A stretch of DNA of 64,000 nt from Diplonema papillatum (Eukaryota > Euglenozoa > Diplonemea > Diplonemida > Diplonemidae), in assembly GCA_030068145.1 (NCBI GenBank), contig JAPJBO010000234.1, positions 186,001 through 250,000 on the forward strand, read 5' to 3'. A model generated the notes under the pieces. The model saw only the letters and a list, made by a program, of their open reading frames with translations. It was not told the DNA's origin and did not search any database. The translations under genes and the position numbers were made by a program. This document shows, in pieces, positions 1 to 64,000 of this stretch. How positions within the stretch are numbered: the first letter of the stretch is position 1; each line of letters begins with the position of its first letter.

Positions 1-27
1 GTCTGGTCCTTTGGATACGTGTACGAA

Positions 28-1050
28 TATCAAAAGATACGACGAGTACTTGAGTAGTCGCTTGACCTTGACGACAAGCACGGGTTGCACTGCCTTGCGG
101 TGTGCTTCCTGTTCTCGGCAAGAGCTTTGAACTGCGCGTTGAGGTCGATCAGTCGGGCCTCTTCCCGCGCCTTCACGTGCCGGCAGCCTTCGAGCCATCG
201 CTCCTGGTCGCTGAGCTTCGCGTGCACGCCTTCTCCTCGAACCCTCCACTTCTGGCCGTGCTCCTGGACAACGTCCAGCTTCAGCCGCCACCTCGATATC
301 TCGATGTCGGGTGTCGCCATCACTGATGGAACGCGCACCCGACGGGTGGCCAATGCTTGTTGAGATTTCGGATCTGGTGCGGGGGGAAGGTCTTGGTTCA
401 TATCAAAAGACAAGACGAGTAGTTGTGTAGCTGTTGCTTTGCCTTTAGATGCTTCTTTTTCGGCGAGAGAGAGGAATCTTGACCTGTGCGGAGAGCTGTA
501 GTCTGGCCCCACGCCTTCAGTCTTCGCTGAGCTTCGCGTGCACGCCTTCTCCTCGAACCCTCCACTTCTGGCCGTGCTCCTGGACAACGTGCAGCTTCTG
601 CCGCCACCTGGATATCTCAATGTCGGGTGTCGCCATCACTGATGGGACGCGCACCCGAACGGGTGACCAATGCTTGGTGAGATTCCGGAGCTGGGAGGGC
701 GGTGGAGTGTGGTCCTGCATGGGAAAACCTCTGCTACCGTTCAGCAATATCAAACGACATGACGAGTACTTGAGGTGCTTCTTGTGTGAACTTCTCGGCA
801 AGAGCCTTGAACTGTGTTAAGGTCGTGCAGTCTGCCTCTTCTCCATGGGGTGTCTGATCCTGCGGGAACGTGCAAAGGTATGACTAGTACTTGAGTAGTC
901 ACGTTAGACGACAAGAACAGGATGCACCGGCTTCCTGCATGGACTTCTGAGAGCTGTGCGTTGAGCTCGCGCAGTATGGCCTCTTCCCGCGTCTTCTGTC
1001 GAGATTCTTCGAGCCAGCGCTGCTGGTGGTCGCCGAGCTTGCTTTCTAGA
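28..1050 (-). pseudogene. Tandem decayed copies of a coiled-coil gene end
   Basis: Read on the minus strand, four pieces encode variants of the same charged, helical peptide. One runs from about 320 to 85 (begins MATPDIEISRW, contains LIDLNAQFKALAENRK), one from 636 to about 520 (same MATPDIEISRW start), one around 780-850, and one from about 1045 to 920 (WLEESRQKTREEAILREL). A flanking sequence with the core atatcaaaagac/gacgagtacttg recurs near 28, 399, 748 and 870, so whole units including noncoding flank were duplicated. No piece is intact. The parent gene is not in the window and I do not recognise its family. The Glu/Arg/Lys pattern suggests a coiled coil. Confidence 0.5.
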
Positions 1051-1993
1051 CTGTTTCTCTTCGCACTTTTTTACTTTTCCAGTTTTTGCCGCCATGGTCT
1101 TTGGTATCTCGCCTTTTTTGGCCGGCATCGTCTTTCGAAAACCATTCGCTACTGCAACCAGGCATTCCCGGAAGTTTTTCTCCAACGCGCATTCGAGTCT
1201 GGAGAGCTCACCGCTACACCAGAGGAATGCAAAACACGCTCTTCTTTTCTGTTCTGTAGGGCAAGACGGGGCTAGACGGTCTTACTGACGGGCTAGCGTA
1301 CAGTAGTTCCTCCGCGCCTGAAGAAAAGGAAGAGTCATTTCCAATGACACTACTGCTAGAGTGCGTGACAAGGATTGGCATGTTGGCGTCTGGCCAACCT
1401 CTACAACCGCCTCGGAAACCTTGGAACTTCCGTGCGCTTCTTCAAAAGAAGAAGCGCACGGAAGTACAAGGTATAGAACGGCCCGAACGACTACCTGGAC
1501 TACTCAACATCGCATTGTCGGTATCGATTTCCTCCGATCAGATCCGACGACTGAGTTACCCATCGCAGATGAGCGGTCCACGTAAGTTCATCCTTCCGTT
1601 CTAGAGAGTTGACCCCCATAACAAAAGGACTTTCACCTCTACTACGCACGGCATTTCCAAAATCTCCTTCATTCACGTGGCCTTTTTTTTTTTTTTTATA
1701 GCCACGTGCAATAGATATATATGTGTGAGGAAACTGCACCGCCCAAGTTGGACCTTCTGATCATGGTCATTTGCCAATTTGCCACCTGAAACCACGTCCA
1801 GGATTTGGGCTCAGGGTAGTGCGATCGACGAAAACTCTAGTTTCCCTTTCTTCTCCGACTCTCGCGGTGTACGGTTTTAGCCGTAATGTACCTTTCAACT
1901 ATCCCGAGGCTGGAACTTAATTCTCAAATTTAGCTCTTCCTGCGTGCAGGGAGTTAGAGGTGCAAGCCCGAAAAGAAGTTATCCGAAGTCCCC
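1051..1993. other. Intergenic, no gene recognised
   Basis: Mixed-composition DNA with a T run near 1683-1698. Around 1550-1625 it shares a short stretch (cccatcgcagatgagcggtc, then gttgacccc) with 35003-35060, so it holds at least one dispersed repeat fragment. No open frame here has recognisable protein features. Confidence 0.5.
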
Positions 1994-3172
1994 TCAGTCG
2001 AGGTCTTCGCGGCGGGAAAACGCGTAGTTTTTGGACCGAAGGTTGGCCGCGAACGTGTCGTTCGCCTGGACGCTGCGCATGCTGCTGATGAACATGTCGG
2101 TGGTCAGCGGCGCCATCGCCCGCGCCGCGCCGGGCGGCTTCCGCGGCGGCGGCTCCCGCCGGCCGCCGCCGGTGAAGTACCCGACTAGGGACGAGAACCC
2201 CGTGCCCTGCGACTCCGGCGCATGCGCGTGGTCAAGGCCCCTGACCGTGTCGTGGTCGAACGTCTCGTACACCTGCGTTCGGCACGCGTCCTGGCAGAGC
2301 TCCTTCAGGTCCGCCCCCGAATAGTTCTTCGTCATGGCCGCGATTTTGGGGACCTCCACGTGCTGCAGATCTTCTCCCGACAGCAGGATGTTCAAAATCT
2401 GCCTGCGCTCGTCGAGCGATGGATACGGAACGGGCACTTTGACGCTCAACCGCCGTAAAACTGCGGCATCCAGGGATTCGGGGCAGTTCGTGGCGCCGAT
2501 GACGACGATGCGGTGTCGCCGCTCGTCGGTGGCAAACCCGTCCCAGTGGCGGAGGAAGATTGTCTTCGCGTTGGAGTAGGCGTGGTTGTCCATCGAATTC
2601 CGGTGCGACAGCAGGCTGTCGAGTTCGTCGACGAAGACCACGCACGGCTGCACCTTGCGCGCGAGCGAGAAGACGGCGGCGACCGTTTGCTCGCTCTCCC
2701 CCAGCCACTTGCCGAAGATGCTTTCCACCTTCACTTCGAGGAAGGTCGCGCCACATGTCTTCGCAATCGCTTTCGCCAGCAGCGTCTTGCCCGTCCCTGG
2801 CGGTCCGTGCAGGAGGACCCCCTTGGGGGGCGAGCGAAGGGATCCGGCAGCGAACTGGTCCGCGTACTGGAACGGCGCGATGATGCACTGCTTGATGACC
2901 TTCTTCGCGTCCGCCAGCCCGCCGACCTTGGTGAGGTCGGTCGCGATGTCGTGGGGCTGCGTGATGCAGTCGAGCAGCGGCACCTCGGACCCGGTCGCCG
3001 TCACCCAGCTGTCGCCGATCTTCACAGTGCGGCTTCGCATGCCGCCGTGGAGAAACCGCGACAGCATGCAGAACCCGGTTCCGAGCACAGCGCCCTGCAG
3101 CACCGCCGTGGCGAGGAGCCGCTGCAGAAACTCGCGCTGTTCTTGCTCGCGATTCGAGTGCCCGCCGAACAT
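1994..3172 (-). CDS. Msp1/ATAD1-like membrane-anchored AAA ATPase
   Basis: The 392-residue protein has the layout of Msp1/ATAD1, the outer mitochondrial and peroxisomal membrane ATPase that extracts mislocalised tail-anchored proteins. Residues about 18-41 form a single N-terminal hydrophobic segment. A short linker leads to an AAA module with Walker A GPPGTGKT (123-130), Walker B VVFVDELD (about 178-185), sensor GATN (226-229) and paired arginine-finger residues at 240-241. The hexamer pore region follows Walker A (FGKWLGESE). The C-terminus after about residue 320 is a Gly/Pro/Arg-rich stretch (GGGRREPPPRKPPG) unlike the short tail of animal ATAD1. The first ATG sits directly before the membrane anchor, which supports this start. 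No intron is needed. Its first 82 codons recur exactly in a truncated copy just upstream (3435-3746). Family assignment is strong; membrane location is inferred. Confidence 0.88.
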   Translation of the reverse strand: MFGGHSNREQEQREFLQRLLATAVLQGAVLGTGFCMLSRFLHGGMRSRTVKIGDSWVTATGSEVPLLDCITQPHDIATDLTKVGGLADAKKVIKQCIIAPFQYADQFAAGSLRSPPKGVLLHGPPGTGKTLLAKAIAKTCGATFLEVKVESIFGKWLGESEQTVAAVFSLARKVQPCVVFVDELDSLLSHRNSMDNHAYSNAKTIFLRHWDGFATDERRHRIVVIGATNCPESLDAAVLRRLSVKVPVPYPSLDERRQILNILLSGEDLQHVEVPKIAAMTKNYSGADLKELCQDACRTQVYETFDHDTVRGLDHAHAPESQGTGFSSLVGYFTGGGRREPPPRKPPGAARAMAPLTTDMFISSMRSVQANDTFAANLRSKNYAFSRREDLD

Positions 3173-3248
3173 CTTTTCTATGTAGGATGCGGGGAGTGTA
3201 TTCAGCGAACTTCTTTTTCCTGGTTCGGCTTCATGCGCAATGCTTCAG

Positions 3249-3330
3249 TGTGAAAGGTCGCTTGAGAATCCGGGGTTTTAGAGTCTTGGGGTAATCGTCG
3301 TCGAAAGGGTCCATTTATGGTACCGTATAC
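3249..3330 (-). promoter_or_regulatory. Recurrent gene-upstream element, copy a
   Basis: About 80 bp before the AAA ATPase start lies a block reading, on the plus strand, cgcttgagaatccggggttt, then agtcttgggg, then a tcgtcgaaagggtcc / tatggtaccgtatac segment. Diverged versions occur upstream of other minus-strand genes and fragments (3815, 11590, 19385, 23629, 24078, 24703, 25152, 25420, 63840). Its fixed orientation and similar distance suggest a promoter or 5' leader element. A transposon-derived flank is the alternative. Confidence 0.4.
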
Positions 3331-3434
3331 TGGTACATACTACCGGTACTATGGTAGGATGCCAAAAGGTTTTGTTCTTCGCTTACACCACCGTGTGTGT
3401 GCGTCACCACCGTGTGTGTGTTGACAATTTACAG

Positions 3435-3746
3435 TTAACGGGGCTTCAAAGCCTTCGGGTGAAAGGGTCCGTTTATGATGCCGTATATTCGGTCTGCCAG
3501 CTTGGTGAGGTCGGTCGCGATGTCGTGGGGCTGCGTGATGCAGTCGAGCAGCGGCACCTCGGACCCGGTCGCCGTCACCCAGCTGTCGCCGATCTTCACA
3601 GTGCGGCTTCGCATGCCGCCGTGGAGAAACCGCGACAGCATGCAGAACCCGGTTCCGAGCACAGCGCCCTGCAGCACCGCCGTGGCGAGGAGCCGCTGCA
3701 GAAACTCGCGCTGTTCTTGCTCGCGATTCGAGTGCCCGCCGAACAT
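3435..3746 (-). pseudogene. 5' fragment of the AAA ATPase gene
   Basis: Codons 1-82 repeat the N-terminus of the ATPase at 1994-3172, including the membrane anchor. The shared block, 3501-3753 versus 2926-3178, is identical over 253 bp by eye. After the break near 3500 the frame runs 21 unrelated codons (LADRIYGIINGP...) into a copy of the upstream element and stops. There is no AAA domain, so at most a short membrane peptide could be made. The DNA just upstream is clearly related to that of the full gene but much more diverged than the coding part. Confidence 0.8.
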
Positions 3747-3809
3747 CTTTTCTTATAGGGAGATGGTGGAGTATTCAGCGGCAGCGAGCTTATTCTTCCT
3801 GGTTCGGGG

Positions 3810-3865
3810 TTTCATGCGTCTTTCGTTCCGGGGTTTCAAAGTCCTCGGATGATCACATGCCGAGG
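3810..3865 (-). promoter_or_regulatory. Recurrent gene-upstream element, copy b
   Basis: The plus-strand sequence ttccggggtttcaaagtcct followed by cggatga lies about 70 bp before the start of the truncated ATPase copy. It matches the element before the full gene at a similar distance. A further copy (cggggcttcaaagccttcgg, 3437-3456) sits between the two genes. Confidence 0.35.
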
Positions 3866-4129
3866 CTGTTTGCTATGTCGGGTATTCCGCCCCCCGTTGT
3901 GACGACGCGCTAGCTCTTGTCCAAAAAAAAGAAGTCAGAAAAAAGGAAGCGAGAGAACCGACGGCCTGGGGCACCAGCAGCTGCCAGCCCGAGTCGCTAG
4001 TCGTCGGGTGAGTCTAGCTTTCGTTCTTTGCAGGCCCGCACACAGCTTGAGTAGTTGCTTTTCCATTTTGTGTTGCCCGACAATGCTCTTACTCACATAC
4101 TGCGTAGGTGTGTATACTAGCTACCGATA

Positions 4130-4998
4130 GACCCTCAGGATGACCTCGAGGTCCTGAGGACGAGCTCGGGATGCCATCCTCAGCTCCTCCGTGCACCCAC
4201 GAGGTGTGGTATCTACCACCATACCACCACGTAGTACCACCACGTAGTACCACAGGCACTACAGGGTACTCTGTAGGTAGTATGTAGGTAGTATGTATAC
4301 CACCATACTACGTATGTGTGTATACTACCACGATACCGTAGCAGCTACAGGATGCAGGATGGGATATCCACCCACCTCCTGATGCTACGTGGTATCACAT
4401 ACCACCACATACCACCACACGTAGTACCACAGGCACTACCGGGTACTCTGTAGGTAGTATGTAGGTAGTATGTATACCACCATACTACGTATGTGTGTAT
4501 ACTACCACGATACCGTAGCAGCTACAGGATGCAGGATGGGATATCCACCCACCTCCTGATGCTACGTGGTATCACATACCACCACATACCACCACACGTA
4601 GTACCACAGGCACTACAGGGTACTCTGTAGGTAGTATGTAGGTAGTATGTATACCACCATACTACGTATGTGTGTATACTACCACGATACCGTAGCAGCT
4701 ACAGGATGCAGGATGGGATATCCACCCACCTCCTGATGCTACGTGGTATCACATACCACCACATACCACCACACGTAGTACCACAGGCACTACAGGGTAC
4801 TCTGTAGGTAGTATGTAGGTAGTATGTATACCACCATACTACGTATGTGTGTATACTACCACGATACCGTAGCAGCTACAGGATGCAGGATGGGATATCC
4901 ACCCACCTCCTGATGCTACGTGGTATCACATACCACCACATACCACCACACGTAGTACCACAGGCACTACAGGGTGTATGTATAGGTAGTATGTAGGT
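4130..4998. repeat. 177-bp satellite, about 4.5 units
   Basis: A unit containing gggtactctgtaggtagtat, then accaccatactacgtatgtg and gcaggatgggatatccaccc, recurs at 4264, 4441, 4618 and 4795, an exact 177-bp period. Copies are nearly identical, so amplification is recent. The unit is itself built of short tagta/taccacca motifs. Nothing in it looks coding. The interval 3866-4129 before it holds no gene. Confidence 0.9.
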
Positions 4999-5025
4999 AG
5001 TATGTATAAGCACCTGCTTTTTGTA

Positions 5026-5214
5026 GGAAATACTTGAGGAGGCTGCCAGCTGCAAAAGATCGAAGGAGGTAAATGTGCTGTAGCCCACACGAAACACAGG
5101 CGAATCTGGCTTCAGTGGCGGGCGTAACAAAAAAGACCCACTTTGTAGTTGTATTGTTTTCTCCCCCTCTAGCCTCCTTCGAAGTAAGCACAAGGCAGCT
5201 CCTCGAGTATTTTA
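5026..5214. mobile_element. MITE-like element, family M1, copy 1
   Basis: A ~190-bp sequence bounded by imperfect inverted ends (ggaaatacttgaggaggctg on the left, cagctcctcgagtatttt on the right). The interior contains cccacacgaaacacaggcga and ctccccctctagcctccttc. Related copies lie at 35893-36084, 47747-47940, and in truncated form at 39369-39480 and about 27085-27245. Size, inverted ends and lack of coding capacity fit a nonautonomous DNA transposon. No clear target duplication is visible. Confidence 0.6.
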
Positions 5215-6064
5215 TTTTTTCTCTTCTGCCTTTGCGCGACCAGGAGAGAAGCAGCTTGGCCGCGCGAACACGACGGAAAAGCCCAAAAAGCTCTTTCTCC
5301 TCGTCGCAGCGAAAGGTATACCTGTTGATTGAGTACTACACGGATGTACAATAAGAAGGAGGAAAGACCGAGGGCGATCCGGGCTACAAACGCGGCTAGC
5401 TAAACACACAATAGACTACTCTTCAAGAGGAAAGGAAGGTTGCGCAAAGTCGTTCCCGAGACAGACTTGCGGACTTGTCTGGAACAGTGATTCTTTTGGG
5501 CTTCTTGTTCGAATGAGCACCCCTGCATTGTAAGATATGCTCGAGAAGGCCGGCAGTTGCAAGCTTCGCGTGTTCGGCTGCAGAGCCACGGGTCACAAAG
5601 GGCTATATATATATATATATGGTACGATGCCAAAAGGGGGGGGGGGGTTTGGGCAGATGTTTTCTGGCACAGTAAGATACTGGACAAGTGGGGTATAGGA
5701 CCTACGGCCCCCCAAAAACCATGTTTGCGAGCCGATTTCGAGCTCAAATGCTCTCGGCGAGCCTTCTTTTGAGCACATAGATATATATATATATATATAT
5801 ATCTACCGATGTGCACCGAAGGGACGACCCTGAATCGGAGAGGGTTTCCTTCTTACTGGAGAAGGGGTTGTGGGCACCACTGCTGGCGTGCAAAGCTCTG
5901 TACGAGGCTTCGGCCTTCAGCTATCTGTGCCGACAAGATACCGTAATTGGATGTAAAGGGGGGGGGTCGAATAATAACAGTTATTTGACACACGTCTGGT
6001 TGTCTAAAAACACTACCACTATTTGATCCTGCTACTGTTCGGCTACCCCGGAACTTTTTTTTAT
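5215..6064. other. Noncoding DNA with TA microsatellites and a diverged foldback arm
   Basis: TA runs occur at 5604-5620 and 5781-5801. Between them, 5625-5780 begins with cgatgccaaaag plus a G run and tttgggcag, and keeps spaced similarity (ggaccta, cccccaaaaacc, gagccttct) to the arms of the foldback element at 11969-13560, so it is an old copy of one arm. A fragment near 5550-5590 (caagcttcgcgtgttcggc) belongs to the dispersed repeat also at 15530, 17440 and 21740. No gene was recognised. Confidence 0.55.
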
Positions 6065-6094
6065 CGGACTTAACCATAAGGGAAGCACTTAAGT

Positions 6095-6370
6095 CGGGAA
6101 AATATATAACGGAAGCTGCTTCCGTTATATATTTTTCCCAGCTTCCGCTATATATTTTTTCTGCTTCCGCTATATATTTTCCAGCTTCCGTTATATATTT
6201 TCCAGCTTCCGTTATATATTTTCCAGCTTCCGTTATATATTTTCCAGCTTCCGTTATATATTTTCCAGCTTCCGTTATATATTTTCCAGCTTCCGTTATA
6301 TATTTTCCAGCTTCCGCTATATATTTTCCAGCTTCCGCTATATATTTTCCAGCTTCCGTTATATATGCTA
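6095..6370. repeat. 21-bp tandem repeats in the left arm of MULE 1
   Basis: About a dozen units of a 21-bp repeat, core ttttccagcttccgttatata, with t/c variation at one position. The array at 8012-8410 is the same repeat in the opposite orientation. Such subterminal arrays commonly bind transposase in MULEs. That role is inferred here. Confidence 0.9.
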
Positions 6371-6611
6371 TGTTCTGATAAAGATTGGAGTGCTTCCATA
6401 AGTCACCACACAGAAATGCAGGCCCAAAGTCACCGGAGAAAGCCTAACTAGATAACGAAGAAAGCCTAACTAGAGAAACAAAAGAGGAACAGCAACAAGA
6501 TGGAAAGGCAACGAGACGCATCTGGAAACCCCCGACAGCAAAACCAGCAGCAGCTTCCGCACCAGCTGCAACTTCCGCATTTCAGCACCAGCAGCAACTT
6601 CCGCATCAGCT

Positions 6612-7067
6612 TTACCAGCCACACAACGGAACGATGTTCCGGTGGGCGTCCTTGCAGCAGGCCACTAAGGCCACACCCCCGAAACCACCATGCAGCGCGG
6701 TTCCATCCAAGAAGATCTGGGGTAGAGCCCCGGCAAGAGCCCTCTTTGAGCTGGCGAGGGCCAGGAAGGCGCACTTGAAGTGCACCGGTTCGCTGTCGTT
6801 GTCTGGGGGACCAGGGGTTACACTCCACACGCTCCCCGGGTTTGCGTCTGCAATGGCACGCAAATAGGGCCGCACAAGCCCGTATTCGCGGGCGAATTCT
6901 TCCATTTCCACCCGCTGCGCCTTCTGCTGCAGGCGCTGCACTGCAGTATACGAGAGCGACGTCTCGTGGTCTGCCTGCAGCGTCTTTCGGGCAGAGGCTA
7001 CCCCATGTGAGGTGCTAAGCAACGATGTGTGTTGCTTCCAAACGGCCCCCGTTACCCCGCGTGTCAC
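6612..7067 (-). pseudogene. MULE transposase catalytic-domain fragment
   Basis: The 151-codon frame matches the start of the MULE transposase domain. It has the upstream region with a NPGS motif (ADANPGSVWSV), then the first catalytic aspartate block (IFLDGTALHGGFGG), then CCKDAHRNIVPL, equivalent to the usual D-A-N-x-x-x-x-P segment. The second and third acidic catalytic residues and the C-terminal zinc knuckle are missing because the frame runs into the left inverted arm. It lies downstream of the Gln-rich N-terminal part at 7171-7881 on the same strand, so both are probably remnants of one gene. Inactive by itself. Confidence 0.7.
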
Positions 7068-7170
7068 TACCTTGGCGTACCCCGCGTACGCTCACTACCT
7101 TGACCTGGTGCCCAACCTCAATAGACTCTTTCTTCGCCATAACTCCAGCTGCACGCCGCATCACAACACC

Positions 7171-7881
7171 TCACCTTCCATTGACCTCGAACTTCGCTAG
7201 AGAAGACCTTCTTAAAGAATCTCCCTGTTTTGCTCGCGTGGCTGAGGAGAGCCCCCTGCAGTCTTCCCACTTCGCGAAGCAATCCTCACTTTTCACCCCG
7301 CCCATCGTCACGTCTTCTGCTTCCGCTGCTGCGACCTGCTGCCCTGGGCTGCTCCTTCTGCTTGCGGTGCGTCCCGATGCTGTGCTTGCAGCCCGGCAGC
7401 TGGTGGGGCTGCTTCTTCTGCTCGTGGTGCGTCCCGATGCTGCGCCTGCACCTCCCTGGCCGCTGGTGGGGCTGCTCTTTCTGCCCGTGGTGCGGCCTGA
7501 TGCTGTGCTGCTCGCACGTGCCCAGAGGCTGCGCCTCGCGGTGCGTCTGGATGCGGGTTGTATGGTGCGTCCATATAGGCACCCGGACCGTAGGAGGGCA
7601 CTGGGTTGTAGTAACCCGGATAACCCGCCGGGTAGGAGTACGGACTGTGCAGTCTGGGGCTGAAAATGCTGCTGGTGCTGCTGCTGGTGCTGGTGCGGCT
7701 GGTGGTGCTGCGGGTGCTGAAACTGCTGCGGGTGGTACTGTGCCTGGTGAAGCTGGTGCGGAAGTTGCTGCTGGTGCTGAAACTGCTGCGGGTGCTGAAA
7801 CTGCGGAAGTTGCAGCTGGTGCGGAAGCTGCTGCTGATTTTGCTGTCGGGGGTTTCCAGATGCGTCTCGTTGCCTTTCCAT
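7171..7881 (-). pseudogene. Gln/His-rich N-terminal part of the MULE 1 transposase gene
   Basis: The ATG at 7881 lies inside the right inverted arm, and the same start (MERQRDASGNPRQQNQQQLP) is present in the left arm at 6500. Residues 1-80 are Gln/His/Pro-rich (QLPQFQHPQQFQHQQQ). The natural continuation appears to be a Tyr/Pro-rich stretch in another frame (YGPGAYMDAPYNPHP, near 7590), so a frameshift near 7640-7680 splits it. The frame continues in low-complexity repeats of about 18 residues. It is probably the disordered N-terminal region of the transposase. Placing the start within the terminal repeat ties expression to the element end. Confidence 0.45.
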
Positions 7882-8011
7882 CCTGTTGCTGTTCCTCTTT
7901 TGTTTCTCTAGTTAGGCTTTCTTCGTTATCTAGTTAGGCTTTCTCCGGTGACTTTGGGCCTGCATTTCTGTGTGGTGACTTATGGAAACACTCCAATATT
8001 TATCAGAACAT

Positions 8012-8410
8012 AGCATATATAACGGAAGCTGGAAAATATATAGCGGAAGCTGGAAAATATATAACGGAAGCTGGAAAATATATAACGGAAGCTGGAAAAT
8101 ATATAACGGAAGCTGGAAAATATATAGCGGAAGCTGGAAAATATATAACGGAAGCTGGAAAATATATAACGGAAGCTGGAAAATATATAACGGAAGCTGG
8201 AAAATATATAACGGAAGCTGGAAAATATATAACGGAAGCTGGAAAATATATAACGGAAGCTGGAAAATATATAACGGAAGCTGGAAAATATATAACGGAA
8301 GCTGGGAAAAATATATAACGGAAGCTTGAAAATATATAACGGAAGCAGAAAATATATAACGGAAGCAGAAAAATATATAACGGAAGCAGTTCCGATATAT
8401 ATTTTCCCGA
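8012..8410. repeat. 21-bp tandem repeats in the right arm of MULE 1
   Basis: Roughly 17 to 18 units of the same 21-bp repeat as at 6095-6370, in reverse orientation (gcggaagctggaaaatatat). The last few units before 8400 are degenerate and shorter. The length differs from the left arm, so the two arrays have changed copy number independently. Confidence 0.9.
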
Positions 8411-8499
8411 CTTAAGTGCTTCCGATAAGCTTAGTCCTCTTTTTTTATTTTTCGACAAATCGAATAACAACACAGTGTTATTATTCGACCCCCCCCTTT

Positions 8500-9230
8500 A
8501 TGTTGAGCCGGGTAAAACCTGGGACACCCCCCAAAATGGGCCTGGGTGTCCCAGGTTTTACCCGGTTCGGCATTTTTTTTTTTTTGGGGGGGGGGGGGGA
8601 TTGCAAGAACGTGCTTGGAATGGATATGTGCTCAACACCGCACTGGTCCCGTCTGCGCCGTGTTTCGGTCCTTCAAGCCACGGACACATAAGGCGGACCA
8701 TCAACAGCGCGGAACCTGAGTGTCTGCAGACAGGACAGCGGTGTGAGTCTGGTTTGTCAGGCGGCTGTTCGTAGCTCGTCACAGCCAGGACCACCCGTGC
8801 TACGAGAGCACAGGCGAATCCGTCACAGGGAGAAGGCCCCTACAACCGTGTCTAAGCAATCAGTTAAAAACTCAGGGCACTCGCCCTGATTGTGACTGCG
8901 ACTTGCTAGGCAGCACTGACTTGTCTTCTTTTTACGGTGGCAATCTGCGAAGTAAACTCCGCAGAGCACAGTGGGCATGGGGTTGCCGTGTGCAGCACCA
9001 ATGGTTTGGGGGGGGGGGGGGGGTTGCGACTTTGCGTACCTTTGCAGAACATCGCGACCCTGGTGCTTGCCCGCACCATGGGGTTCTCAATACTCAGCTC
9101 GACCCCTAGATGCCGCTGTCAGAGGAGGCTGCAGCCCCATAACTGGTGCAGTCACGCAGGAGACTACCTGGGACACCCCTCCGGGTGTCCCAGGTTTTAC
9201 CCGGTCTGTCATTTACCCGTTCCAGCTTTA
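8500..9230. repeat. Hairpin-bounded dispersed repeat, copy 1
   Basis: The left end has a long hairpin (8507-8567: gccgggtaaaacctgggaca pairing with its complement after a ~15-nt loop), followed by ttcggcatttttttt and a G run. About 600 bp later a second, shorter hairpin (9166-9195, acctgggacacccctccggg...) is followed by tgtcatttacccgttccag. The intervening part contains atcgcgaccctggtgcttgc and cagctcgacccctagatgcc. The same order recurs at 18205-18500, and the first half at 60965-61170. No transposase is visible. The type is unclear: a foldback or hairpin-ended nonautonomous element. Confidence 0.6.
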
Positions 9231-9556
9231 GTCCAGTTCAACATTATTCCAATTACGGTAGATCAAGAAGTGGTGGTCCCTGTTTGCACTTGTGTGCAAA
9301 TTGTGTCAGGCCTGCCAACCACTCTGCATGCCTTCAGGCTTCGCTTTGTGTAGGTTGCCCCTTCGTCGGCAAGATACGCACGGGCGGCGCAGGCCCCTCT
9401 GATTATTTTTTTGCAGAATCTGCGAGATTTTTCGTTACGAGTGAATTTTGGTTGCAAAAAGGCCACCAAGCACGAAGCGGTCTTAGAGGCCCTGCTTCTT
9501 CAACGCAGCGGCGGCGAGTGGAGTGTGTTCTGCCCAGTGCCCCCGAATGGGTCGGG

Positions 9557-9840
9557 GGCTGGACGGTGGGAGAATGCCGTCGATGGTGGTGGCCGGGGCC
9601 GAAACAGCCGCCTGCGAGTGCCACCAGATGGGATCCCGTGCGACAGCCGCTCTTGCACGTTATCCCTTCATCGCTGCACCTGCTTCCGGTGCCGCGCTGA
9701 GACTGGCGCCAAGAACGTCTCTGCCATTTGTACACACCCGTCGCTCTGTGGGATGGAGCTGAGCGGCCCCGTGCAGCAGGCGCTTGTGCACCTTGTCCCT
9801 TGCACCACTTCCGGTGCCGCGCTGAGACTGGCGCCGAGAA
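9557..9840 (-). pseudogene. Two decayed copies of the discoidin-gene 3' end
   Basis: 9557-9710 follows the 3' end of the gene at 10402 in order (aatgccgtc, then gcgagtgccac, cagccgctcttgc, ttccggtgccgcg) with many substitutions and a deletion. 9755-9840 repeats the last part again (gcttgtgcaccttgtccctt, ttccggtgccgcgctgag). Both lie directly downstream of the parent gene in the same orientation and are too damaged to code. Confidence 0.6.
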
Positions 9841-10401
9841 CAAGCTTTCCTCTCTCAGCTCCGCCCCACAGCAGTGAGAACATGTCCATCGCTGCTTCGA
9901 ACACCACACGTAACCATCTCCAAGCATTGCAAGCTTTCAACCGGCAGGGCAGTTGAGAACAACAAGTAGTTCACTCTGATGCAAGAGCGTAACGGTCAAC
10001 CGCAGCATGCGAAAGCTTGAGTAGAAGCTAGCACAATGTCATAGCCCCGTCCGCTCTGATCTGTCGTTGACTGTCTCCACCGGTGTTGTAATCAGCGGGG
10101 CGCCAAGCCCCATTGCAATGCCCTGCCTTCCCATCTATGTGCCGGTCCACCCCCTCTTGATAGACCGTGATAGACCGAAGAATACAGCACCGGGCAATTC
10201 GAGCAGCTCTAGGGACTAGGGATGGACCTGATAGACCGTGGTGGACCGTGATTCACCGTGATAAACGGCGGCAGGCACTTCGATGCAGTTTCAAGAGATA
10301 GGGACGGACCGGCTCAATCTACTCCAACTTGTGCATCCTGATGACAGCGCATAGAACGGGTTGAGAATGCTCTCGTGTTTGGAGCACCTACCGGTATGTA
10401 A
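9841..10401. other. Intergenic with dispersed repeats
   Basis: 9985-10130 is related to 35090-35200 (gtaacggtcaaccgcagc, ccccgtccgctct, ggcgccaagcccc). 10160-10280 has several gatagaccgtg repeats. 10255-10320 (cggcaggcacttcgatgcag, gatagggacggaccggctca) is present inverted at 53872-53935. No gene was recognised. Confidence 0.5.
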
Positions 10402-11577
10402 TCAGGACTGCGGGCTGGCCGAGGGGAAAATGCCGTCTATGGGGTTGGGGCTGGTGCTGGCCTGATGCGGCGAGTGCCACGAGCCCGGCAGCGACTGCTG
10501 GTACCTCGCGTCGCCGGGGGGCGACGCGTGCCACCGGATGGAGGCGACGCCGTCCGGCAGCCGCTTGTGCGCCTTCTCCCGCCCCCGCTGCACCCACTTG
10601 CGGTGCCGCATCGCCTCCTCGTACCGGCGCACGATGCGGTACGCGGCGAAGGCCAGCACGCCGGCCAAGATGATCAGCGCGATCACGACCGTGGCCACCA
10701 CGTACCGGGTGTTGTCGTCTTCGCCGGCTCCGCCGTCCTCCCGCTGCCGGATTTCTTCTTTTTCCTGCGGCGTCGCCTCCGCCAGGTTCAACGGCGTCGC
10801 GCGCGGCTCGTTCGAAAACGGCACACTTGCGGCCACGCCGGCGCCGACGGCTCCAGCGCCGGTGTCCATGGAGGTGACCAGAGAGGCGTTCCGGACGTAG
10901 AACCCTGCGACGAGGGGGTCGACACGACCGTCGAACAGGCTCGTGAACGTGATTTGGTACACCGCGGCTGTAACCCAGCCGGCGATGAACCCGTCGGGGC
11001 GTCCGAGGGTTTGCCGGTAGCCGGTGACCCCGAAGAGCGTGAGCGCTTCGAACGCGCCAGCGGCGGAGACGACCTGCCCCTGGGCAAGGGCCAGCGCGCC
11101 TTCGGCGGTGGCCTGGTCGAAGTGCAGGGTGATCCCGCCGATCGACACGGCGCGGCCCGTGCACCGCAGGATCCCGGCGCGCAGCGAGGGCCAGGCCTCC
11201 CAGGTCTCCGGGAAGATGCGAATGTACCGCGTCAGCACAGGCAGCTCCGCCCTAACGGCCACGGTGCGGTCTGCGCCGCCGGACCCCACAAAGAACTCTG
11301 AGCCGCCGTCGGCCGTTAGACTCACCCACGTGCTGCGGTCGGCGCTGTGCTCCAGCCGGAGCAGCTTGACCCACGCGGCGCCGCCGTTCGGTGTCCTGCC
11401 GTCCTGCAGCACGACGCCGCTGACCAACACCAGCCCGCCCGCGTCCATTTCGTACCAGATCGGGTTCGGGCTGTTTGACGTGACGCCGGACATCCACCCG
11501 AAGTCATCGATGCGGCCTGATTTTGTGAGTGGCGGTAAAGAAAGGTGGAGACTACATTTAGCACAGCACGCTGCCAC
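10402..11577 (-). CDS. Discoidin (F5/8-type)-like, single-pass membrane protein; 5' end uncertain
   Basis: The open frame encodes 391 residues. Residues about 25-145 resemble a discoidin/F5-8C carbohydrate or lipid-binding beta-sandwich, with the diagnostic run LLRLEHSADRSTWVSL ... RYIRIFPETWEAWPSL. A second, unassigned domain follows (about 148-240), then an acidic linker and a clear transmembrane helix YVVATVVIALIILAGVLAF. The basic juxtamembrane segment (RRYEEAMRHRKWVQRGREK) implies a type I protein with a short cytoplasmic tail. No signal peptide is present at the first ATG, and the discoidin domain starts abruptly after tctttaccgccactcacaaaatcag (near 11517, minus strand), which resembles a 3' splice site. 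An upstream exon may therefore be missing, or the copy is 5'-truncated. Damaged copies of its tail lie just downstream. Domain call moderately sure, function unknown. Confidence 0.65.
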   Translation of the reverse strand: MAACCAKCSLHLSLPPLTKSGRIDDFGWMSGVTSNSPNPIWYEMDAGGLVLVSGVVLQDGRTPNGGAAWVKLLRLEHSADRSTWVSLTADGGSEFFVGSGGADRTVAVRAELPVLTRYIRIFPETWEAWPSLRAGILRCTGRAVSIGGITLHFDQATAEGALALAQGQVVSAAGAFEALTLFGVTGYRQTLGRPDGFIAGWVTAAVYQITFTSLFDGRVDPLVAGFYVRNASLVTSMDTGAGAVGAGVAASVPFSNEPRATPLNLAEATPQEKEEIRQREDGGAGEDDNTRYVVATVVIALIILAGVLAFAAYRIVRRYEEAMRHRKWVQRGREKAHKRLPDGVASIRWHASPPGDARYQQSLPGSWHSPHQASTSPNPIDGIFPSASPQS

Positions 11578-11584
11578 CCTAGAG

Positions 11585-11800
11585 TTAAAGTTCGCTTGAA
11601 ATTCCGGGGTTTTAGGGTCTCCGTGTGACCGTTCATGAATGGGTTCTCTTAGAGCAAGAAAGGGCTATGTGGTTACGGGTTGTATATTAAGTGCACGCTT
11701 TCGTTCTGGGTTATGGCTAGCCATGTCCGGGACTGTTTGTGACCGACACCAAGTACATTCCTTCGTGGAGTGTAGTCTTGGGCCCCCCACGTTCTACAAG
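11585..11800 (-). promoter_or_regulatory. Recurrent gene-upstream element, long copy
   Basis: The sequence cgcttgaaattccggggttt, tagggtctccgtgtgacc directly precedes the discoidin-type frame. It is followed further out by ggctagccatgt, gaccgacaccaag and tagtcttgggccccccac. The same series of blocks recurs at 25420-25590, and its first parts at 63838-63960. This shows the element can extend to about 200 bp. Confidence 0.4.
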
Positions 11801-11858
11801 TTGAGCAGGGGTTGCCTTGTAGCCCGTACCGGTCTGTTGTCCGCGTTTATATGTAGTC

Positions 11859-11930
11859 GATGCCAAAAGGGGGGGGGGGGGGGGGGGGGAAAACTTAGTT
11901 TAATGTTTAGGCAGGACACTGCCTCTCATG
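11859..11930. repeat. G run joined to hairpin-bearing tail motif
   Basis: cgatgccaaaag is followed by a ~20-nt G run and then cttagtttaatgtttaggca with a perfect 6-bp stem (AGGCAG at 11909-11914, CTGCCT at 11919-11924). On the minus strand it reads as a hairpin tail ending in a C run, the same arrangement as at the 3' end of the retroelement at 42714. Confidence 0.55.
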
Positions 11931-11968
11931 CAAGTCCCCGCAAAGTTCACGAAGTCGTGGAGTCGATG

Positions 11969-13560
11969 CCAAAAGGGGGGGTTTGGGCGGAAGAATCCCC
12001 GCATAGTTCACCAGGGTCTGACGGGTACTGAGGCCCCATATCCTTCCTAAAACATGATTCTGCGTTCAAATACGCCCTCAGAAGCCTCCGGAGAGCCTTC
12101 TATGATGTCCCAAATGCGATTTTATGGGTTTTTAGGGGGTCCCCCCGTCTGCTGGCCGTAAACCGCCATAGAAGACACATATGCAACCTGATGCTGGGTC
12201 GCTCCTCGGAGCAAAATCTCGGCCTAAACACACGTTTTCGGCGTTCTCTATCATTCTCCAGGTGCATTCGACCCTCGGACTTCATAAATTATCTCGCTTA
12301 CAGGTGTTCCGGGGTGTGCAAAAACAAGGCGAATGGACCCTACAGACCGTACCACGCCCTGCCTGTCTATACAGGCTTTGGGGTCGAATTGCGCCGCCTT
12401 GGCGCCATGTGCACCGTTTTGGTCTCGTTTGTGCTGCTTTGGGATCCACTAAGAACTCTGGTCTGATTTGCGGGACGCTTTGCTCGGTTTTGGTGCCCAC
12501 TTTCACCGTTCAAAGTGCATCCAGTGGTGAAGACTTTGCGCCGAAGCTGGAGAGGAAGCGACCCAGTAGGCGCCACTTCACCGTGAGCGGGTCTCGGAAC
12601 AGGACTCAAACTGTGGCCCAGGTGATACTGCCGACCATGGCGGGTGTGTGCGCCACACAGTTTGTCTGACCAAGCTCACTGCACAGAGAGAGCTTGCCAC
12701 ACATCCCTCGGGTCATGTGCCGCCTGTGCAAGTCATCCAGCGAGAAGCACTTTGCAGCCATGGGTGAGAAAGATGCCAGAAGGGAAGACATTGCCAGGAA
12801 AGCTCTGAAAGCCTGCCCTGAAAGCGGTGAAGCCTGCTTCAAAATCATGAAGTGAACGCGTCGTAGTCAACCGCTTCGACGACGATTGAGAACGGCTGAT
12901 GATCGCCTGTTACTTAACGTGACCTCTTCGCTTACAACGCTTGTCCTACTTCGTTCACGAAGCCTTGCAGAATCACCAGAATAGCATAAAATGATGCCGG
13001 TAGAGCCTGCACAGGCCTTAGAACAGTGAAAGTGGGCGCCAAAACCGAGGAAAGCGTCCCGCAAATCAGACCAGAGTTCTTAGTGGGACCCCAAAGCAGC
13101 ACAAACGAAGCCCGAAACGGTGCATATGGCGCCAAAGCCGGCAAAGCCTGTACAGACAGGCAGGGCGTAGTTCGGTCTGTCCCCAATGCAGGGGGCCATT
13201 CTCCTTATCTTTGCACGTCCCGGAACACCTGTGAGTGAAAGAAACTACGAAGCCCGAGGGTCGAATGCACCTGGAGAGTGCTAGAGAACGCCGAAAACGT
13301 GTGTTTGGGCTGGGATCTTGCACAGAGAAGCGACCCAGCATCAGGTTGCATATGTGTCTACTATGGCGGTTTACGGCCAGCAGGCGGGGGACCCCCTAAA
13401 AACCCACAAAATCGCATGTGGGACATCATAGAAGGCTCTCCGGAGGCTTCTGAGGGCGTATTTGAACGCAGAATGATGTTTTAGGAAGGGTATGGGGCCT
13501 CAGTACCAGTCAGACCCTGGTGAACTATGCGGGGATTTTTCCGCCCAAACCCCCCCCCCC
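11969..13560. mobile_element. Foldback element with ~520-bp inverted arms
   Basis: The left arm (about 11980-12510) and right arm (about 13020-13550) are inverted copies of each other. Matching blocks include gttcaaatacgccctcagaa, gacatcatagaaggctctcc in complement, and ggcgccatgtgcaccgtttt. Both outer ends finish in tttgggcgga.../...tccgcccaaa next to a G or C run. The right arm is ~95% like the separate copy at 14359-14888, while the left arm is more diverged. The core (12510-13020) carries one small candidate frame. A diverged arm also lies at 5625-5780. The class is not clear: long-armed foldback DNA transposon, or two C-tailed copies head to head. Confidence 0.65.
12715..12855 (+). CDS. 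Small Cys-bearing frame in the foldback core
   Basis: A 46-codon frame from ATG 12715 (MCRLCKSSSEKHFAAMGEKD...) has a C-x-x-C pair, a helical charged middle and two further Cys near the end. The composition is protein-like. Upstream plus-strand frames also contain protein-like pieces (RKRPSRRHFTVSGSRNRTQT), so this could be the end of a decayed element protein. No family was recognised. Confidence 0.25.
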   Translation: MCRLCKSSSEKHFAAMGEKDARREDIARKALKACPESGEACFKIMK

Positions 13561-14228
13561 CCCCCCAGGGGTACCTGTAACTCGGGGCCCGGGCCCTGGA
13601 AAATTTTCCAGGGTTTTGGCCCTGAACGATTACCAAAGGAAAAACTCTCTGGTACGAGATGCAATTCGTTTACAATTCCATTCCAGGGCCCCAGACTGTC
13701 CTTGAGCTCAACGGATTCAAAAGCGTTCAAAAACGTCCTCGGAATGTATTTTTCGACACAGCCACGAAACCTGAAGGAGGTTTTCAGGTTCTGGCAGGTC
13801 TAGCTGGCTGTCTAAAGGGTACCACGGCTCAGTCACCCAAGGTCACAGGTGGCAAGGTGGGTGTTGAAAAAAAAAAATTTTTTTTTTGGGCCGGAATCCC
13901 TAAAAACTCGCATTTCGGAAAGTTTTTGTCCCACATTTTTCCCAGGGCATTTTGACCATTTCACCTTAGAGCCTCCGCCCGCTCAGCCCCTATGGTAAAT
14001 GCACGACTGTGAGCTTTTTTTATCAAATTTTATCAAGTTTATTTCTTGATTTTTTCTCGTCTTGCTCTCCGCTTGTTGTGGAAGCTGCAATATTGACGAT
14101 TCCATCCTTGGATGGCGTGATTACCGTGGGCCTGGACCCTATCTGGACCCTAGCGCTAACCCGGGGCCCGGGGCCCGGGCCCGGGCCCCGGAGACCCTGG
14201 ATTTACAGGTACCCTTGCCCCCCCCCCC
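13561..14228. other. Noncoding, homopolymer and palindrome rich
   Basis: It contains a perfect 20-bp palindrome (ccctggaaaattttccaggg, 13594-13613), A/T runs near 13867-13888, and a GC-only palindromic stretch of gggcccgggcc units at 14160-14195. No gene is visible. Confidence 0.5.
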
Positions 14229-14358
14229 AGTGCTGATGCTAAGGCCCCTAAACTCGGCATCGTTGTCAGCCGGACGGCAACGAGGGGTGGGTGGGTACCC
14301 CCCCCCCTAAACACCCCCCCCCCCTCCTGCAGGGCCTGTGTGCAGCAGGGTGGTGACC
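14229..14358. repeat. Left copy of ~128-bp direct duplication
   Basis: The block from agtgctgatgctaaggcccc to cagcagggtggtgacc is repeated at 14889-15015, with differences only in C-run lengths. The two copies flank the half foldback copy at 14359-14888 exactly, as a very long target duplication would. Confidence 0.75.
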
Positions 14359-14888
14359 GGCGCCAAAACCGAGGAAAAGCGTCCCGCAAATCAGACCAGA
14401 GTTCTTAGTGGGACCCCAAAGCAGCACAAACGAAGCCCGAAACGGTGCATATGGCGCCAAAGCCGGCAAAGCCTGTACAGACAGGCAGGGCGTAGTTCGG
14501 TCTGTCCCCAATGCAGGGGGCCATTCTCCTTATCTTTGCACGTCCCGGAACACCTGTGAGTGAAAGAAACTACGAAGCCCGAGGGTCGAATGCACCTGGA
14601 GAGTGCTAGAGAACGCCGAAAACGTGTGTTTGGGCTGGGATTTTGCACAGAGAAGCGACCCAGCATCAGGTTGCATATGTGTCTACTATGGCGGTTTACG
14701 GCCAGCAGGCGGGGGGACCCCCTAAAAACCCACAAAATCGCATTTGGGACATCATAGAAGGCTCTCCGGAGGCTTCTGAGGGCGTATTTGAACGCAGAAT
14801 GATGTTTTAGGAAGGGTATGGGGCCTCAGTACCCGTCAGACCCTGGTGAACTATGCGGGGATTTTTCCGCCCAAACCCCCCCCCCCCC
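14359..14888 (+). mobile_element. Truncated, C-tailed single arm of the foldback element
   Basis: The sequence matches the right arm of the foldback at about 13035-13560, from ggcgccaaaaccgagg to the terminal ccgcccaaacc plus a C run. It starts abruptly inside the arm and ends in the homopolymer, like a 5'-truncated, tailed retroposed copy. It is flanked by the duplicated ~128-bp block. Confidence 0.65.
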
Positions 14889-15015
14889 AGTGCTGATGCT
14901 AAGGCCCCTAAACTCGGCATCGTTGTCAGCCGGACGGCAACGAGGGGTGGGTGGGTACCCCCCCCCCTAAACACCCCCCCCTCCTGCAGGGCCTGTGTGC
15001 AGCAGGGTGGTGACC
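14889..15015. repeat. Right copy of ~128-bp direct duplication
   Basis: This is the second copy of the block at 14229-14358. It begins directly after the C run that ends the inserted arm and finishes at ggtggtgacc, after which unique sequence continues. Confidence 0.75.
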
Positions 15016-15684
15016 GCTCTAAGGTGGTTTCCTCAGCAGCGACCAAGAAAAAAAAATTTTTTTTTGGCCCAAATCCTCCCAAAAAAGCACTCGAAAAAAA
15101 AGAATTTGACCCACTTTTTCCACCATTTCACCTTAGAGAATTTAGCTAAGGTGGGTCCCACAGTAGGTCCACAGTGGGTTGCACCAGGAGGGGGGGGGGG
15201 GTAACCCCCCCCCCCCCAGGGTTAGCAACTTCGTTTTGGGTCTCAGGCTTAGTATCAGCACTGCCCCCCCCCCCCCCCTTTTGGCATCGTACCATATGTA
15301 TTTTCTCGCAGAGTGGTGCTTGGGTTTCGCGACACTTGCGGTGCTTCACGTGGTGCGGGTTGTTTCCGCCTAATATAAGGTGATTTTCTGGGTAGATTTG
15401 CAGGGTAAAACTGTTCGTTGCTCGCCACAGTTAAGGCGCTCGGGGCACCGTGGTTGGTGAGGTTATTCGTGTTCTTATTTTTGATAGGAGCTGGTACCAG
15501 GGAAAGCCTGCTACACGGGAGCCAAGCTTCGCGTGTTCGGCGGTACTGCAGAGCCACGGGCCTACGGGATGCCATCCAGGAGTGGCGGACATGGAACCCT
15601 TGCGACCCCGGGAAGTCCGCAGTCCTCGTTCGTCGGCGGGGAAGAGAGAGCAAGCCTAAAAAAGGAGAAACGAGACCGAGAGAG
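15016..15684. other. Noncoding with G/C runs and dispersed repeat pieces
   Basis: G and C runs occur at 15190-15220 and 15265-15280. The latter is followed by cttttggcatcgtacc, the complement of the cgatgccaaaag-G-run junction seen at 5625 and 11860. 15499-15570 (gggaaagcctgctacacggg, ggtactgcagagccacgggc) is part of the dispersed repeat also at 17440, 21700 and 35230. No gene is visible. Confidence 0.5.
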
Positions 15685-15997
15685 GATGGTGGGTTGTGTG
15701 CACACACCCACGAGTATGGTGTAGCGGTGGATACAATCAGCTGCTCATCCGTGGATACCACCACATCCACCGATACCACGATAGGTGCTAGTGGATGGTG
15801 GGTTGTGTGTACGAGTATGGTGTAGCGGTGGATACCACCAGCTGCTACCTACTCAGCATCCGTGATACCTACGAGGTGATGGTACCAAGGTGCTGTGGAT
15901 ACCACCACATACACCGATACCACGATAGGTGCTAGTGGATGGTGGGTTGTGTGTACACACCCCACGGTTTTGGTGCAGCGGTGGATACCACCAGCTG
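15685..15997. repeat. Imperfect tandem repeat, three units
   Basis: ggatggtgggttgtgtg... recurs at 15685, 15791 and 15936. Each unit carries agcggtggatac and ends in ccgataccacgataggtgct. Units are 106 and 145 bp because of indels. The motif style resembles the 177-bp satellite at 4.1-5.0 kb. Confidence 0.7.
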
Positions 15998-16789
15998 CTA
16001 CCTACTCAGCATCCGGAGAGGAGAGAGAGCGCGCACACCTCTGTGAAAGCCTTGCCCGGGGATGCCCTGGCTGTTCGGGCACCCACCGCCGGGGCAGGGC
16101 AGGTGCGTCGACGAGGCGAGGCGCGCGCTGTCGGCGACGTTGAGGGTCTCGTACTCGATGCAGGCCCCGTCCGTCGTCGCCTCGTTGACCGCGTTCACGT
16201 CGAACAGCACCGGGCCGGACGCGACGAACTCCGGCGTCTCCCTCGGCGTGACCGGCACGGGCTGCACGACCGGCGCCCTGGTCGCCGGCGCAGCCGTCGC
16301 AGGCGGGTTGGTGCCCGGCGCCGCGGAGGCCGGCACCGGGGTGGGGCTGGCGGGAGGCTCTTCGGGCACGATCGCATCCCACGGGCCGAGGAACGGCGGG
16401 AGGACGAACAGCGGCGGCTGCGCCGCGGTCGCGACGCAGATCGTCTGCACGCCTGGCGTCGCGAAGGTGCGGATGGAACCTGTGGGGTTCCAGAAGAGGG
16501 AACCGCCCATCACGATGCAGTTGATGTGCAGGTCGGCCTTCGGCTGCGCGAGCACCGCGTCGCTGATCGTCAGGTTGTCCGCCGTCGTGTCGGTCAGGTT
16601 GAAGAACAGAGCCCCGGCTTCGCACTCCGCCGGTGTGTCGACAACCCGTGTCCAGCTGGGCGGGCAAGACCCATCAAACAAATTAAAGTCGGCGCTCGGC
16701 GATGTCGTGGCCGGTGCGCCCGTTTCCGGCGCATCCGTCAGAGGCGCCGCAGCCAGTGCTGCGCAGGCCACCGCGAGGGCGGCCTGCAT
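15998..16789 (-). CDS. Secreted protein with a Cys-bearing protist domain
   Basis: From the ATG at 16789 the protein has 263 residues and starts with a good signal peptide (MQAALAVACAALAAAPL). An in-frame extension to 16954 exists but would bury the signal. Residues about 39-115 (CPPSWTRVV...CEAGALFFNL...INCIVMGGSLFWNPTG...VQTIC) follow the spacing of a small cysteine-containing domain that I associate with many secreted proteins of algae and protists. Its molecular role is not known to me. A Pro/Ala/Thr-rich stalk (about 130-185) and a C-terminal part with four Cys follow. There is no membrane anchor. A decayed copy of the Cys domain lies upstream at 17090-17415. Real gene likely; domain link is from memory of pattern only. 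Confidence 0.6.
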   Translation of the reverse strand: MQAALAVACAALAAAPLTDAPETGAPATTSPSADFNLFDGSCPPSWTRVVDTPAECEAGALFFNLTDTTADNLTISDAVLAQPKADLHINCIVMGGSLFWNPTGSIRTFATPGVQTICVATAAQPPLFVLPPFLGPWDAIVPEEPPASPTPVPASAAPGTNPPATAAPATRAPVVQPVPVTPRETPEFVASGPVLFDVNAVNEATTDGACIEYETLNVADSARLASSTHLPCPGGGCPNSQGIPGQGFHRGVRALSPLRMLSR

Positions 16790-17089
16790 CCGCCGGGCTA
16801 CGGGTCTCTTGTTATGTGTATGTGTATGAGTTTCTTTTCCCCAACGACAGGAAAGTGTCAGACTACGCCCCTCCTGGTTGATCGAGTGATGGTGATGTCG
16901 TAGGATAGCACAGAACAGGGCCCAGAAAAAAGAACAGGGAAGCAGAGTGCCCACAGTGTCATGGCAGTACTGCAGCTGCTTGCTTGCAAAAGACTAGTGG
17001 ATCTCGCCTGATGTGGTATGTTACACGCTGCCAACTAATATTTTCTTCTCACCAGACAGTTTTATGTCCAGACCAGACCTCAGCTGGGC

Positions 17090-17415
17090 AGCACGCAATT
17101 GCTGATCGCCAATAGTCAGGTTGTCCGCCGTCGTGTCGGTCAGGTTGAAGAACAGGGCCCCGGCTTCGCACTCCGGCGGAGTTTCTGCTCTTCGTATTGT
17201 CTGACGAGAACTGCCTAGAAGAAAGGGAGAAGTAAGAACACGTCTTTGTAACTGATAGCAGTAGCGCATCGAAAACTTAAATTTTTCTTCGGACCAACCA
17301 CACCCTGAAGGCTGGGTGAAGTTCTCTAATCGACTTTTCGTGGTGCATCAACTCGCCCAGTGAAACTGTGAGTGTCTCGACTACACGGGTCCAGCTGGGC
17401 GGGCACGACCCGTCG
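17090..17415 (-). pseudogene. Decayed copy of the secreted-protein Cys domain, split by ~180 bp
   Basis: Two blocks match codons about 36-70 of the gene at 15998. 17375-17415 encodes DGSCPPSWTRVVE, and 17100-17190 encodes ETPPECEAGALFFNLTDTTA. In the intact gene they are adjacent. Here about 180 bp, ending in a pyrimidine-rich ctttcttctag-like stretch, lies between them. It could be an insertion, or an intron that the other copy lacks. The frame decays after TADNLTIG. Confidence 0.6.
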
Positions 17416-18204
17416 AACATCAATGGAAGTCACGACAGGCGGCGGTACTGCAGAGCCACGGGCCTACGGGTCAAGTGGCTACCGATTTCCCAAACTAAAC
17501 CGCGACTAGCTTCGGCGGACGGCAACTTTCAAAATCACATCCTTGGGTCCTAACGACCCCCAGTTTGGGGTTCTGATGATTTTCCTTGAGGAATTGCCTT
17601 GCGGAGGTGATTCTGCCTTGTTCTTGCGTTCTGCAGCCATTATTTCAGCCTAAACAAGCACCCGACCAGTTATTTTCTGATCCGCATTTTCGCCCGCAAA
17701 CCCGATCCCCATTTTAGGACCACCTGAGTGGTAGGTTTCGCGTTTTGGGTTGCTGGGACCCCGTGTGTCTAACCGGGTCTATGCGAGTTCGAATGGACCT
17801 CCGGGCGTAACGCACTCAGGAGCCTTGTTGTTCCGAAGGTTCAAGCCTCATTTCTTCAACTGCTCTATCCTTCTCCAGAACAAGTACGGCTAGACTTGAC
17901 CGGGAAACCCTGGGCGTTTGAGGTGTGAGAGAATGACAGGTCATCGAACTGTAGTGTCATTCGGAGTCGGGGCTGGCATGTTGCATGTCGCGTGCATAGC
18001 AGGTGATCTGCAGGTGTACGCTACAGCACACTGCACCAGAACAAGCGCCGTGAGCTTGGTATATGACTCGTCCTGACCGGCAGAATATTGGCCGTCTCGG
18101 GTTTGAACGAGTGACAGGTCATCGAACTGTAGTGTCATTCGGAGTCGCGGGAAGTTGGCATGTTGCATGTTGGAACGACGCCTCGATCTGAGCTGCCGGA
18201 ATCG
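17416..18204. other. Intergenic with duplicated blocks
   Basis: 17436-17500 is a piece of the dispersed repeat with ggtactgcagagccacgggc and aagtggctaccgatttccca (also 21745 and, inverted, 35220). The block gacaggtcatcgaactgtag, gtcattcggagtcg occurs at 17936 and 18115, a direct repeat about 178 bp apart. No gene was recognised. Confidence 0.5.
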
Positions 18205-18500
18205 GATTAATGTTGAACCGGGTAAACCCTGTGACACCCCCCAAAAATGGGGCTGGGTGTCCCAGGTTTAACCCGGTTCGGCATTTCTTCGATTTATTCG
18301 ATTCTTCGTTTGCGACTTTGCGTACGCAGAATTGAGCACCCAAGGGCGCGGGCAAGCACCAGGGTCGTGATATACTCAGCTCGACCCTAGATGCCCTGTC
18401 ATAGGAGGCTGCTAGTGCAGTCACGCAGGTGACTACCTGGGACACCCCCCGCGTGTCCCACGTTTTACCCGGTCTGTCATTTACCCGTTCCAGCTTTACT
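18205..18500. repeat. Hairpin-bounded dispersed repeat, copy 2
   Basis: Same order as at 8500-9230 but only about 290 bp long. A long hairpin lies at 18213-18278 (gaaccgggtaaaccctgtga ... gtgtcccaggtttaacccgg), then ttcggcattt, a middle with cagctcgaccctagatgccc, a short hairpin at 18434-18464 and tgtcatttacccgttccag. The copies share both ends and differ by internal deletion, as nonautonomous transposons do. Confidence 0.6.
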
Positions 18501-19220
18501 CCAGTTCAACTCTATTCCAACTACGGTAAGTGCAGCTTCGGCTCGACAGACACAGGAAGTGGCAACTCCAGAGCTCAAGTTGCAGCCGGCGGAAAGTGTG
18601 CACGGGAGCTGGCACAAGCACAGCAGGTGATCGGAAATAAAACTGCAAGTGATGCTGCGAATCTAGCACACTCGTGAGCCCGCACCGAAGCCGGCGACCC
18701 CCCGCAAAGGACCTGGACTCTTCTGCACGTAAAGACAACCTCTGCCTGCAACGGACAGCCGTGGAATCGCGGAGACACGTACTCGCACGGAACTGGACTT
18801 TTCTGCACGAAGAGAACACGTACCTCGTAACGAACGAAGGCTCGTGAAATTGCTGAGACACGCACTTTATTACCGACCATCGGTATGCAGGCGGGTCGAC
18901 TTCGAAGCACACACAGGCAGAGCGCGCACCAAGGCGTGCCAACATGTAGGTGGCCTCGTATGGGGTCCAATCCTTGCGGCCGATTTCTAACAGTTCCAGG
19001 GGTCAAAACTTGCCCAGCTTGCAGCAGGGAACTGGCTTGCCACACGCGGGTTTGCGGGTTTGCGGGTCAGCTTTTTTTTTTTCCGTCGGCAGTGCCGCGG
19101 ATTTCGGCGGATCGAAGAGCCGTCAAAGAGCTGGCGCCTATGGGACAGAGCTAGGATGGCCCACTCCGAGACAGCAGCGAAAGGTCGCGAGCCGCATGGG
19201 GCGGACGCACTGACCGCCTA
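18501..19220. other. Intergenic, no gene recognised
   Basis: A direct repeat of ggactcttctgcacgtaaag / ggacttttctgcacgaagag occurs at 18713 and 18792. A T run lies at 19072-19081. No convincing coding frame. Confidence 0.4.
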
Positions 19221-19358
19221 TCATTGCGATTGCGGGGGGACCCCGATGAGACGAGCGGTGGCCTCGTACTTGTCTTCCTTGATTAACTCGGTCAATTCGA
19301 TCCGCTTCGAGACAGTGAGATCGTAGGCCTCGTAGAACTTCTTGGCGCATCGTGACAT
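19221..19358 (-). CDS. Short frame, probable 5' gene fragment
   Basis: The ATG at 19358 opens 45 codons (MSRCAKKFYEAYDLTVSKRI...EDKYEATARLIGVPPQSQ). The composition is that of a helical, charged protein with none of the low-complexity bias of the surrounding DNA. A copy of the upstream element lies about 25-100 bp before it, as for the truncated ATPase and zinc-protein copies. It is most likely the first part of a gene cut short by rearrangement. Family unknown. Confidence 0.4.
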   Translation of the reverse strand: MSRCAKKFYEAYDLTVSKRIELTELIKEDKYEATARLIGVPPQSQ

Positions 19359-19382
19359 GCACGTTTTCTCGCCTGTTTTGGT

Positions 19383-19465
19383 GTGTAAGTTTAGAGATCT
19401 GGGAGGTTCAAGTCTCCGGGTGACCATTGTCGTAAAGGTTCCTTTAAGGTATCGTATACCAATGT
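19383..19465 (-). promoter_or_regulatory. Recurrent gene-upstream element
   Basis: gggaggttcaagtctccggg, gaccattgtcgtaaaggttc and taaggtatcgtatacc follow the same block order as the copies at 3249 and 25420. The ggttcaagtctcc segment resembles a tRNA-type B box, a possible hint of RNA polymerase III ancestry. Confidence 0.35.
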
Positions 19466-19599
19466 GCGTGTCCTTCTGGGAGGCTATGGTCCTATGCCGA
19501 GTTCAGGAACCGGGACGATGTGTGCTTCGCGCATTGCTCAGAACGAAAGAGTGCTTCCAGGACATGTTGAACAGTACTAGGAGCAGCTCCTTTGTCGGC

Positions 19600-20040
19600 T
19601 CCTCCACGTGGGATGGCAGCTGGCAACCTTCGCGCGTATTTGATACAAGCAGGTTCCACGTTGTGATTGTGTAGTTGGCAACCGTTGCGAGTGCTTAATA
19701 CAAGCAGGTTTCGCGTTGTAATTGTGTAGTTGGCAACCGTCGCGAGTACTTGATACAAGCAGGTTCCACGTTGTGATTGTGCAGTTGGCAACCGTCGCGA
19801 GTACTTGATACAAACAGGTGCCACGTTGTGATTGTGTTAGTTGACAACCGTCGCAAGTACTTAATACCAGCAGGTTCCATGTTGTGATTGTCTAATTGCA
19901 ACCGTCGCGAGTACTTAATACAAGCAGGTTTCGCGTTGAATTGTGTAGCTGGCAACCGTCGCGAGTACTTGATACAAGCAGGTTCCACGTTGTGATTGTG
20001 TTAGTTGACAACCGTCGCGAGTACTTCATACAAGTGGGGT
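19600..20040. repeat. 55-bp minisatellite, about 8 units
   Basis: Units of 54-56 bp with the core caagcaggttccacgttgtg, attgtgtagttggcaaccgt, cgcgagtacttgata recur from about 19600 to 20040. Some units differ by one-base indels, so open frames across the array have no coding meaning. There are no spacers, so this is not a CRISPR array. Confidence 0.9.
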
Positions 20041-20324
20041 AAGTGTAAGAAAGGGAAAGATGCAAACCAAGTTCCATGGTCGGCTCGTGCTTGAAATTGT
20101 TCACGCATCGGCGGAAGCAGAAGTTGTTGGCGGTCTGGGAGGGGTTCGTCCATCCTGCCGCCTTCGTGATGGCCATCAGTGGATCTGCTTGCGCCTCCAT
20201 CGTTACGCTCTTTGCTCCCCCCCTCCTCCAGTCCCAGTGGCTTCGACACGACCTTTCGTTATGTGTTCGAGGATGGGCACAAACACAAGAAAGTGTACTA
20301 TAATGGGAATTGTCCCGCACATTT

Positions 20325-20440
20325 GACCCGAAAGCCAGCAAACCCCGAAAATCGTTTTCGACCGGGAAAAGGTCCTCGGCCGGGTTCGCACCCGGGCCTC
20401 CAGGCCCGAAGTATGCAAAATACCCGGTGCCAAAAATGGG
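20325..20440 (-). repeat. SINE-like repeat, copy 1 (tRNA-derived family)
   Basis: The minus strand contains a B-box-like gggtgcgaacccgg followed by a tail (ccttttcccggtcgaaaacg, ttcggggtttgctggctttc) that is shared with the copy at 30640-30765. The A-box half is not recognisable here, so this copy is diverged or 5'-truncated. Confidence 0.5.
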
Positions 20441-20589
20441 CCGAGAAACTCCCGGAGCGAGGTTGACTCCAGGGAACTAATTTATTATTTGGTGGTTTCG
20501 TACACTCGGCAAGAAGCAGCATCCTTGGGCCCGTGTGATCAGTCATATCTCGGTGGGCTGTGAATTCTCTTACGCTGAACCAACTGCGT

Positions 20590-20690
20590 GGTGTGCTCCG
20601 GGGAAAATCTTAGTTTAATGTTTAGACAGAGCACTGCCTCTCATGAATGGTTGATGCTAGCATCAAGTCTTCTTCGAGGAAGATGTTGTC
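20590..20690. repeat. Three-hairpin tail motif, solitary copy
   Basis: aatcttagtttaatgtttag precedes an imperfect agacag/ctgcct stem. Then come the perfect palindrome ttgatgctagcatcaa (20651-20666) and a third stem tcttcttcgaggaaga (20669-20684). The same three structures in the same order form the 3' end of the retroelement at 42714-42786. The third stem differs in sequence but still pairs. Confidence 0.55.
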
Positions 20691-20756
20691 TAGGAAATGG
20701 GATGCAAAATAGAGAGAGAGGGGGAGTTAACTGTGCGGTCAAAGTGTCTGGTGTGG

Positions 20757-21170
20757 GCGCACCCTCAAATCCAGTGTAAAATCCGGATGGGACACCCACA
20801 AATCCAGTGTGAAATCCGAGTGGGACACCCGCAAATCCAGTGTGAAATCCGAGTGGGACACCCGCAAATCCAGTGTGAAATCCGGGTGGGACATCCGCAA
20901 ATCCAGTGTGAAATCCGGGTGGGACACCCGCAAATCCAGTGTGAAATCCGGGTGGGACATCCGCAAATCCAGCGTGTAATCCGGGTGGGACATCCGCAAA
21001 TCCAGTGTGAAAACCGGGTGGGACACCCGCAAATCCAGTGTGAAATTCGGGTGGGACATTCGCAAATCCAGTGTGAAATCCGGGTGGGACACCCGTAAAT
21101 CCAGTGTGAAATCAGGGTGGGACATCCGCAAATCCACGTGGTGTGACACCGCAAATCCTGTGTGAATCCA
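20757..21170. repeat. 33-bp minisatellite, about 12 units
   Basis: The unit cgcaaatccagtgtgaaatc + cgggtgggacacc repeats every 33 bp with few changes. Because 33 is divisible by three, frames on both strands stay open and give 11-residue repeats (HPQIQCEIRVG or its antisense). This is not by itself evidence of a protein. Confidence 0.9.
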
Positions 21171-21689
21171 GTGCGATCACCCTGCGGGTGTCCCACAGCG
21201 AAAACAATCCCGTTTTTTATGCGGGTCATCGGCATGCTGTTGAGTACCACCGGATAGTTTCTGCTGCGATGAGTCGAGTGCGGCGAGAGGAAAGGAGACG
21301 CTTCGAAGGTCCTATCGAAGTGACTTGAACTGTAAGGCGCCAGTTGCTACTGGGGTTGTCCGGGGAAGGCTAGACAGGGAAACCGGTTCTGGCTCAAAGG
21401 GCGCCAGCGCCAACGGGCGGGATCATAAACCGTGGCTGGGATTCGAGCACGGTGGGAGAGATCCGAAGTCGCTCGCCATATGGCAGCAAGTGACTGTTCT
21501 CGCTGCCTGGTGGCCGAAATAAGAGGGAGAGGGTACAGAAGATGACGGTGTTTTAAAGCCCCCCACATGCAATGTGTCAGGGGAGCGGAATTACTCCGAG
21601 TAGGACCCTCTGTCACGATCAATTGGTATCTGAAACCACCTCCAGGATTTGAGTTCCGGATCGCATCGCTGTGAGGCGGCGTTTTTTCT

Positions 21690-21990
21690 TCAAAGCAGGG
21701 CACCAGGGAAAGCCTGCTACACGGGAGCCAAGCTGCACGTGTTCGGCGGTACTGCAGAGCCGCGGGCCTACGGGTCAAGTGGCTACCGATTTCCAAACTA
21801 AAGCATCAAGGCGTGGCGCATCTTGGGGCTTGGCGCTTGCGCTGAACATAAGCTCGTCGAGACGGTCAGCCACACGGCAAAGCGGACGGGGTTGTGGCAC
21901 TGTGCTGCCTCCGACTCAAGCTTTGCAAGCTGTGGACCGTCAGGTTCCTGGACCAGGAACGGCCTTTTTCTTTTGCTTCTTTCTTCTTCA
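21690..21990 (+). repeat. Dispersed repeat family D1
   Basis: gggaaagcctgctacacggg, ggtactgcagagccgcgggc, aagtggctaccgatttcc, aagcatcaaggcgtggcgca and cttggggcttggcgcttgcg run in order. The same order is found inverted at about 35085-35265, with partial copies at 5550, 9985, 15500 and 17436. No coding capacity is evident. It is probably an old transposon. Confidence 0.6.
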
Positions 21991-22053
21991 TAGCAGGGCG
22001 GTAGCTTCTCTCTTTGGCCTGGAAACTCTGATCGCATCTCTTTTTTGCCTTTG

Positions 22054-22430
22054 GAATTCAATCACGGGTGACCCTTGAAGCGGAGTATAGCCCAATGAGT
22101 ACGTGCATGTGCGTGTTTCACGCAGAAAAGTAAACCTGCACCACTGATCGGACAGGCCGCCGTGACGTGGTCGCCGCCCTGGCACTTGGCGCAGTACATT
22201 TGCACGACATCCCAGCACTCGACGCCGGAGCCGCTGCACATCAGGTGGCCGGGCTCCGAGCACGCGGCGCAGACCACCCAAGACGGGGGGACCACAGCGT
22301 CGGCGGGCACCGGCACCTCTATTCTCCAGAGTTGCACGAACAGACTTGCCCGGAGCTGCATTGGACAGTCTATCACAGTCGGAACGCGAAGATCAAGACG
22401 AGCTGAAGAAGCGAAAGCACGACACTTCAC
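22054..22430 (-). pseudogene. 3' fragment of the Cys-rich zinc-protein gene
   Basis: 22054-22300 repeats 22519-22765, the end of the gene at 22584, including the last zinc motif (CAACSEPGHLMC, CAKCQGGDHVTAAC). A frameshift near the end alters the final residues, and the upstream part is unrelated sequence. It lies directly downstream of the full gene. Confidence 0.8.
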
Positions 22431-22583
22431 GTGGGAAGAGGTAACCGCCGCAGGTTCCTTGCTATGGAACCGAACACTATCACGGTGTACCGGCTTATTG
22501 GGTGTGTATGTGTCTTAAAATTCAATCACGGGTGACCCTTGAAGCGGAGTATAGCCCAATGTGTACGTGCTTGTGTGTGTGCT

Positions 22584-23519
22584 TCACGCAGAAAAGTAAA
22601 CCTGCGCCTGGATCGGACAGGCCGCCGTGACGTGGTCGTCGCCCTGGCACTTGGCGCAGTACATTTGCACAACATCCCAGCACTCAACACCAGAGCCGCT
22701 GCACATCAGGTGGCCGGGCTTCGAGCACGCTGCGCAGACCACCCAAGACGGGGGGACCACGGGTTCCACACCGTCGGCGGGCACCGACCCCCCAAGGGGG
22801 GGCCCCCGCGGGATTTCGTCGATGGCAGCCAGGAAGTTGGCTGCCGCCGGCAGCGGGATGGGCGCGGCCGCAGGGGCTGGCGAAGGGTGGGCGAGGGCAG
22901 CGGCGGTTGCGGGGCAGCGGTCGGTGGTGTGGTCACACAGCGGGCCACAGTGCACGCATGTCGACAGGTGGCTGGCGTGCAGCGACGGATCGTGAGGGTG
23001 GGCTTGCGCGTTGCAACCCGGGCACCACAGCGAGTCGCACACGACCAACGAAGGGGCGTGGAGCGAAGCGCAAATGGAGCAGTGTATCTTGTACTGCTGC
23101 GCGACGGAGTTCACGGCCGCGACGCATGTATCGTTCTCCGCGCATCCTTCGCAGTACACGTTGCCACACAGGGTGCAGTGCTGCACCGGCTTCGCGGGGC
23201 CCGACTCGAGGCAACACGAGATGAACGGTGCCTTGCACACGGTGCAGCTCGCCCGCTTTTCCGGGGCGTCCGCCCTGTTCCGCAGGAGCTTCAGCAAGAC
23301 CTCGGCCCGGACCGGCTGCGGGAAGCGGCACGCCGCCGGCGGCGGCTTCGGCGGGTGCTTCGAGGCGGCGGCGGCGTCTGCGCTGCGGGGGGCGCCGCCG
23401 TCGGGCCGCTGCTTCCGCTTCTTGGCCGCGGTTTGTTGCAGCCTCCGGCTGGCCTCCGTCGCCCGCTTCAGGTTCTCGAGCGTCGTGTTCTTCCTTGCAC
23501 TCGTCTGCTTGGGCGGCAT
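22584..23519 (-). CDS. Cys/His-rich zinc-binding protein
   Basis: The 311-residue protein starts MPPKQTSARKNTTLENLKRA with a basic, probably nuclear or nucleic-acid-binding N-terminus (KKRKQRP). A short hydrophobic/basic helix follows, then a series of zinc-ligand pairs: CTVC, CTLCGNVYCEGC, CSIC, CPGC, CVHCGPLCDH, CAACSKPGHLMC and CAKCQGDDHVTAAC. Spacing is reminiscent of treble-clef (RING/IBR-like) fingers ending in a zinc-knuckle-like module. I cannot assign it to a named family. A Pro/Ala linker (about 215-245) separates the last finger. The start is supported by identical starts in three truncated copies upstream. It is surrounded by its own 3' fragment downstream and 5' fragments upstream, so the locus is rearranging. 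Confidence 0.7.
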   Translation of the reverse strand: MPPKQTSARKNTTLENLKRATEASRRLQQTAAKKRKQRPDGGAPRSADAAAASKHPPKPPPAACRFPQPVRAEVLLKLLRNRADAPEKRASCTVCKAPFISCCLESGPAKPVQHCTLCGNVYCEGCAENDTCVAAVNSVAQQYKIHCSICASLHAPSLVVCDSLWCPGCNAQAHPHDPSLHASHLSTCVHCGPLCDHTTDRCPATAAALAHPSPAPAAAPIPLPAAANFLAAIDEIPRGPPLGGSVPADGVEPVVPPSWVVCAACSKPGHLMCSGSGVECWDVVQMYCAKCQGDDHVTAACPIQAQVYFSA

Positions 23520-23539
23520 CGTTGGAGGGGGGTGGGAGA

Positions 23540-23675
23540 AGTGTCTTAAATTAGCGTTTGGGCAGAATCCTGCCTCTCATGGGAGAAATTGCCCCAACCT
23601 CTCCCCTCTACTGCGGACGTTTACGATTTTCGCTTGAGAATCCGGGTTGGAGTCGTCGAAAGGGGTTTTATGTGG
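23540..23675 (-). promoter_or_regulatory. 5' flank: hairpin motif plus recurrent upstream element
   Basis: Within 60 bp of the ATG lies ttaaattagcgtttgggcag with stem GGCAG/CTGCC (23561-23574), related to the tail motif at 42714 and 11900. Further out, cgcttgagaatccgggttgg, gtcgtcgaaagg (23632-23660) is the recurrent upstream element. The same pair precedes each truncated copy (about 23990 and 24085, 24640 and 24705, 25060 and 25155). Confidence 0.45.
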
Positions 23676-23949
23676 CACAGTTGTAAAAGTGTGCTGCGAT
23701 GAAATCGTGCAGTTTGTCTGTCTTGTACACGGTATTGCCACGCACATTGCCACACACGGTGCAGTGCTGCACCGGCTTCGGCGGGTGCTTGGAGGCGGCG
23801 GCGGCGTCTGCGCTGCGGGGGGCGCCGCCGTCGGGCCGCTTCTTCCGCTTCTTGGCCGCGGTTTGCTGCAGCCTCCGGCTGGCCTCCGTCGCCCGCTTCA
23901 GGTTCTCGAGCGTCGTGTTCTTCCTTGCACTCGTCTGCTTGGGCGGCAT
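23668..23949 (-). pseudogene. Internally deleted 5' copy of the zinc-protein gene (1)
   Basis: Codons 1-59 equal those of the full gene. The frame then jumps from SKHPPKP to VQHCTVCGN, joining two places that share Lys-Pro codons, and ends in VYKTDKLHDFIAAHFYNC before a stop. This tail is shared by the other truncated copies but is absent from the full gene. It retains one Cys pair only. The copy at 24742-25023 is essentially identical. Confidence 0.8.
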
Positions 23950-24158
23950 CGTTGGAGGGGGGTGGGTGAAGTGTCTTATGTTAGCGTTTGGGCAGAATCC
24001 TGCCTCTCATGGGAGGGAAGTGCCCACACCTCTCTCTGCCCCCTCCACTGTAGACGGTTTTCTTTCAGAATGACAATTTTCGCTTGAGAATCCGGGGCTT
24101 TGAAGTCGTCGAAAAAGGGGATTTTTGTGCGGTACAATAATGTAAGTGTAAGTCCACA

Positions 24159-24593
24159 CTAAATTAGTGCTGCGATGAAATCGTGCGGTTTGTTCATCTT
24201 GTACACGGCAATGTCGCAGCCCATGCAGTACACGTTGCCACACAGGGTGCAGTGCTGCACCGGCTTCGCGGGGCCCGACTCGAGGCAACACGAGATGAAC
24301 GGTGCCTTGCACACGGTGCAGCTCGCCCGCTTTTCCGGGGCGTCCGCCCTGTTCCGCAGGAGCTTCAGCAAGACCTCGGCCCGGACCGGCTGCGGGAAGC
24401 GGCACGCCGCCGGCGGCGGCTTCGGCGGGTGCTTCGAGGCGGCGGCGGCGTCTGCGCTGCGGGGGGCGCCGCCGTCGGGCCGCTTCTTCCGCTTCTTGGC
24501 CGCGGTTTGCTGCAGCCTCCGGCTGGCCTCCGTCGCCCGCTTCAGGTTCTCGAGCGTCGTGTTCTTCCTTGCACTCGTCTGCTTGGGCGGCAT
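24159..24593 (-). pseudogene. 3'-truncated copy of the zinc-protein gene (2)
   Basis: Codons 1-124 match the full gene through CTLCGNVYC. The frame then ends with MGCDIAVYKMNKPHDFIAALI, a variant of the same tail as in the deleted copies. It has four to six of the zinc ligands, so a small protein could still be made. Confidence 0.8.
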
Positions 24594-24741
24594 CGTTGGA
24601 GGGGGGTGGGAGAAGTGTCTTAAATTAGCGTTTGGGCAGAATCCTGCCTCTCATGGGAGAAATTGCCCCAACCTCTCCCCTCTACTGCGGACGTTTACGA
24701 TTTTCGCTTGAGAATCCGGGTTGGAGTCGTCGAAAGGGGTT

Positions 24742-25023
24742 TTATGTGGCACAGTTGTAAAAGTGTGCTGCGATGAAATCGTGCAGTTTGTCTGTCTTGT
24801 ACACGGTATTGCCACGCACATTGCCACACACGGTGCAGTGCTGCACCGGCTTCGGCGGGTGCTTGGAGGCGGCGGCGGCGTCTGCGCTGCGGGGGGCGCC
24901 GCCGTCGGGCCGCTTCTTCCGCTTCTTGGCCGCGGTTTGCTGCAGCCTCCGGCTGGCCTCCGTCGCCCGCTTCAGGTTCTCGAGCGTCGTGTTCTTCCTT
25001 GCACTCGTCTGCTTGGGCGGCAT
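24742..25023 (-). pseudogene. Internally deleted 5' copy of the zinc-protein gene (3)
   Basis: It encodes the same 93 residues as 23668-23949. The offset between the two, and between 23519 and 24593, is 1074 bp, so copies (2) and (3) arose as one tandem block duplication. A further tail-only remnant (VYKINELHDFNAALI) lies at about 25225-25285. Confidence 0.8.
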
Positions 25024-25419
25024 CGTTGGAGGGGTGGGGGAATGTCTTATGTTAGCGTTTGGGCAGAAGCCTGCCTCTCATGGGAGGGAAGTGCCCACAC
25101 CTCTCTCTGCCCCCTCCACTGTAGACGGTTTTCTTTCAGAATGACAATTTTCGCTTGAGAATCCGGGGCTTTGAAGTCGTCGAACAAGGGGTTATTGTGC
25201 GGTACAATAATGTAAGTGTAAGTGCACACTAAATTAGTGCTGCGTTGAAATCGTGCAGTTCGTTTATCTTGTACACGGCTCTCCAAACGAGGATTCGCGA
25301 GCCGAAGCCCAGTTTGTCGCTGGAAACGGATAAGCTACGGATCCGAAGACCTTAACCCCCACAAGGGAGCAGCAGTCATCTTCCCCATCTTCCCACCATT
25401 GGTTTCTAGCGTTTATTGT

Positions 25420-25590
25420 GGTTTAGAGGTTCGGTGTTTTAGGGTCTCCGGTTGACCATTGAGGCTGTGCGGCAGGTAGTATGAGGGTAGTGGGTGTGCT
25501 TATACACTTTAACTGCGGCTAGCCATGTTTGTAAGTGTTGCGACCGACACCAAGAAGAAATTCGCTTAAAATTTAGTCTTGGGCCCCCCA
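25420..25590 (-). promoter_or_regulatory. Recurrent gene-upstream element, long solitary copy
   Basis: ggttcggtgttttagggtct, ccggttgaccattgaggctg, cggctagccatgtttg, gaccgacaccaag and tagtcttgggccccccat match the long copy at 11585-11800 and the copy at 63838-63960. No intact gene starts just to its left; only degraded DNA (25290-25400) is there. Confidence 0.4.
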
Positions 25591-25597
25591 TTGGTTT

Positions 25598-25827
25598 TTA
25601 GTAAAAGCGACAACAACAGAGTCGTGGGATATCGTTGTTGCGGCCTCCCGCCCATTCTACACCTCTCGTGTCGGGCATTGTCACAGGCACATTCCCACAT
25701 AGGGTGCGGTTGCTGCACCGGCTGCGCGTGGCCAGGCAACACGAGACGAACGGTGCCTTGCACACGCTGCAACTCACCCGCTTTCCCGGGGCGTCCGTTC
25801 TGTTCCACACTACTGACGGTTGACTAG
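25598..25827 (-). pseudogene. Diverged middle fragment of the zinc-protein gene
   Basis: The frame contains RTDAPGKRVSCSVCKAPFVS and LCGNVPV, matching codons about 85-125 of the full gene with many substitutions and an indel. It has no start and decays into unrelated residues. It is older than the other fragments. Confidence 0.7.
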
Positions 25828-25870
25828 GCTTCAACATACAAACACGGCGCAGAATTGTGTGGGCATGCAA

Positions 25871-26379
25871 ACACGGCAGAGAATAGTTGACTGGACCTCA
25901 GTACAATCCAACCGCAGGGAGACCTCTGTATAGTGCTGCTCACGATTTGCGGGTGGCCGGCTGAGTCCCCGCAGAGTGCGCAGTGAGTTCATGTACTCAA
26001 AACAAATTTAGAATCGCGCTGGGCTGTGGTTCCGACCGGGCGACACCGAGAGCGTGAAGCTAGAAGGGAAGAAGCATGAGACTCATCACAGGTTCTCGAA
26101 CGTACTAGCAGGTCCACGCCGTTTGGCCAGCCATACAAGGCTACTTAGGAGTGGAGAAGGCAAGGGGGTAGCATTGAGCTGGAACAAGGCACAACCGGAA
26201 TCCGGAATCGGTGTTCCTTCTTGCATTCGTGGGGGCCCTGCCGTTTCGGCTTCGCCTCGGCCTCTGAGGAGTAGCGAACGCGTCAATAGCGTCCTGGGAG
26301 CTGAAATGGAAGCGCGCGGTTTCAATACACCACAGGCGGGACATGCAGCGGGTCCTCAGCGGTATCTCCATTGCGCAGA
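25871..26379. other. Intergenic, no gene recognised
   Basis: Mixed-composition DNA. An open plus-strand frame over 26054-26542 has no recognisable domain and runs into the tandem repeat that follows, so I do not call it. Confidence 0.4.
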
Positions 26380-26840
26380 ATCCACACCGGATGCTAGCCG
26401 GAAACGGCTCGATGACGCCTTGACTGGCAATGCGCCCGTAGTCCCGTGGGAATCTGGGTCGGCAGCACACGACCCAATACACCACAGCGAGACGTGGGAC
26501 GTCAACGTTGTCACCATTGCCGCGTGGATCGTGCAAACCTAGACCGGATGCGCCTTGACAGGCGATTGCGCAAATAGTCCCGTGGTAATCTGAGTTGGCA
26601 GCACGCGACCCAATACACCACAGCGAGACGTGGGTCCTCAACCGTACCACCATTGCCGTGTGTATCGTGCAAATCACAGCTATCAGCACCGGATGCTGAT
26701 AGCTGGAAACGGCGGAGCCTTGATTGGCGATTGCACCACTATGTATTAGTCCCACGAGAATCTGGGTTGGCAGCACGCGATCCAATACGCCTCAACAACG
26801 GCAGTGTGCGGTGCAACGTGCAGATTCACACGGACGCTGA
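26380..26840. repeat. ~150-bp imperfect tandem repeat, three units
   Basis: accggatgc, gccttga(c/t)tggc, tagtcccgtggga(a)tctg, ggcagcac(g/a)cgacccaatac and gacgtggg recur in order from about 26387, 26540 and 26687. Units differ by 10-20%, so the array is old. Frames through it are not conserved. Confidence 0.7.
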
Positions 26841-27049
26841 TACGTGGAACCACAATGGCTGATGCTATGTTCCCGCCTTCAAGTGGCAACCGCGCTTCTT
26901 TCAGCCACACGGGACTCGGTCCATCCCGGTGTGGGCAGGCTGGCGCTACACAAAGAACGCAACCCCGTTGCTACGAGCTCAGGCTCTCGGCGTCGACGCT
27001 CGCAATGTCCGCGAACGCAGCTACCTGTGGGTGTGGCTCGAGTAAGACG

Positions 27050-27510
27050 GGATTGGCGGCAATCTTAGTTTAATGTTCGTTTGGTGCTTAGCTGCAAGGG
27101 TCCTGCCAGTTGCAAAACTCAAATGCATAGTGTGGTACTCATCGGCATGCCGATGACTCCCCACTATCGCAACAATATTCCAGTCTCGAATGTGCTGTCG
27201 CCCACACGAAACACAGGTAAATCTGGGTTTCGGCTGCTACGAACAGGTTCCAGCTATACCCACCCCCAAGGAAAGAACACCAACTCGTCTTGACTGTCGG
27301 CAGACACACAACACAGGTCCTTAAAACTCGAAACAGCCTACAAAACAGGCGCTTCGTTTTGTTTGTGCGTGCCGGTTGATCGTTTTCCCACTTGTGTTTA
27401 CTCTTGTGTCATTTTCAGGAAGCAATTCTGATCGACCGCCAAAACACGCTGCCCACGCCCGTTTTGGCCTGCACAATACATTGAAGGGCAACCCGCAAGA
27501 TTGTTAGTAC
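27050..27510. other. Fragments of dispersed repeats
   Basis: 27063-27080 holds the start of the tail motif (cttagtttaatgtt). 27190-27245 is a piece of MITE family M1 (cccacacgaaacacaggtaa). 27345-27510 (gcgcttcgttttgtttgtgc, ccggttgatcgttttcccac, tgtgtcattttcag, acattgaagggcaacccgca) recurs at 33020-33165. The shared tgtcattttcag looks like a 3' splice signal. Confidence 0.5.
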
Positions 27511-27584
27511 TAAAAGCGATATTCGCCCCAGCCCGGAACCAGCTTGTGAACACTGCACTGCGCCGCTACACAGAACATGGTGCA

Positions 27585-28100
27585 CTAAGAAAGAGCTGGT
27601 GGATCTGACAGAAACGGGTTCGTCCAACGCCTACGCCCGGTATCGAACCCAGATTTGCCCGTGCTTTGCGTAAGCGACAGCACATTCTCTTCCTTCTGGG
27701 ATTTTGCTAACTCCATTTCGAGCACTTTCTGCAATGCAAAAGCTTTTACGACAGGAAGACGGCCCTGGGGTTTATTTGCCCGATCTGATACCGACACATC
27801 GCTTATGCCTATCCGTCCCTCCTGTCTTCGACGACGGTCCTTTCGGTTCACGAACCGTAACATGGGAATCAGACTGCAGCCGTTAGGCCTGTACTCCGAC
27901 GTAGTAGTAGTAGTAGTATGTGCCGTCTGCCGAAGCAGCCGGAGACAGCAGGCGCAGGGGGCAGGTCTTGCTTTACAATTCTCTTCTTCATGGAGACCCG
28001 CCCCCGGCAATCCCGACTGTCCAATCACTGTCGAGAAAGGTTTGTGCCCTATAGTGATGAGGTGGTTGACCAGGCCCCCACGAAGCCTTGTACACAACAC
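27585..28100 (-). CDS. Uncharacterised frame
   Basis: A 171-codon frame whose middle (VNRKDRRRRQEGRIGISDVS ... LQKVLEMELAKSQKEENVL) has protein-like, basic then helical composition. It also contains a Thr run from the tag/tag microsatellite at 27900-27918. No start or neighbour supports it and no family is recognised. It could be a remnant of a mobile-element protein. Confidence 0.22.
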   Translation of the reverse strand: MLCTRLRGGLVNHLITIGHKPFSTVIGQSGLPGAGLHEEENCKARPAPCACCLRLLRQTAHTTTTTTSEYRPNGCSLIPMLRFVNRKDRRRRQEGRIGISDVSVSDRANKPQGRLPVVKAFALQKVLEMELAKSQKEENVLSLTQSTGKSGFDTGRRRWTNPFLSDPPALS

Positions 28101-28389
28101 GGCTACAACACGAGGATGCAGCCCTGCTTAGGTGTGCACTCAGCCATCAGGCGACGAAAGAACATTTCCGGAGTTGGGGCTTGCACTGATACACGAAGCA
28201 ACGGACGATCAGCATCAACTGACCAAAGGTGATGAAAATGATAAGGCAAAAGTTTCTTGTTCTTCGCGTGTACAGGGTATAAACCTCTCTGGGGGGGTTT
28301 TCCTGTATTAGCACTTTTTCGTTGGCTTCGTTTTCTCTTTCATGTGCAACTGTTGTTCCGGAAATGTTCCCGTCAGTACAGATGTACTA

Positions 28390-29928
28390 TTAACCACTTC
28401 AGGACGAACTACCACTGTAGTGGTAGTTAACTCACGAAAGTTCGCGGGTGTCACGTTCGCGGGCGAGAGGTCAAATAATGGTCGAAAGTGGTCGCTGTTT
28501 GCTGTATCGGAAAGATCCGACACAAATCTTTGAAATGCGTCCTTCACCCGGGCAGAAATCCTGCTCCGACCTCCAACGGATACCTGAGATTCGCCATGGA
28601 GCCACCCTTTTCCCAAATTAACCCTGCCCCCCCCCGTCCTTAACAGTGGCTTATATACGGGTCTGGTGCTCGGACCAAGTCCGAGCAGTGATTTATATAT
28701 GGGTCTGGGGCTCGGGGCCACCCCGAGCGCGAAAAAAAAAAATTGAATTAATTTTGGGCTGGGGGTTGGGGTAGGGCCGGGCACTACCAACCGGGATCAG
28801 CGGGGGTGAGCCACAGGGGAGGGACGAAGCCATGGCGAAGCCATGGCGAAAGCCATGACGGAGCCATGGCGAAGCCATGGGGGCAGGAAGAGTAAAAAGG
28901 AGGCGGGGAAAGAGGAGGCAGGAGGGGAGGGCCAAAGGGGGTGGTGGGAGGCGAGACGTTGACTACCAAGTCTAACTAAATTTGGATTCAAAATTGAACG
29001 TTGACTACCAATTCTAATTAAATTTGGGATCGGAAATTGGACGTTGACTACCAATTCTAATTACATTTGGATTCAAAATTGGACGTTGACTACCAATTCT
29101 AATTAATTTTGGATCGGAAATTGGACGTTGACTACCAATTCTAATTCAATTTGGATTCAAAATTGGACGTTGACTACCAATTCTAATTAGATTTGGGTTC
29201 AAAATTGGACGTTGAAATTCTAATTAGATTTGGGTTCAAAATTGGACGTTGACTACCAATTCTAATTAAATTTGGGATCGGAAATTGGACGTTGACTACC
29301 AGTTCTAATTAGATTTGGGGTTTGGCATCAGACGTTGACTACCGGTTCTAATTGAATTTGGAATCAATACTGGTGCGGAAATTCTTCGCTGTATCGTACC
29401 GTGCGCTGGGGGGCGCTGCCCCCCAGACCCCCCCCTCTCTTACAAATTAGCTTAACCATTTTGTCTGATTCTTATTACCAACACTGAGGTTGAGTTGTGT
29501 TGGGATGGCATGGTAGTGCTTGACTACCAATTCTAATTAATTTTGGATCCCACACAGGACCCCGAGGGCGAAAAGGACTTTTCTACAGAGGAGGAAAAGC
29601 TATATAAACCCCTGAGTCCGAGCAAGGAAAAAAAAAAAAAAAGAAAGGCACAACTTGATGAGGGGCCAGTAGTAGTACTACATTACTACAGTGTACCACA
29701 CGAGCAGTACTGCAGTACCGGTTACACAATTACAGTTGACTCGCATCAAATTTCCTACAGTCTCGGTGGACTACAAAGCGGCTATGGCAATTCTTGCAGT
29801 GTGGCGCTACCATGAGCAAAACCCACCTGCACGTGCCGCAACTGGGATTTTTAGTAACTCCGAGCAACTTACGGACAGTTACGTGGGAGGACTTTTTATA
29901 TATAAGGCCCTGGTCCTTAAGTGGTTAA
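28390..29928. mobile_element. piggyBac-like nonautonomous element with TTAA target duplication
   Basis: TTAA at 28390-28393 is followed by ccacttcaggac, and gtccttaagtgg is followed by TTAA at 29925-29928. The 12-bp ends are inverted with one mismatch, and the TTAA duplication with CC-starting ends is the hallmark of piggyBac-type insertion. The 1.5-kb interior has no transposase. It holds a perfect palindrome (aactaccactgtagtggtagtt, 28407-28428), GC-rich DNA and an internal tandem repeat. Confidence 0.65.
28970..29370. repeat. Tandem ~44-bp repeat inside the TTAA element
   Basis: ttggacgttgactaccaatt, ctaattaaatttgg, then gatcggaaa or attcaaaa, recurs about eight times with small changes. 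A single further unit occurs at 29519-29545. Confidence 0.8.
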
Positions 29929-29974
29929 AAAAATTAAGTGCGCTCGGCTAAGGCCGGCGCGTGGCGAGACTGGA

Positions 29975-30510
29975 GGCAGCAGTTAAAGTTCGGGGAACAG
30001 CAAAGTTCGGGCGAAGCTAAGTTCGGGCAATGCTAAGTTCTGGTGAAGCAAAGTTCGGGTGAAGCTAAGTTCGGGCGAAACAAAGTTCGGGCGAAGCAAA
30101 GTTCGGGCGAAGCTAAGTTCGGGTGAAGCAAAGTTCGGGCGAAGGTGAAGCTAAGTTCGGGCGAAACAAAGTCCGGGCGAAGCTAAGTTCTGGGTGAAGC
30201 AAAGTTCGGACGTTCTGGTGAAGCTAAGATCGGGCGAAACAAAGTTCGGCGAAGCTAAGTTCGGGTGAAGCAAAGTTCGGGCGAAGCTAAGTTCTGGTGA
30301 AGCAAAGTTCGGGCGAAGCTAAGTTCGGGTGAAGCAAAGTTCTGGTGAAGCTAAGTTCGGGCGAAACAAAGTTCGGGCGAAACAAAGTTCGGGCGAAGCT
30401 AAGTTCGGGTGAGCAAAGTTAGGTGAAGCAAAGTTCGGGCGAAGCAAAGCTCGGGTGAAGCTAAGTTCGGGCGAAACAAAGTCCGGGCGAAGCTAAGTTC
30501 GGGTGTAAAG
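29975..30510. repeat. 16-bp tandem repeat
   Basis: Some 30 units of aagttcgggcgaagct and its variants (gaagcaa, gaaacaa, gggtg) cover this stretch, with a few indels. No coding function is indicated. Confidence 0.9.
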
Positions 30511-30639
30511 TTTGGCCTCGTACCCGGGGCCCAGCACGGGGGGGGGCCGCCCTGGGGCAGCCTTTTCCCGCCGCCCCCCCCTCCGGTATTTCTCCGGGGG
30601 GCTGAGAAACTCCGCAAAAAACGCAAATTTCGGGCACAT

Positions 30640-30765
30640 CAGGCCCCGAAACGACAGCAAACCTCGAAATAATCTTCGACCGGAAAAGTGTCATGGGCGG
30701 GGTTTGAACCCGGACACACCGGCCTGAAGGCCGACACCCGCTCACTCTGCCACCCATATACATTT
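30640..30765 (-). repeat. tRNA-derived SINE, copy 2
   Basis: On the minus strand an A-box-like ggtggcagagtgagcggg is followed by a 5-bp anticodon-like stem (cggcc ttcag ggccg) and a B box cgggttcaaaccccgc. The downstream tail (cttttccggtcgaagattat, tcgaggtttgctgtcgtttc) is shared with 20325-20440. No full acceptor stem forms, so this is a SINE rather than a functional tRNA gene. Confidence 0.6.
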
Positions 30766-30856
30766 TCCCAGGGGGAGAAAAAGCCAGCTCCGCGCTATTA
30801 TCTAGTTCAAAAACAGTACAGTAGAGAAAAGTGGGGTTGGCTCGAATAGAGGCTAT

Positions 30857-31144
30857 TCACATTGCATGTTCATAGGACCTCCAGTCTCGAAAAAAGGATG
30901 GGGCGCATACCGTCTCCAAGGCTAGCGCCAGGACCTGCAGAGTACTGTGCACTGCCACCCGAACGCTGCGGAGGTCGACGCCCCGGTACGCCACGACCAG
31001 CAGGTTGCCCTCCACTGCCACGTCTCGCGTCACTTTCTCCGGCGACAACTCTTTGTCCACCTGCAGCGCTTCTTTCACAATGAACGCGTGGGCATGTTGG
31101 CACGGTACCTCGAGCCGGAACCCCACGGGTCTGTCGAAGTCCAT
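30857..31144 (-). CDS. Pcc1/LAGE3-like KEOPS complex subunit
   Basis: The 95-residue protein matches the small Pcc1 family, which forms the dimer core of the KEOPS/EKC complex that makes the t6A modification on tRNA. The pattern FRLEVPCQHAHAFIVKEAL, VDKELSPEKVTRD, NLLVVAYRGVDLRSVRVAV and a final helix LQVLALALETV has the family's beta-alpha-beta-beta-alpha order, and the length is normal (about 90-140). The start is the first ATG, five residues before the first strand. The last 16 residues (after ETV) do not look conserved. The DNA there reads acg|gtatgc, a possible 5' splice site, so the true end could lie in another exon. It stands alone between a SINE and a retroelement remnant. Confidence 0.65.
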   Translation of the reverse strand: MDFDRPVGFRLEVPCQHAHAFIVKEALQVDKELSPEKVTRDVAVEGNLLVVAYRGVDLRSVRVAVHSTLQVLALALETVCAPSFFRDWRSYEHAM

Positions 31145-31384
31145 CCTCCCCTCACCCCCCCTTCCCGCCTCTCTCTTCTGATGGGAACCGGAAATTGGGC
31201 ACTCCCTCTGCGAACGGTGGATTTGATGAGAACGCGTTCAAATTCAGAATTAAAGCCTGGCATGACCCCACAGGGTCCCAGAGGACCCCTGCACTCGGCT
31301 GACTGGCATGCACCGGTCTCTGATCTTCGCGTTGCCTCTGGTTCACTCCGTTCATCCTGCCATCAGTTTTAGCACTTAACCCTC

Positions 31385-32278
31385 TTAGCGCCACATTCCT
31401 TCGCGCTCGTAGAGCACGTCCACCCGCTTGTTCCTGTTTGGGTGTTTAGTAAACGGCCTGTCTTCCAGGACCGGGCCGAGGAGCGCTTCCCTGGCCAGGG
31501 CCGCCACCCCATCACGGAGTGCTGTGTGGGCGCGGGTGCGGAGCCCGGTGTTCAAACACGACAGGGAGTGATCCCCGAAGCGATCGGCCGTGGCTAGCCC
31601 GCAGAGGCGGCACACCCGGTCCCGGGGTGCCAGCGGCATCCCCAGCCTCAGACGGACGGCCACCGTCAGCTCGGCTCGGGACATCCACAGGTCGTCCAGA
31701 GCGTTGTGCGCTCCGTAGAGCCACGTCGACGCGTGTTTGGCCGCGCAGCTGCGGACCCTTGCCTGGCCCCTGACTCCGGTGAGCGGGTTCCTCAGCAGGC
31801 TCTCCTGCCTGGCTGCCGAGATCTTCACCGCCCACTCCCTCTGCTTACGCGGAACGCTCGCGGCCCCTGCTTGCAGTGAGTCCCTGACCTCGGTCAGGAC
31901 TCCCGGGAAGAGTGCAAGTCTGGGGCAGCTGAGCGATGCCGCGCATACGGAATCCTGTGTGGGTGTGACTGTGTGCGGCCCCCCTTCGGGGGACCTGGTC
32001 AGGAGGGGGAGGCCCTTCATGCCTTCTAGGGTCGCCGCCGCCCCTGCCACGGCCGCCGTGTCCGCGCAGGAGTGCATCCCCAGGCCGCCCAGCCTGAGGG
32101 GCAGCGATGTCTGTAACCATTCCAGGTCGCTCAGCTCGGCCCCGAGGGTCTTTCCCACGGCTCGCCGCATGAAGGTGTCGACCCTTCCACAGTCGGTCGT
32201 CGGTCCGGTCGCCCGCATGAGCGACACGACGCAGACGAACCCCGCGCACGAGTTCAGCAGGGCCTTCACGTCCAGCAT
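31385..32278 (-). pseudogene. C-terminal part of a non-LTR retrotransposon reverse transcriptase
   Basis: The 297-codon frame has the hallmarks of the region after the polymerase core in certain LINE-type proteins. These are LPLRLGGLGMHSC, a long helical part, then a Cys/His module CRLCGLATADRFGDHSLSC, and a final RVDVLYEREGMW block. No polymerase motifs (A to E) are present upstream, so this is a 3' fragment, probably a 5'-truncated insertion. It is continuously open. No host role is inferred. Confidence 0.6.
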
Positions 32279-33299
32279 TTAACTCTGACATTCACTCGTT
32301 GGTTCTAGCATTCGCTTGCATGCTTTCGCACTCACGCCCACTCTGGCGTTCACAATGTTAAGTCTGGCATTACGAGTGTCGACGTTGACTCTGACGTGCA
32401 CACTTTCACTCGTCACTCACGTTTCCTTTGGCATTGACTCTGGTGTTCGCCCATGCCGGTTAAGCCTACCAGTGAGCCAGAAACGGATGCTTGCGCACCG
32501 ACTGGCGGAGCGCATTTGTTGGGTAAGACTGGCAGCCGCCCAGGCATAATCCCCATGAACCCACGAAGCTTTGCTCCGTGCAGCAAGCCCTTCACCACGG
32601 CTACAAATCTAGGGCCACTTAGCCGGATTCAGCTGCCCCCAGGTTCAAAATGCTCAGCAATCACGGATAGCCGGAACTCAAAACAGGAGTTCCGCCAGGT
32701 AAAGCGAATGATTGGAGGCATTTGGGGGAAGTCGCTTCCCTCGACCTATCCTCAAACTTTAACCCAGGGCGGGTGCTTCGTGATCCGCGCGAACTTCTCT
32801 CCTGGTGCAATCCGGTGAGACCGGGGCCGAGTTTCGGCTCACAACCCGAGTTCGCGAATGCTCAAAAGCTAAGGCAAGGAGAATGCGTAGGAGACCACTG
32901 GGCTCTCGCGCGTAAGTAGGAGGCGAGTGAAGCAGAGAAGCCGGACAGCCAAAACGGACACGATTCCTCGAAGCGAGAACCACAAAGAATCTGGAGGGGC
33001 AAAGGAAAAAAACAGAGACAGGCGCTTCGTTGTGTTTGTGCGCGCCGGTTGATCGTTTTCCCACTTGTATCTACCCTGTGTCATTTTCAGGTAGGGGTTT
33101 CTGATCAACTACGTCTTTTTCGCCGGCACATTACATTGAAGAGCAACCCGCAAGACTGTTAGTACTGGGTACAAGGGTTCGTTCGAACTTGCCCTTTCTA
33201 GACGCAGTCGGGATGGGCACTTGCGGAACACCGTTGTCCCCATCTGCAACGGCAGTAAGCACCAGGGGCACAAGTACGACTTCTTTGACAAGACGACAG
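32279..33299. other. Intergenic with a repeat shared with 27.4 kb
   Basis: 32290-32460 is built of short variants of (c)actctggcattcac. 33020-33165 matches 27345-27510. Directly after it, 33138-33312 on the plus strand reads as a 57-codon protein-like frame (KTVSTGYKGSFELALSRRSR...GHKYDFFDKTTVVIQ, stop) without a start. It may be the last piece of a decayed gene. Confidence 0.4.
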
Positions 33300-34394
33300 T
33301 CGTGATTCAGTGAGCCTTGAGCTCTTTCAGTTGACGGCGGGGATCCTGCAGCTCAGTACCCAAGCCCTGGTGGCGGGGGGGGCTGCTGTTGGACGGGAGA
33401 ACCCCCCATCCTCCCCTTCTCCCTTGTGGCCTTCTCCAGGCACAAGCCCATTTTCTGAGTGCGCCCGCTGGACGAGGGTAGTTTTCAGCTCGCCCCTACG
33501 CAAATGTCACAATGCAAGCGATACCGTAAATGGGTTTATTAGTGAAAGGGCTTTATTCGTGGAGGGTTTTATTAGTGGGGTTTTCAGCTCAGAACAGGGC
33601 GTACGCACCTCTTTGTTCTTGGAGGTGGGGGGAGGGGGAGGACCCTACGTACTGAAAATCAGTACGTAGGGTCAGGCAAAAAAAAGAAATAGAGCTCAGG
33701 GGGTTCACCTGCCAGTGCTGCATGTCTTTGCCTCTGCCTCCTCTCTGGCCTCAACCCTCCCGTGTCGCGGTGGTAAGCAACTGTTTCAGCATGTGTACAA
33801 AAAGAAGAAGACGAAAAAGAAAAAGAAAAGGAGGTCTTCATTTTCACACACACAGCAAGCGAAAAGAAAATGAAGATTCTTTTATTCTCGATTAGTCAAC
33901 CTCTACAATTGTTCAGGAACACCTTCGGAAATAAGGTTTGTACTCACGTACAAAAGGTTCCCCCGCCCACCCACCCGTGGAACAGTTGGCAACAGCGACA
34001 GAATATCCTGATCATCGCTGACACGCCGAGTCACAATCGAACACAATGCTCTCGTTGCGTTAGTGGGGACTCATTTGCATGCAAACACAACTTCTCTACG
34101 CCATTCCTTTCTAGTTTGGCTCTATATTTTCCGTGAACGTCTTCAGCTTCCAGTTTCCGGCTTGTAAGAGAAAGCCCAGATCGAGGTTGAAGTCGCTTAT
34201 TTCCGGCGCAGCGGAAGCCCACCCGATCATCGGTGTCTGTTTGCTTTGGCCTTTACCGTCGAGAGCATGCTTGATATGAGGTGCCTCTGATGAAGCAGCC
34301 CGGCGCCACGTGTCCCTTATGTGCGGCCACTAGCAGTGTACTGGACACAAAGGGCGCCAGCCCGTTTTCACGGTCACTTGCCGACACGTACCCT
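33300..34394. other. Intergenic, no gene recognised
   Basis: 33368-33500 (gctgttggacgggagaaccc, ttttcagctcgcccc) is related to 61390-61530. A palindromic stretch cctacgtactgaaaatcagtacgtagg is centred at 33656. Short-repeat DNA rich in aag/gaa lies at 33800-33840. No convincing frame. Confidence 0.4.
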
Positions 34395-34610
34395 CATGAC
34401 AGGACAATACCTGCAGCGAAATTTTGCGCGTTCGAAGGGCAATAAAAAGCTCGTTTTGAAACAGGAAAACAGAGCTACCTGCAGCAAAATTTTGCGTTCG
34501 AAGGGCAATAAAAAGCTCGTTTTGAAACAGGAAAACAGAGCTACCTGCAGCGAAATTTTGCGTTTGAAGGGCAATAAAAAGCTCGTTTTGAAACAGGAAA
34601 ACAGAGCTTG
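34395..34610. repeat. 66-bp tandem repeat, three units
   Basis: The unit gcgaaattttgcgttcgaag, ggcaataaaaagctcgtttt, gaaacaggaaaacagagcta repeats three times, nearly identical. It is a multiple of three, so 22-residue repeats appear in open frames on both strands. Confidence 0.9.
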
Positions 34611-34861
34611 GCGGGCTCCGGATGGGTGCGTCGATTCTCACGTACCTTTGTACCTTTCCGAGAGCAACCCTCCGCCGTATCGGCACGTAACGAATGCGGT
34701 GACGCGTTCCACCAAATCGTCTCTGCTGCCATACACAATTCACGATCAATCGTCAGTTCTATGATGGCCAGCGCGTATACGCTGGCATTCTCCTTCGTTC
34801 GATATACTGGCGCAGGCAGTCAGGATGAAAGCAAGTGACGGGATACGATGGGGAATTCAAA

Positions 34862-34992
34862 ACTCTGTCTGGACTACTCAGTATCGGAACGCGCGTAACA
34901 AAACTCTGTCGTCCCTGGACTACTCAGTATCGGAACGCGCGTAACAAAACTCTGTCGTCCCTGGACTACTCAGTATCGGAGCGCGCGTAACC
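34862..34992. repeat. 46-bp tandem repeat, about three units
   Basis: ctctgtcgtccctggactac, tcagtatcggaacgcgcgta, acaaaa repeats, with the first unit partial. Confidence 0.8.
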
Positions 34993-35084
34993 CGATTCAA
35001 CCCATCGCAGATGAGCGGTCCAGACCAGCTCACTCGCCAACGTGTGGAGTTGACCCCGATAATAAAAGAAGAAAAAGGCCGCTC

Positions 35085-35265
35085 CGGGTCCAGGAACGTG
35101 ACGGTCAACCACAGCTTAGTGCCACAACCCCGTCCGCTCTGCCCTGTGGCTGACCGTGTGTTCAGCGCAAGCGCCAAGCCCCAAGGTGCGCCATGCCTTG
35201 ATGCTTTAGTTTGGGAAATCGGTAGCCACTTGATCAGGCCCGTGGCTCTGCAGTACCGCCGATGT
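35085..35265 (-). repeat. Dispersed repeat family D1, inverted copy
   Basis: gcaagcgccaagccccaagg, tgcgccatgccttgatgctt, gggaaatcggtagccacttg, cccgtggctctgcagtaccg is the reverse order and complement of 21725-21850. A palindromic cgtactgaaatcagtacg-like stretch follows at 35290-35320. Confidence 0.6.
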
Positions 35266-35269
35266 ACAA

Positions 35270-35892
35270 CAAGAAACTAAGACAAGTAACGTGCTGAAAT
35301 CAGTACGTTCAGCATGCTGAACGTAAGGCCTGGCTCAGAAATAGTGAACATTTGACCGTTCACTAATTAAAACGAGCCTTCTGAGTGCACTTGGCGTACT
35401 GGGGGGCAAGCCCTGGAATCCTTCACAACCACTTGGGTGTGTCGTAGTGAAACGGAATCCTGGCGACGGAGTGACCGGGAACGCTACCCCGACTAGCACG
35501 AAGGTGATGAGGACCCACTGAACGGTCACGATTAGTGAAGTTCTTGGCTGATTTGGGGGTTCGTGAATATTTGACCCTTCACTTAGAAACCCAGTTACGG
35601 TAGGTACTTTCCTGGATGCTTTCTACTTGAGTTCTCTTCGTTCATTCGAGTGGTCTAACACCGAGCAGCATGCAGCGTCAGCTACAGGAGCGCAGGCAGA
35701 CCAACAGGCAGGAATTTTGCAGTTTGACAAACAACGCGGCGGCTGCTAAGTATCAATGAGTAGCAGTTGACGAACTGCTAAGCAGCCTCAAACAGCAGGC
35801 GCAATGGGGGGGCAGGGCTAGGCTTGCCACACTCTACCTATACCTTACTGGCAGTCTCCTCAAGTATTCCCTACAAAACAGGTGCTTATAAA
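35270..35892. other. Intergenic, no gene recognised
   Basis: It contains two related blocks with gtgaacatttgacc / gtgaatatttgaccc around 35344 and 35562, and an M1 end fragment (ggcagtctcctcaagtattc) at 35850. Nothing coding was seen. Confidence 0.4.
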
Positions 35893-36084
35893 AACACTCG
35901 AGGGACTGCCTTGTGCATACTTCGAAGGAGGCTAGAGGGGGAGAAACAATACAACTACAAAAATGGGTCTTTTTGTTGAACGCTTACGCCCGCCACTAAA
36001 CCCAGATTCGCCTGTGTTTCGTGTGGGCTACAGCACATTTACCTCCTTTGATCTTTTGCAGCTGGCAGCCTCCTCAAGTATTTC
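35893..36084. mobile_element. MITE-like element M1, copy 2
   Basis: Full-length copy from actcgagggactgcc to ggcagcctcctcaagtattt, in the opposite orientation to copy 1. It is followed by ctacaaagcaggtgcttata, a flank shared with copies 1 and 47747-47940, so the repeat family extends beyond the inverted ends. Confidence 0.6.
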
Positions 36085-36099
36085 CTACAAAGCAGGTGC

Positions 36100-36520
36100 T
36101 TATACAAAAAGAAAAGGTCAGCGCGGTAGCGATGGCTATGGAACACAAGGCCCCGGCTTCTGATAGCCTACCCCAGCCTCCGTCAGCCGCCCGTCTAGCC
36201 CGGTACACCATGACAGTGGAGGCTCTCTATTCCAACTCTCTCGGAGAGTCAGCGCGATAGCGATGGGAACGAGAACACAAAAAATGACAGGAGGGTGGGA
36301 CCGGGCTAAGGCGTGACAAACCCCGCCTGTCCCCCCCAGGAAACCCGGTCCGAGTCTAGCCAGCCTCCCGACACGGAATATTTCTCGCTCTCTCGGAAAG
36401 TCAGCGCGATAGCGATGACAACGAGAACACAAAAAATGGCAGGAGGGTGGGACCGGGCCCTGGGACTGCTAAGTCGTGACAACCCCGCCGAGGGAGCCAC
36501 CCCGAAACTAGCCTGCCCAC
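36100..36520. repeat. ~155-bp direct duplication
   Basis: ctctcggagagtcagcgcga, acgagaacacaaaaaatgac, aggagggtgggaccgggc occurs near 36237 and again near 36392, with a partial third copy at 36118. The second half is partly CT microsatellite (36563-36600). Confidence 0.7.
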
Positions 36521-36669
36521 CTGACGGTGGAGGCCCACACCCTTTGACTTGTTTTATGTGTTCTCTCGCTCTCTCTCTTTTTCTCTATCGTTCTCTCTCT
36601 GACGGTCATGTGCACGTCTTGAAAGAGAGTGGATGGGTGGGGTGCATCCACACACATGGAACCGGGGAC

Positions 36670-37158
36670 TCAGCCGTGTCGTGTATCCTCCTGCTACTCG
36701 GGGCTTGGTTCGCAGTCGTGGATAGCATACGGTTTTGGTTTGTGCTCTTCGTCAGCCTGCAGGGAGAAGTACGACGTGAGCCACGGGAGGTAGAAGTACA
36801 AGTAGCGCAGCCACGTCGCCGGCTTGATGGCGTGCTGGGGCGGGGGCAGGGCCATCGAATATGCGTCGTAGAACTGGCCGTTGATGAAGTAGTAGGCTTC
36901 GAGCCGCTCGACGGTGCGGAACCCGTGCTTCGCGTAGAACTGGACGGCGGGCATGTTCTCGGTGAGGACGTGCAGGTTGATGGTCTGGCACCCCGCGACG
37001 TACAACCGCGAGATGATCTCGCCTCGATACCGAATGTGCTGATGTACCCGGAGTTGGCCGCCTGCCAGAACGGCCACCCCTTCGTCCTGCACGGCGACCA
37101 CGGCCAGCAGCCCGCCGCGCATCATCGCTGAGTAGAAGTTCTCCGAGTACGATACCCG
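36670..37158 (-). pseudogene. Partial copy of the NAA60-like gene, 3' part
   Basis: It matches the 3' part and 3' flank of the neighbouring gene from YSEKF on (frame 36694-37125), with the catalytic tail nearly identical. About 90 bp in the middle are deleted (after VAVQDE), which removes the ATG RVD...VGSS region with the acetyl-CoA loop and shifts the frame. It abuts the full gene's 3' flank, so it arose by tandem duplication. Confidence 0.8.
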
Positions 37159-37182
37159 ACTCAGCCGTGTCGTGTCCTCCTG

Positions 37183-39273
37183 CTACTCTGGGGCTGGTTC
37201 GCAGTCGTGGATGGCATGCGGTTTTGGGTTGTGCTCTTCGTCAGCCTGCAGGGAGAAGTACGACGTGAGCCACGGGAGGTAGAAGTACAAGTAGCGCAGC
37301 CACGTTGCCGGCTTGTTGGCGTGCTGGGGCGGGGGCAGGGCCATCGAATATGCGTCGTAGAACTGGCCGTTGACGAAGTAGTAGGCTTCAAGCCGCTCGA
37401 CGGTGCGGAACCCGTGCTTCGCGTAGAAACGGACGGCGGGCATGTTCTCGGTGAGGACGTGCAGGTTGATGGTCTGGCACCCCGCGACGTACAACCGCGA
37501 GATGATCTCGCCCAGCAGGCTGGACCCCACGTTGCGCTTCCGCATCGCGTACTCGACGCCGAAGGTGCTGATGTACCCGGAGTTGGCCGCCTGCCAAAAC
37601 GGCCACCCCTTCGCGGCATCCACCCTCCCCGTCGCGACCCCTACCACCCGCTCGTCCTGCACGGCGACCACGGCCAGCAGCCCGCCGCGCATCATCGCTG
37701 AGTAGAATTTCTCCGAGTACGATATCGGGAACAGCTCCTCGTGGATCCGCCGCACCTCTGCCAGCCACCACGGGCTCATGCTCCGGAACGTCACCGGCGC
37801 GTCGGACGCCGCCCGCGGCTTCGCCGGGATGGGCACGCCGTTGTTACACATATACGCAGGTTCCAACCCAGTTGTCAGCCGTCCCGGCGCCAGGGGCGCA
37901 GGGGCCTTCAGCCCCGCCCTTCGCTGCCCCACAGCCGCAGCGTTGCCCTGGCTCTGTGCGGGCCCGTGCGCTTCGTCGGGTAGCAGCGGCGGGTGGGGCC
38001 GCGGGGTCTGCGCACCACCCCCGAGCCAGCGGCAGTCGGCCGCCTGCTGTTGGCAATGTGCCGCCGGCTCCTGCGACGACGGGTTTGCAGCGTGGCGGTC
38101 GCTGCCCCAGCCGTTGTTTGCACCTGGTTCGGGTTCTTCTGGGTGTGCGCCCCAGCCGTCTTGCGGGGCCTGCCAGCTCCCTTGCGCAGCCGCCAGCTCT
38201 CGCGGCGACGGGCTTGCAGCGTGGCGGTCGCTGCCATCCAGCTTCCCAGGGCCCGTGCTCCAGCCGTTGTTTGCACCTGGTTCGGGTTCTTTTGGGTGTG
38301 CGCCCCAGCCGTCTTGCGGGGCCTCCCGCCAGCTCCCTTGCGCAGCCGCTCGCTCTCGCGGCGACGGGCTTGCAGCGTGGCGGTCGCTGCCACCCAGCCT
38401 CCCCGGGCCCGCACCCCAGCCGTTGCTTGCGCCCGCTTCGGGTTCTGCTGAGTGTGCGCCCCAGCCCCGCCAACTCCCCTTCGCGGCCTGCCGTTGGGTA
38501 TGCGCCGCCGGCTCTTGCGCCGACGGCGGGTTTGCAGCGTGGCGGTCGCTGCCACCCAGCTTCCCAGGGCCCGCGCCCCAGCCGTTGCCACCGTATGCAC
38601 CTGCTTCGGGTTCTTCAGCGTGTGCGCCCCAGCCTTCTTGCAGGCTCTCCCGCCAGCTCCCTCGCGCAGGCTGCTGTTGGGGACGTGCCGCCGGCTCCTG
38701 CGGCGACGGGTGCCGGTCGCTGCCACCCCGCAACCCGGGGCCCGCGCCCGCCCAGCCGTCGTCCGCCGCGGGTTCGGGTCCTTCTGCTGGGTGTGCACCG
38801 CGGCCGTTCCGCAGGGCTCCCCGCCAGCTCCCGTCGGCGGCCTGCCGCTGCGGTCGGGGCTGCGTCGTCGCCGGCTCTTCCGCTCGAGGGCCCCAGCCCT
38901 TGTGCACGCCGGGCTCGGGTCCTTCGGGGCGGCCGTGTTGCAGGGTTTCCCACCAACTCCCGTCGGCGGCCTGCTGCTGCTGTTGCCAGGGCAGTGCCGC
39001 CGGCTCTTGCAGCGGTGCGCTCGCTGCGTGGCGGCCGCTGGGACCGGGCGTCCCGGGGCCTGTGCCCCAGCCGTTGCGCGCGCCCGGGTCCGGCCGGTTC
39101 GAATCTCCCGCGCGCGGGGTCTGCGGGTTGTTGCTCCGGCTTGCGCTTTTGGCGTTGGACGCGCCCCTGGGCGCCTCTTCGAAGAATCCCTCGCCGTCGT
39201 CATCGTCACCACCGCCGTCACCACCACCGGCACCGTCCCCGTGCGGCCGCTTTCTCTTCATCCCCATCATCAT
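37183..39273 (-). CDS. NAA60-like GNAT N-acetyltransferase with long disordered N-terminus
   Basis: From the ATG at 39273 (MMMGMKRKRPHGDG) the protein has 696 residues. A longer frame from 39345 is possible. Residues about 1-480 are disordered, built of imperfect repeats of the type DGWGAHPEEPEPGANN / GGSDRHAASP. Residues about 495-660 form a GNAT fold with the acetyl-CoA loop RKRNVGSSLL and the NAA60 signature pattern: FPISY near the start, YISTFGVE, INLHVLTENMPAVRFYAKHGF. NAA60 acetylates N-termini of membrane proteins at the Golgi. The C-terminal amphipathic, aromatic stretch (TWLRYLYFYLPWLTSYFSLQ) fits its membrane-binding helix. The animal enzyme is about 240 residues, so the long repeat region is unusual. 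An M1 element sits just upstream and a broken partial copy just downstream. Confidence 0.82.
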   Translation of the reverse strand: MMMGMKRKRPHGDGAGGGDGGGDDDDGEGFFEEAPRGASNAKSASRSNNPQTPRAGDSNRPDPGARNGWGTGPGTPGPSGRHAASAPLQEPAALPWQQQQQAADGSWWETLQHGRPEGPEPGVHKGWGPRAEEPATTQPRPQRQAADGSWRGALRNGRGAHPAEGPEPAADDGWAGAGPGLRGGSDRHPSPQEPAARPQQQPARGSWRESLQEGWGAHAEEPEAGAYGGNGWGAGPGKLGGSDRHAANPPSAQEPAAHTQRQAAKGSWRGWGAHSAEPEAGASNGWGAGPGRLGGSDRHAASPSPRERAAAQGSWREAPQDGWGAHPKEPEPGANNGWSTGPGKLDGSDRHAASPSPRELAAAQGSWQAPQDGWGAHPEEPEPGANNGWGSDRHAANPSSQEPAAHCQQQAADCRWLGGGAQTPRPHPPLLPDEAHGPAQSQGNAAAVGQRRAGLKAPAPLAPGRLTTGLEPAYMCNNGVPIPAKPRAASDAPVTFRSMSPWWLAEVRRIHEELFPISYSEKFYSAMMRGGLLAVVAVQDERVVGVATGRVDAAKGWPFWQAANSGYISTFGVEYAMRKRNVGSSLLGEIISRLYVAGCQTINLHVLTENMPAVRFYAKHGFRTVERLEAYYFVNGQFYDAYSMALPPPQHANKPATWLRYLYFYLPWLTSYFSLQADEEHNPKPHAIHDCEPAPE

Positions 39274-39368
39274 CTCTCGGACCTGCAAGCATACCTCCTG
39301 CTGCACATTCACTTCGCACATCCTCGCGCCTGCGGATGAGCACACTCACCACGCACGCAATCCAGAAC

Positions 39369-39480
39369 TACTCGAGGGACTGCCTCGTGCTTGTTTTCGA
39401 AGGAGGCTAGAGGAAGGGGGAGAAAACAATACAACTCCGAAGTGGGTGTTGAACGTACTCACGCACAGCAGGTGTTTATA
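39369..39480. mobile_element. MITE-like element M1, internally deleted copy
   Basis: actcgagggactgcctcgtg, cgaaggaggctagagg and acaatacaact match the start of M1, then the sequence jumps to cagcaggtgtttata, its outer flank. It lies 25-135 bp before the NAA60-like start region, where it could affect transcription. Confidence 0.55.
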
Positions 39481-40184
39481 CAACAAAAGCTTGCCCTTTT
39501 TTTTTTTTTTTGCGCTTTCCGCCGGTCCCGATATGTGGGGGCGGGCGTACAGATCGGGGTCTTCCGAGGGTTTTGTCGTCGCAAACCCGTTTTCGGAATA
39601 TTTTCTTTTGGGGCGCGAAGCGTTTCCCCGGTGGACGAAAGGGTCTTCCACTGATTCTGGGAATACTTCGTTCTTGTTCGTTTTTTTTTTTCCCCCTGTT
39701 GACAACTCAGTGTCAGACTAGCCCACCCGGGGGTGGTTGGTTCCTTCAGGCGGGGTCTCCCCCGTCCAGAGATTGCTTGGGTCAAGATGAGGGGCGCCCT
39801 TCGGCTATTTATTTTCTCTTTCGCTCTGTTTTTTTTTTTTTTTCTCTCGTTTTGTTCTTCTTTTTTTTTTTGTGTGTACAGTTTCTCTGCAGCCTGGAAG
39901 AGGAGAAACGGATGTTGTTGTATTGTAAAATTTGGGTCGCGCCGCCTGGGGACCAGTCAGAAGGGCTGTTGATGACTTCATCGATGCCCGCCAGCTTTGG
40001 TTTTCGTTGACGCCAGCTGCTGGCCTCTGCTACTTCTTCCAAAAACACGTGCCAGTGCGCCTCACAACACGATGAGGTGTTAGAGGAAGGTCGACTGATC
40101 AGGCTTCACATTGTTCTGGGAAGTAAGTAGGCTCGCGGCGCCGGCCACTTTGTCGGTCAAATGCAATACGCCAAGAACAAGAAC
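39481..40184. other. Intergenic with T runs
   Basis: Four long T-rich runs lie between 39490 and 39872. No recognisable gene, and no repeat family identified. Confidence 0.4.
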
Positions 40185-40386
40185 CACAAAATGAACTTCG
40201 CACGTCACTTTATGTTCGTCGAACACGCAAATTTCCCAAACGAACTTACTCAACCGCTGAAGCTCCTCAACTACGCAAGTCGTCCAGAGTGAACTCCGCA
40301 TGTCACTTGACGATCTTTAGTCACGCAAGTTGCCCAAACGAACTTACTCCGCCGCTGATGGTCCTCAACTACGCATTGAACTCCGC
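40185..40386. repeat. ~100-bp satellite, left of MULE 2
   Basis: Two units containing cacgcaagttgcccaaacga, acttactccgccgctgatgg, cctcaactacgcaa and gtgaactccgca. The array is interrupted in mid-unit at 40386 and resumes at 46857 in the same orientation, so MULE 2 inserted into it. Confidence 0.8.
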
Positions 40387-40419
40387 AAAAAAAAAAAGGA
40401 CAAAGTTCCTTATCCGGAG

Positions 40420-40900
40420 CCGAAGCTTTGGAATAAACCTTTGTATGGGCTCACTAGTTTCTAAAAGGGCCTTTGTATGGACAGCAGAGTTTTGCAAAAT
40501 ACCCTTGAATGGACACAAGGTTTGCAAAATACCCTTGTATGGACAGAAGATTCTGAATAAATACCCTTGTATGGACACACACATTCTCAAAAGGGACCTT
40601 GTATGGACAGACTTTTTTGGTCCCTTATATGGACGGCAGATGTTCAAAAATACCCTTACCTACCCTTATATGGACGCCGTACTTTCGAAAAGTCCCTTGT
40701 ATGGACGACATTCTTTTGAAAGGTCCCTTGTATGGACACCTGACTTTTGAAAATATCCTTGTATGGACGACGTATTTTCGAATACCCTGGTGCACTATTG
40801 TGTCTGGAAGCCTGCTCTCCATTGCATTGTGTGGACGACGTACTTCGAATACCCCTGTGCACTATTGTGTTCGGAAGCCTGCTCTCCATTGCAAAAGTTT
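40420..40900. repeat. Subterminal repeats of MULE 2, left
   Basis: About nine diverged units of 35-45 bp each contain cccttgtatggac. They are followed by two copies of tgcactattgtgt(c/t)(t/c)ggaagcctg. The complementary array at 46615-46845 is shorter, with six to seven units. Confidence 0.8.
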
Positions 40901-40974
40901 TGTGTGTGCGCCCCTTTCCCTTTGCAAATCCAAAATGTTTGCAGTGCTAGGGGTATGGTAAAGTCATAGCAAAG

Positions 40975-41590
40975 ATGACCGAGGCGACAGTTTTTTTTTG
41001 ATTCTGAAGGACCTCCCATTCGCCTCTGCGGATGAAAAGAGTGATGTTCTTAGCCTTGCGTTTCGCGAGGATTTGAATGATGGCGTTGAAGCCCTCAAGG
41101 GTGAGCCAGATGTATTGTTAGCTGCATTGCGTAAACTCTTGAAGAGGAGCGAAAAGGTTGGCAAAACCGGGTCGTTGGCGTCTGAGACGAACGAGACGGA
41201 CTCCGGGAATGCATCAGACACCGAAAACGAAGACGAAGACGAAGATGAAGACGAAGACGAAGCTGTTGGGACTGCCCCTGTGTCACCGGACACAACTTCT
41301 GTGTTGCCAGTGGTGGGAGCACTTTTTCCATCGGCCGACAGTTTTTTTTGAACGGGTGCTAGCAGTCTGTTACCTTCAGCAACGAAGCTCCGGCGTTCAC
41401 AGAGAGCAACCCGTATTTTGCTGCCATCAGAGCAGTAGATCCGGACTCGTGTAGTCGTGTGTACACCAAGCGCGATGAAGAAGGCAGGCGGTTTACATTT
41501 TGTTTCCTGGCCTTCGGGGCCGCGATCCGTGCGACCGCCCACGTGGTCCCACTGATAAGCATTGACGCCGCGCACATCGAAAGGGGGGGG
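40975..41590 (+). pseudogene. MULE 2 transposase, N-terminal part
   Basis: The ATG at 40975 leads through a T run of nine. One more T would join it to the 117-codon frame at 40998-41351, which carries a highly acidic DEDEDEDED stretch. After a second T run and further small frame changes, 41363-41590 reads SNPYFAAIRAVDPDSCSRVY ... CFLAFGAAIRATAHVVPLIS, IDAAHIER. This is the MULE region leading to and including the first catalytic aspartate. It then enters the G run of the nested insertion. Several frameshifts mark it as dead, unless the T-run lengths are sequencing errors. Confidence 0.65.
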
Positions 41591-41603
41591 GGGGGGGGGG
41601 GGC

Positions 41604-42689
41604 AAAGATGGTATAATACAAGGGTCAAATAATTAAATACAAATTCAATAATAAAATACAATAAAATACAATAAAATACAATTAAATAAAACTAAATACA
41701 GAATAAAATACAGACCCTGTAGGCTACAGTGCAGCTGCCTTGTGGTTGATGTTTTTGACATGTCTTTGTGTGTGTGACTCTAAATGATCCCTGATTCTCG
41801 ACTACATCTACGACTTTTTCCTTGGCTTCAGCCTGCTTTTCCTTGCGCTTCTTAGTTTCCTCGGCAGCTTTGTTTTTCCGGTCGATATCGGCAACTAACT
41901 TGTCAAGACCTGCCCATATTTGTGGTGGCGTGGACTCTCGCCAAGAAGGCGCTTTTCACTTTGCCACCCCATGAAGCTGAACACCCTCTCTGCGTCACGG
42001 AATTCTGACTACGTGCACCCAGTGTCACACTTCGGAGTCCACGTTCACTTATGTGGGGAGTTGTAGAGTACGGGAGGAACCGGAAATCTCCGGAAAGATG
42101 GTACCCGCATTCCAACTCGTCTCGGGAAAGGTCAGTCGACGACCTTATGCAGGTGGGTGGAGGCCCACCCCAGAAGGTGGACTTGCGTTATCTCTCTGTC
42201 CCAGTCGCCATAGCAACCTTATCCTCGCCCAAGCATCATCCTGCAACCCTGCTTTCGGGATGGCCATCGTGCCTCTCATTTTGGTTATCAACCTTACTCC
42301 TCGCTCGAATTGCCGTCTTCGACCTTCACTGCCCCTGGTCCTGGTGGTTAGGACTACTTTCGTGACAACCTCTTCGTGCCACCTCTCTTCGTCACTGGTA
42401 CCTTATCTTGCACCTCTGCCCGCCGCGGAGTGCACGTCTCTGTCTTCGATGATGGCGAGTCCTTACGCCGCAAAGGAAATACCCCGAAACTCCCCGAATT
42501 TCTCCGAAATTTCCCGATATTTTCGTCTGGACGAGGTGGATACAGGCAAAATAAAGACATGTCAACTACAGGCAAATGGGATTCCAAATACAGACTTGTA
42601 TTAAATACAAATTCTCCAGAATAAAATACAATAAAATACAATAAAATACAACGAATAAAATACAAGTGTATTTTATTATTGCCATCCTT
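41604..42689. other. Insert between two G runs, A/T-rich repeats at both ends
   Basis: Both ends carry ataaaatacaataaaataca repeats in the same orientation (41630-41710 and 42600-42670). On the minus strand, 41960-42020 reads DAERVFSFMGWQSEKRLLGE, weakly like the C-terminal dimerisation segment of hAT transposases. 41700-41940 reads as a charged helical peptide (DKLVADIDRKNKAAEETKKR). It may be an older inserted element. Assignment weak. Confidence 0.3.
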
Positions 42690-42713
42690 GGGGGGGGGGG
42701 GGGGGGGGGGGGG

Positions 42714-42790
42714 ACTTAGTTTAATGTTTAGGCAGAACACTGCCTCGCATGCATGTTTGATGCTAGCATCAAGTCTTCGTCGAAGAAAGT
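42714..42790 (-). promoter_or_regulatory. Three-hairpin 3' end of the retroelement
   Basis: Stems AGGCAG/CTGCCT (42730-42745), the palindrome TTGATGCTAGCATCAA (42757-42772) and TCTTC/GAAGA (42774-42786) are packed within 60 nt next to the C tail. The same set occurs at 20590-20690, and the first stem at 11909 and upstream of the zinc-protein gene copies. A role in template recognition by the reverse transcriptase is inferred. Confidence 0.55.
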
Positions 42791-43142
42791 GTAAAATAAA
42801 ATAGGGGAAAGGGAAAAAGGGTCGCAGGGAGTGTAAGACTCCGCAGGTAGGGTCTGGAACCTTGAGGGACTATTCCTCTTTATTCTTTTTTTCACCGCGG
42901 TGTTGTGTGCACCTCGTTCTTTGTCTCTGGTTTCGCTCTTGAACGCATACCAATCCAAAGTTAGAGCTCTTCAGTGGGTCCTTTGGACGGGGACTTTCGG
43001 TCCTGTTCCGGTGCTATCACAACTTTCTGGTTCCAATGTATGTCGCATCCTTCCTTCGTCAGATTAAAAAAAGGGGGTTCTGGTTTGGGTTGTGGCTCGT
43101 AACCAACCGCCACGGGGCACTGCTTCCACTGAGTGAAAGTGT

Positions 43143-44381
43143 TTATATCTTCTCAAGGGAGACGATGTAACCGTTCGAAACGAACTTTCCGGCACATGCT
43201 TCCCATGAGAGCACTGATACTTGCTGGTCGTCATAACACACCCATTCGTCTGCTTCTTTCATGATGGTGTAATAGTGCCCAGCATGTACTTTTCCAGTGT
43301 GGATTATGAAACCCGTCACCATGTACGTGTCTTCGCCAATCCCAATGGTTGATTGGATTGGTGTGCGGGCTTTCACTTTTATCTCCTCGCCTGTCCTCTT
43401 CGACCGTTGGGCTCGTTTCAGTGCCACGTCCATCACATTTGGAAAGGCATAGATCTCTTTCGAGGAGCCTACCGTCTTCTTTCGGCAAGTTGTACAGTCG
43501 AGGTCTACATCGGCTGCTCTCTTGTTCTTTACTTTGTTTACAAGAGCTTCAACCGTCTCGATGTAGGAGTTCTCCCTGTTCTTGAGCTCTACAAGGAGAA
43601 ATGGTTCTAACACCGGCACCGCTGTCGAGGTCTCCTGACATACTTTACAGGTGGTTCGTCGTGAGTATGTCACCATCGTTGGGTCGTTGTTGTCCCCCCT
43701 CACGCAGCCTCTCATCCATGTCAGCAGTTCGTGGGCATGGATGTCACGGCCAGCATCAAAATCCGTGAAGAGTCGACGGAATTTCAACTGTTCTTCTTCC
43801 GGGCGCTCGATAGTTTCGAGTTGGTTCCGGAAGTTTCGTTTGCGTGCCAGAAATTGGACGCTGGCGGCAAAGAAGCACGTGTTGCGAACGTTGGTGATGC
43901 CGTTGCGGTTGCGTTTGGGAGAACCTGTTGGTTCGTTTGAGGGTGAGACCGTCGTTGTGGTGTTTTCGGGCTCGGGCGGGTTGGGCGTCTGATGTGGTGG
44001 GGAGGTGGGTCGGTTCGGCTGCCGGGTGTTGATGTACGGCTTTTCTGCGTTCGTCGGGCGTCCTTCGTCGTAGGCTTTCCCGACATAGTAGTAAAACTGT
44101 GTCAGCACCCGTGCGTCCAGTTCGTACTTGCCGTATGTCTGCACGACAAAAGTATCGAACGTGTGTCGAAGTTCACGTCCGGAGAACCCACGATCTCGCA
44201 ACCTGTAGTATACCTTCATTATCTCGACTTTGAGATCAGGCATGTTGTTGCAGATGCGGGCTGCTCGTATCAGAGCACCTTTGAATATCGAGGTTCTGGT
44301 GTTTCGCGGAACCGTCGACTCGGCATGCGTGTATTTGATGGGGTACCATGGAAACTCTTCACCCTTGTCAAGAACGGAGAG
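43143..44381 (-). CDS. RT C-terminal segment and ubiquitin-specific protease (peptidase C19) domain
   Basis: This frame is continuous, in the same reading frame, with the reverse transcriptase that ends at the TGA 44382-44384. Directly after the stop it reads LSVLDKGEEFPWYPIKYTH... and SIFKGALIRAARICNN, the conserved post-catalytic region of Penelope-type RTs. It then passes through a Pro/Thr linker (RQPNRPTSPPHQTPNPPEPE) into a USP domain. Counting from Met 44243, the Cys box is NVRNTCFFAASVQFL with catalytic C123. Two zinc pairs follow (C199/C202 CKVC, C250/C253 CTTC), then the His box GKVHAGHYYTIM (H323) and EWVCYDDQQVS with the third catalytic Asp (338/339). All catalytic residues are present. 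The domain (about 250 residues) is short compared with host USPs. The role is unknown; stabilising element proteins or countering host ubiquitin-based defence are possibilities. Confidence 0.8.
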   Translation of the reverse strand, partial: LSVLDKGEEFPWYPIKYTHAESTVPRNTRTSIFKGALIRAARICNNMPDLKVEIMKVYYRLRDRGFSGRELRHTFDTFVVQTYGKYELDARVLTQFYYYVGKAYDEGRPTNAEKPYINTRQPNRPTSPPHQTPNPPEPENTTTTVSPSNEPTGSPKRNRNGITNVRNTCFFAASVQFLARKRNFRNQLETIERPEEEQLKFRRLFTDFDAGRDIHAHELLTWMRGCVRGDNNDPTMVTYSRRTTCKVCQETSTAVPVLEPFLLVELKNRENSYIETVEALVNKVKNKRAADVDLDCTTCRKKTVGSSKEIYAFPNVMDVALKRAQRSKRTGEEIKVKARTPIQSTIGIGEDTYMVTGFIIHTGKVHAGHYYTIMKEADEWVCYDDQQVSVLSWEACAGKFVSNGYIVSLEKI

Positions 44382-46161
44382 TCAGATGAAGTTGGCTTTG
44401 TTGCCCCTCTCAACTCTAACGCGCATCCCCAAGAAGACTACGTCGTCAACGTCTTTCGACGTTTCCGAATACTCCATGCCGTAGATTGCTTCCGGTGGTG
44501 GTCGTGCACTCCAAGTCAGGAAATCATCGATGAACCTGACGCTGTCGGCGTGGGCTCTGGCTTCTTCATGGCGTCCTTCCGTGATCAGGCTATCGATGTA
44601 AAGCTTTTCACACCAGTAGCAATACAGATTCGCCAGATCTGGGCTTGCGTTACCGCCCATTGGAATTCCAGTTACCTGCTGGTAACATTGACCACCGTTC
44701 GTCACAAACGTGTTGCCGACAATGAATTCGACCAATTCCCGGATCTCCTCGAGGTTGTATGCTGTCCCGTCCATCGCGTCAGCATTGCTGAACTCGAACT
44801 GCTGCTTCGACCGTCGTGCCTTCAGGTCATGACCACGTTCCGCCTTCGCGTACTCGAATGCTTCCGACACAGCGAGCATGACGTACTCTACAATTCGCTG
44901 TTGCGGAATCTTTGTGTACATTTCTTTGAAATCGAATGTACGTGGGACCTTCTGGCGTAGCCGTGCGTAGTTTGTTTTGATGTTGATTCGACGACGAAGA
45001 AGCAACGTATCCCCGTCTTTGCCCGAGACGCTTCGTCCTTGCCTTGCAGTGTGGCTAGAACCAGTTTTAGGATGCCCGATGTCTCTTGGTGGGCTGGTGT
45101 TGTTGAGGCGCGCGTCTTCGGTTGCTTCTTGTTGGGAGTTTTTTCAGCTTTTGCCTGCTGTCCGTCCGTTTTCTCCGCGTTTCCCTTCTCTGAAACGCCG
45201 GCAATGTACCGCATCCGAGGCTCGGGTTTGTGTAGCTTCGGAGTACCATATAGATATGGCAGGATGTTGGAGTGGGTGAAGTTGTGGGACTTGTTGAAGG
45301 TTTGGTGTTGCTGGAGAATGTCTGCCATCGAGGTGTCAACATGTTTGTAGGCTGAGCTTTGGTGTAGCTCTTTTCGAATGAGTTCCTTGTACTTTTCCTT
45401 GCAGATGAAACCGAAATCGTGTGCAGTTTTGTCTACAGGAAGAATGACAAGGTGTTCTTGCAGTTTCTTCAGCGTCCGCAGGGCATCTCGGAGGTGCGGC
45501 TCGTCCGTGTGTGCGTTGAGCGTTCCAAGAACGGCGTCGAACTCTTCTGTCAGTGTTGCTGCAAAATGCGATTTCTCGCTCTCGCTTGTCTGCCTGAAGT
45601 TGTTGGCAACGAACTCTTCGACGTCGAACCGCATCGAATCGTAGAGTGACATCGGGCTGCTGGCTACTCGGTATTTTCGTCCCTTGCGGAAAAGTGACAA
45701 AAGGGCCTCGTCTGTCTTCAGGTCCGTTGCTAGCCCCAGAGCGTGTCCGTCTAGATGACTATTCTGTATGTGTTGTTTGCACGGACAGGTCGCCTCGGTG
45801 TTTGTCGGTTGGTGCGTCTCGTAGCTGACCTCGGTGAAGTTGCACAGGAGTGTCGCCAACGGTGGTTTCAGGCGGTTGCTCACCATGAGATTATCGAGAA
45901 CCGCCGGGTTGGGGCATGCCTCGCGAATCCTTGTTCGAGAAAGGACACCAGCGATTGCCGTGCGGTCTTGTGCCGGGTGTTGGTGAGTCAGCTTGAAGTA
46001 TCGGCGGGGAGGTGCTGCCTTCTTCTCGGTCCGGTTCCTGATGCGTTGACTGAGAAGTCGTTCGAGAGTTCTCACGTTGTCTGTTACGCTCTCGCCCTGT
46101 ATGAAGGTTCTCAGCCAGGTGCGGAGGCGTAGGGCGCGGTTTGGATGCCAAGTGGACATTG
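44382..46161 (-). pseudogene. Penelope-type reverse transcriptase, one frameshift
   Basis: The N-terminal frame from ATG 46161 (MSTWHPNRALRLRTWLRTF) carries CPCKQH..., DGH and GRKYR motifs, then LPVDKTAHDFGFICKEKY and LPYLYGTPKLHKPEPRMRYI, typical of Penelope-like RTs. A one-base loss in an A run near 44972-44976 moves the reading to the second frame (44382-45005). There follow TFDFKEMYTKIP, GIPMGGNASPDLANLY and the catalytic RFIDDFL, then FLGMRV. A TGA at 44382 separates it from the in-frame continuation with the USP domain. Apart from that indel and stop the polymerase motifs are complete, so decay is recent, or the stop is read through. It is transcribed opposite to the MULE gene. Confidence 0.8.
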
Positions 46162-46432
46162 TTTCCTGGCCTTCGGGGCCGCGATCCGTGCGACCGCCCA
46201 CGTGGTCCCACTGATAAGCATTGGCGCCGCGCACATGGAAAGGGGGGGGGTGCTTTTCAGTGCTGTTGGCATCGACGCCAACCTCGGCACAATTCCCATT
46301 TGCTACGCTTTGGGAACCACGGAAGATACAGAGTCATGGTCTCGATTCCTTCAAAATCTGAGCGAAATACACGCTGGCAGCAACTTTGGCCTCATTTCTG
46401 ACAGGGACAAAGGACTCGAGGCCGGGAACACA
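46160..46432 (+). pseudogene. MULE 2 transposase, catalytic part after the insertion
   Basis: The frame repeats CFLAFGAAIRATAHVVPLIS and then passes through a G run of nine that keeps frame (ERGGVLFSAVGIDANLGTIP). It continues to ESWSRFLQNL and ISDRDKGLEAGN, the MULE segment with the second catalytic region. It stops at 46432, before the usual C-x-x-H/zinc-knuckle end, so the gene was already defective or ended here by mutation. Confidence 0.7.
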
Positions 46433-46614
46433 TAAAGCGGAACGTGGTTTCTTCTCTGGATTGGCATGATGTCGCTCTTTGATGCCTTTTCATGCCCTTT
46501 CCACTCAGAATGGGAACGCTCCAATTTCACCGCAGCTTTACTAATGTGTACATGGGTGAACCCCAACATCAGATCATTCCACGGGTCGACGTGCAGCAAG
46601 CAGGTTTCACTACA

Positions 46615-46845
46615 CCGTGCAAGGGACTTTTCCAAAATCAGGTGTCCATATACGGGACCTGGAAAGTTTGTCCATACAAGGGGCTATAAAAAAATATCTC
46701 GTCCATACAAGGGACTTTTCCAAAGTCAGGTGTCCATACAAGGGACTTTTTCAAAGTCAGGTGTCCATACAAGGGGATTTCGAAAGTTTGCTGTCCATAC
46801 AAGGGACTTTTTCAAAGTCAGGTGTCCATACAAGGGACTTTACCC
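46615..46845. repeat. Subterminal repeats of MULE 2, right
   Basis: Units of tgtccatacaagggactttt, (tc)caaagtcagg in the complementary orientation to the left array. The last unit ends in tttaccc at the element boundary. Confidence 0.8.
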
Positions 46846-46856
46846 AAAAAAAAAAA

Positions 46857-47060
46857 CGTTACTTGACGCTCTTTAGCCACGCAAGTTGCCCAAATGAGCT
46901 TACTCCACCGCTGATGCTCCTCAATTACGCAAGTGGTTCAACGTGAACTCCGCACGTTACCTGACGCTCTTTAGTCACGCAAGTTGCCCAAGCGCACGCA
47001 CTCCACCCCTGATGCTTCTCAACTACGCAAGGTAGCAGCTTGTCACTCGACGCCCTTTCG
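46857..47060. repeat. ~100-bp satellite, right of MULE 2
   Basis: cgttacttgacgctctttag, ccacgcaagttgcccaaatg and gcttactccaccgctgatgc continue the array found at 40185-40386, in the same orientation and phase. Confidence 0.8.
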
Positions 47061-47746
47061 GTCAAACGCTAACCGCCCCATGGGTTTTCCAATCCCCCCA
47101 AACACGCAGTGCAGCAGGTACGAAACGAAGGCGGAAGGCTGAGGAGAATGCGAAAACAATCATCAGCTTTCGTGCAACAGCTTCGCCTTGACGTTCGCGA
47201 AGAGGCCAACTCGAAGTGCGAAAGACTGTCCGAGTAATACAGGCAACAACGAATTGTGAGATGCGGCACCCTCCCCTCCAATGCCCCATAATAATGATGC
47301 TCTCTTTGTCCGTGGTTAGGTCCATGGTGACCATGATTACTTACTGAGGTAGTGTCTCGGTCCTCTCGCGGTCGTTTTGGGACACCTTCTTCGGCTCATT
47401 TCGGGGGCATTCCCGAGCAACTCTAGGGTGTCTATGGTGTCCCTTCGCGGTTGGGTCCTAGTCGGGCTGTTTCTGGTGACTGTGGAAAGACCAAAAACGA
47501 CACGGAATAGTTGAGTCGCAGCCTCTTGGCAGAGAGAGAGATGAAAAAAAGGGGGAGGATGTACAACGCCCCTTTTGCTCACGGAAGGAGGGGTGTGGCA
47601 TCTTGATGTTAACAGGCGCAACACTGCCGAGGGGTCAGTCCTGCTTCAGGGCACGCTGTGTTTTCTGACACCCACAATCGTGAGAAGAGGTGCATCTAAC
47701 TATTTCCTGCAGTTTTTTGCATACTTTCGAAATGAAAAAAAAAAAA
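47061..47746. other. Intergenic, no gene recognised
   Basis: Ordinary mixed sequence ending in an A run (47736-47749). No frame with recognisable features. Confidence 0.4.
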
Positions 47747-47940
47747 AAATACTCGAGGGGCTGCCTTGTGCTTACTTCGAAGGAGGCTAGAGGGGGAGAA
47801 ACAATACAACTACAAAATGGGTCTTTTTTGTTGAACGCTTACGCCCGCCACTAAACCCAGATTCACCTGTGTTTCGTGTGGGCTACAGCACATTTACCTC
47901 CTTTGATCTTTTGCAGCTGGCAGCCTCCTCAAGTATTTCC
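47747..47940. mobile_element. MITE-like element M1, copy 3
   Basis: Full-length copy bounded by aatactcgaggggctgcc and ggcagcctcctcaagtattt. It is the best-preserved one and nearly identical to 35893-36084, followed by the same caggtgcttataca flank and an A run. Confidence 0.65.
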
Positions 47941-49204
47941 TACAAGCAGGTGCTTATACAAAAAAAAAAAAAAAAAGGGCAACGAAAAAAAGAGAAGAAC
48001 CCCGGCGGTGTCGCTGTCCACGCTGGTCATAGACGCGGTTCGCCCTTTTGGTTGAGCCATCCGCATCCGGGGGGAAGTCAAGACACAACCACGGTGTCAA
48101 ACGTAGGGTGTCGTGTCCCTTGTGTGGCTACATGTTCATCACGCTACCCTATTGGGTAGTGTCCGGTGGACGGCAAATTTGTCTCGGGAAGAAGGCCCCG
48201 ACAACCGTGTGAGAGCAATCACTTTACTTTGGGGGAGGGGCGCGGGGGTGGCAAACTGAATGCTTCTAGAGAGAGGTACTCAAACGGATGGACGCGTCCA
48301 CGGATCGTGACGGTTTTCTTTTTCGACTGCAAAAAGGAGACTGGATCGCTCCGTGTAAGCTCGAGACTATGTTGGATGGGAAAGCACGGGTTTTGATTCT
48401 GCGCGACAGGAGTGCCAGACAACCACATGTCAAGCTAAAGCACGGGTTCTGAAAGACAGAAGTGCTTGACAACCATACCGTGAGTCGTTCCAATGGATGG
48501 CACCCTGCGTGAGAACCGATGAACATGGGCGAGCGGCTCAATTGCAGGATCCGGGGCTGTAAGTGTGGAGCTCTAAGACATAACCGATTTGTTGCTCTCT
48601 TCACGCGAAGTTTTACTGGTTTAGGTTCGGAATTTGGCAGAGAAAGAAGGATGAGACCACATCGAAACAAAGTCTATAGGTGGTGGGACAGGGACGGGGG
48701 TAGGCACGCCTTGCAGTCCCACTCACCCGCATGTGTTCTCGTGGCGCACTGAGGGCGCGCAAGCGCTGTTGAGCCGGTCCTTTCCCCTGCTGATAGAGTA
48801 CTGAATAGACTGCTGATGGCCTCTGATAGTTTGGATTAGAATGCAGATTGTCTGTAGCGATGGCCTGCGATAGACAGCAACAGGCCATTTGATGCGGTTC
48901 CGGGGTGAACCGGCTCAGCTGTATACGGATACCCATACCTGTATGCCTCCACTCAGGGCAGCCGGTTACTGTGCTCCGACGCAAGCGAGAACGCGCTCTG
49001 TTGATGCGAAAGATTTCGATGGCAGAACGGTGGCGGTGACTGCGCCATTGCAAACCGCTGAAAAATAGCAGAATCGCGGGCAGGTCCGGGCGGATAGTAT
49101 TGTGCCGTGGCGCCGTAATTCCGGTCAGCTTGGGTGCGGCATAGTGGCGTGGCGTCCAATTCCGGAGAGATTGGGTGTCGTTGGACAACATCATCCGGCC
49201 GCAG
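47941..49204. other. Intergenic with small repeats
   Basis: An imperfect direct repeat lies at 48385-48475 (aaagcacgggtt, tgacaggagtgcc / agacagaagtgc, gacaaccac). Short tgatagac/tgatggcc repeats lie at 48800-48885, similar in style to 10160-10280. No gene was recognised. Confidence 0.4.
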
Positions 49205-49275
49205 TATTCTTCATTGTATCGCCGGTCGCACCTGCACACAATGGGAGGACGTGGTCCAAGTGGGCGTAGGCTTTG
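49205..49275 (-). pseudogene. Short copy of the 3' end of the neighbouring gene
   Basis: gcacacaatgggaggacgtg, gtccaagtggg matches tgcacagcggaaggacgtgg, tccaggtgg at 49337-49370, the codons for LDHVLPLC of the gene at 49301. A degraded duplicate of the gene's last exon region lies directly downstream of it. Confidence 0.5.
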
Positions 49276-49300
49276 CACTTCGCGCGCGTGGAGATAGGGT

Positions 49301-52300
49301 CTAGCCGCCCGCTGATTTTGCCGGCGGCCGCACCACTTTGCACAGCGGAAGGACGTGGTCCAGGTGGTTCCCCGGGTTGGACAGGATGGCGCACGCCCGC
49401 GCGGTTCGCTGCAAGAACAGCTCGAAGGCCGGCATGGACGGCTTGTCGAGGACATTCGCGCCGGTGCCGTCGATCAGCTGGAACAGATCCGGCTCCGGCG
49501 ACTGCCTGGGCAGGAAGCACGGGCGGGGGTCGTCCGCCCCCCGGAAGTGCACGGCCGTCGTGTTCCAATCGAACACGGTCGTGTACCAGTACATGAACCC
49601 GAGTAGCAACCCCCCCGCCGTTCTGCTTGCGTCGTTCATCCACCCCAGGCGGACGCGGTGGAGCTCTCGGACGAATGACGACACAAGGAGTACCAGCACG
49701 TAGCCGGGGACGAGGGGAGTCGAGCCGGCGGGGTTCCACAAGATGCTCAGGTGCTTCAGAAGGCGGAGGACCCGTAGCCCGAACGGCGGAACAACGGGCG
49801 CGCGGGAGATGAGGCCCTGGTGGCGGGCGGACAACGTGAACTTGCAGAGGAACCCCGAGGCATGCCGGAGGTAGAACGCGGGGGACAGCTGCAAGGTGAG
49901 GTGGGACTGCGTGAATGTGTTGGACGGGAGGTTCGCCTTGTGGGCGGCGTACAGAACCGACAGCGGATGCAGCCCCGAGGACGGAGGGACGAAGGCGGGG
50001 GACGTGTGCGCGTCGAGCAGGTACGCCGAGAGGAGGTCGTACAGCTCAGGGGTGACGGTCACGCAGAAGTCGACGGCGGACGTGGTCGTCGCCGCGCCCG
50101 TGAACCACGAGCCCGCGGCGGACCCGGCGTAGCGCAGGCCCTCAAACGCGAATAAAAAGTCCGCCCTGCGCGCGGACTTCGCCAGGCGCCCGCCGGCTTC
50201 CCCGAACTTCGCGAGCCGGTCGGTCACAGACCCGTTCACGGATGCGAGCTCCATCCCGACGCAGACGCCCGCCTTCTCCCAAAACCCGCCCGGCTGCACC
50301 CGTCGGACAACCGGCCGCCCGGGCCTCCTCGGGTCCTCCGCCAGCGCGATGTACGGCTCGCCGCATAGCGGCAGCGTTTCGTTCACGCCGATCCGCACTT
50401 CGACGAGGTCTCTATCCCCCTGCAGCCACCGGGGCTCGAATGCGGTCTCGTCCCCGCCGTTGAGCAGCGCGTAGAAAAAGAAGTCCTGGAGCAGCAGGCA
50501 AGCGTCGCGGCTCACGACGCCGTGCACGCGCCGCACGGACTCCGCCGACGGAGTCAGGTGGTCGGCCGCCTCGATGACCTGGTGGTGCAGCACGATCGGC
50601 TTCGGGATGTCGCGGTACGTCCGGCACCCGGTGGACAGGTGCCCAGCGTCGGGCGGTGTCACCACGCTTCGCGGCGTGTCGACGGGCGGCGGCGGCGTGT
50701 TCGGCGCCGGCGGCGGCGTGTGCGGCGCCAGCGGCGGCGTGTGCTGCGCCGACGGCGACACCGAAGACTCCGTGCTCGACGACTTCGACGAATACGACCC
50801 GCTCCGCGACGAGTCATCCTCGCTCGCGGAGAAACCCCGCGGGCTCCGGTCGGTCGCCATGCCGCCGCCCCCTCCATTCCGCGGCCCGCCTTGCCCCGCA
50901 GACCCCGGTTCGTCCACCCTTTCCCGGCCGGTTGTCATCCTGTCGTACTCAATATTCCGCGATTCACCTTGCCCCGCAGATCCCGGTCCGTCCAGCTTTT
51001 CCCGGTCGTTCGCCATCATCCTGTCGTACCGTATATTGCCTTCCTCCACCTCGGATCCCGGTTCGACCACCCTGTTGCGGTCGCTTGCCATCCTGACATA
51101 CCCTATATTCTGCGGCCCGCCTTGCCCCGCAGATCCCGGTTCGACCACCCTTTCCCGGTCGGTTGCCATCCTGTCGTACCCAAAATGCTGCAGCCTGCCT
51201 TGCCCCGCAGATCCCGGTCCGTCCAGCTTTTCCCGGTCGTTCGCCATCATCCTGTCGTACCGTAGATTGCCTTGCTCCGCCTCGGATCCCGGTTCGACCA
51301 CCCTGTTGCGGTCGGTTGCCATCCTGACGTACCCTATATTCTGCGGCCCGCCTTGCCCTGCACATCCCGGTTCGTCCACCCTTTCCCGGTCGGTTGCCAT
51401 TCTGTCGCACCCAAAATGCTGCAACCTGCCTTGCCCCGAGCCCGGTCCGTCCAGCTTTTCCCGGTCGTACCGTATATTGCCTTGCTCCGCCTCGGATCCC
51501 GGTTCGACCACCCTGTTGCGGTCGCTTGCCATCCTGACGTACCCTATATTCTGCGGCCCGCCTTGCCCCGCAGATCCCGGTTGGTCCACCGTTTCCCGGT
51601 GGGTTGCCATCCTGTCGCCCTCTTCATTCCGCGACCCGCCTCGCTGCGCAAACCCCGGTTCGTCCACCTCTTCGCGCTGGTTCTCGCCACCGGCGCCCAC
51701 TACCGCTGGATCCGGGCTTCCCCGGGCACCCGCAGCGTCCGGAGGACGATCGCCAAACGGATCGCCGAAGAGCTCGTCTGAAAGCTCGTCGAACATATCG
51801 TCGAACGCTGGCACCGGCGGCGGGCCCATGCGGGGCAGCGGCGGCGTGCCCATGCGGGGCAGCGGCGGCGTGCCCGGGACGTCAAGGGTCGGCGAAAGGG
51901 ACGGCGAGGTAGGCGTGGCGGGGGCTGTGCCGGGCTCCGGCCAAGTGGGCAGCGGCCCCGCGGCACCACCGCCCCCCCCCGCGCCTGGCACGGGCCCCCG
52001 CGCAGCCCCGCGCGGCGGCGGCGGCGGGACAGCCGACCCCGGAACGCGCTCGGACGGCGGCGCCGGCGTGCTCGGCTCTTCGGGCGGCGGCGGCTGCTGC
52101 TGCTGGTGCTGCTGCCGCAGGTGCTGCAGCTGCAGCTGCTGTTGCTGGCGCAGCAGCAGCTGCTGCTGCTGCTGCTGCTGTTGCAGCCGCTGCTGCTGTT
52201 GCTGCTGGTGCTGGCGCAGCTGCTCTTGGTGCTGCTGCTGGTGCTGGTATACTCCCTCGGCCCCCTGCGCTTCCAACTGGCCGCGGGTTTGCCCAGCTTC

Positions 52301-52939
52301 TTGCGGCTGGGCGGCCGGCTGCATTCCCGCTGTGTACGCAGGGTGCCCCGCCGGAACCACGTACGGCTGGTACCGGGTGTAGTACTGCGACGCCGGCAGC
52401 CCGGGCTGGTACTGCGTCGCCGGCAGCGCGGGCTGGTAGTACGGCGCGTACGAGTACGGGTAGTACCCGGCGGCCACCGGGTACGGGTACGGCACGTACA
52501 CGCCGGCGGCGGCGGGAGGGTGGCCCCCAGGGGGCCTGGGGGCGGCGGCGGGGGCCGAGGCGCTCGGGCAAGGGTGGTTTACGGGCTGCGTGGGGACCGG
52601 CGGCGGCGCCAAGTCGGCGGGCGCCTGCCGCGGGTGGGTTCCCGGCGGCGGGGGATTGCCGAGGAGGTCCGGCGACGCGGCGCGGGAAGGGGGGCCGGCC
52701 TGGGGGGGCTTCTCCGCAGCAGCGGGGGCAGGGGCGGGAGCGGCAGCCGGGGCTCCGAACTGGTACGGGTTGCGGGCAGGGTGGGCCGTCGACCTTGCCG
52801 GCGCCGCCGCTTTCACGCGAACGCCCGGAACACCCCCCCTGCCCCTGCCGCGCGGGGCCGCCGCGGATCTCGCAACGGGGTACGTGTACGGGGGCGGCTG
52901 ACTGACCAAAGTAGGGTAGTCATCGTCCTCATCGTCCAT
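49301..52939 (-). CDS. Nucleotidyltransferase (TUTase/non-canonical PAP)-like protein with PDZ-like insert
   Basis: The protein has 1212 residues. About 1-370 are Pro/Gln/Ala-rich with a long Gln/His run. About 370-770 hold acidic and Gly-rich repeats (e.g. RMATDRERVDEPGSAGQGGP). The folded C-terminal third looks like a terminal nucleotidyltransferase. A GSAAGSWFTGAATTTSAVDF stretch (about 940-960) sits where such enzymes have their GS and first DxD motifs. LRVLRLLKHLSILWN and YVLVLLVSSFVREL (about 1055-1095) resemble the central helices. LLLGFMYWYTTVFDWNTTAV (about 1112-1131) resembles the PAP-associated domain. Between about 865 and 930 a PDZ-like segment (VVRRVQPGGFWEKAGVCVGM) is inserted. 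Only one Asp of the DxD pair is visible, so catalysis is doubtful. The call rests on motif patterns; the alternative is an unrelated protein. Confidence 0.45.
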   Translation of the reverse strand: MDDEDDDYPTLVSQPPPYTYPVARSAAAPRGRGRGGVPGVRVKAAAPARSTAHPARNPYQFGAPAAAPAPAPAAAEKPPQAGPPSRAASPDLLGNPPPPGTHPRQAPADLAPPPVPTQPVNHPCPSASAPAAAPRPPGGHPPAAAGVYVPYPYPVAAGYYPYSYAPYYQPALPATQYQPGLPASQYYTRYQPYVVPAGHPAYTAGMQPAAQPQEAGQTRGQLEAQGAEGVYQHQQQHQEQLRQHQQQQQQRLQQQQQQQQLLLRQQQQLQLQHLRQQHQQQQPPPPEEPSTPAPPSERVPGSAVPPPPPRGAARGPVPGAGGGGGAAGPLPTWPEPGTAPATPTSPSLSPTLDVPGTPPLPRMGTPPLPRMGPPPVPAFDDMFDELSDELFGDPFGDRPPDAAGARGSPDPAVVGAGGENQREEVDEPGFAQRGGSRNEEGDRMATHRETVDQPGSAGQGGPQNIGYVRMASDRNRVVEPGSEAEQGNIRYDREKLDGPGSGQGRLQHFGCDRMATDRERVDEPGCAGQGGPQNIGYVRMATDRNRVVEPGSEAEQGNLRYDRMMANDREKLDGPGSAGQGRLQHFGYDRMATDRERVVEPGSAGQGGPQNIGYVRMASDRNRVVEPGSEVEEGNIRYDRMMANDREKLDGPGSAGQGESRNIEYDRMTTGRERVDEPGSAGQGGPRNGGGGGMATDRSPRGFSASEDDSSRSGSYSSKSSSTESSVSPSAQHTPPLAPHTPPPAPNTPPPPVDTPRSVVTPPDAGHLSTGCRTYRDIPKPIVLHHQVIEAADHLTPSAESVRRVHGVVSRDACLLLQDFFFYALLNGGDETAFEPRWLQGDRDLVEVRIGVNETLPLCGEPYIALAEDPRRPGRPVVRRVQPGGFWEKAGVCVGMELASVNGSVTDRLAKFGEAGGRLAKSARRADFLFAFEGLRYAGSAAGSWFTGAATTTSAVDFCVTVTPELYDLLSAYLLDAHTSPAFVPPSSGLHPLSVLYAAHKANLPSNTFTQSHLTLQLSPAFYLRHASGFLCKFTLSARHQGLISRAPVVPPFGLRVLRLLKHLSILWNPAGSTPLVPGYVLVLLVSSFVRELHRVRLGWMNDASRTAGGLLLGFMYWYTTVFDWNTTAVHFRGADDPRPCFLPRQSPEPDLFQLIDGTGANVLDKPSMPAFELFLQRTARACAILSNPGNHLDHVLPLCKVVRPPAKSAGG

Positions 52940-54312
52940 CGGTACCTAGAACCGGCACTCGGCACTCGGCCCGAGCCGCGCAAGAGGACGCAACGTCGAA
53001 GCCTTTCGTTTTTGCGTCGTAACTGAACTTGAAACTGAACCCTCCGCACACAAAGACAACGGCCGACAGCGCGCAACCAGAACGCGGGCTCTCCGAGCAG
53101 CGCCGGTGTAGCGTTGCAGGACACGCTGTAGGGTGTTGGCAGGGGAATGGGGGGGCACGTCAAATTATATGGCTACCTGCCGAACCCCTTCCCGAACGAA
53201 ATGGGGGGGACGGTGGGGAGAAAGGTTAGTGCACCGGATCTCCTGCTTCCTCTTTCCTCTCCGAAATACGCTGTTCGGGAAGGGGGAAGAAGGAGGGGGG
53301 GGTTTAGGCAGGTGGCCGCGGAAACTGCAACTTTTTTGGGATCACCCTCCGTCGGATACTCGTCGCGCACTGCAACTTTTTTTCTCTTTTTTTATATCGC
53401 AAAATACTCGCATCGTCGGCCTTATTCATGCCGCCATGGCCTCGCTGTCTTTGTCGCGTGCGCCGTCTGCGTTCTTGCCTTCTGCGGCGTTGTTTCTTTC
53501 TTTTTTGATGATGATGTCCTAACAGTACTTGTGTTGTTGCTCATCCTTGTTGATGAGGAGTGGCGGGCTCGCGACTACCGGGGACTACATCATGGACCGG
53601 GACATAGAGCGAGAGGAAGAGAGACGAGTTAGAGTGCAGGGACCATCTCTCCACTCCGGGAGTATCCGGTCGCCCCACTACTGTCCCGTACTACTACGGC
53701 GGGCGTAAGTTGTTACGTCGTGGGCGCGGCAGCGAGCCGCGGCCCAGTCAAAGATGATTGTTGCACCGATGGTGGCGCAGCCGGGGACGTTCTGACTGAC
53801 GGACGAGACCGCCTGGCAGGCGTGTGTTGACACGTTGTTTCGCGGGCTCTCCTCCTTTTGGCAAAAGATACATTGAGCCGGTCCGTCCCTATCTCTTGAA
53901 ATTGCATCGAAGTGCCTGCCGCTGTATATCACAGTATCCCCGTACCAATTTCTGTTCTCCGTCGCATGCGGGGTGGCAGGGCGGAAGATCAAGTTTGCCA
54001 CATCGTGGCCACGCGCCAGGAAATGCCATCCAGACACACAGACTTGCTATTGGCTCTCTCTTCCGCGCGCTATAAGTCGCGCGCAGTTCCCTCAATAATT
54101 AGGGCGCGTCTCGGGTAAGCAGCAAGCCGCCGATGCCAAAAGGTCCAGCGACCTTCTCCGGATGCAGCATTGAGGAGAGCCTGCTGTCCACCTTCACCCG
54201 TAGGGTAGACGAATGGTAGACGAATCTGGCGGTTGCGACAAGGCGACGTCACCGCTGAGGTGAGAGAAAGACTGCAGCCCTCTCCCGAAGAGCGCGCCAA
54301 AATGCTGAAAAT
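52940..54312. other. Intergenic, no gene recognised
   Basis: The first 100 bp upstream of the gene at 52939 contain a repeated (c)ggcactcgg motif and ctagaaccgg, a possible acceptor-like tag on the minus strand. 53872-53935 is an inverted copy of the repeat at 10255-10320. cgatgccaaaagg recurs at 54131. No coding frame is supported. Confidence 0.4.
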
Positions 54313-54669
54313 ATGCCATCCACGCCTACCCATCACATCGCCGACGTGCGTGACCGAGCCTTTTATGACGCTTCTCAAGCCGACTACACCCTGACACAAG
54401 GTGTACCAGTGAGAGAGGCGCACATCAAAGGTGGACAGCCCACGAACCCAGCCGAAGCGGAGCCGCGAAGACGAGCAAGGAACATAGGAAAGTCGAGATC
54501 TCGGCCGCGGGGACAACCCGCGAGGGAGAAAAGGAAGTGCGCCGAATCATCAGGTGATTCCTCGAGCTCGTCGTCAAACTGCACAGCGGACGTGAAGCGT
54601 GCACCGGAGAACAAACAGTACGCGGGCAAGAAGCGACCGAAGCATGATACGACACGTGCGAAGAGGTAG
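54313..54669 (+). CDS. Small basic Ser-rich hypothetical protein
   Basis: A 118-codon frame from ATG 54313 with an ordinary N-terminus (MPSTPTHHIADVRDRAFYDA) and a basic, Ser-rich C-terminus (RKCAESSGDSSSSSSNCTAD, GKKRPKHDTTRAKR). This would suit a nuclear protein or a fragment of one. It is one of few plus-strand frames outside transposons with balanced composition. No family or neighbour supports it. Confidence 0.3.
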   Translation: MPSTPTHHIADVRDRAFYDASQADYTLTQGVPVREAHIKGGQPTNPAEAEPRRRARNIGKSRSRPRGQPAREKRKCAESSGDSSSSSSNCTADVKRAPENKQYAGKKRPKHDTTRAKR

Positions 54670-55620
54670 TCTGCAGCGGCTTGTGCAGTCTATCGTCACA
54701 CAGATTGTTGCTGCATATCAAGTTCAAACAAGGTGAACCAGTTGTGCTTCCGATAATGAAGGCAGTTCGTTCTCCTGGACCAAAAAAGCCCTGTCAGGAC
54801 CGTTTGGACAAACAGTCAGCACCAGCTGCATATCGAGTATAGGGATTTTCGGAGGTACAGATAATGTCATGCAAATTGGTGTCGATTCCACCTTGTCGAT
54901 GCGGTCGGTGTTCCAACAGCACGGTGAGGTCCCAGCCTCGGAAGCTGGAGTTAAAAAGAGGGTGTGCCCGAGTCACACCCGAAAAGCGGGTGCGCCTGCA
55001 ACCAAAACGCGTGGAAAATTACACCCGAAAAGCCGGTGTCACCCGCTTTTTCAACTTCAGCTTCTCGGGATGTACTCCACCGTGAGAACAAAAGCACCCC
55101 TGCAGACAAAAGGTAGGACCTCGCGGCCCTGTCACACTCTCCTCCCTGTCACTGGGGGGGATAGCGGGGTTGCGTAAGGAGGCAGTTACCGTAAAACGAA
55201 TTTTTCCATTTTCGCGCAGATCAAACACTTGCCCGGCGCAAATCTGGACCGAGCCCCGTGTCCTGAGGGAAAAAAAAAAACAGCAAAGGACAAGCAAAAA
55301 TGAAACTCCCGTCTCCAACCCCAAGAGCTGTTGCAATTTCAGCTGTTTTCTCCGACAAGGCTTGCTTTCCGTCGAGCTTCTGATAGTCGGATCGGCGCTG
55401 CCACGAAAAGTGCACACGACTTTGTTTGTGCGTATGTGCTATCACCTGTATGGTAATTTCCACAGTACGCTGCCGTTGATAATGACAACCGCGGTTGTTA
55501 CCATAAAAAAGAGGGCCGGGTCTCCACGTTTGCAAGAGTCTAGAGACTTTTACTGACGGTCAACAACACACCTGGACACAAAACAGCAAAGCAGAGCCGC
55601 GGCTCCCGAGTCCTTCTAAG
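54670..55620. other. Intergenic with cacaccc/gggtgtg inverted motifs
   Basis: 54950-55060 contains several variants of cacccgaaaagcgggtg, small hairpins like the palindromic core of the 93-bp satellite that follows. An A run lies at 55270-55279. No gene is visible. Confidence 0.4.
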
Positions 55621-55626
55621 CTACAC

Positions 55627-57845
55627 GGTGAACTCCAGCAACTTTTGCTCGAGCTCAAGTCCGGCCTCAAGTGCGGGTGTGACCACCCGGAAATAGGGTG
55701 TGCACACTCTATTGCACGGTGAACTCCAGCAACTTTTGCTCGAGCTACAGTCCGGCCTCAAGTGCGGGTGTGACCACACCCGGAAATAGGGTGTGCACAC
55801 TCTATTGCACGGTGAACTCCAGCAACTTTTGCTCGAGCTCAAGTCCGGCCTCAAGTGCGGGTGTGACCACACCCGGAAATAGGGTGTGCACACTCTATTG
55901 CACGGTGAACTCCAGCAACTTTTGCTCGAGCTCAAGTCCGGCCTCAAGTGCGGGTGTGTCCACACCCGGAATAGGGTGTGCACACTCTATTGCACGGTGA
56001 ACTCCAGCAACTTTTGCTCGAGCTCAAGTCCGGCCTCAAGTGCGGGTGACCACACCCGGAAATAGGGTGTGCACACTCTATTGCACGGTGAACTCCAGCA
56101 ACCCGGAAATAGGGTGTGCACACTCTATTGCACGGTGAACTCCAGCAACTTTTGCTCGAGCTAAAGTCCGGCCTCAAGTGCGGGTGTGACCACACCCGGA
56201 AATAGGGTGTGCACACTCTATTGCACGGTGAACTCCAGCAACTTTTGCTCGAGCTAAAGTCCGGCCTCAAGTGCGGGTGTGACCACACCCGGAAATAGGG
56301 TGTGCACACTCTATTGCACGGTGAACTCCAGCAACTTTTGCTCGAGCTCAAGTCCGGCCTCAAGTGCGGGTGTGTCCACACCCGGAATAGGGTGTGCACA
56401 CTCTATTGCACGGTGAACTCCAGCAACTTTTGCTCGAGCTCAAGTCCGGCCTCAAGTGCGGGTGACCACACCCGGAAATAGGGTGTGCACACTCTATTGC
56501 ACGGTGAACTCCAGCAACCCGGAAATAGGGTGTGCACACTCTATTGCACGGTGAACTCCAGCAACTTTTGCTCGAGCTAAAGTCCGGCCTCAAGTGCGGG
56601 TGTGACCACACCCGGAAATAGGGTGTGCACACTCTATTGCACGGTGAACTCCAGCAACTTTTGCTCGAGCTAAAGTCCGGCCTCAAGTGCGGGTGTGACC
56701 ACACCCGGAAATAGGGTGTGCACACTCTATTGCACGGTGAACTCCAGCAACTTTTGCTCGAGCTAAAGTCCGGCCTCAAGTGCGGGTGTGACCACACCCG
56801 GAAATAGGGTGTGCACACTCTATTGCACGGTGAACTCCAGCAACTTTTGCTCGAGCTAAAGTCCGGCCTCAAGTGCGGGTGTGACCACACCCGGAAATAG
56901 GGTGTGCACACTCTATTGCACGGTGAACTCCAGCAACTTTTGCTCGAGCTAAAGTCCGGCCTCAAGTGCGGGTGTGACCACACCCGGAAATAGGGTGTGC
57001 ACACTCTATTGCACGGTGAACTCCAGCAACTTTTGCTCGAGCTAAAGTCCGGCCTCAAGTGCGGGTGTGACCACACCCGGAAATAGGGTGTGCACACTCT
57101 ATTGCACGGTGAACTCCAGCAACTTTTGCTCGAGCTAAAGTCCGGCCTCAAGTGCGGGTGTGACCACACCCGGAAATAGGGTGTGCACACTCTATTGCAC
57201 GGTGAACTCCAGCAACTTTTGCTCGAGCTAAAGTCCGGCCTCAAGTGCGGGTGTGACCACACCCGGAAATAGGGTGTGCACACTCTATTGCACGGTGAAC
57301 TCCAGCAACTTTTGCTCGAGCTAAAGTCCGGCCTCAAGTGCGGGTGTGACCACACCCGGAAATAGGGTGTGCACACTCTATTGCACGGTGAACTCCAGCA
57401 ACTTTTGCTCGAGCTAAAGTCCGGCCTCAAGTGCGGGTGTGACCACACCCGGAAATAGGGTGTGCACACTCTATTGCACGGTGAACTCCAGCAACTTTTG
57501 CTCGAGCTCAAGTCCGGCCTCAAGTGCGGGTGTGACCACACCCGGAAATAGGGTGTGCACACTCTATTGCACGGTGAACTCCAGCAACTTTTGCTCGAGC
57601 TAAAGTCCGGCCTCAAGTGCGGGTGTGACCACACCCGGAAATAGGGTGTGCACACTCTATTGCACGGTGAACTCCAGCAACTTTTGCTCGAGCTCAAGTC
57701 CGGCCTCAAGTGCGGGTGTGACCACACCCGGAAATAGGGTGTGCACACTCTATTGCACGGTGAACTCCAGCAACTTTTGCTCGAGCTAAAGTCCGGCCTC
57801 AAGTGCGGGTGTGACCACATCCGGAGATAGGGTGTGAAATAGGGT
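55627..57845. repeat. 93-bp satellite, about 24 units, with higher-order structure
   Basis: The unit ggtgaactccagcaactttt, gctcgagctaaagtccggcc, tcaagtgcgggtgtgaccac, acccggaaatagggtgtgca, cactctattgcac repeats every 92-93 bp. Most units are identical; gagctcaag/gagctaaag is the main variant. A characteristic run of altered units (gtgtccacacccggaatagg, gcgggtgaccac, agcaacccgg) occurs at 55955-56150 and again at 56370-56560, so a ~420-bp block was duplicated as a whole. Each unit carries a cacaccc-ggaaata-gggtgtg hairpin. The minus strand is open for 497 codons only because the period is a multiple of three. Confidence 0.95.
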
Positions 57846-58299
57846 GTGTACACCCGGAACTACACACAAGGTGGAACCAAACTAGCGCGGCAACGAGTAC
57901 AGACCAGAGTGTTTTGCATGTACGCTGCGAGGCCAGTCAAGCGCGTGTGTCAATCTCTTGAGACAGCACAGAAGCCTCGTCTAGCTGGTGGCAGCTTTTA
58001 CCTGCGGGCTGTCTCCAAACGAAGCAGCAACGATACCCCGCCACGTTCCGTCATCCGCATCCTTCTCTTCTCCGGTTTCCGGATTTTCGTGCGCGAAAAA
58101 CAAACGGGTGAAAAGAGACGGAGCTTTTTTTTTTTTTTTTTTTTTTAACAACGGATTTCGATGCACAGCTTCGTGAAAGACGGAAGACGGGGAGTTCGGT
58201 TACTCCCAGCCGGGCCGATTTCATTTTTTCTTTCTCTTTTATTTTGTTGTTGTTGTCCAGGGGGGATCGGTCTTTTTTTGTTTTTTTTTTTTTTTTTGG
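57846..58299. other. Intergenic with T runs
   Basis: T runs lie at 58126-58146 and 58271-58297. No gene was recognised. Confidence 0.4.
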
Positions 58300-58775
58300 A
58301 GCTCTATTCCCTGAAGACGAAGTGGAAGACACGGAAGTGCAAAAACCCGGTTTCGAGAGCGTATCGAAGAAAGACAGCCAGTTGCGTACCGTCTCCAGAT
58401 CTGGCAGCTCTTTTGAAGTGCGGCGCGGTAGTGCAGTGCTGTGGTGCGCTGGAGTCATGCAGTGAAGTGTACAAACGAGTCCCAGGCCCACTTTCGTTTT
58501 CCCCAGAACCGGGTTTCTTCGGAAATTCGGCCCTAACGTAACCCTCCAGCTCTATTCCCTGAAGACGAAGTGGTGGAAGACACGGAAGTACAAAACCCGG
58601 TTTCGAGAGCGCATCGAGGAAAGACGGCCAGTTGCGTACCGTCAGATCTGGCAGCTCTTTTGAAGTGCAACGCGCTGGAGCCATGCAGTGAAGTGTACAA
58701 ACGAGTCCCAGGCCCCACTTGCGTTTTCCCCAGAATCGGTTTTCTTTGGAAATTCGGCCCTAACTTAATTATCCT
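58300..58775. repeat. 248-bp tandem duplication
   Basis: agctctattccctgaagacg starts both copies, at 58300 and 58548. They share caaaacccggtttcgagagc, ccagttgcgtaccgtc, gcagctcttttgaagtgc and cagtgaagtgtacaaacgag to gaaattcggccctaac. The second copy has a 25-bp internal deletion. Frames are not conserved. Confidence 0.85.
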
Positions 58776-60960
58776 GGTCATTTCTTTCTTTTTCCTTTCT
58801 CTTTTCCTCGTGTGTGGGACACGATGAACTACTACGAGGTTCAAGTCGGGCGGCTGGCATCACGTGGCTGACGGGGAGGGGGGTTGCAAGGCTATGCTTG
58901 TGGTGTGATCAGTTTCAAATTTTGGCGACAACCAATTTCTGCTTCCCTGGAGACAGTATTTGTTACAGCCAAAACGAACGTTGGCAGCGGTTTAACCAGA
59001 ACACGTGCTAGGTTAAATCGCACAAACGAATGTGTCTGGTTCCTGCCAGGTGCCGAGTTCTTGCGGGGTTTGTGCCGGGTGCTTGCCGATTCTATGAAAG
59101 GGTGCGGAGCACCCCAGGCGGCTTATAATAGATAGCTATGTGCTCAACGTTTCACGGGCCACAGTGGGCGGCGATGCCAACGAGAAGCCACGTTATGCCA
59201 TGGCTGTTTCGTTCAATTGCTTCTGAAAGTGTCTCTTTTGACGCGCTGCCACTGGGACGGGGTTGAACTGTCAAACAGGGACGACAAAGAGACGTGCGCA
59301 CAAAACAATCCCGTCCCGAAATTAGAGTGAAAGCTTTGGAACTGCGGTTCGGCACGGTTCACCACTGTACTGAACCTTTCAAAGACCGCGGAGGTCAGGC
59401 GGACCGGGCGCTACCGGAGAGGATGCGTTCCGTGACAGCCTGATACGTGTGTGCGATGGCTGTTAGACGAGCTTGACGGATCTGCACGGATGCTTGGTGC
59501 GGAGCGAGCAGACTGACACTAGACCGGGGGGTGTCCAGCCTGACTCCTTCCCCATCGCCCCAGCAACAGCCAAAACGGCCCAAAAAGTCCGCGCCGCGAA
59601 AGCGAGCGGAAACTAGACTTGACCTGGAAATGACCACTTGACCTCACTTTCATCATCGTTGACTCTTCCATCGGACGAAGTCATAAAGTGACAGTGCTCG
59701 CTTGCCTTCATGGCACTTGCACTTTACAGAACTCAATGTTTGGTGCTGTGTGCCGTGGGCGCCGCCCGCTGCACACGGATTCGTTTGCGACAATAAACCG
59801 TCGGAGGGAAAATACTCGACGTAGCTGCTTCGACTCCGAATGGAAGGGGGGAAATATAGAGGTAAGGGGCAAATACAATACAAACACAATCTGATTTGTT
59901 CTTCGCTTACACCACCGTGTGTTGCTTTCTCACTCAGGACTTTTGACCTGTTTTGTTTGTGTGATTTGTCGTGTAGGGGTAGACCCGCATGACCTCACGT
60001 CCGTTCAACACGTGGTTCGGTAGTTACAGCACTTTGGGTCCCTTCTGTTCTTTGTCGGGCAGCATCGTCGAGCATTTCCTTTCAAGCTGGCGCTTATGTA
60101 AAAAAGACTGCGTACTTTATCACACTCAAGAAGATATCTCCACGACGAAGTGCCGCAAAAGCGGAACGATGTGATCCCTCCCGCCAACGAATGATGCTGC
60201 CTCTCCCCTCCGCGAATTTTAGACTTTTCCTTTTTGTTTGCTTGGAGCGCGCAAGCCGGTATGCGCTCCCGACTGTGGTTTTCTTTTTTTTTTTTTTTGT
60301 CATTCCCACCAGGGCATTAGCTTGGTCTCCGGCCCATTTTCCAAATCTACCGCTAACGGCTTTTTGCGTCCTCACTCAGGAATGGACTCCTCACAGCGCG
60401 ACGCGACGTATCTTCACGACACTGCTGGGCGGGCCTCGGATTGCACATTGGCCACCTCTGCCGGGGGCCTGGGTGATGGTGCAGTGTCATTTGTTTTCTT
60501 CTTTTTCCCCCGCCGGCTTTTCCAAATTTGGACTGACAGTCCAAATGTGGATATTGAGAGCTAATCCCCTGATTCCCACACCGACCGTTTCTCTATCTTG
60601 TGCCGCTGCTATTTTACAAAGGAAGGTGAGATTCGGCCGGTGGGGCGGGGGCTGCCAGCTGCGGTAATGTACAGCGAAGCGAGGCATCGCGGAGAGCCCG
60701 GGGCTTTGCAAGGAAGACTATTTCAGGGCAGTGCATCAGCGCCCTGCATATCTATTGAATTGATGAGAACCAACTTGAGCCAATTCACCTACCCCCCCAC
60801 TCCGCAGCACAACCCGAAACATATGCACCGAACTAGGCCTAGCACAATACAATCTCGGATACGGGAATCTCGTGATTCGTCAGACTTTCTTCGGTCCAGT
60901 CTGGTTTGAGTGACAAGAAACCTGGTTGAACCCGCCAGTAGTCATACGTGACCTTAAATG
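58776..60960. other. Long intergenic stretch, no gene recognised
   Basis: About 2.2 kb of mixed sequence without a supported frame. A T run lies at 60283-60298. caccaccgtgtgt at 59919 is shared with 3388 and 3402, together with gttcttcgcttaca, so a short dispersed repeat (3370-3420 and 59896-59930) is present. Confidence 0.4.
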
Positions 60961-60964
60961 GATT

Positions 60965-61170
60965 CCTGTTGAACCAGAACCTGGGACACCCCCCAAAACT
61001 GGTCCTGGGTCCCAGGTTTTACCCGGTTCGGCATTTTTTTCGCTAGTGCGCACAAACAAAAGAAAGCGCCGTACTAATTTTCCCCCCCCGGGTTTTACGT
61101 ACTTTGCAGAATATCGCGACCCTGGTGCCGCTGTCATAGGATAGGCTGCAGGACCACTGATGCAGGTCAC
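60965..61170. repeat. Hairpin-bounded dispersed repeat, copy 3 (partial)
   Basis: gttgaaccagaacctgggac, accccccaaaactggtcctg, ggtcccaggttttacccggt, tcggcattttttt is the first hairpin with a shorter stem. The middle (cagaatatcgcgaccctggt, gccgctgtcataggata) follows, and the second hairpin is missing. Related to 8500-9230 and 18205-18500. Confidence 0.6.
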
Positions 61171-62265
61171 TCCCTCCTTGAGCGACCAGAGCTCGATTAC
61201 GCGGAGATGCAGATTATCGCCACAGATTCTTTGCACTCTAACTAAAACGAATACGCGGCGATTTACACTCGAGTGCGCTCAATTTTTCGCTCGATTACAC
61301 TCCACTAGACTCCACCGGACGGCCGTGCCGAGAAGTATTACAGTGTCACTGCGGGAATGCTGCTGCGCAGTCGTCAAGCCACCCAAGAACCAGGTGGTTA
61401 GGGGGGGGGTGTTGTTGGACGGGAAGAAACCCCACCCTCTCTTCCCCCTGTGACCTTGTCCAGACAAGCTTATTTCCGTTAGTCCCCTAAGTCCCGTAAG
61501 TCCCCCAGACGGGTATTTTCATCTCGCCCAAGTTGTTCATCTTGCGAAGAAGAGGACGGAGCCCCGCGCCAGCACCGAAGATAGCGAAGCGAGAGAGCAT
61601 GGTGCTGGTGCTCCCGGAAGCGGCAGAGGACGGGGGGGAATCCGCATCATCGGCATCGAGTGCGAAGGTCAGAAAGACAGCACCGACGCGTTCACAACGA
61701 AGCCGGAATCCAAACGGCGGAAATGGAGACCCATCGAATAATGAGCGGGCAGACGGCTGACTGAAGACAACACGGCCATCGCCTAAGCGCTGTAAAGAAG
61801 CAGGAAGATATCGACGCGCAACCGATGAATCTGGACGAGCCTAGTCGAAGGAGAAGCGAAGCACCAAGCGCGTGAGCGCGACGATCGAGAGACCATCGGT
61901 GGTTTTTTCCAGGGCAAGGCACCAGAGCACTGTATCTGCTACTACACTGATGAGAACCTATGAGAACCGCATTGTGCAGTCCACTTGCTCTCAGTGGTCA
62001 CTTTCACTTGTGACCACGGGTAGATAAGATCATCGGTGCCCTCCTACCGCAGCTATTGAAAAGGTGAGAACCCGCTTCGCATGGCTCACTTCTGTACCCT
62101 CAGCTAGCCAGTGTTTCCCAGCCAGAACGTCGACCGCTGTGCCTGCTGGCGCAGGCAATCTCGTGAACCCCTCGAATCTTCGGTGCGGAACGCACCCGCG
62201 CCCGCCGGTCCGCTTCCTGCAAGAGACGCTGCGGCGTTCAAGAATTGGTGCAGCAGAGAGCGGCG
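61171..62265. other. Intergenic, no gene firmly recognised
   Basis: 61390-61530 is related to 33368-33500 (gttgttggacgggaagaaac, tttcatctcgccc). A short plus-strand frame from ATG 61600 (MVLVLPEAAEDGGESASSAS) to 61760 has Ser/Ala-rich composition like a disordered protein piece, too short to call. Confidence 0.35.
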
Positions 62266-62269
62266 AAGA

Positions 62270-62400
62270 CCACGAAACGGGGCCTGCCGAACGACAAACC
62301 TGCTTCTCCTTTGACGGAGTCTGACTCCTCACGCAGTCAAGGTCAACGGGGCCTGCCGAACGACAGATCTGCTTCTCCTTTGACGGAGGTCTCCTGGCGC
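62270..62400. repeat. ~72-bp direct repeat, two units
   Basis: acggggcctgccgaacgaca, (a/g)a(c/t)ctgcttctcctttgacgg occurs at 62277 and 62348. Confidence 0.8.
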
Positions 62401-62589
62401 AGCCAAAACCGCCCTCGGTTCGCCTTCTCGAGGGAATGCGCCAACCGCAAGCGGATCGAAGCGCCTAGGATATTATGCAGCACTTCTTGGTTTCGCTCGG
62501 GCTATCGGACCCTGGGAAGTTGTGAGAGCGGCTGATCGGCGACATCACATTCGGCGACTGGTGCTGTGGTGTTTTTGGTGGTCATCTCC

Positions 62590-63010
62590 ACACACAACGC
62601 ACTAGTTATGGGGTTTCACTAGTTATTAACTAGCTCAATGACTAGTGAAATTTATAGCTTGCTCGGACATAACTAGCAACTAGCACATAACTAGCAGTGC
62701 TAGTTATATATCTAGCTCGAGCTGGGTCAAGTACAAATCCTCCTTGGTGGGTGCGGGCATTTTGCGTTTCCTTTTTTGTTTGTGCGCACGAGCGGAACTC
62801 ACCTGCTTTGGTAAGTTTCATGTAGTACGCTGCCAACTACTAATTTCTAGTACCAACAATGCGTTGTTAACACAAAAAACTCCACCAGAGAAATTTCCAC
62901 CAATAGTTTCCGTTGTAGAAAGCTTCCACCAACAATATCCCACGAAAGAAATTTCCGCAAGTAGTTTCCGCCACGAGAAAGTTTCCATCAGGTTTCTGTC
63001 GTGAGAGAAC
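62590..63010. repeat. actagt palindromes and short tandem repeats
   Basis: tttcactagt (62616-62625) and actagtgaaa (62641-62650) form a 10-bp stem. Further ctagttat/ataactag inverted motifs continue to 62712. 62895-63010 has diverged ~28-bp units with gaaatttccaccaatagttt. No gene is visible. Confidence 0.6.
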
Positions 63011-63079
63011 TATCCATCAATAGGTAGCAGCAGCACTGCTGGCGTGCACAGAGCGCTGCTCAGGGTAGTTGAAGGCCTG

Positions 63080-63763
63080 TCAGTAGTCCCGAGGGACGGA
63101 AGCTGAGACCAGCGTAGGAAGGAGAGGGCACACCATTTTGTCGTCGTCCATCAGCTTGAGCTCGTCGTAGTTGTCCGGCACGATGCGGCGGAGGCGGGCC
63201 TGGAAGTCCTGCAGCAGGAACGAGACGTCGGTCGCCGTAGGGTGCGCCAGGCAGACCGAGGTCACGATGGTCTCCATCCACTTCCGCAGGTACGCCAGGT
63301 GCTCCTCTCTAGCGTCCGCCGGCTCCGGCGGTCCGCCGGTGTCCTTTTCGCACACCGCGATGCGGTGGCTGAACTCGCGCACCTGGTCCGCGAACTCCTT
63401 CCGCAGAGCCGCCAGCTCGCCCGTCAGCGCGTGGGCGGCTTGCGGCGCCGGCAGCGTGGCCGAAAGGCCGGCCGCTTGCCGCGGGTCTGCTCCGCCCTTC
63501 TCCGCGTTGTCGACCCCCGCGCTGTACTTCGCCGACGGCAGCTCCGGCGTTCCCGCGGAGCTTCTGCCCATCAGCGTGCACAGCGGGTTCTCCCGCGGCG
63601 TCGTCGGCTGGTTGAACTCCGACCCCGACTCCGACATGTCCAGTGCCGACAGGGGCCCTGTCAGCTGGCTGCAGTTCATGTCCTCGCCGGCCCGCCTCGG
63701 GCTCCCCGGCGGCAGGTTCTGGTACTCTATCGGCTCCTCCGGTCTCTTCTTGACGACGGTCAT
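63080..63763 (-). CDS. Uncharacterised coiled-coil protein
   Basis: The 227-residue protein starts at ATG 63763 (MTVVKKRPEEPIEYQNLPPG). The first ~100 residues are polar and Pro/Ser-rich. Residues about 110-140 (LTGELAALRKEFADQVREFS) form a predicted coiled coil. A helical C-terminal domain follows (LAYLRKWMETIVTSVCLAHP, TDVSFLLQDFQARLRRIVPD). Codon use is GC-rich like the other host genes, and the recurrent upstream element lies about 75 bp before the start, which supports a real gene. No family is recognised. Confidence 0.6.
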   Translation of the reverse strand: MTVVKKRPEEPIEYQNLPPGSPRRAGEDMNCSQLTGPLSALDMSESGSEFNQPTTPRENPLCTLMGRSSAGTPELPSAKYSAGVDNAEKGGADPRQAAGLSATLPAPQAAHALTGELAALRKEFADQVREFSHRIAVCEKDTGGPPEPADAREEHLAYLRKWMETIVTSVCLAHPTATDVSFLLQDFQARLRRIVPDNYDELKLMDDDKMVCPLLPTLVSASVPRDY

Positions 63764-63837
63764 TGTCCCCCACCCACCAAACCCTTGCTTGCTTGTTTAG
63801 CACAGCGCGCGCAGCGCCACTCTCCACACTGCTTTTA

Positions 63838-63960
63838 GCGTGGTTTAGAGGTTCGGTGTTTTTTCGGGTCTCCGTTGAGGCTGGGAGTCGGTTATGTAGG
63901 CATGATGATTACACACCTTTACTACGGCTAGCCAGGTTTTGCGAGGAAAATGGATAGTAC
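63838..63960 (-). promoter_or_regulatory. Recurrent gene-upstream element
   Basis: gcgtggtttagaggttcggt, gttttttcgggtctccgttg, aggctgggagtcgg and ctacggctagccaggtttt follow the order seen at 25420-25525 (gtggtttagaggttcggtgt...). It begins 75 bp before the ATG of the gene at 63080-63763. Confidence 0.45.
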
Positions 63961-64000
63961 TCAGTACGTTTCCAAAGAAGACCTTAGAAAATGTGCGTAC

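Follow-up and report, generated by a model that had tools for sequence, protein, structure and literature searches.

A decayed retroelement copy joining a reverse transcriptase and a ubiquitin-specific protease in Diplonema papillatum, and its intact relatives

The copy in the window

The window is the whole 64,000-nucleotide stretch analysed here, positions 186,001 to 250,000 of contig JAPJBO010000234.1 (assembly GCA_030068145.1, Diplonema papillatum). Its minus strand holds a 5'-truncated, decayed retroelement copy in which a reverse transcriptase (RT) is followed by a C19 ubiquitin-specific protease (USP). The features are listed in Table 1. The copy belongs to what is called family 1 below, and its alignment to L002, an intact sister copy, begins at query position 1501 at 96-97% identity (blastn).

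A preliminary description of this DNA placed the element at 42714-46161, which was nearly right. It also reported RT motifs and USP boxes on the same strand, with the last RT frame and the USP frame in register, and the motifs, their coordinates and the shared frame all hold. The frames at 44382-45143 (RT) and 43143-44381 (RT tail, linker and USP) form one reading frame with a single TGA between them.

Compared to L002, the window copy has two deletions: 19 nt are missing from the RT near 44982 and 63 nt from the USP around 43737, directly ahead of the QD box. An intron was considered for the 63-bp difference and dropped, as the extra 63 nt of the sister copies are in-frame coding sequence. 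An AlphaFold2 model of the window USP alone had a mean pLDDT of 43 and was not used.

The 92-bp direct repeats around the copy are probably a target-site duplication. No clear duplication was seen at 11 other loci, where the fetched flanks are short: L010 has a tandem repeat, L013 has 14 bp, L017 a 15-bp C run and L024 an imperfect 109-bp match, and the other seven showed nothing.

Table 1. Features of the element copy and its flanks, in window coordinates.
Feature	Position	Strand	Basis or remark
Decayed family-1 RT-USP copy, 5'-truncated	42701..46158	-	blastn vs L002: query 1501-3942 at 97.1%, 4006-5058 at 96.0%
RT region, N-terminal part with CPC motif and LPVDKTAHDFGF	44983..46158	-	~L002 residues 417-807; frame stops at the 19-nt deletion near 44982
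CPC (CxC) motif	45779..45787	-	sequence; kept in 7/7 full-length family proteins compared
RT core frame: motifs A, B (GIPMGGNASPD), C (RFIDD)	44385..44982	-	frame, profile and alignment analyses
RT motif B site GIPMGGNA	44647..44669	-	pattern match C234:230647-230669
RT motif C RFIDD	44523..44537	-	sequence; conserved
In-frame TGA	44382..44384	-	frames of L002-L008 have no internal stop
RT C-terminal extension, Pro/Thr linker and USP, one frame, 412 aa	43146..44381	-	open reading frame
C19 USP domain, frame residues 161-395	43197..43901	-	UCH match E 9.7e-18
USP catalytic Cys codon (RNTCFFAAS box)	43875..43877	-	pattern match C234:229861-229883; column kept in 8/8 element-type USPs
63-nt deletion site, immediately before QD box	43736..43738	-	L002 has 21 extra residues there
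USP catalytic His codon (GHYYT)	43275..43277	-	sequence; element-type USP alignment
USP catalytic Asp codon (YDDQQV)	43227..43229	-	sequence; element-type USP alignment
Left 92-bp direct repeat, probable target-site duplication	41500..41591	+	97.8% to 46159-46250; ends in G run
Right 92-bp direct repeat, probable target-site duplication	46159..46250	+	adjoins truncated 5' end

Intact copies and their architecture

Intact sister copies in the same genome have one uninterrupted frame of 1448 aa. From N to C terminus, family 1 encodes a GIY-YIG nuclease (EN, residues 249-336), a CPC motif (540-542), the RT, a Pro/Thr linker and the C19 USP. In L002 both end domains score above their Pfam cut-offs (GIY-YIG E 5.5e-6, UCH E 3.8e-18). 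The nuclease and the direct terminal repeats described below were absent from the preliminary description; both were overlooked because the window copy is truncated.

All seven of L002-L008 have open frames of 1448 codons. They are nearly identical, with at most 2 differences from L002 over the first 5000 bases, one of these being common to the other six. Their flanks differ, the tandem neighbours L005 and L006 excepted. In a protein search, 32 of 32 scored copies are 73-100% identical and stay free of stops across the USP, as far as residue 1447 or 1448; these 32 are the best of 4272 first-look candidates, and so are biased towards intact copies.

A repeat of ~388 bp is found both upstream and at the 3' end of L011 and L013-L017. 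It is partial in L018 (at the fetch edge) and short or broken in L012 and L020. L019, L024 and the window copy are 5'-truncated, and contig C510 has a tandem array of 5726-bp units. Family-1 bodies finish at a common 3' end with the USP inside, and their 5' junctions frequently lie at C runs.

The RT itself is a poor match to general profiles. RVT_1 is below cut-off in the window frame (E 0.019), and the other proteins scanned all match it under the cut-off or not at all. L002 weakly matches a group II intron RT model (E 5.6e-4, far below the model cut-off), and no sequence match for the RT profile was found in the PDB at E<=0.1. The RT call is therefore based on ordered motifs, the weak group II intron match and the sister copies. 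The motifs LPVDK, YGxxKLHK, [FW]DF..MY, GIPMG.NASPD and RFIDD occur in this order in all seven family proteins, and we take them to be typical of Penelope-like elements. The family alignment also has an extra stretch between RT blocks, a possible insertion-in-fingers domain.

For the nuclease, PF01541 is over cut-off in L002, L029 and L042, and under it in L027, L040 and L041. The EN residues Y, Y, R, H, E and N (339) are conserved in 7/7 proteins; across EN and RT, the checked positions are kept in all seven, EN position 335 excepted. No CCHH motif, whose presence or absence separates Naiad from Chlamys elements, was seen by eye ahead of the EN. A search of one locus, L011, gave no Rfam match at E<=1, to a hammerhead ribozyme or otherwise, and scans of a viral contig collection found no relatives. 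A weak resemblance of the CPC region to an arenavirus glycoprotein (Pfam E 0.0015 in the window and 0.024 in L002, PDB 0.005) was judged to be chance.

Architecture and motifs together support an N-terminal-endonuclease Penelope-like element as the probable form, in line with the 'Penelope-type' label given earlier. The direct terminal repeat, the 5' truncation, the tandem array and the 5' junctions at C runs are further reasons for this assignment.

RT and USP travel together

Degenerate patterns for the RT listed 207 sites, and of the first 100 of these, 49 are family 1 and 51 other haplotypes. At 48 of the 49 family-1 sites, the same strand has the USP Cys box 760-801 bp further downstream. 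Reversed control patterns for RT and USP gave 0 matches. In a DNA search, 35 of 36 copies with a match to query position ~2415-2426 resume in the remaining USP after 63-65 bp; the lone exception, L020 on C604, ends inside the USP. The preliminary description had said that copies ending before the USP would speak against a fusion, and nearly all copies in both searches continue into it. Copy number, co-linearity and the empty reversed control together exclude chance adjacency.

Near the 51 other haplotypes, a family-1 USP box was found at one site (x7, at 1568 bp) and at none of the other 50. This is expected if these are other families, and it is also compatible with a missing USP. One of these sites, L055, was sampled. 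Element families with no USP may therefore exist in this genome, as L055 is the one sample of 50 sites and its USP match is partial and under cut-off.

Related families

Two further families have the same domain order, with proteins of 1585-1590 aa (family 2) and 1562 aa (family 3). A partial fourth family, L055, also has this order. Their RTs are ~36-39% identical to that of family 1, and between family 1 and families 2/3 the USPs are 20-26% identical. In family 2, 55 of 57 scored places reach residue 782-783 of a 783-residue query, which is beyond the USP (UCH at 384-649).

The USP is thus placed with high confidence on two deeply separated lineages, family 1 and families 2/3, and with lower confidence on a third, L055, where a cut-off piece of the locus gives a partial UCH match that stays under the threshold (E 0.0019). 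Because the USP rides the same element in such distant RT lineages, the predicted RT-plus-USP fusion is firmly supported.

Families 2/3 have a C2H2-like finger after the USP, which family 1 lacks. It was identified by visual inspection, and Pfam has nothing matching it at E<=1. The finger's dN/dS is 0.10 (0.015-0.368), versus 0.49 in the spacer preceding it.

Conservation of the USP

The window frame matches Pfam UCH (PF00443) with a score of 65.1 bits, where 23.9 is the cut-off. Of the two profiles that had been proposed for this element, UCH is clearly present and RVT_1 weak. UCH is also over cut-off in L002, L027, L029, L036, L040, L041, L042 and L054. No OTU or Ulp1 domain was matched in Pfam at E<=1.

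The catalytic Cys, His and Asp, the QD-box Asp and the zinc cysteine pairs are present in all eight element-type USPs compared, one of which (L054) was assigned by similarity alone from its fetched domain. In PDB alignments, the boxes of the element USP pair with those of USP12 and USP21.

Within family 1, five far comparisons give a USP dN/dS of 0.096-0.150, and the near one gives 0.249. In family 2 it is 0.222 (0.150-0.307), versus 0.376 for the linker. The RT core is the slower-evolving of the two enzyme domains in all comparisons (for example 0.059 versus 0.222 for the USP), so constraint on the USP is weaker than that on the RT. Of seven regions, the linker ranks first in dN in each of the six family-1 comparisons (linker dN 0.08-0.66, dN/dS 0.24-0.61). 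Codon comparisons show the USP, with its full catalytic set, to be under purifying selection at a dN/dS of 0.10-0.25. Conserved residues and purifying selection both favour activity, and the domain is likely an active deubiquitinase or ubiquitin-like hydrolase tethered to the element RNP.

Relation to known elements

Penelope-like elements with an N-terminal endonuclease, the Naiad/Chlamys clade, were reportedly described by Craig et al. in MBE in 2021. We take the clade to be defined by an N-terminal GIY-YIG, a CxC before the RT, a single long ORF, direct terminal repeats, a simple-repeat bias and the absence of a hammerhead. The present element is like this clade in its nuclease, CxC, single ORF, terminal repeats and simple-repeat bias, and no hammerhead was found. 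It differs in its C-terminal C19 USP, in the C2H2-like finger of families 2/3 and in its host, which the spliced leader identifies as a diplonemid. We know of no USP in the published clade, and no fusion of a retroelement with a C19 domain was found in the literature searched.

The USP resembles cellular ones (USP12/46/14/21) in its Cys, QD, His and Asp boxes and zinc cysteine pairs. Unlike these, it has a short core of ~260-275 aa and is joined to an RT.

Some transposons bear OTU or Ulp1 domains with a proposed, not proven, role (PMC2836005). The proteases of Ginger1, Mutator and Helitron are likewise ubiquitin/SUMO-type cysteine proteases on a transposition enzyme, C-terminal in Ginger1, but they are not C19 USPs, and their partner is a DNA transposase or Helitron protein instead of an RT. 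The same paper has a closer parallel in Trichomonas vaginalis XP_001314237.1, a transposase_11 with Peptidase C19 (PMC2836005). That protein is a DNA transposase fusion, whereas here a retroelement has nuclease, RT, many intact copies and several families. The giant Gypsy-like Burro elements of planarians also carry ubiquitination-related domains, suggested to interfere with host systems, but these are LTR elements, and the domains are MATH/TRAF and BIR instead of a USP-family protease (PMC6431247).

In the present case a USP-class cysteine protease is joined to an RT and maintained by selection in more than one family, and the host has intact copies that are almost identical. Gene replacement is reported to work in this flagellate (PMC10161547). 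With intact copies at hand, the role of a transposon ubiquitin protease could therefore be tested by a single catalytic mutation.

Origin and possible role

The copy in the window is dead and 5'-truncated, and it comes from a multi-copy nuclease-RT-USP element whose USP is under selection in at least two lineages. The reading we lean towards adds that the USP is likely active and tethered to the element RNP, with protection in cis as the best guess at its function.

A tree had been proposed for deciding whether the USPs form one group. With 19 rows, the element USPs fall in two clades (100/100 support each) that are apart in the best tree, and a single clade is not rejected (p-AU 0.182). With two long host rows removed, they lie on one side of a branch, at a non-significant 63/82. 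The two clades would suit two or more separate acquisitions, each of a host USP and by a different lineage of elements, instead of one ancestral acquisition. We find this possible but doubtful, given the p-AU value and the shorter tree, and one origin is favoured because the domain order is identical across families. Equally tentative is a broader view, in which the deubiquitinase was there from the start of a whole diplonemid retroelement radiation and has remained a fixed component of it. Nuclease, RT and deubiquitinase would then act as a single enzyme, altering the ubiquitin on its own protein, on chromatin or on repair factors during insertion, and by copy number most USP domains in the genome may be element-owned.

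Retroelements are considered targets of host ubiquitin systems. Like the preliminary description, we infer that the deubiquitinase may protect its RT or counter host ubiquitin control. Tethered to the element RNP within a single polypeptide, the USP would work in cis, stripping the RT/nuclease RNP of ubiquitin as target-primed insertion proceeds, and the element protein would escape proteasomal turnover. Such cis protection is our best guess, held at about even confidence. The family, in Diplonema or a very close relative, suggests that such genomic parasites may bring their own tool against host ubiquitin tagging.

In the main alternative, the USP would have a second site of action, at the nick, where its targets would be the ubiquitin signals of chromatin or repair factors. 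It would deubiquitinate H2A/H2B or nearby repair factors and so open the chromatin, or damp damage signalling, during copying by the RT. Nuclease, RT and USP in one polypeptide would suit this, as would the constraint on the finger, which fits DNA targeting; a DNA-repair role is also what Bao et al. 2010 proposed for transposon OTU/Ulp1 domains (PMC2836005). But family 1 has no such finger, and the finger call was made by eye. We regard this role as somewhat unlikely.

It is very unlikely that the USP is a polyprotein-processing protease that cuts itself off the RT. Its C-terminal place behind a flexible linker would allow this, but no LRGG-like ubiquitin tail was seen by eye in that linker, whose divergence argues against a conserved cleavage site.

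Least probable of all is that the USP is host DNA captured by this copy or subfamily only, or there by chance: host-like USP genes are many (in the genome USP search 34 rows outscore the repeated groups, and 11 of 12 fetched resemble host genes), but the DNA copies, the protein search, the co-linear sites, the conservation of the fusion in family 2 and beyond, and purifying selection all reject it.

Structure of the element

The genome that was searched comes to 271.4 Mb in 2910 contigs. In it, sister copies of the element carry a single open reading frame which, measured between stop codons, is 1448 codons long. The first Met is residue 41, and it is invariant across 6 aligned proteins. Pfam places a GIY-YIG nuclease (EN) at residues 249-336 of the intact protein (E 5.5e-6) and a C19 ubiquitin-specific protease (USP, profile UCH) at residues 1175-1431 (E 3.8e-18), both above cut-off. 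The reverse transcriptase (RT) profile RVT_1 matches residues 889-973 below its cut-off (E 0.095), and an NCBIfam model for group II intron RTs matches weakly (E 5.6e-4), far under its own cut-off. The RT blocks are, in sequence, LPVDK, YGxPKLHK, FDFKEMY, GIPMGGNASPD, RFIDD and FLGMR. In its architecture the element agrees with the Penelope-like clade that has an N-terminal endonuclease. A weak arenavirus GP2 match at residues 498-601 of the protein P0001 (Pfam E 0.0015 and 0.024, PDB E 0.005) is probably due to chance.

Seven loci, L002 to L008, differ by at most 2 bases from L002, the intact family-1 reference, over the first 5000; one difference is common to the other six. They diverge at a common 3' point directly past AAGTTTTCCCC, L003 a few bases earlier. 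Their flanks differ, except that L005 and L006 are tandem neighbours with a common flank.

The copy in the window

According to the preliminary description, a USP and RT motifs share one strand and one frame. This holds: both are present, and the minus-strand frames 44382-45143 and 43143-44381 are in phase, with a single TGA as their sole separator. UCH matches the latter frame with E 9.7e-18. The window copy is a fossil. Compared with L002 it starts at query position 1501, so it is 5' truncated, and it has two deletions, one of 19 nt in the RT and another of 63 nt in the USP. Outside these gaps identity is 96-97%.

Direct repeats of 92 bp (98%) bracket the copy, with a G run at the repeat ends. 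These are probably a long target-site duplication within a MULE-like transposase frame. A search of 11 further loci, whose fetched flanks were short, gave no clear target-site duplication. The segment between the element and the left repeat has ends rich in ATTTTATT and imperfect terminal inverted repeats, and is perhaps a nested small DNA transposon.

Features of the window
Feature	Position	Strand	Basis or context
Window copy of the element	42701-46158	-	alignment to L002
~1.1-kb segment	41592-42698		between element 3' end and left 92-bp repeat
MULE-like transposase frame, split by the element copy	41363-41591 and 46159-46435	+	by eye
Tandem array of a ~30-bp unit similar to CCCTTGTATGGACACCTGACTTTGGAAAAGT	46600-46860		by eye
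Non-LTR retrotransposon protein-like C-terminal frame, zinc-knuckle-like motif	31385-32278	-	by eye
AAA ATPase-like frame, 416 aa	1994-3244	-	by eye
720-aa frame, low-complexity N-terminal and GNAT acetyltransferase-like C-terminal part	37183-39345	-	by eye

Linkage of the USP to the RT

The USP is part of the element. In a DNA search, 35 of the 36 copies that match to query position ~2415-2426 resume 63-65 bp on, in the last part of the USP. The exception is on contig C604; the copy on C29 continues in two pieces. In a protein search, all 32 scored places, the best 32 of 4272 first-look candidates, are 73-100% identical and free of stops up to residue 1447 or 1448; this result is biased toward intact copies because the best candidates were the ones scored.

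Genome-wide, the pattern for RT motif B has 207 sites and that for the USP Cys box 132, and reversed controls have 0. Co-linearity was assessed on the first 100 places listed for each pattern. Family-1 haplotypes make up 49 of the listed RT sites, and in 48 of these a same-strand Cys box follows 760-801 bp downstream. At one listed site with a different haplotype the distance is 1568 bp; the remaining 50, also of other haplotypes, are without the Cys box downstream.

Selection

Among four family-1 types, USP dN/dS is 0.096, 0.150, 0.110, 0.127, 0.112 and 0.249, the first five ratios being rough because synonymous divergence is near saturation. The RT has 0.061-0.141 in these comparisons and the linker 0.24-0.61. 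Between two family-2 loci, L040 and L041 (dS ~0.6), the values are 0.222 (0.150-0.307) for the USP, 0.059 for the RT, 0.376 for the linker, 0.490 for the post-USP spacer and 0.100 for a C-terminal finger. The USP is therefore constrained, less than the RT and more than the linkers.

The catalytic Cys, His and Asp, the QD-box Asp and two checked zinc columns are kept in 8/8 element-type USPs; zinc cysteines are missing from some host USPs. Checked EN and RT positions are kept in 7/7 proteins, except for the variable EN position 335.

In L002, L027, L028 and L029, residues 41-240 have a dS of 0.39-0.56 in five far comparisons, versus mostly ~1 or more elsewhere. This is possibly RNA-level constraint, recombination or biased composition.

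Other families and the origin of the USP

The flank of L007 contains part of a second element. Extended as L036 (family 2), its RT runs into a USP (E 9e-21), and identity to family 1 is 26% across RT and USP combined. With L036 as query, 55 of the 57 scored places (the best 57 of 1504 candidates) extend to residue 782-783 of 783; the remaining two end at 769 and 657, and one has an internal TGA. The full frames of L040 (1590 aa) and L041 (1585 aa) have an N-terminal GIY-YIG slightly under cut-off, CPC, RT, USP and, by eye, a C-terminal C2H2-like finger.

A genome search with UCH scored the best 149 of 935 candidates. The top 34 rows, some of them duplicates, score above a set of repeated groups, and most are host-like by inspection. 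Twelve of these were fetched: 11 are host-like, and L054, of which the fetched piece covers the USP domain, is similar to family-2/3 USPs by that domain. Many lower rows among the 149 share equal scores, and 13 lie in frames that are each exactly 1562 aa long. L042 (family 3) is among these frames and has GIY-YIG (22.9 bits, cut-off 22.6), CPC, RT, USP and finger. In L055, from another RT haplotype, the RT region shares 37% identity with family 1 and 43% with family 2; the USP match of L055 is partial and below cut-off (E 0.0019), and the fetched piece stops within the USP.

A tree built from 8 element-type USPs and 11 host-type ones splits the former into two clades, each 100/100. The data do not reject a single clade of all eight (p-AU 0.182), and with two long host rows omitted the element USPs join, with weak support (63/82). 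The equal domain order favours one acquisition of the USP over two. A closer host donor may be missed, because the 11 host USPs were sampled from among the 34 top rows.

Termini and junctions of family 1

A direct repeat of ~388 bp (query 4667-5054) lies at the 3' end, and a second copy precedes the query start by ~1.06 kb. The upstream copy is present in L011 and L013-L017, partial in L018 (at the fetch edge), and short or broken in L012 and L020. L019 and L024 are 5' truncated, as is the window copy. Contig C510 has three successive copies at 5726-bp spacing. Of 12 printed 5' junctions 9 are informative; L009 and L010 (inside an array) and L018 are not. A C run is found at six (L013, L014, L016, L017, L019, L024) and absent at three (L011, L012, L015). 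It may be partly the element's own, because the ~388-bp repeat has CCCCC near its start. Near the family-1 copy L021 (contig C1058) is a long frame similar, by eye, to a voltage-gated cation channel.

Related work and possible function

Transposon-borne proteases of the ubiquitin/SUMO type are already known. PMC2836005 describes OTU and Ulp1 proteases on Ginger1, Mutator and Helitron elements, as well as a Trichomonas transposase with an attached C19 domain; Burro elements carry ubiquitination-type domains (PMC6431247). Searches of the open-licence PMC literature, judged by titles, abstract starts and passages of three papers, yielded no description of a C19 USP on a retroelement. The D. papillatum genome paper (PMC10161547) reports a 39-nt leader, an assembly of ~280 Mb with 52% repeats, and ~2500 retroelement gene models, naming LINE-1, SLACS, R2 and jockey types; its main text has 0 occurrences of 'Penelope' and of 'ubiquitin'.

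Judged by sequence, the simplest reading of the element USP is an active deubiquitinase, because its catalytic residues are intact and under selection. Fusion to the RT would tether it to the element RNP, and via the nuclease it would also be brought to the insertion site. Most likely, in our judgement, it would deubiquitinate the protein that the element itself encodes; the next candidate would be a role on chromatin or repair factors.

Spliced leader

The genome contains 624 occurrences of a 20-base tail of the spliced leader (control 0). At both loci read, L034 and L035, it sits within ACCAACGATTTAAAAGCTACAGTTTCTGTACTTTATTG, which we take to be the Diplonema spliced leader. This marks the host as a diplonemid, with D. 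papillatum or a near relative the most likely identity. The genome paper gives 110 SL RNA genes (PMC10161547). At position ~1483-1520 of these two loci the tail is followed by GC, not GT, which suggests retrocopies of trans-spliced mRNAs.
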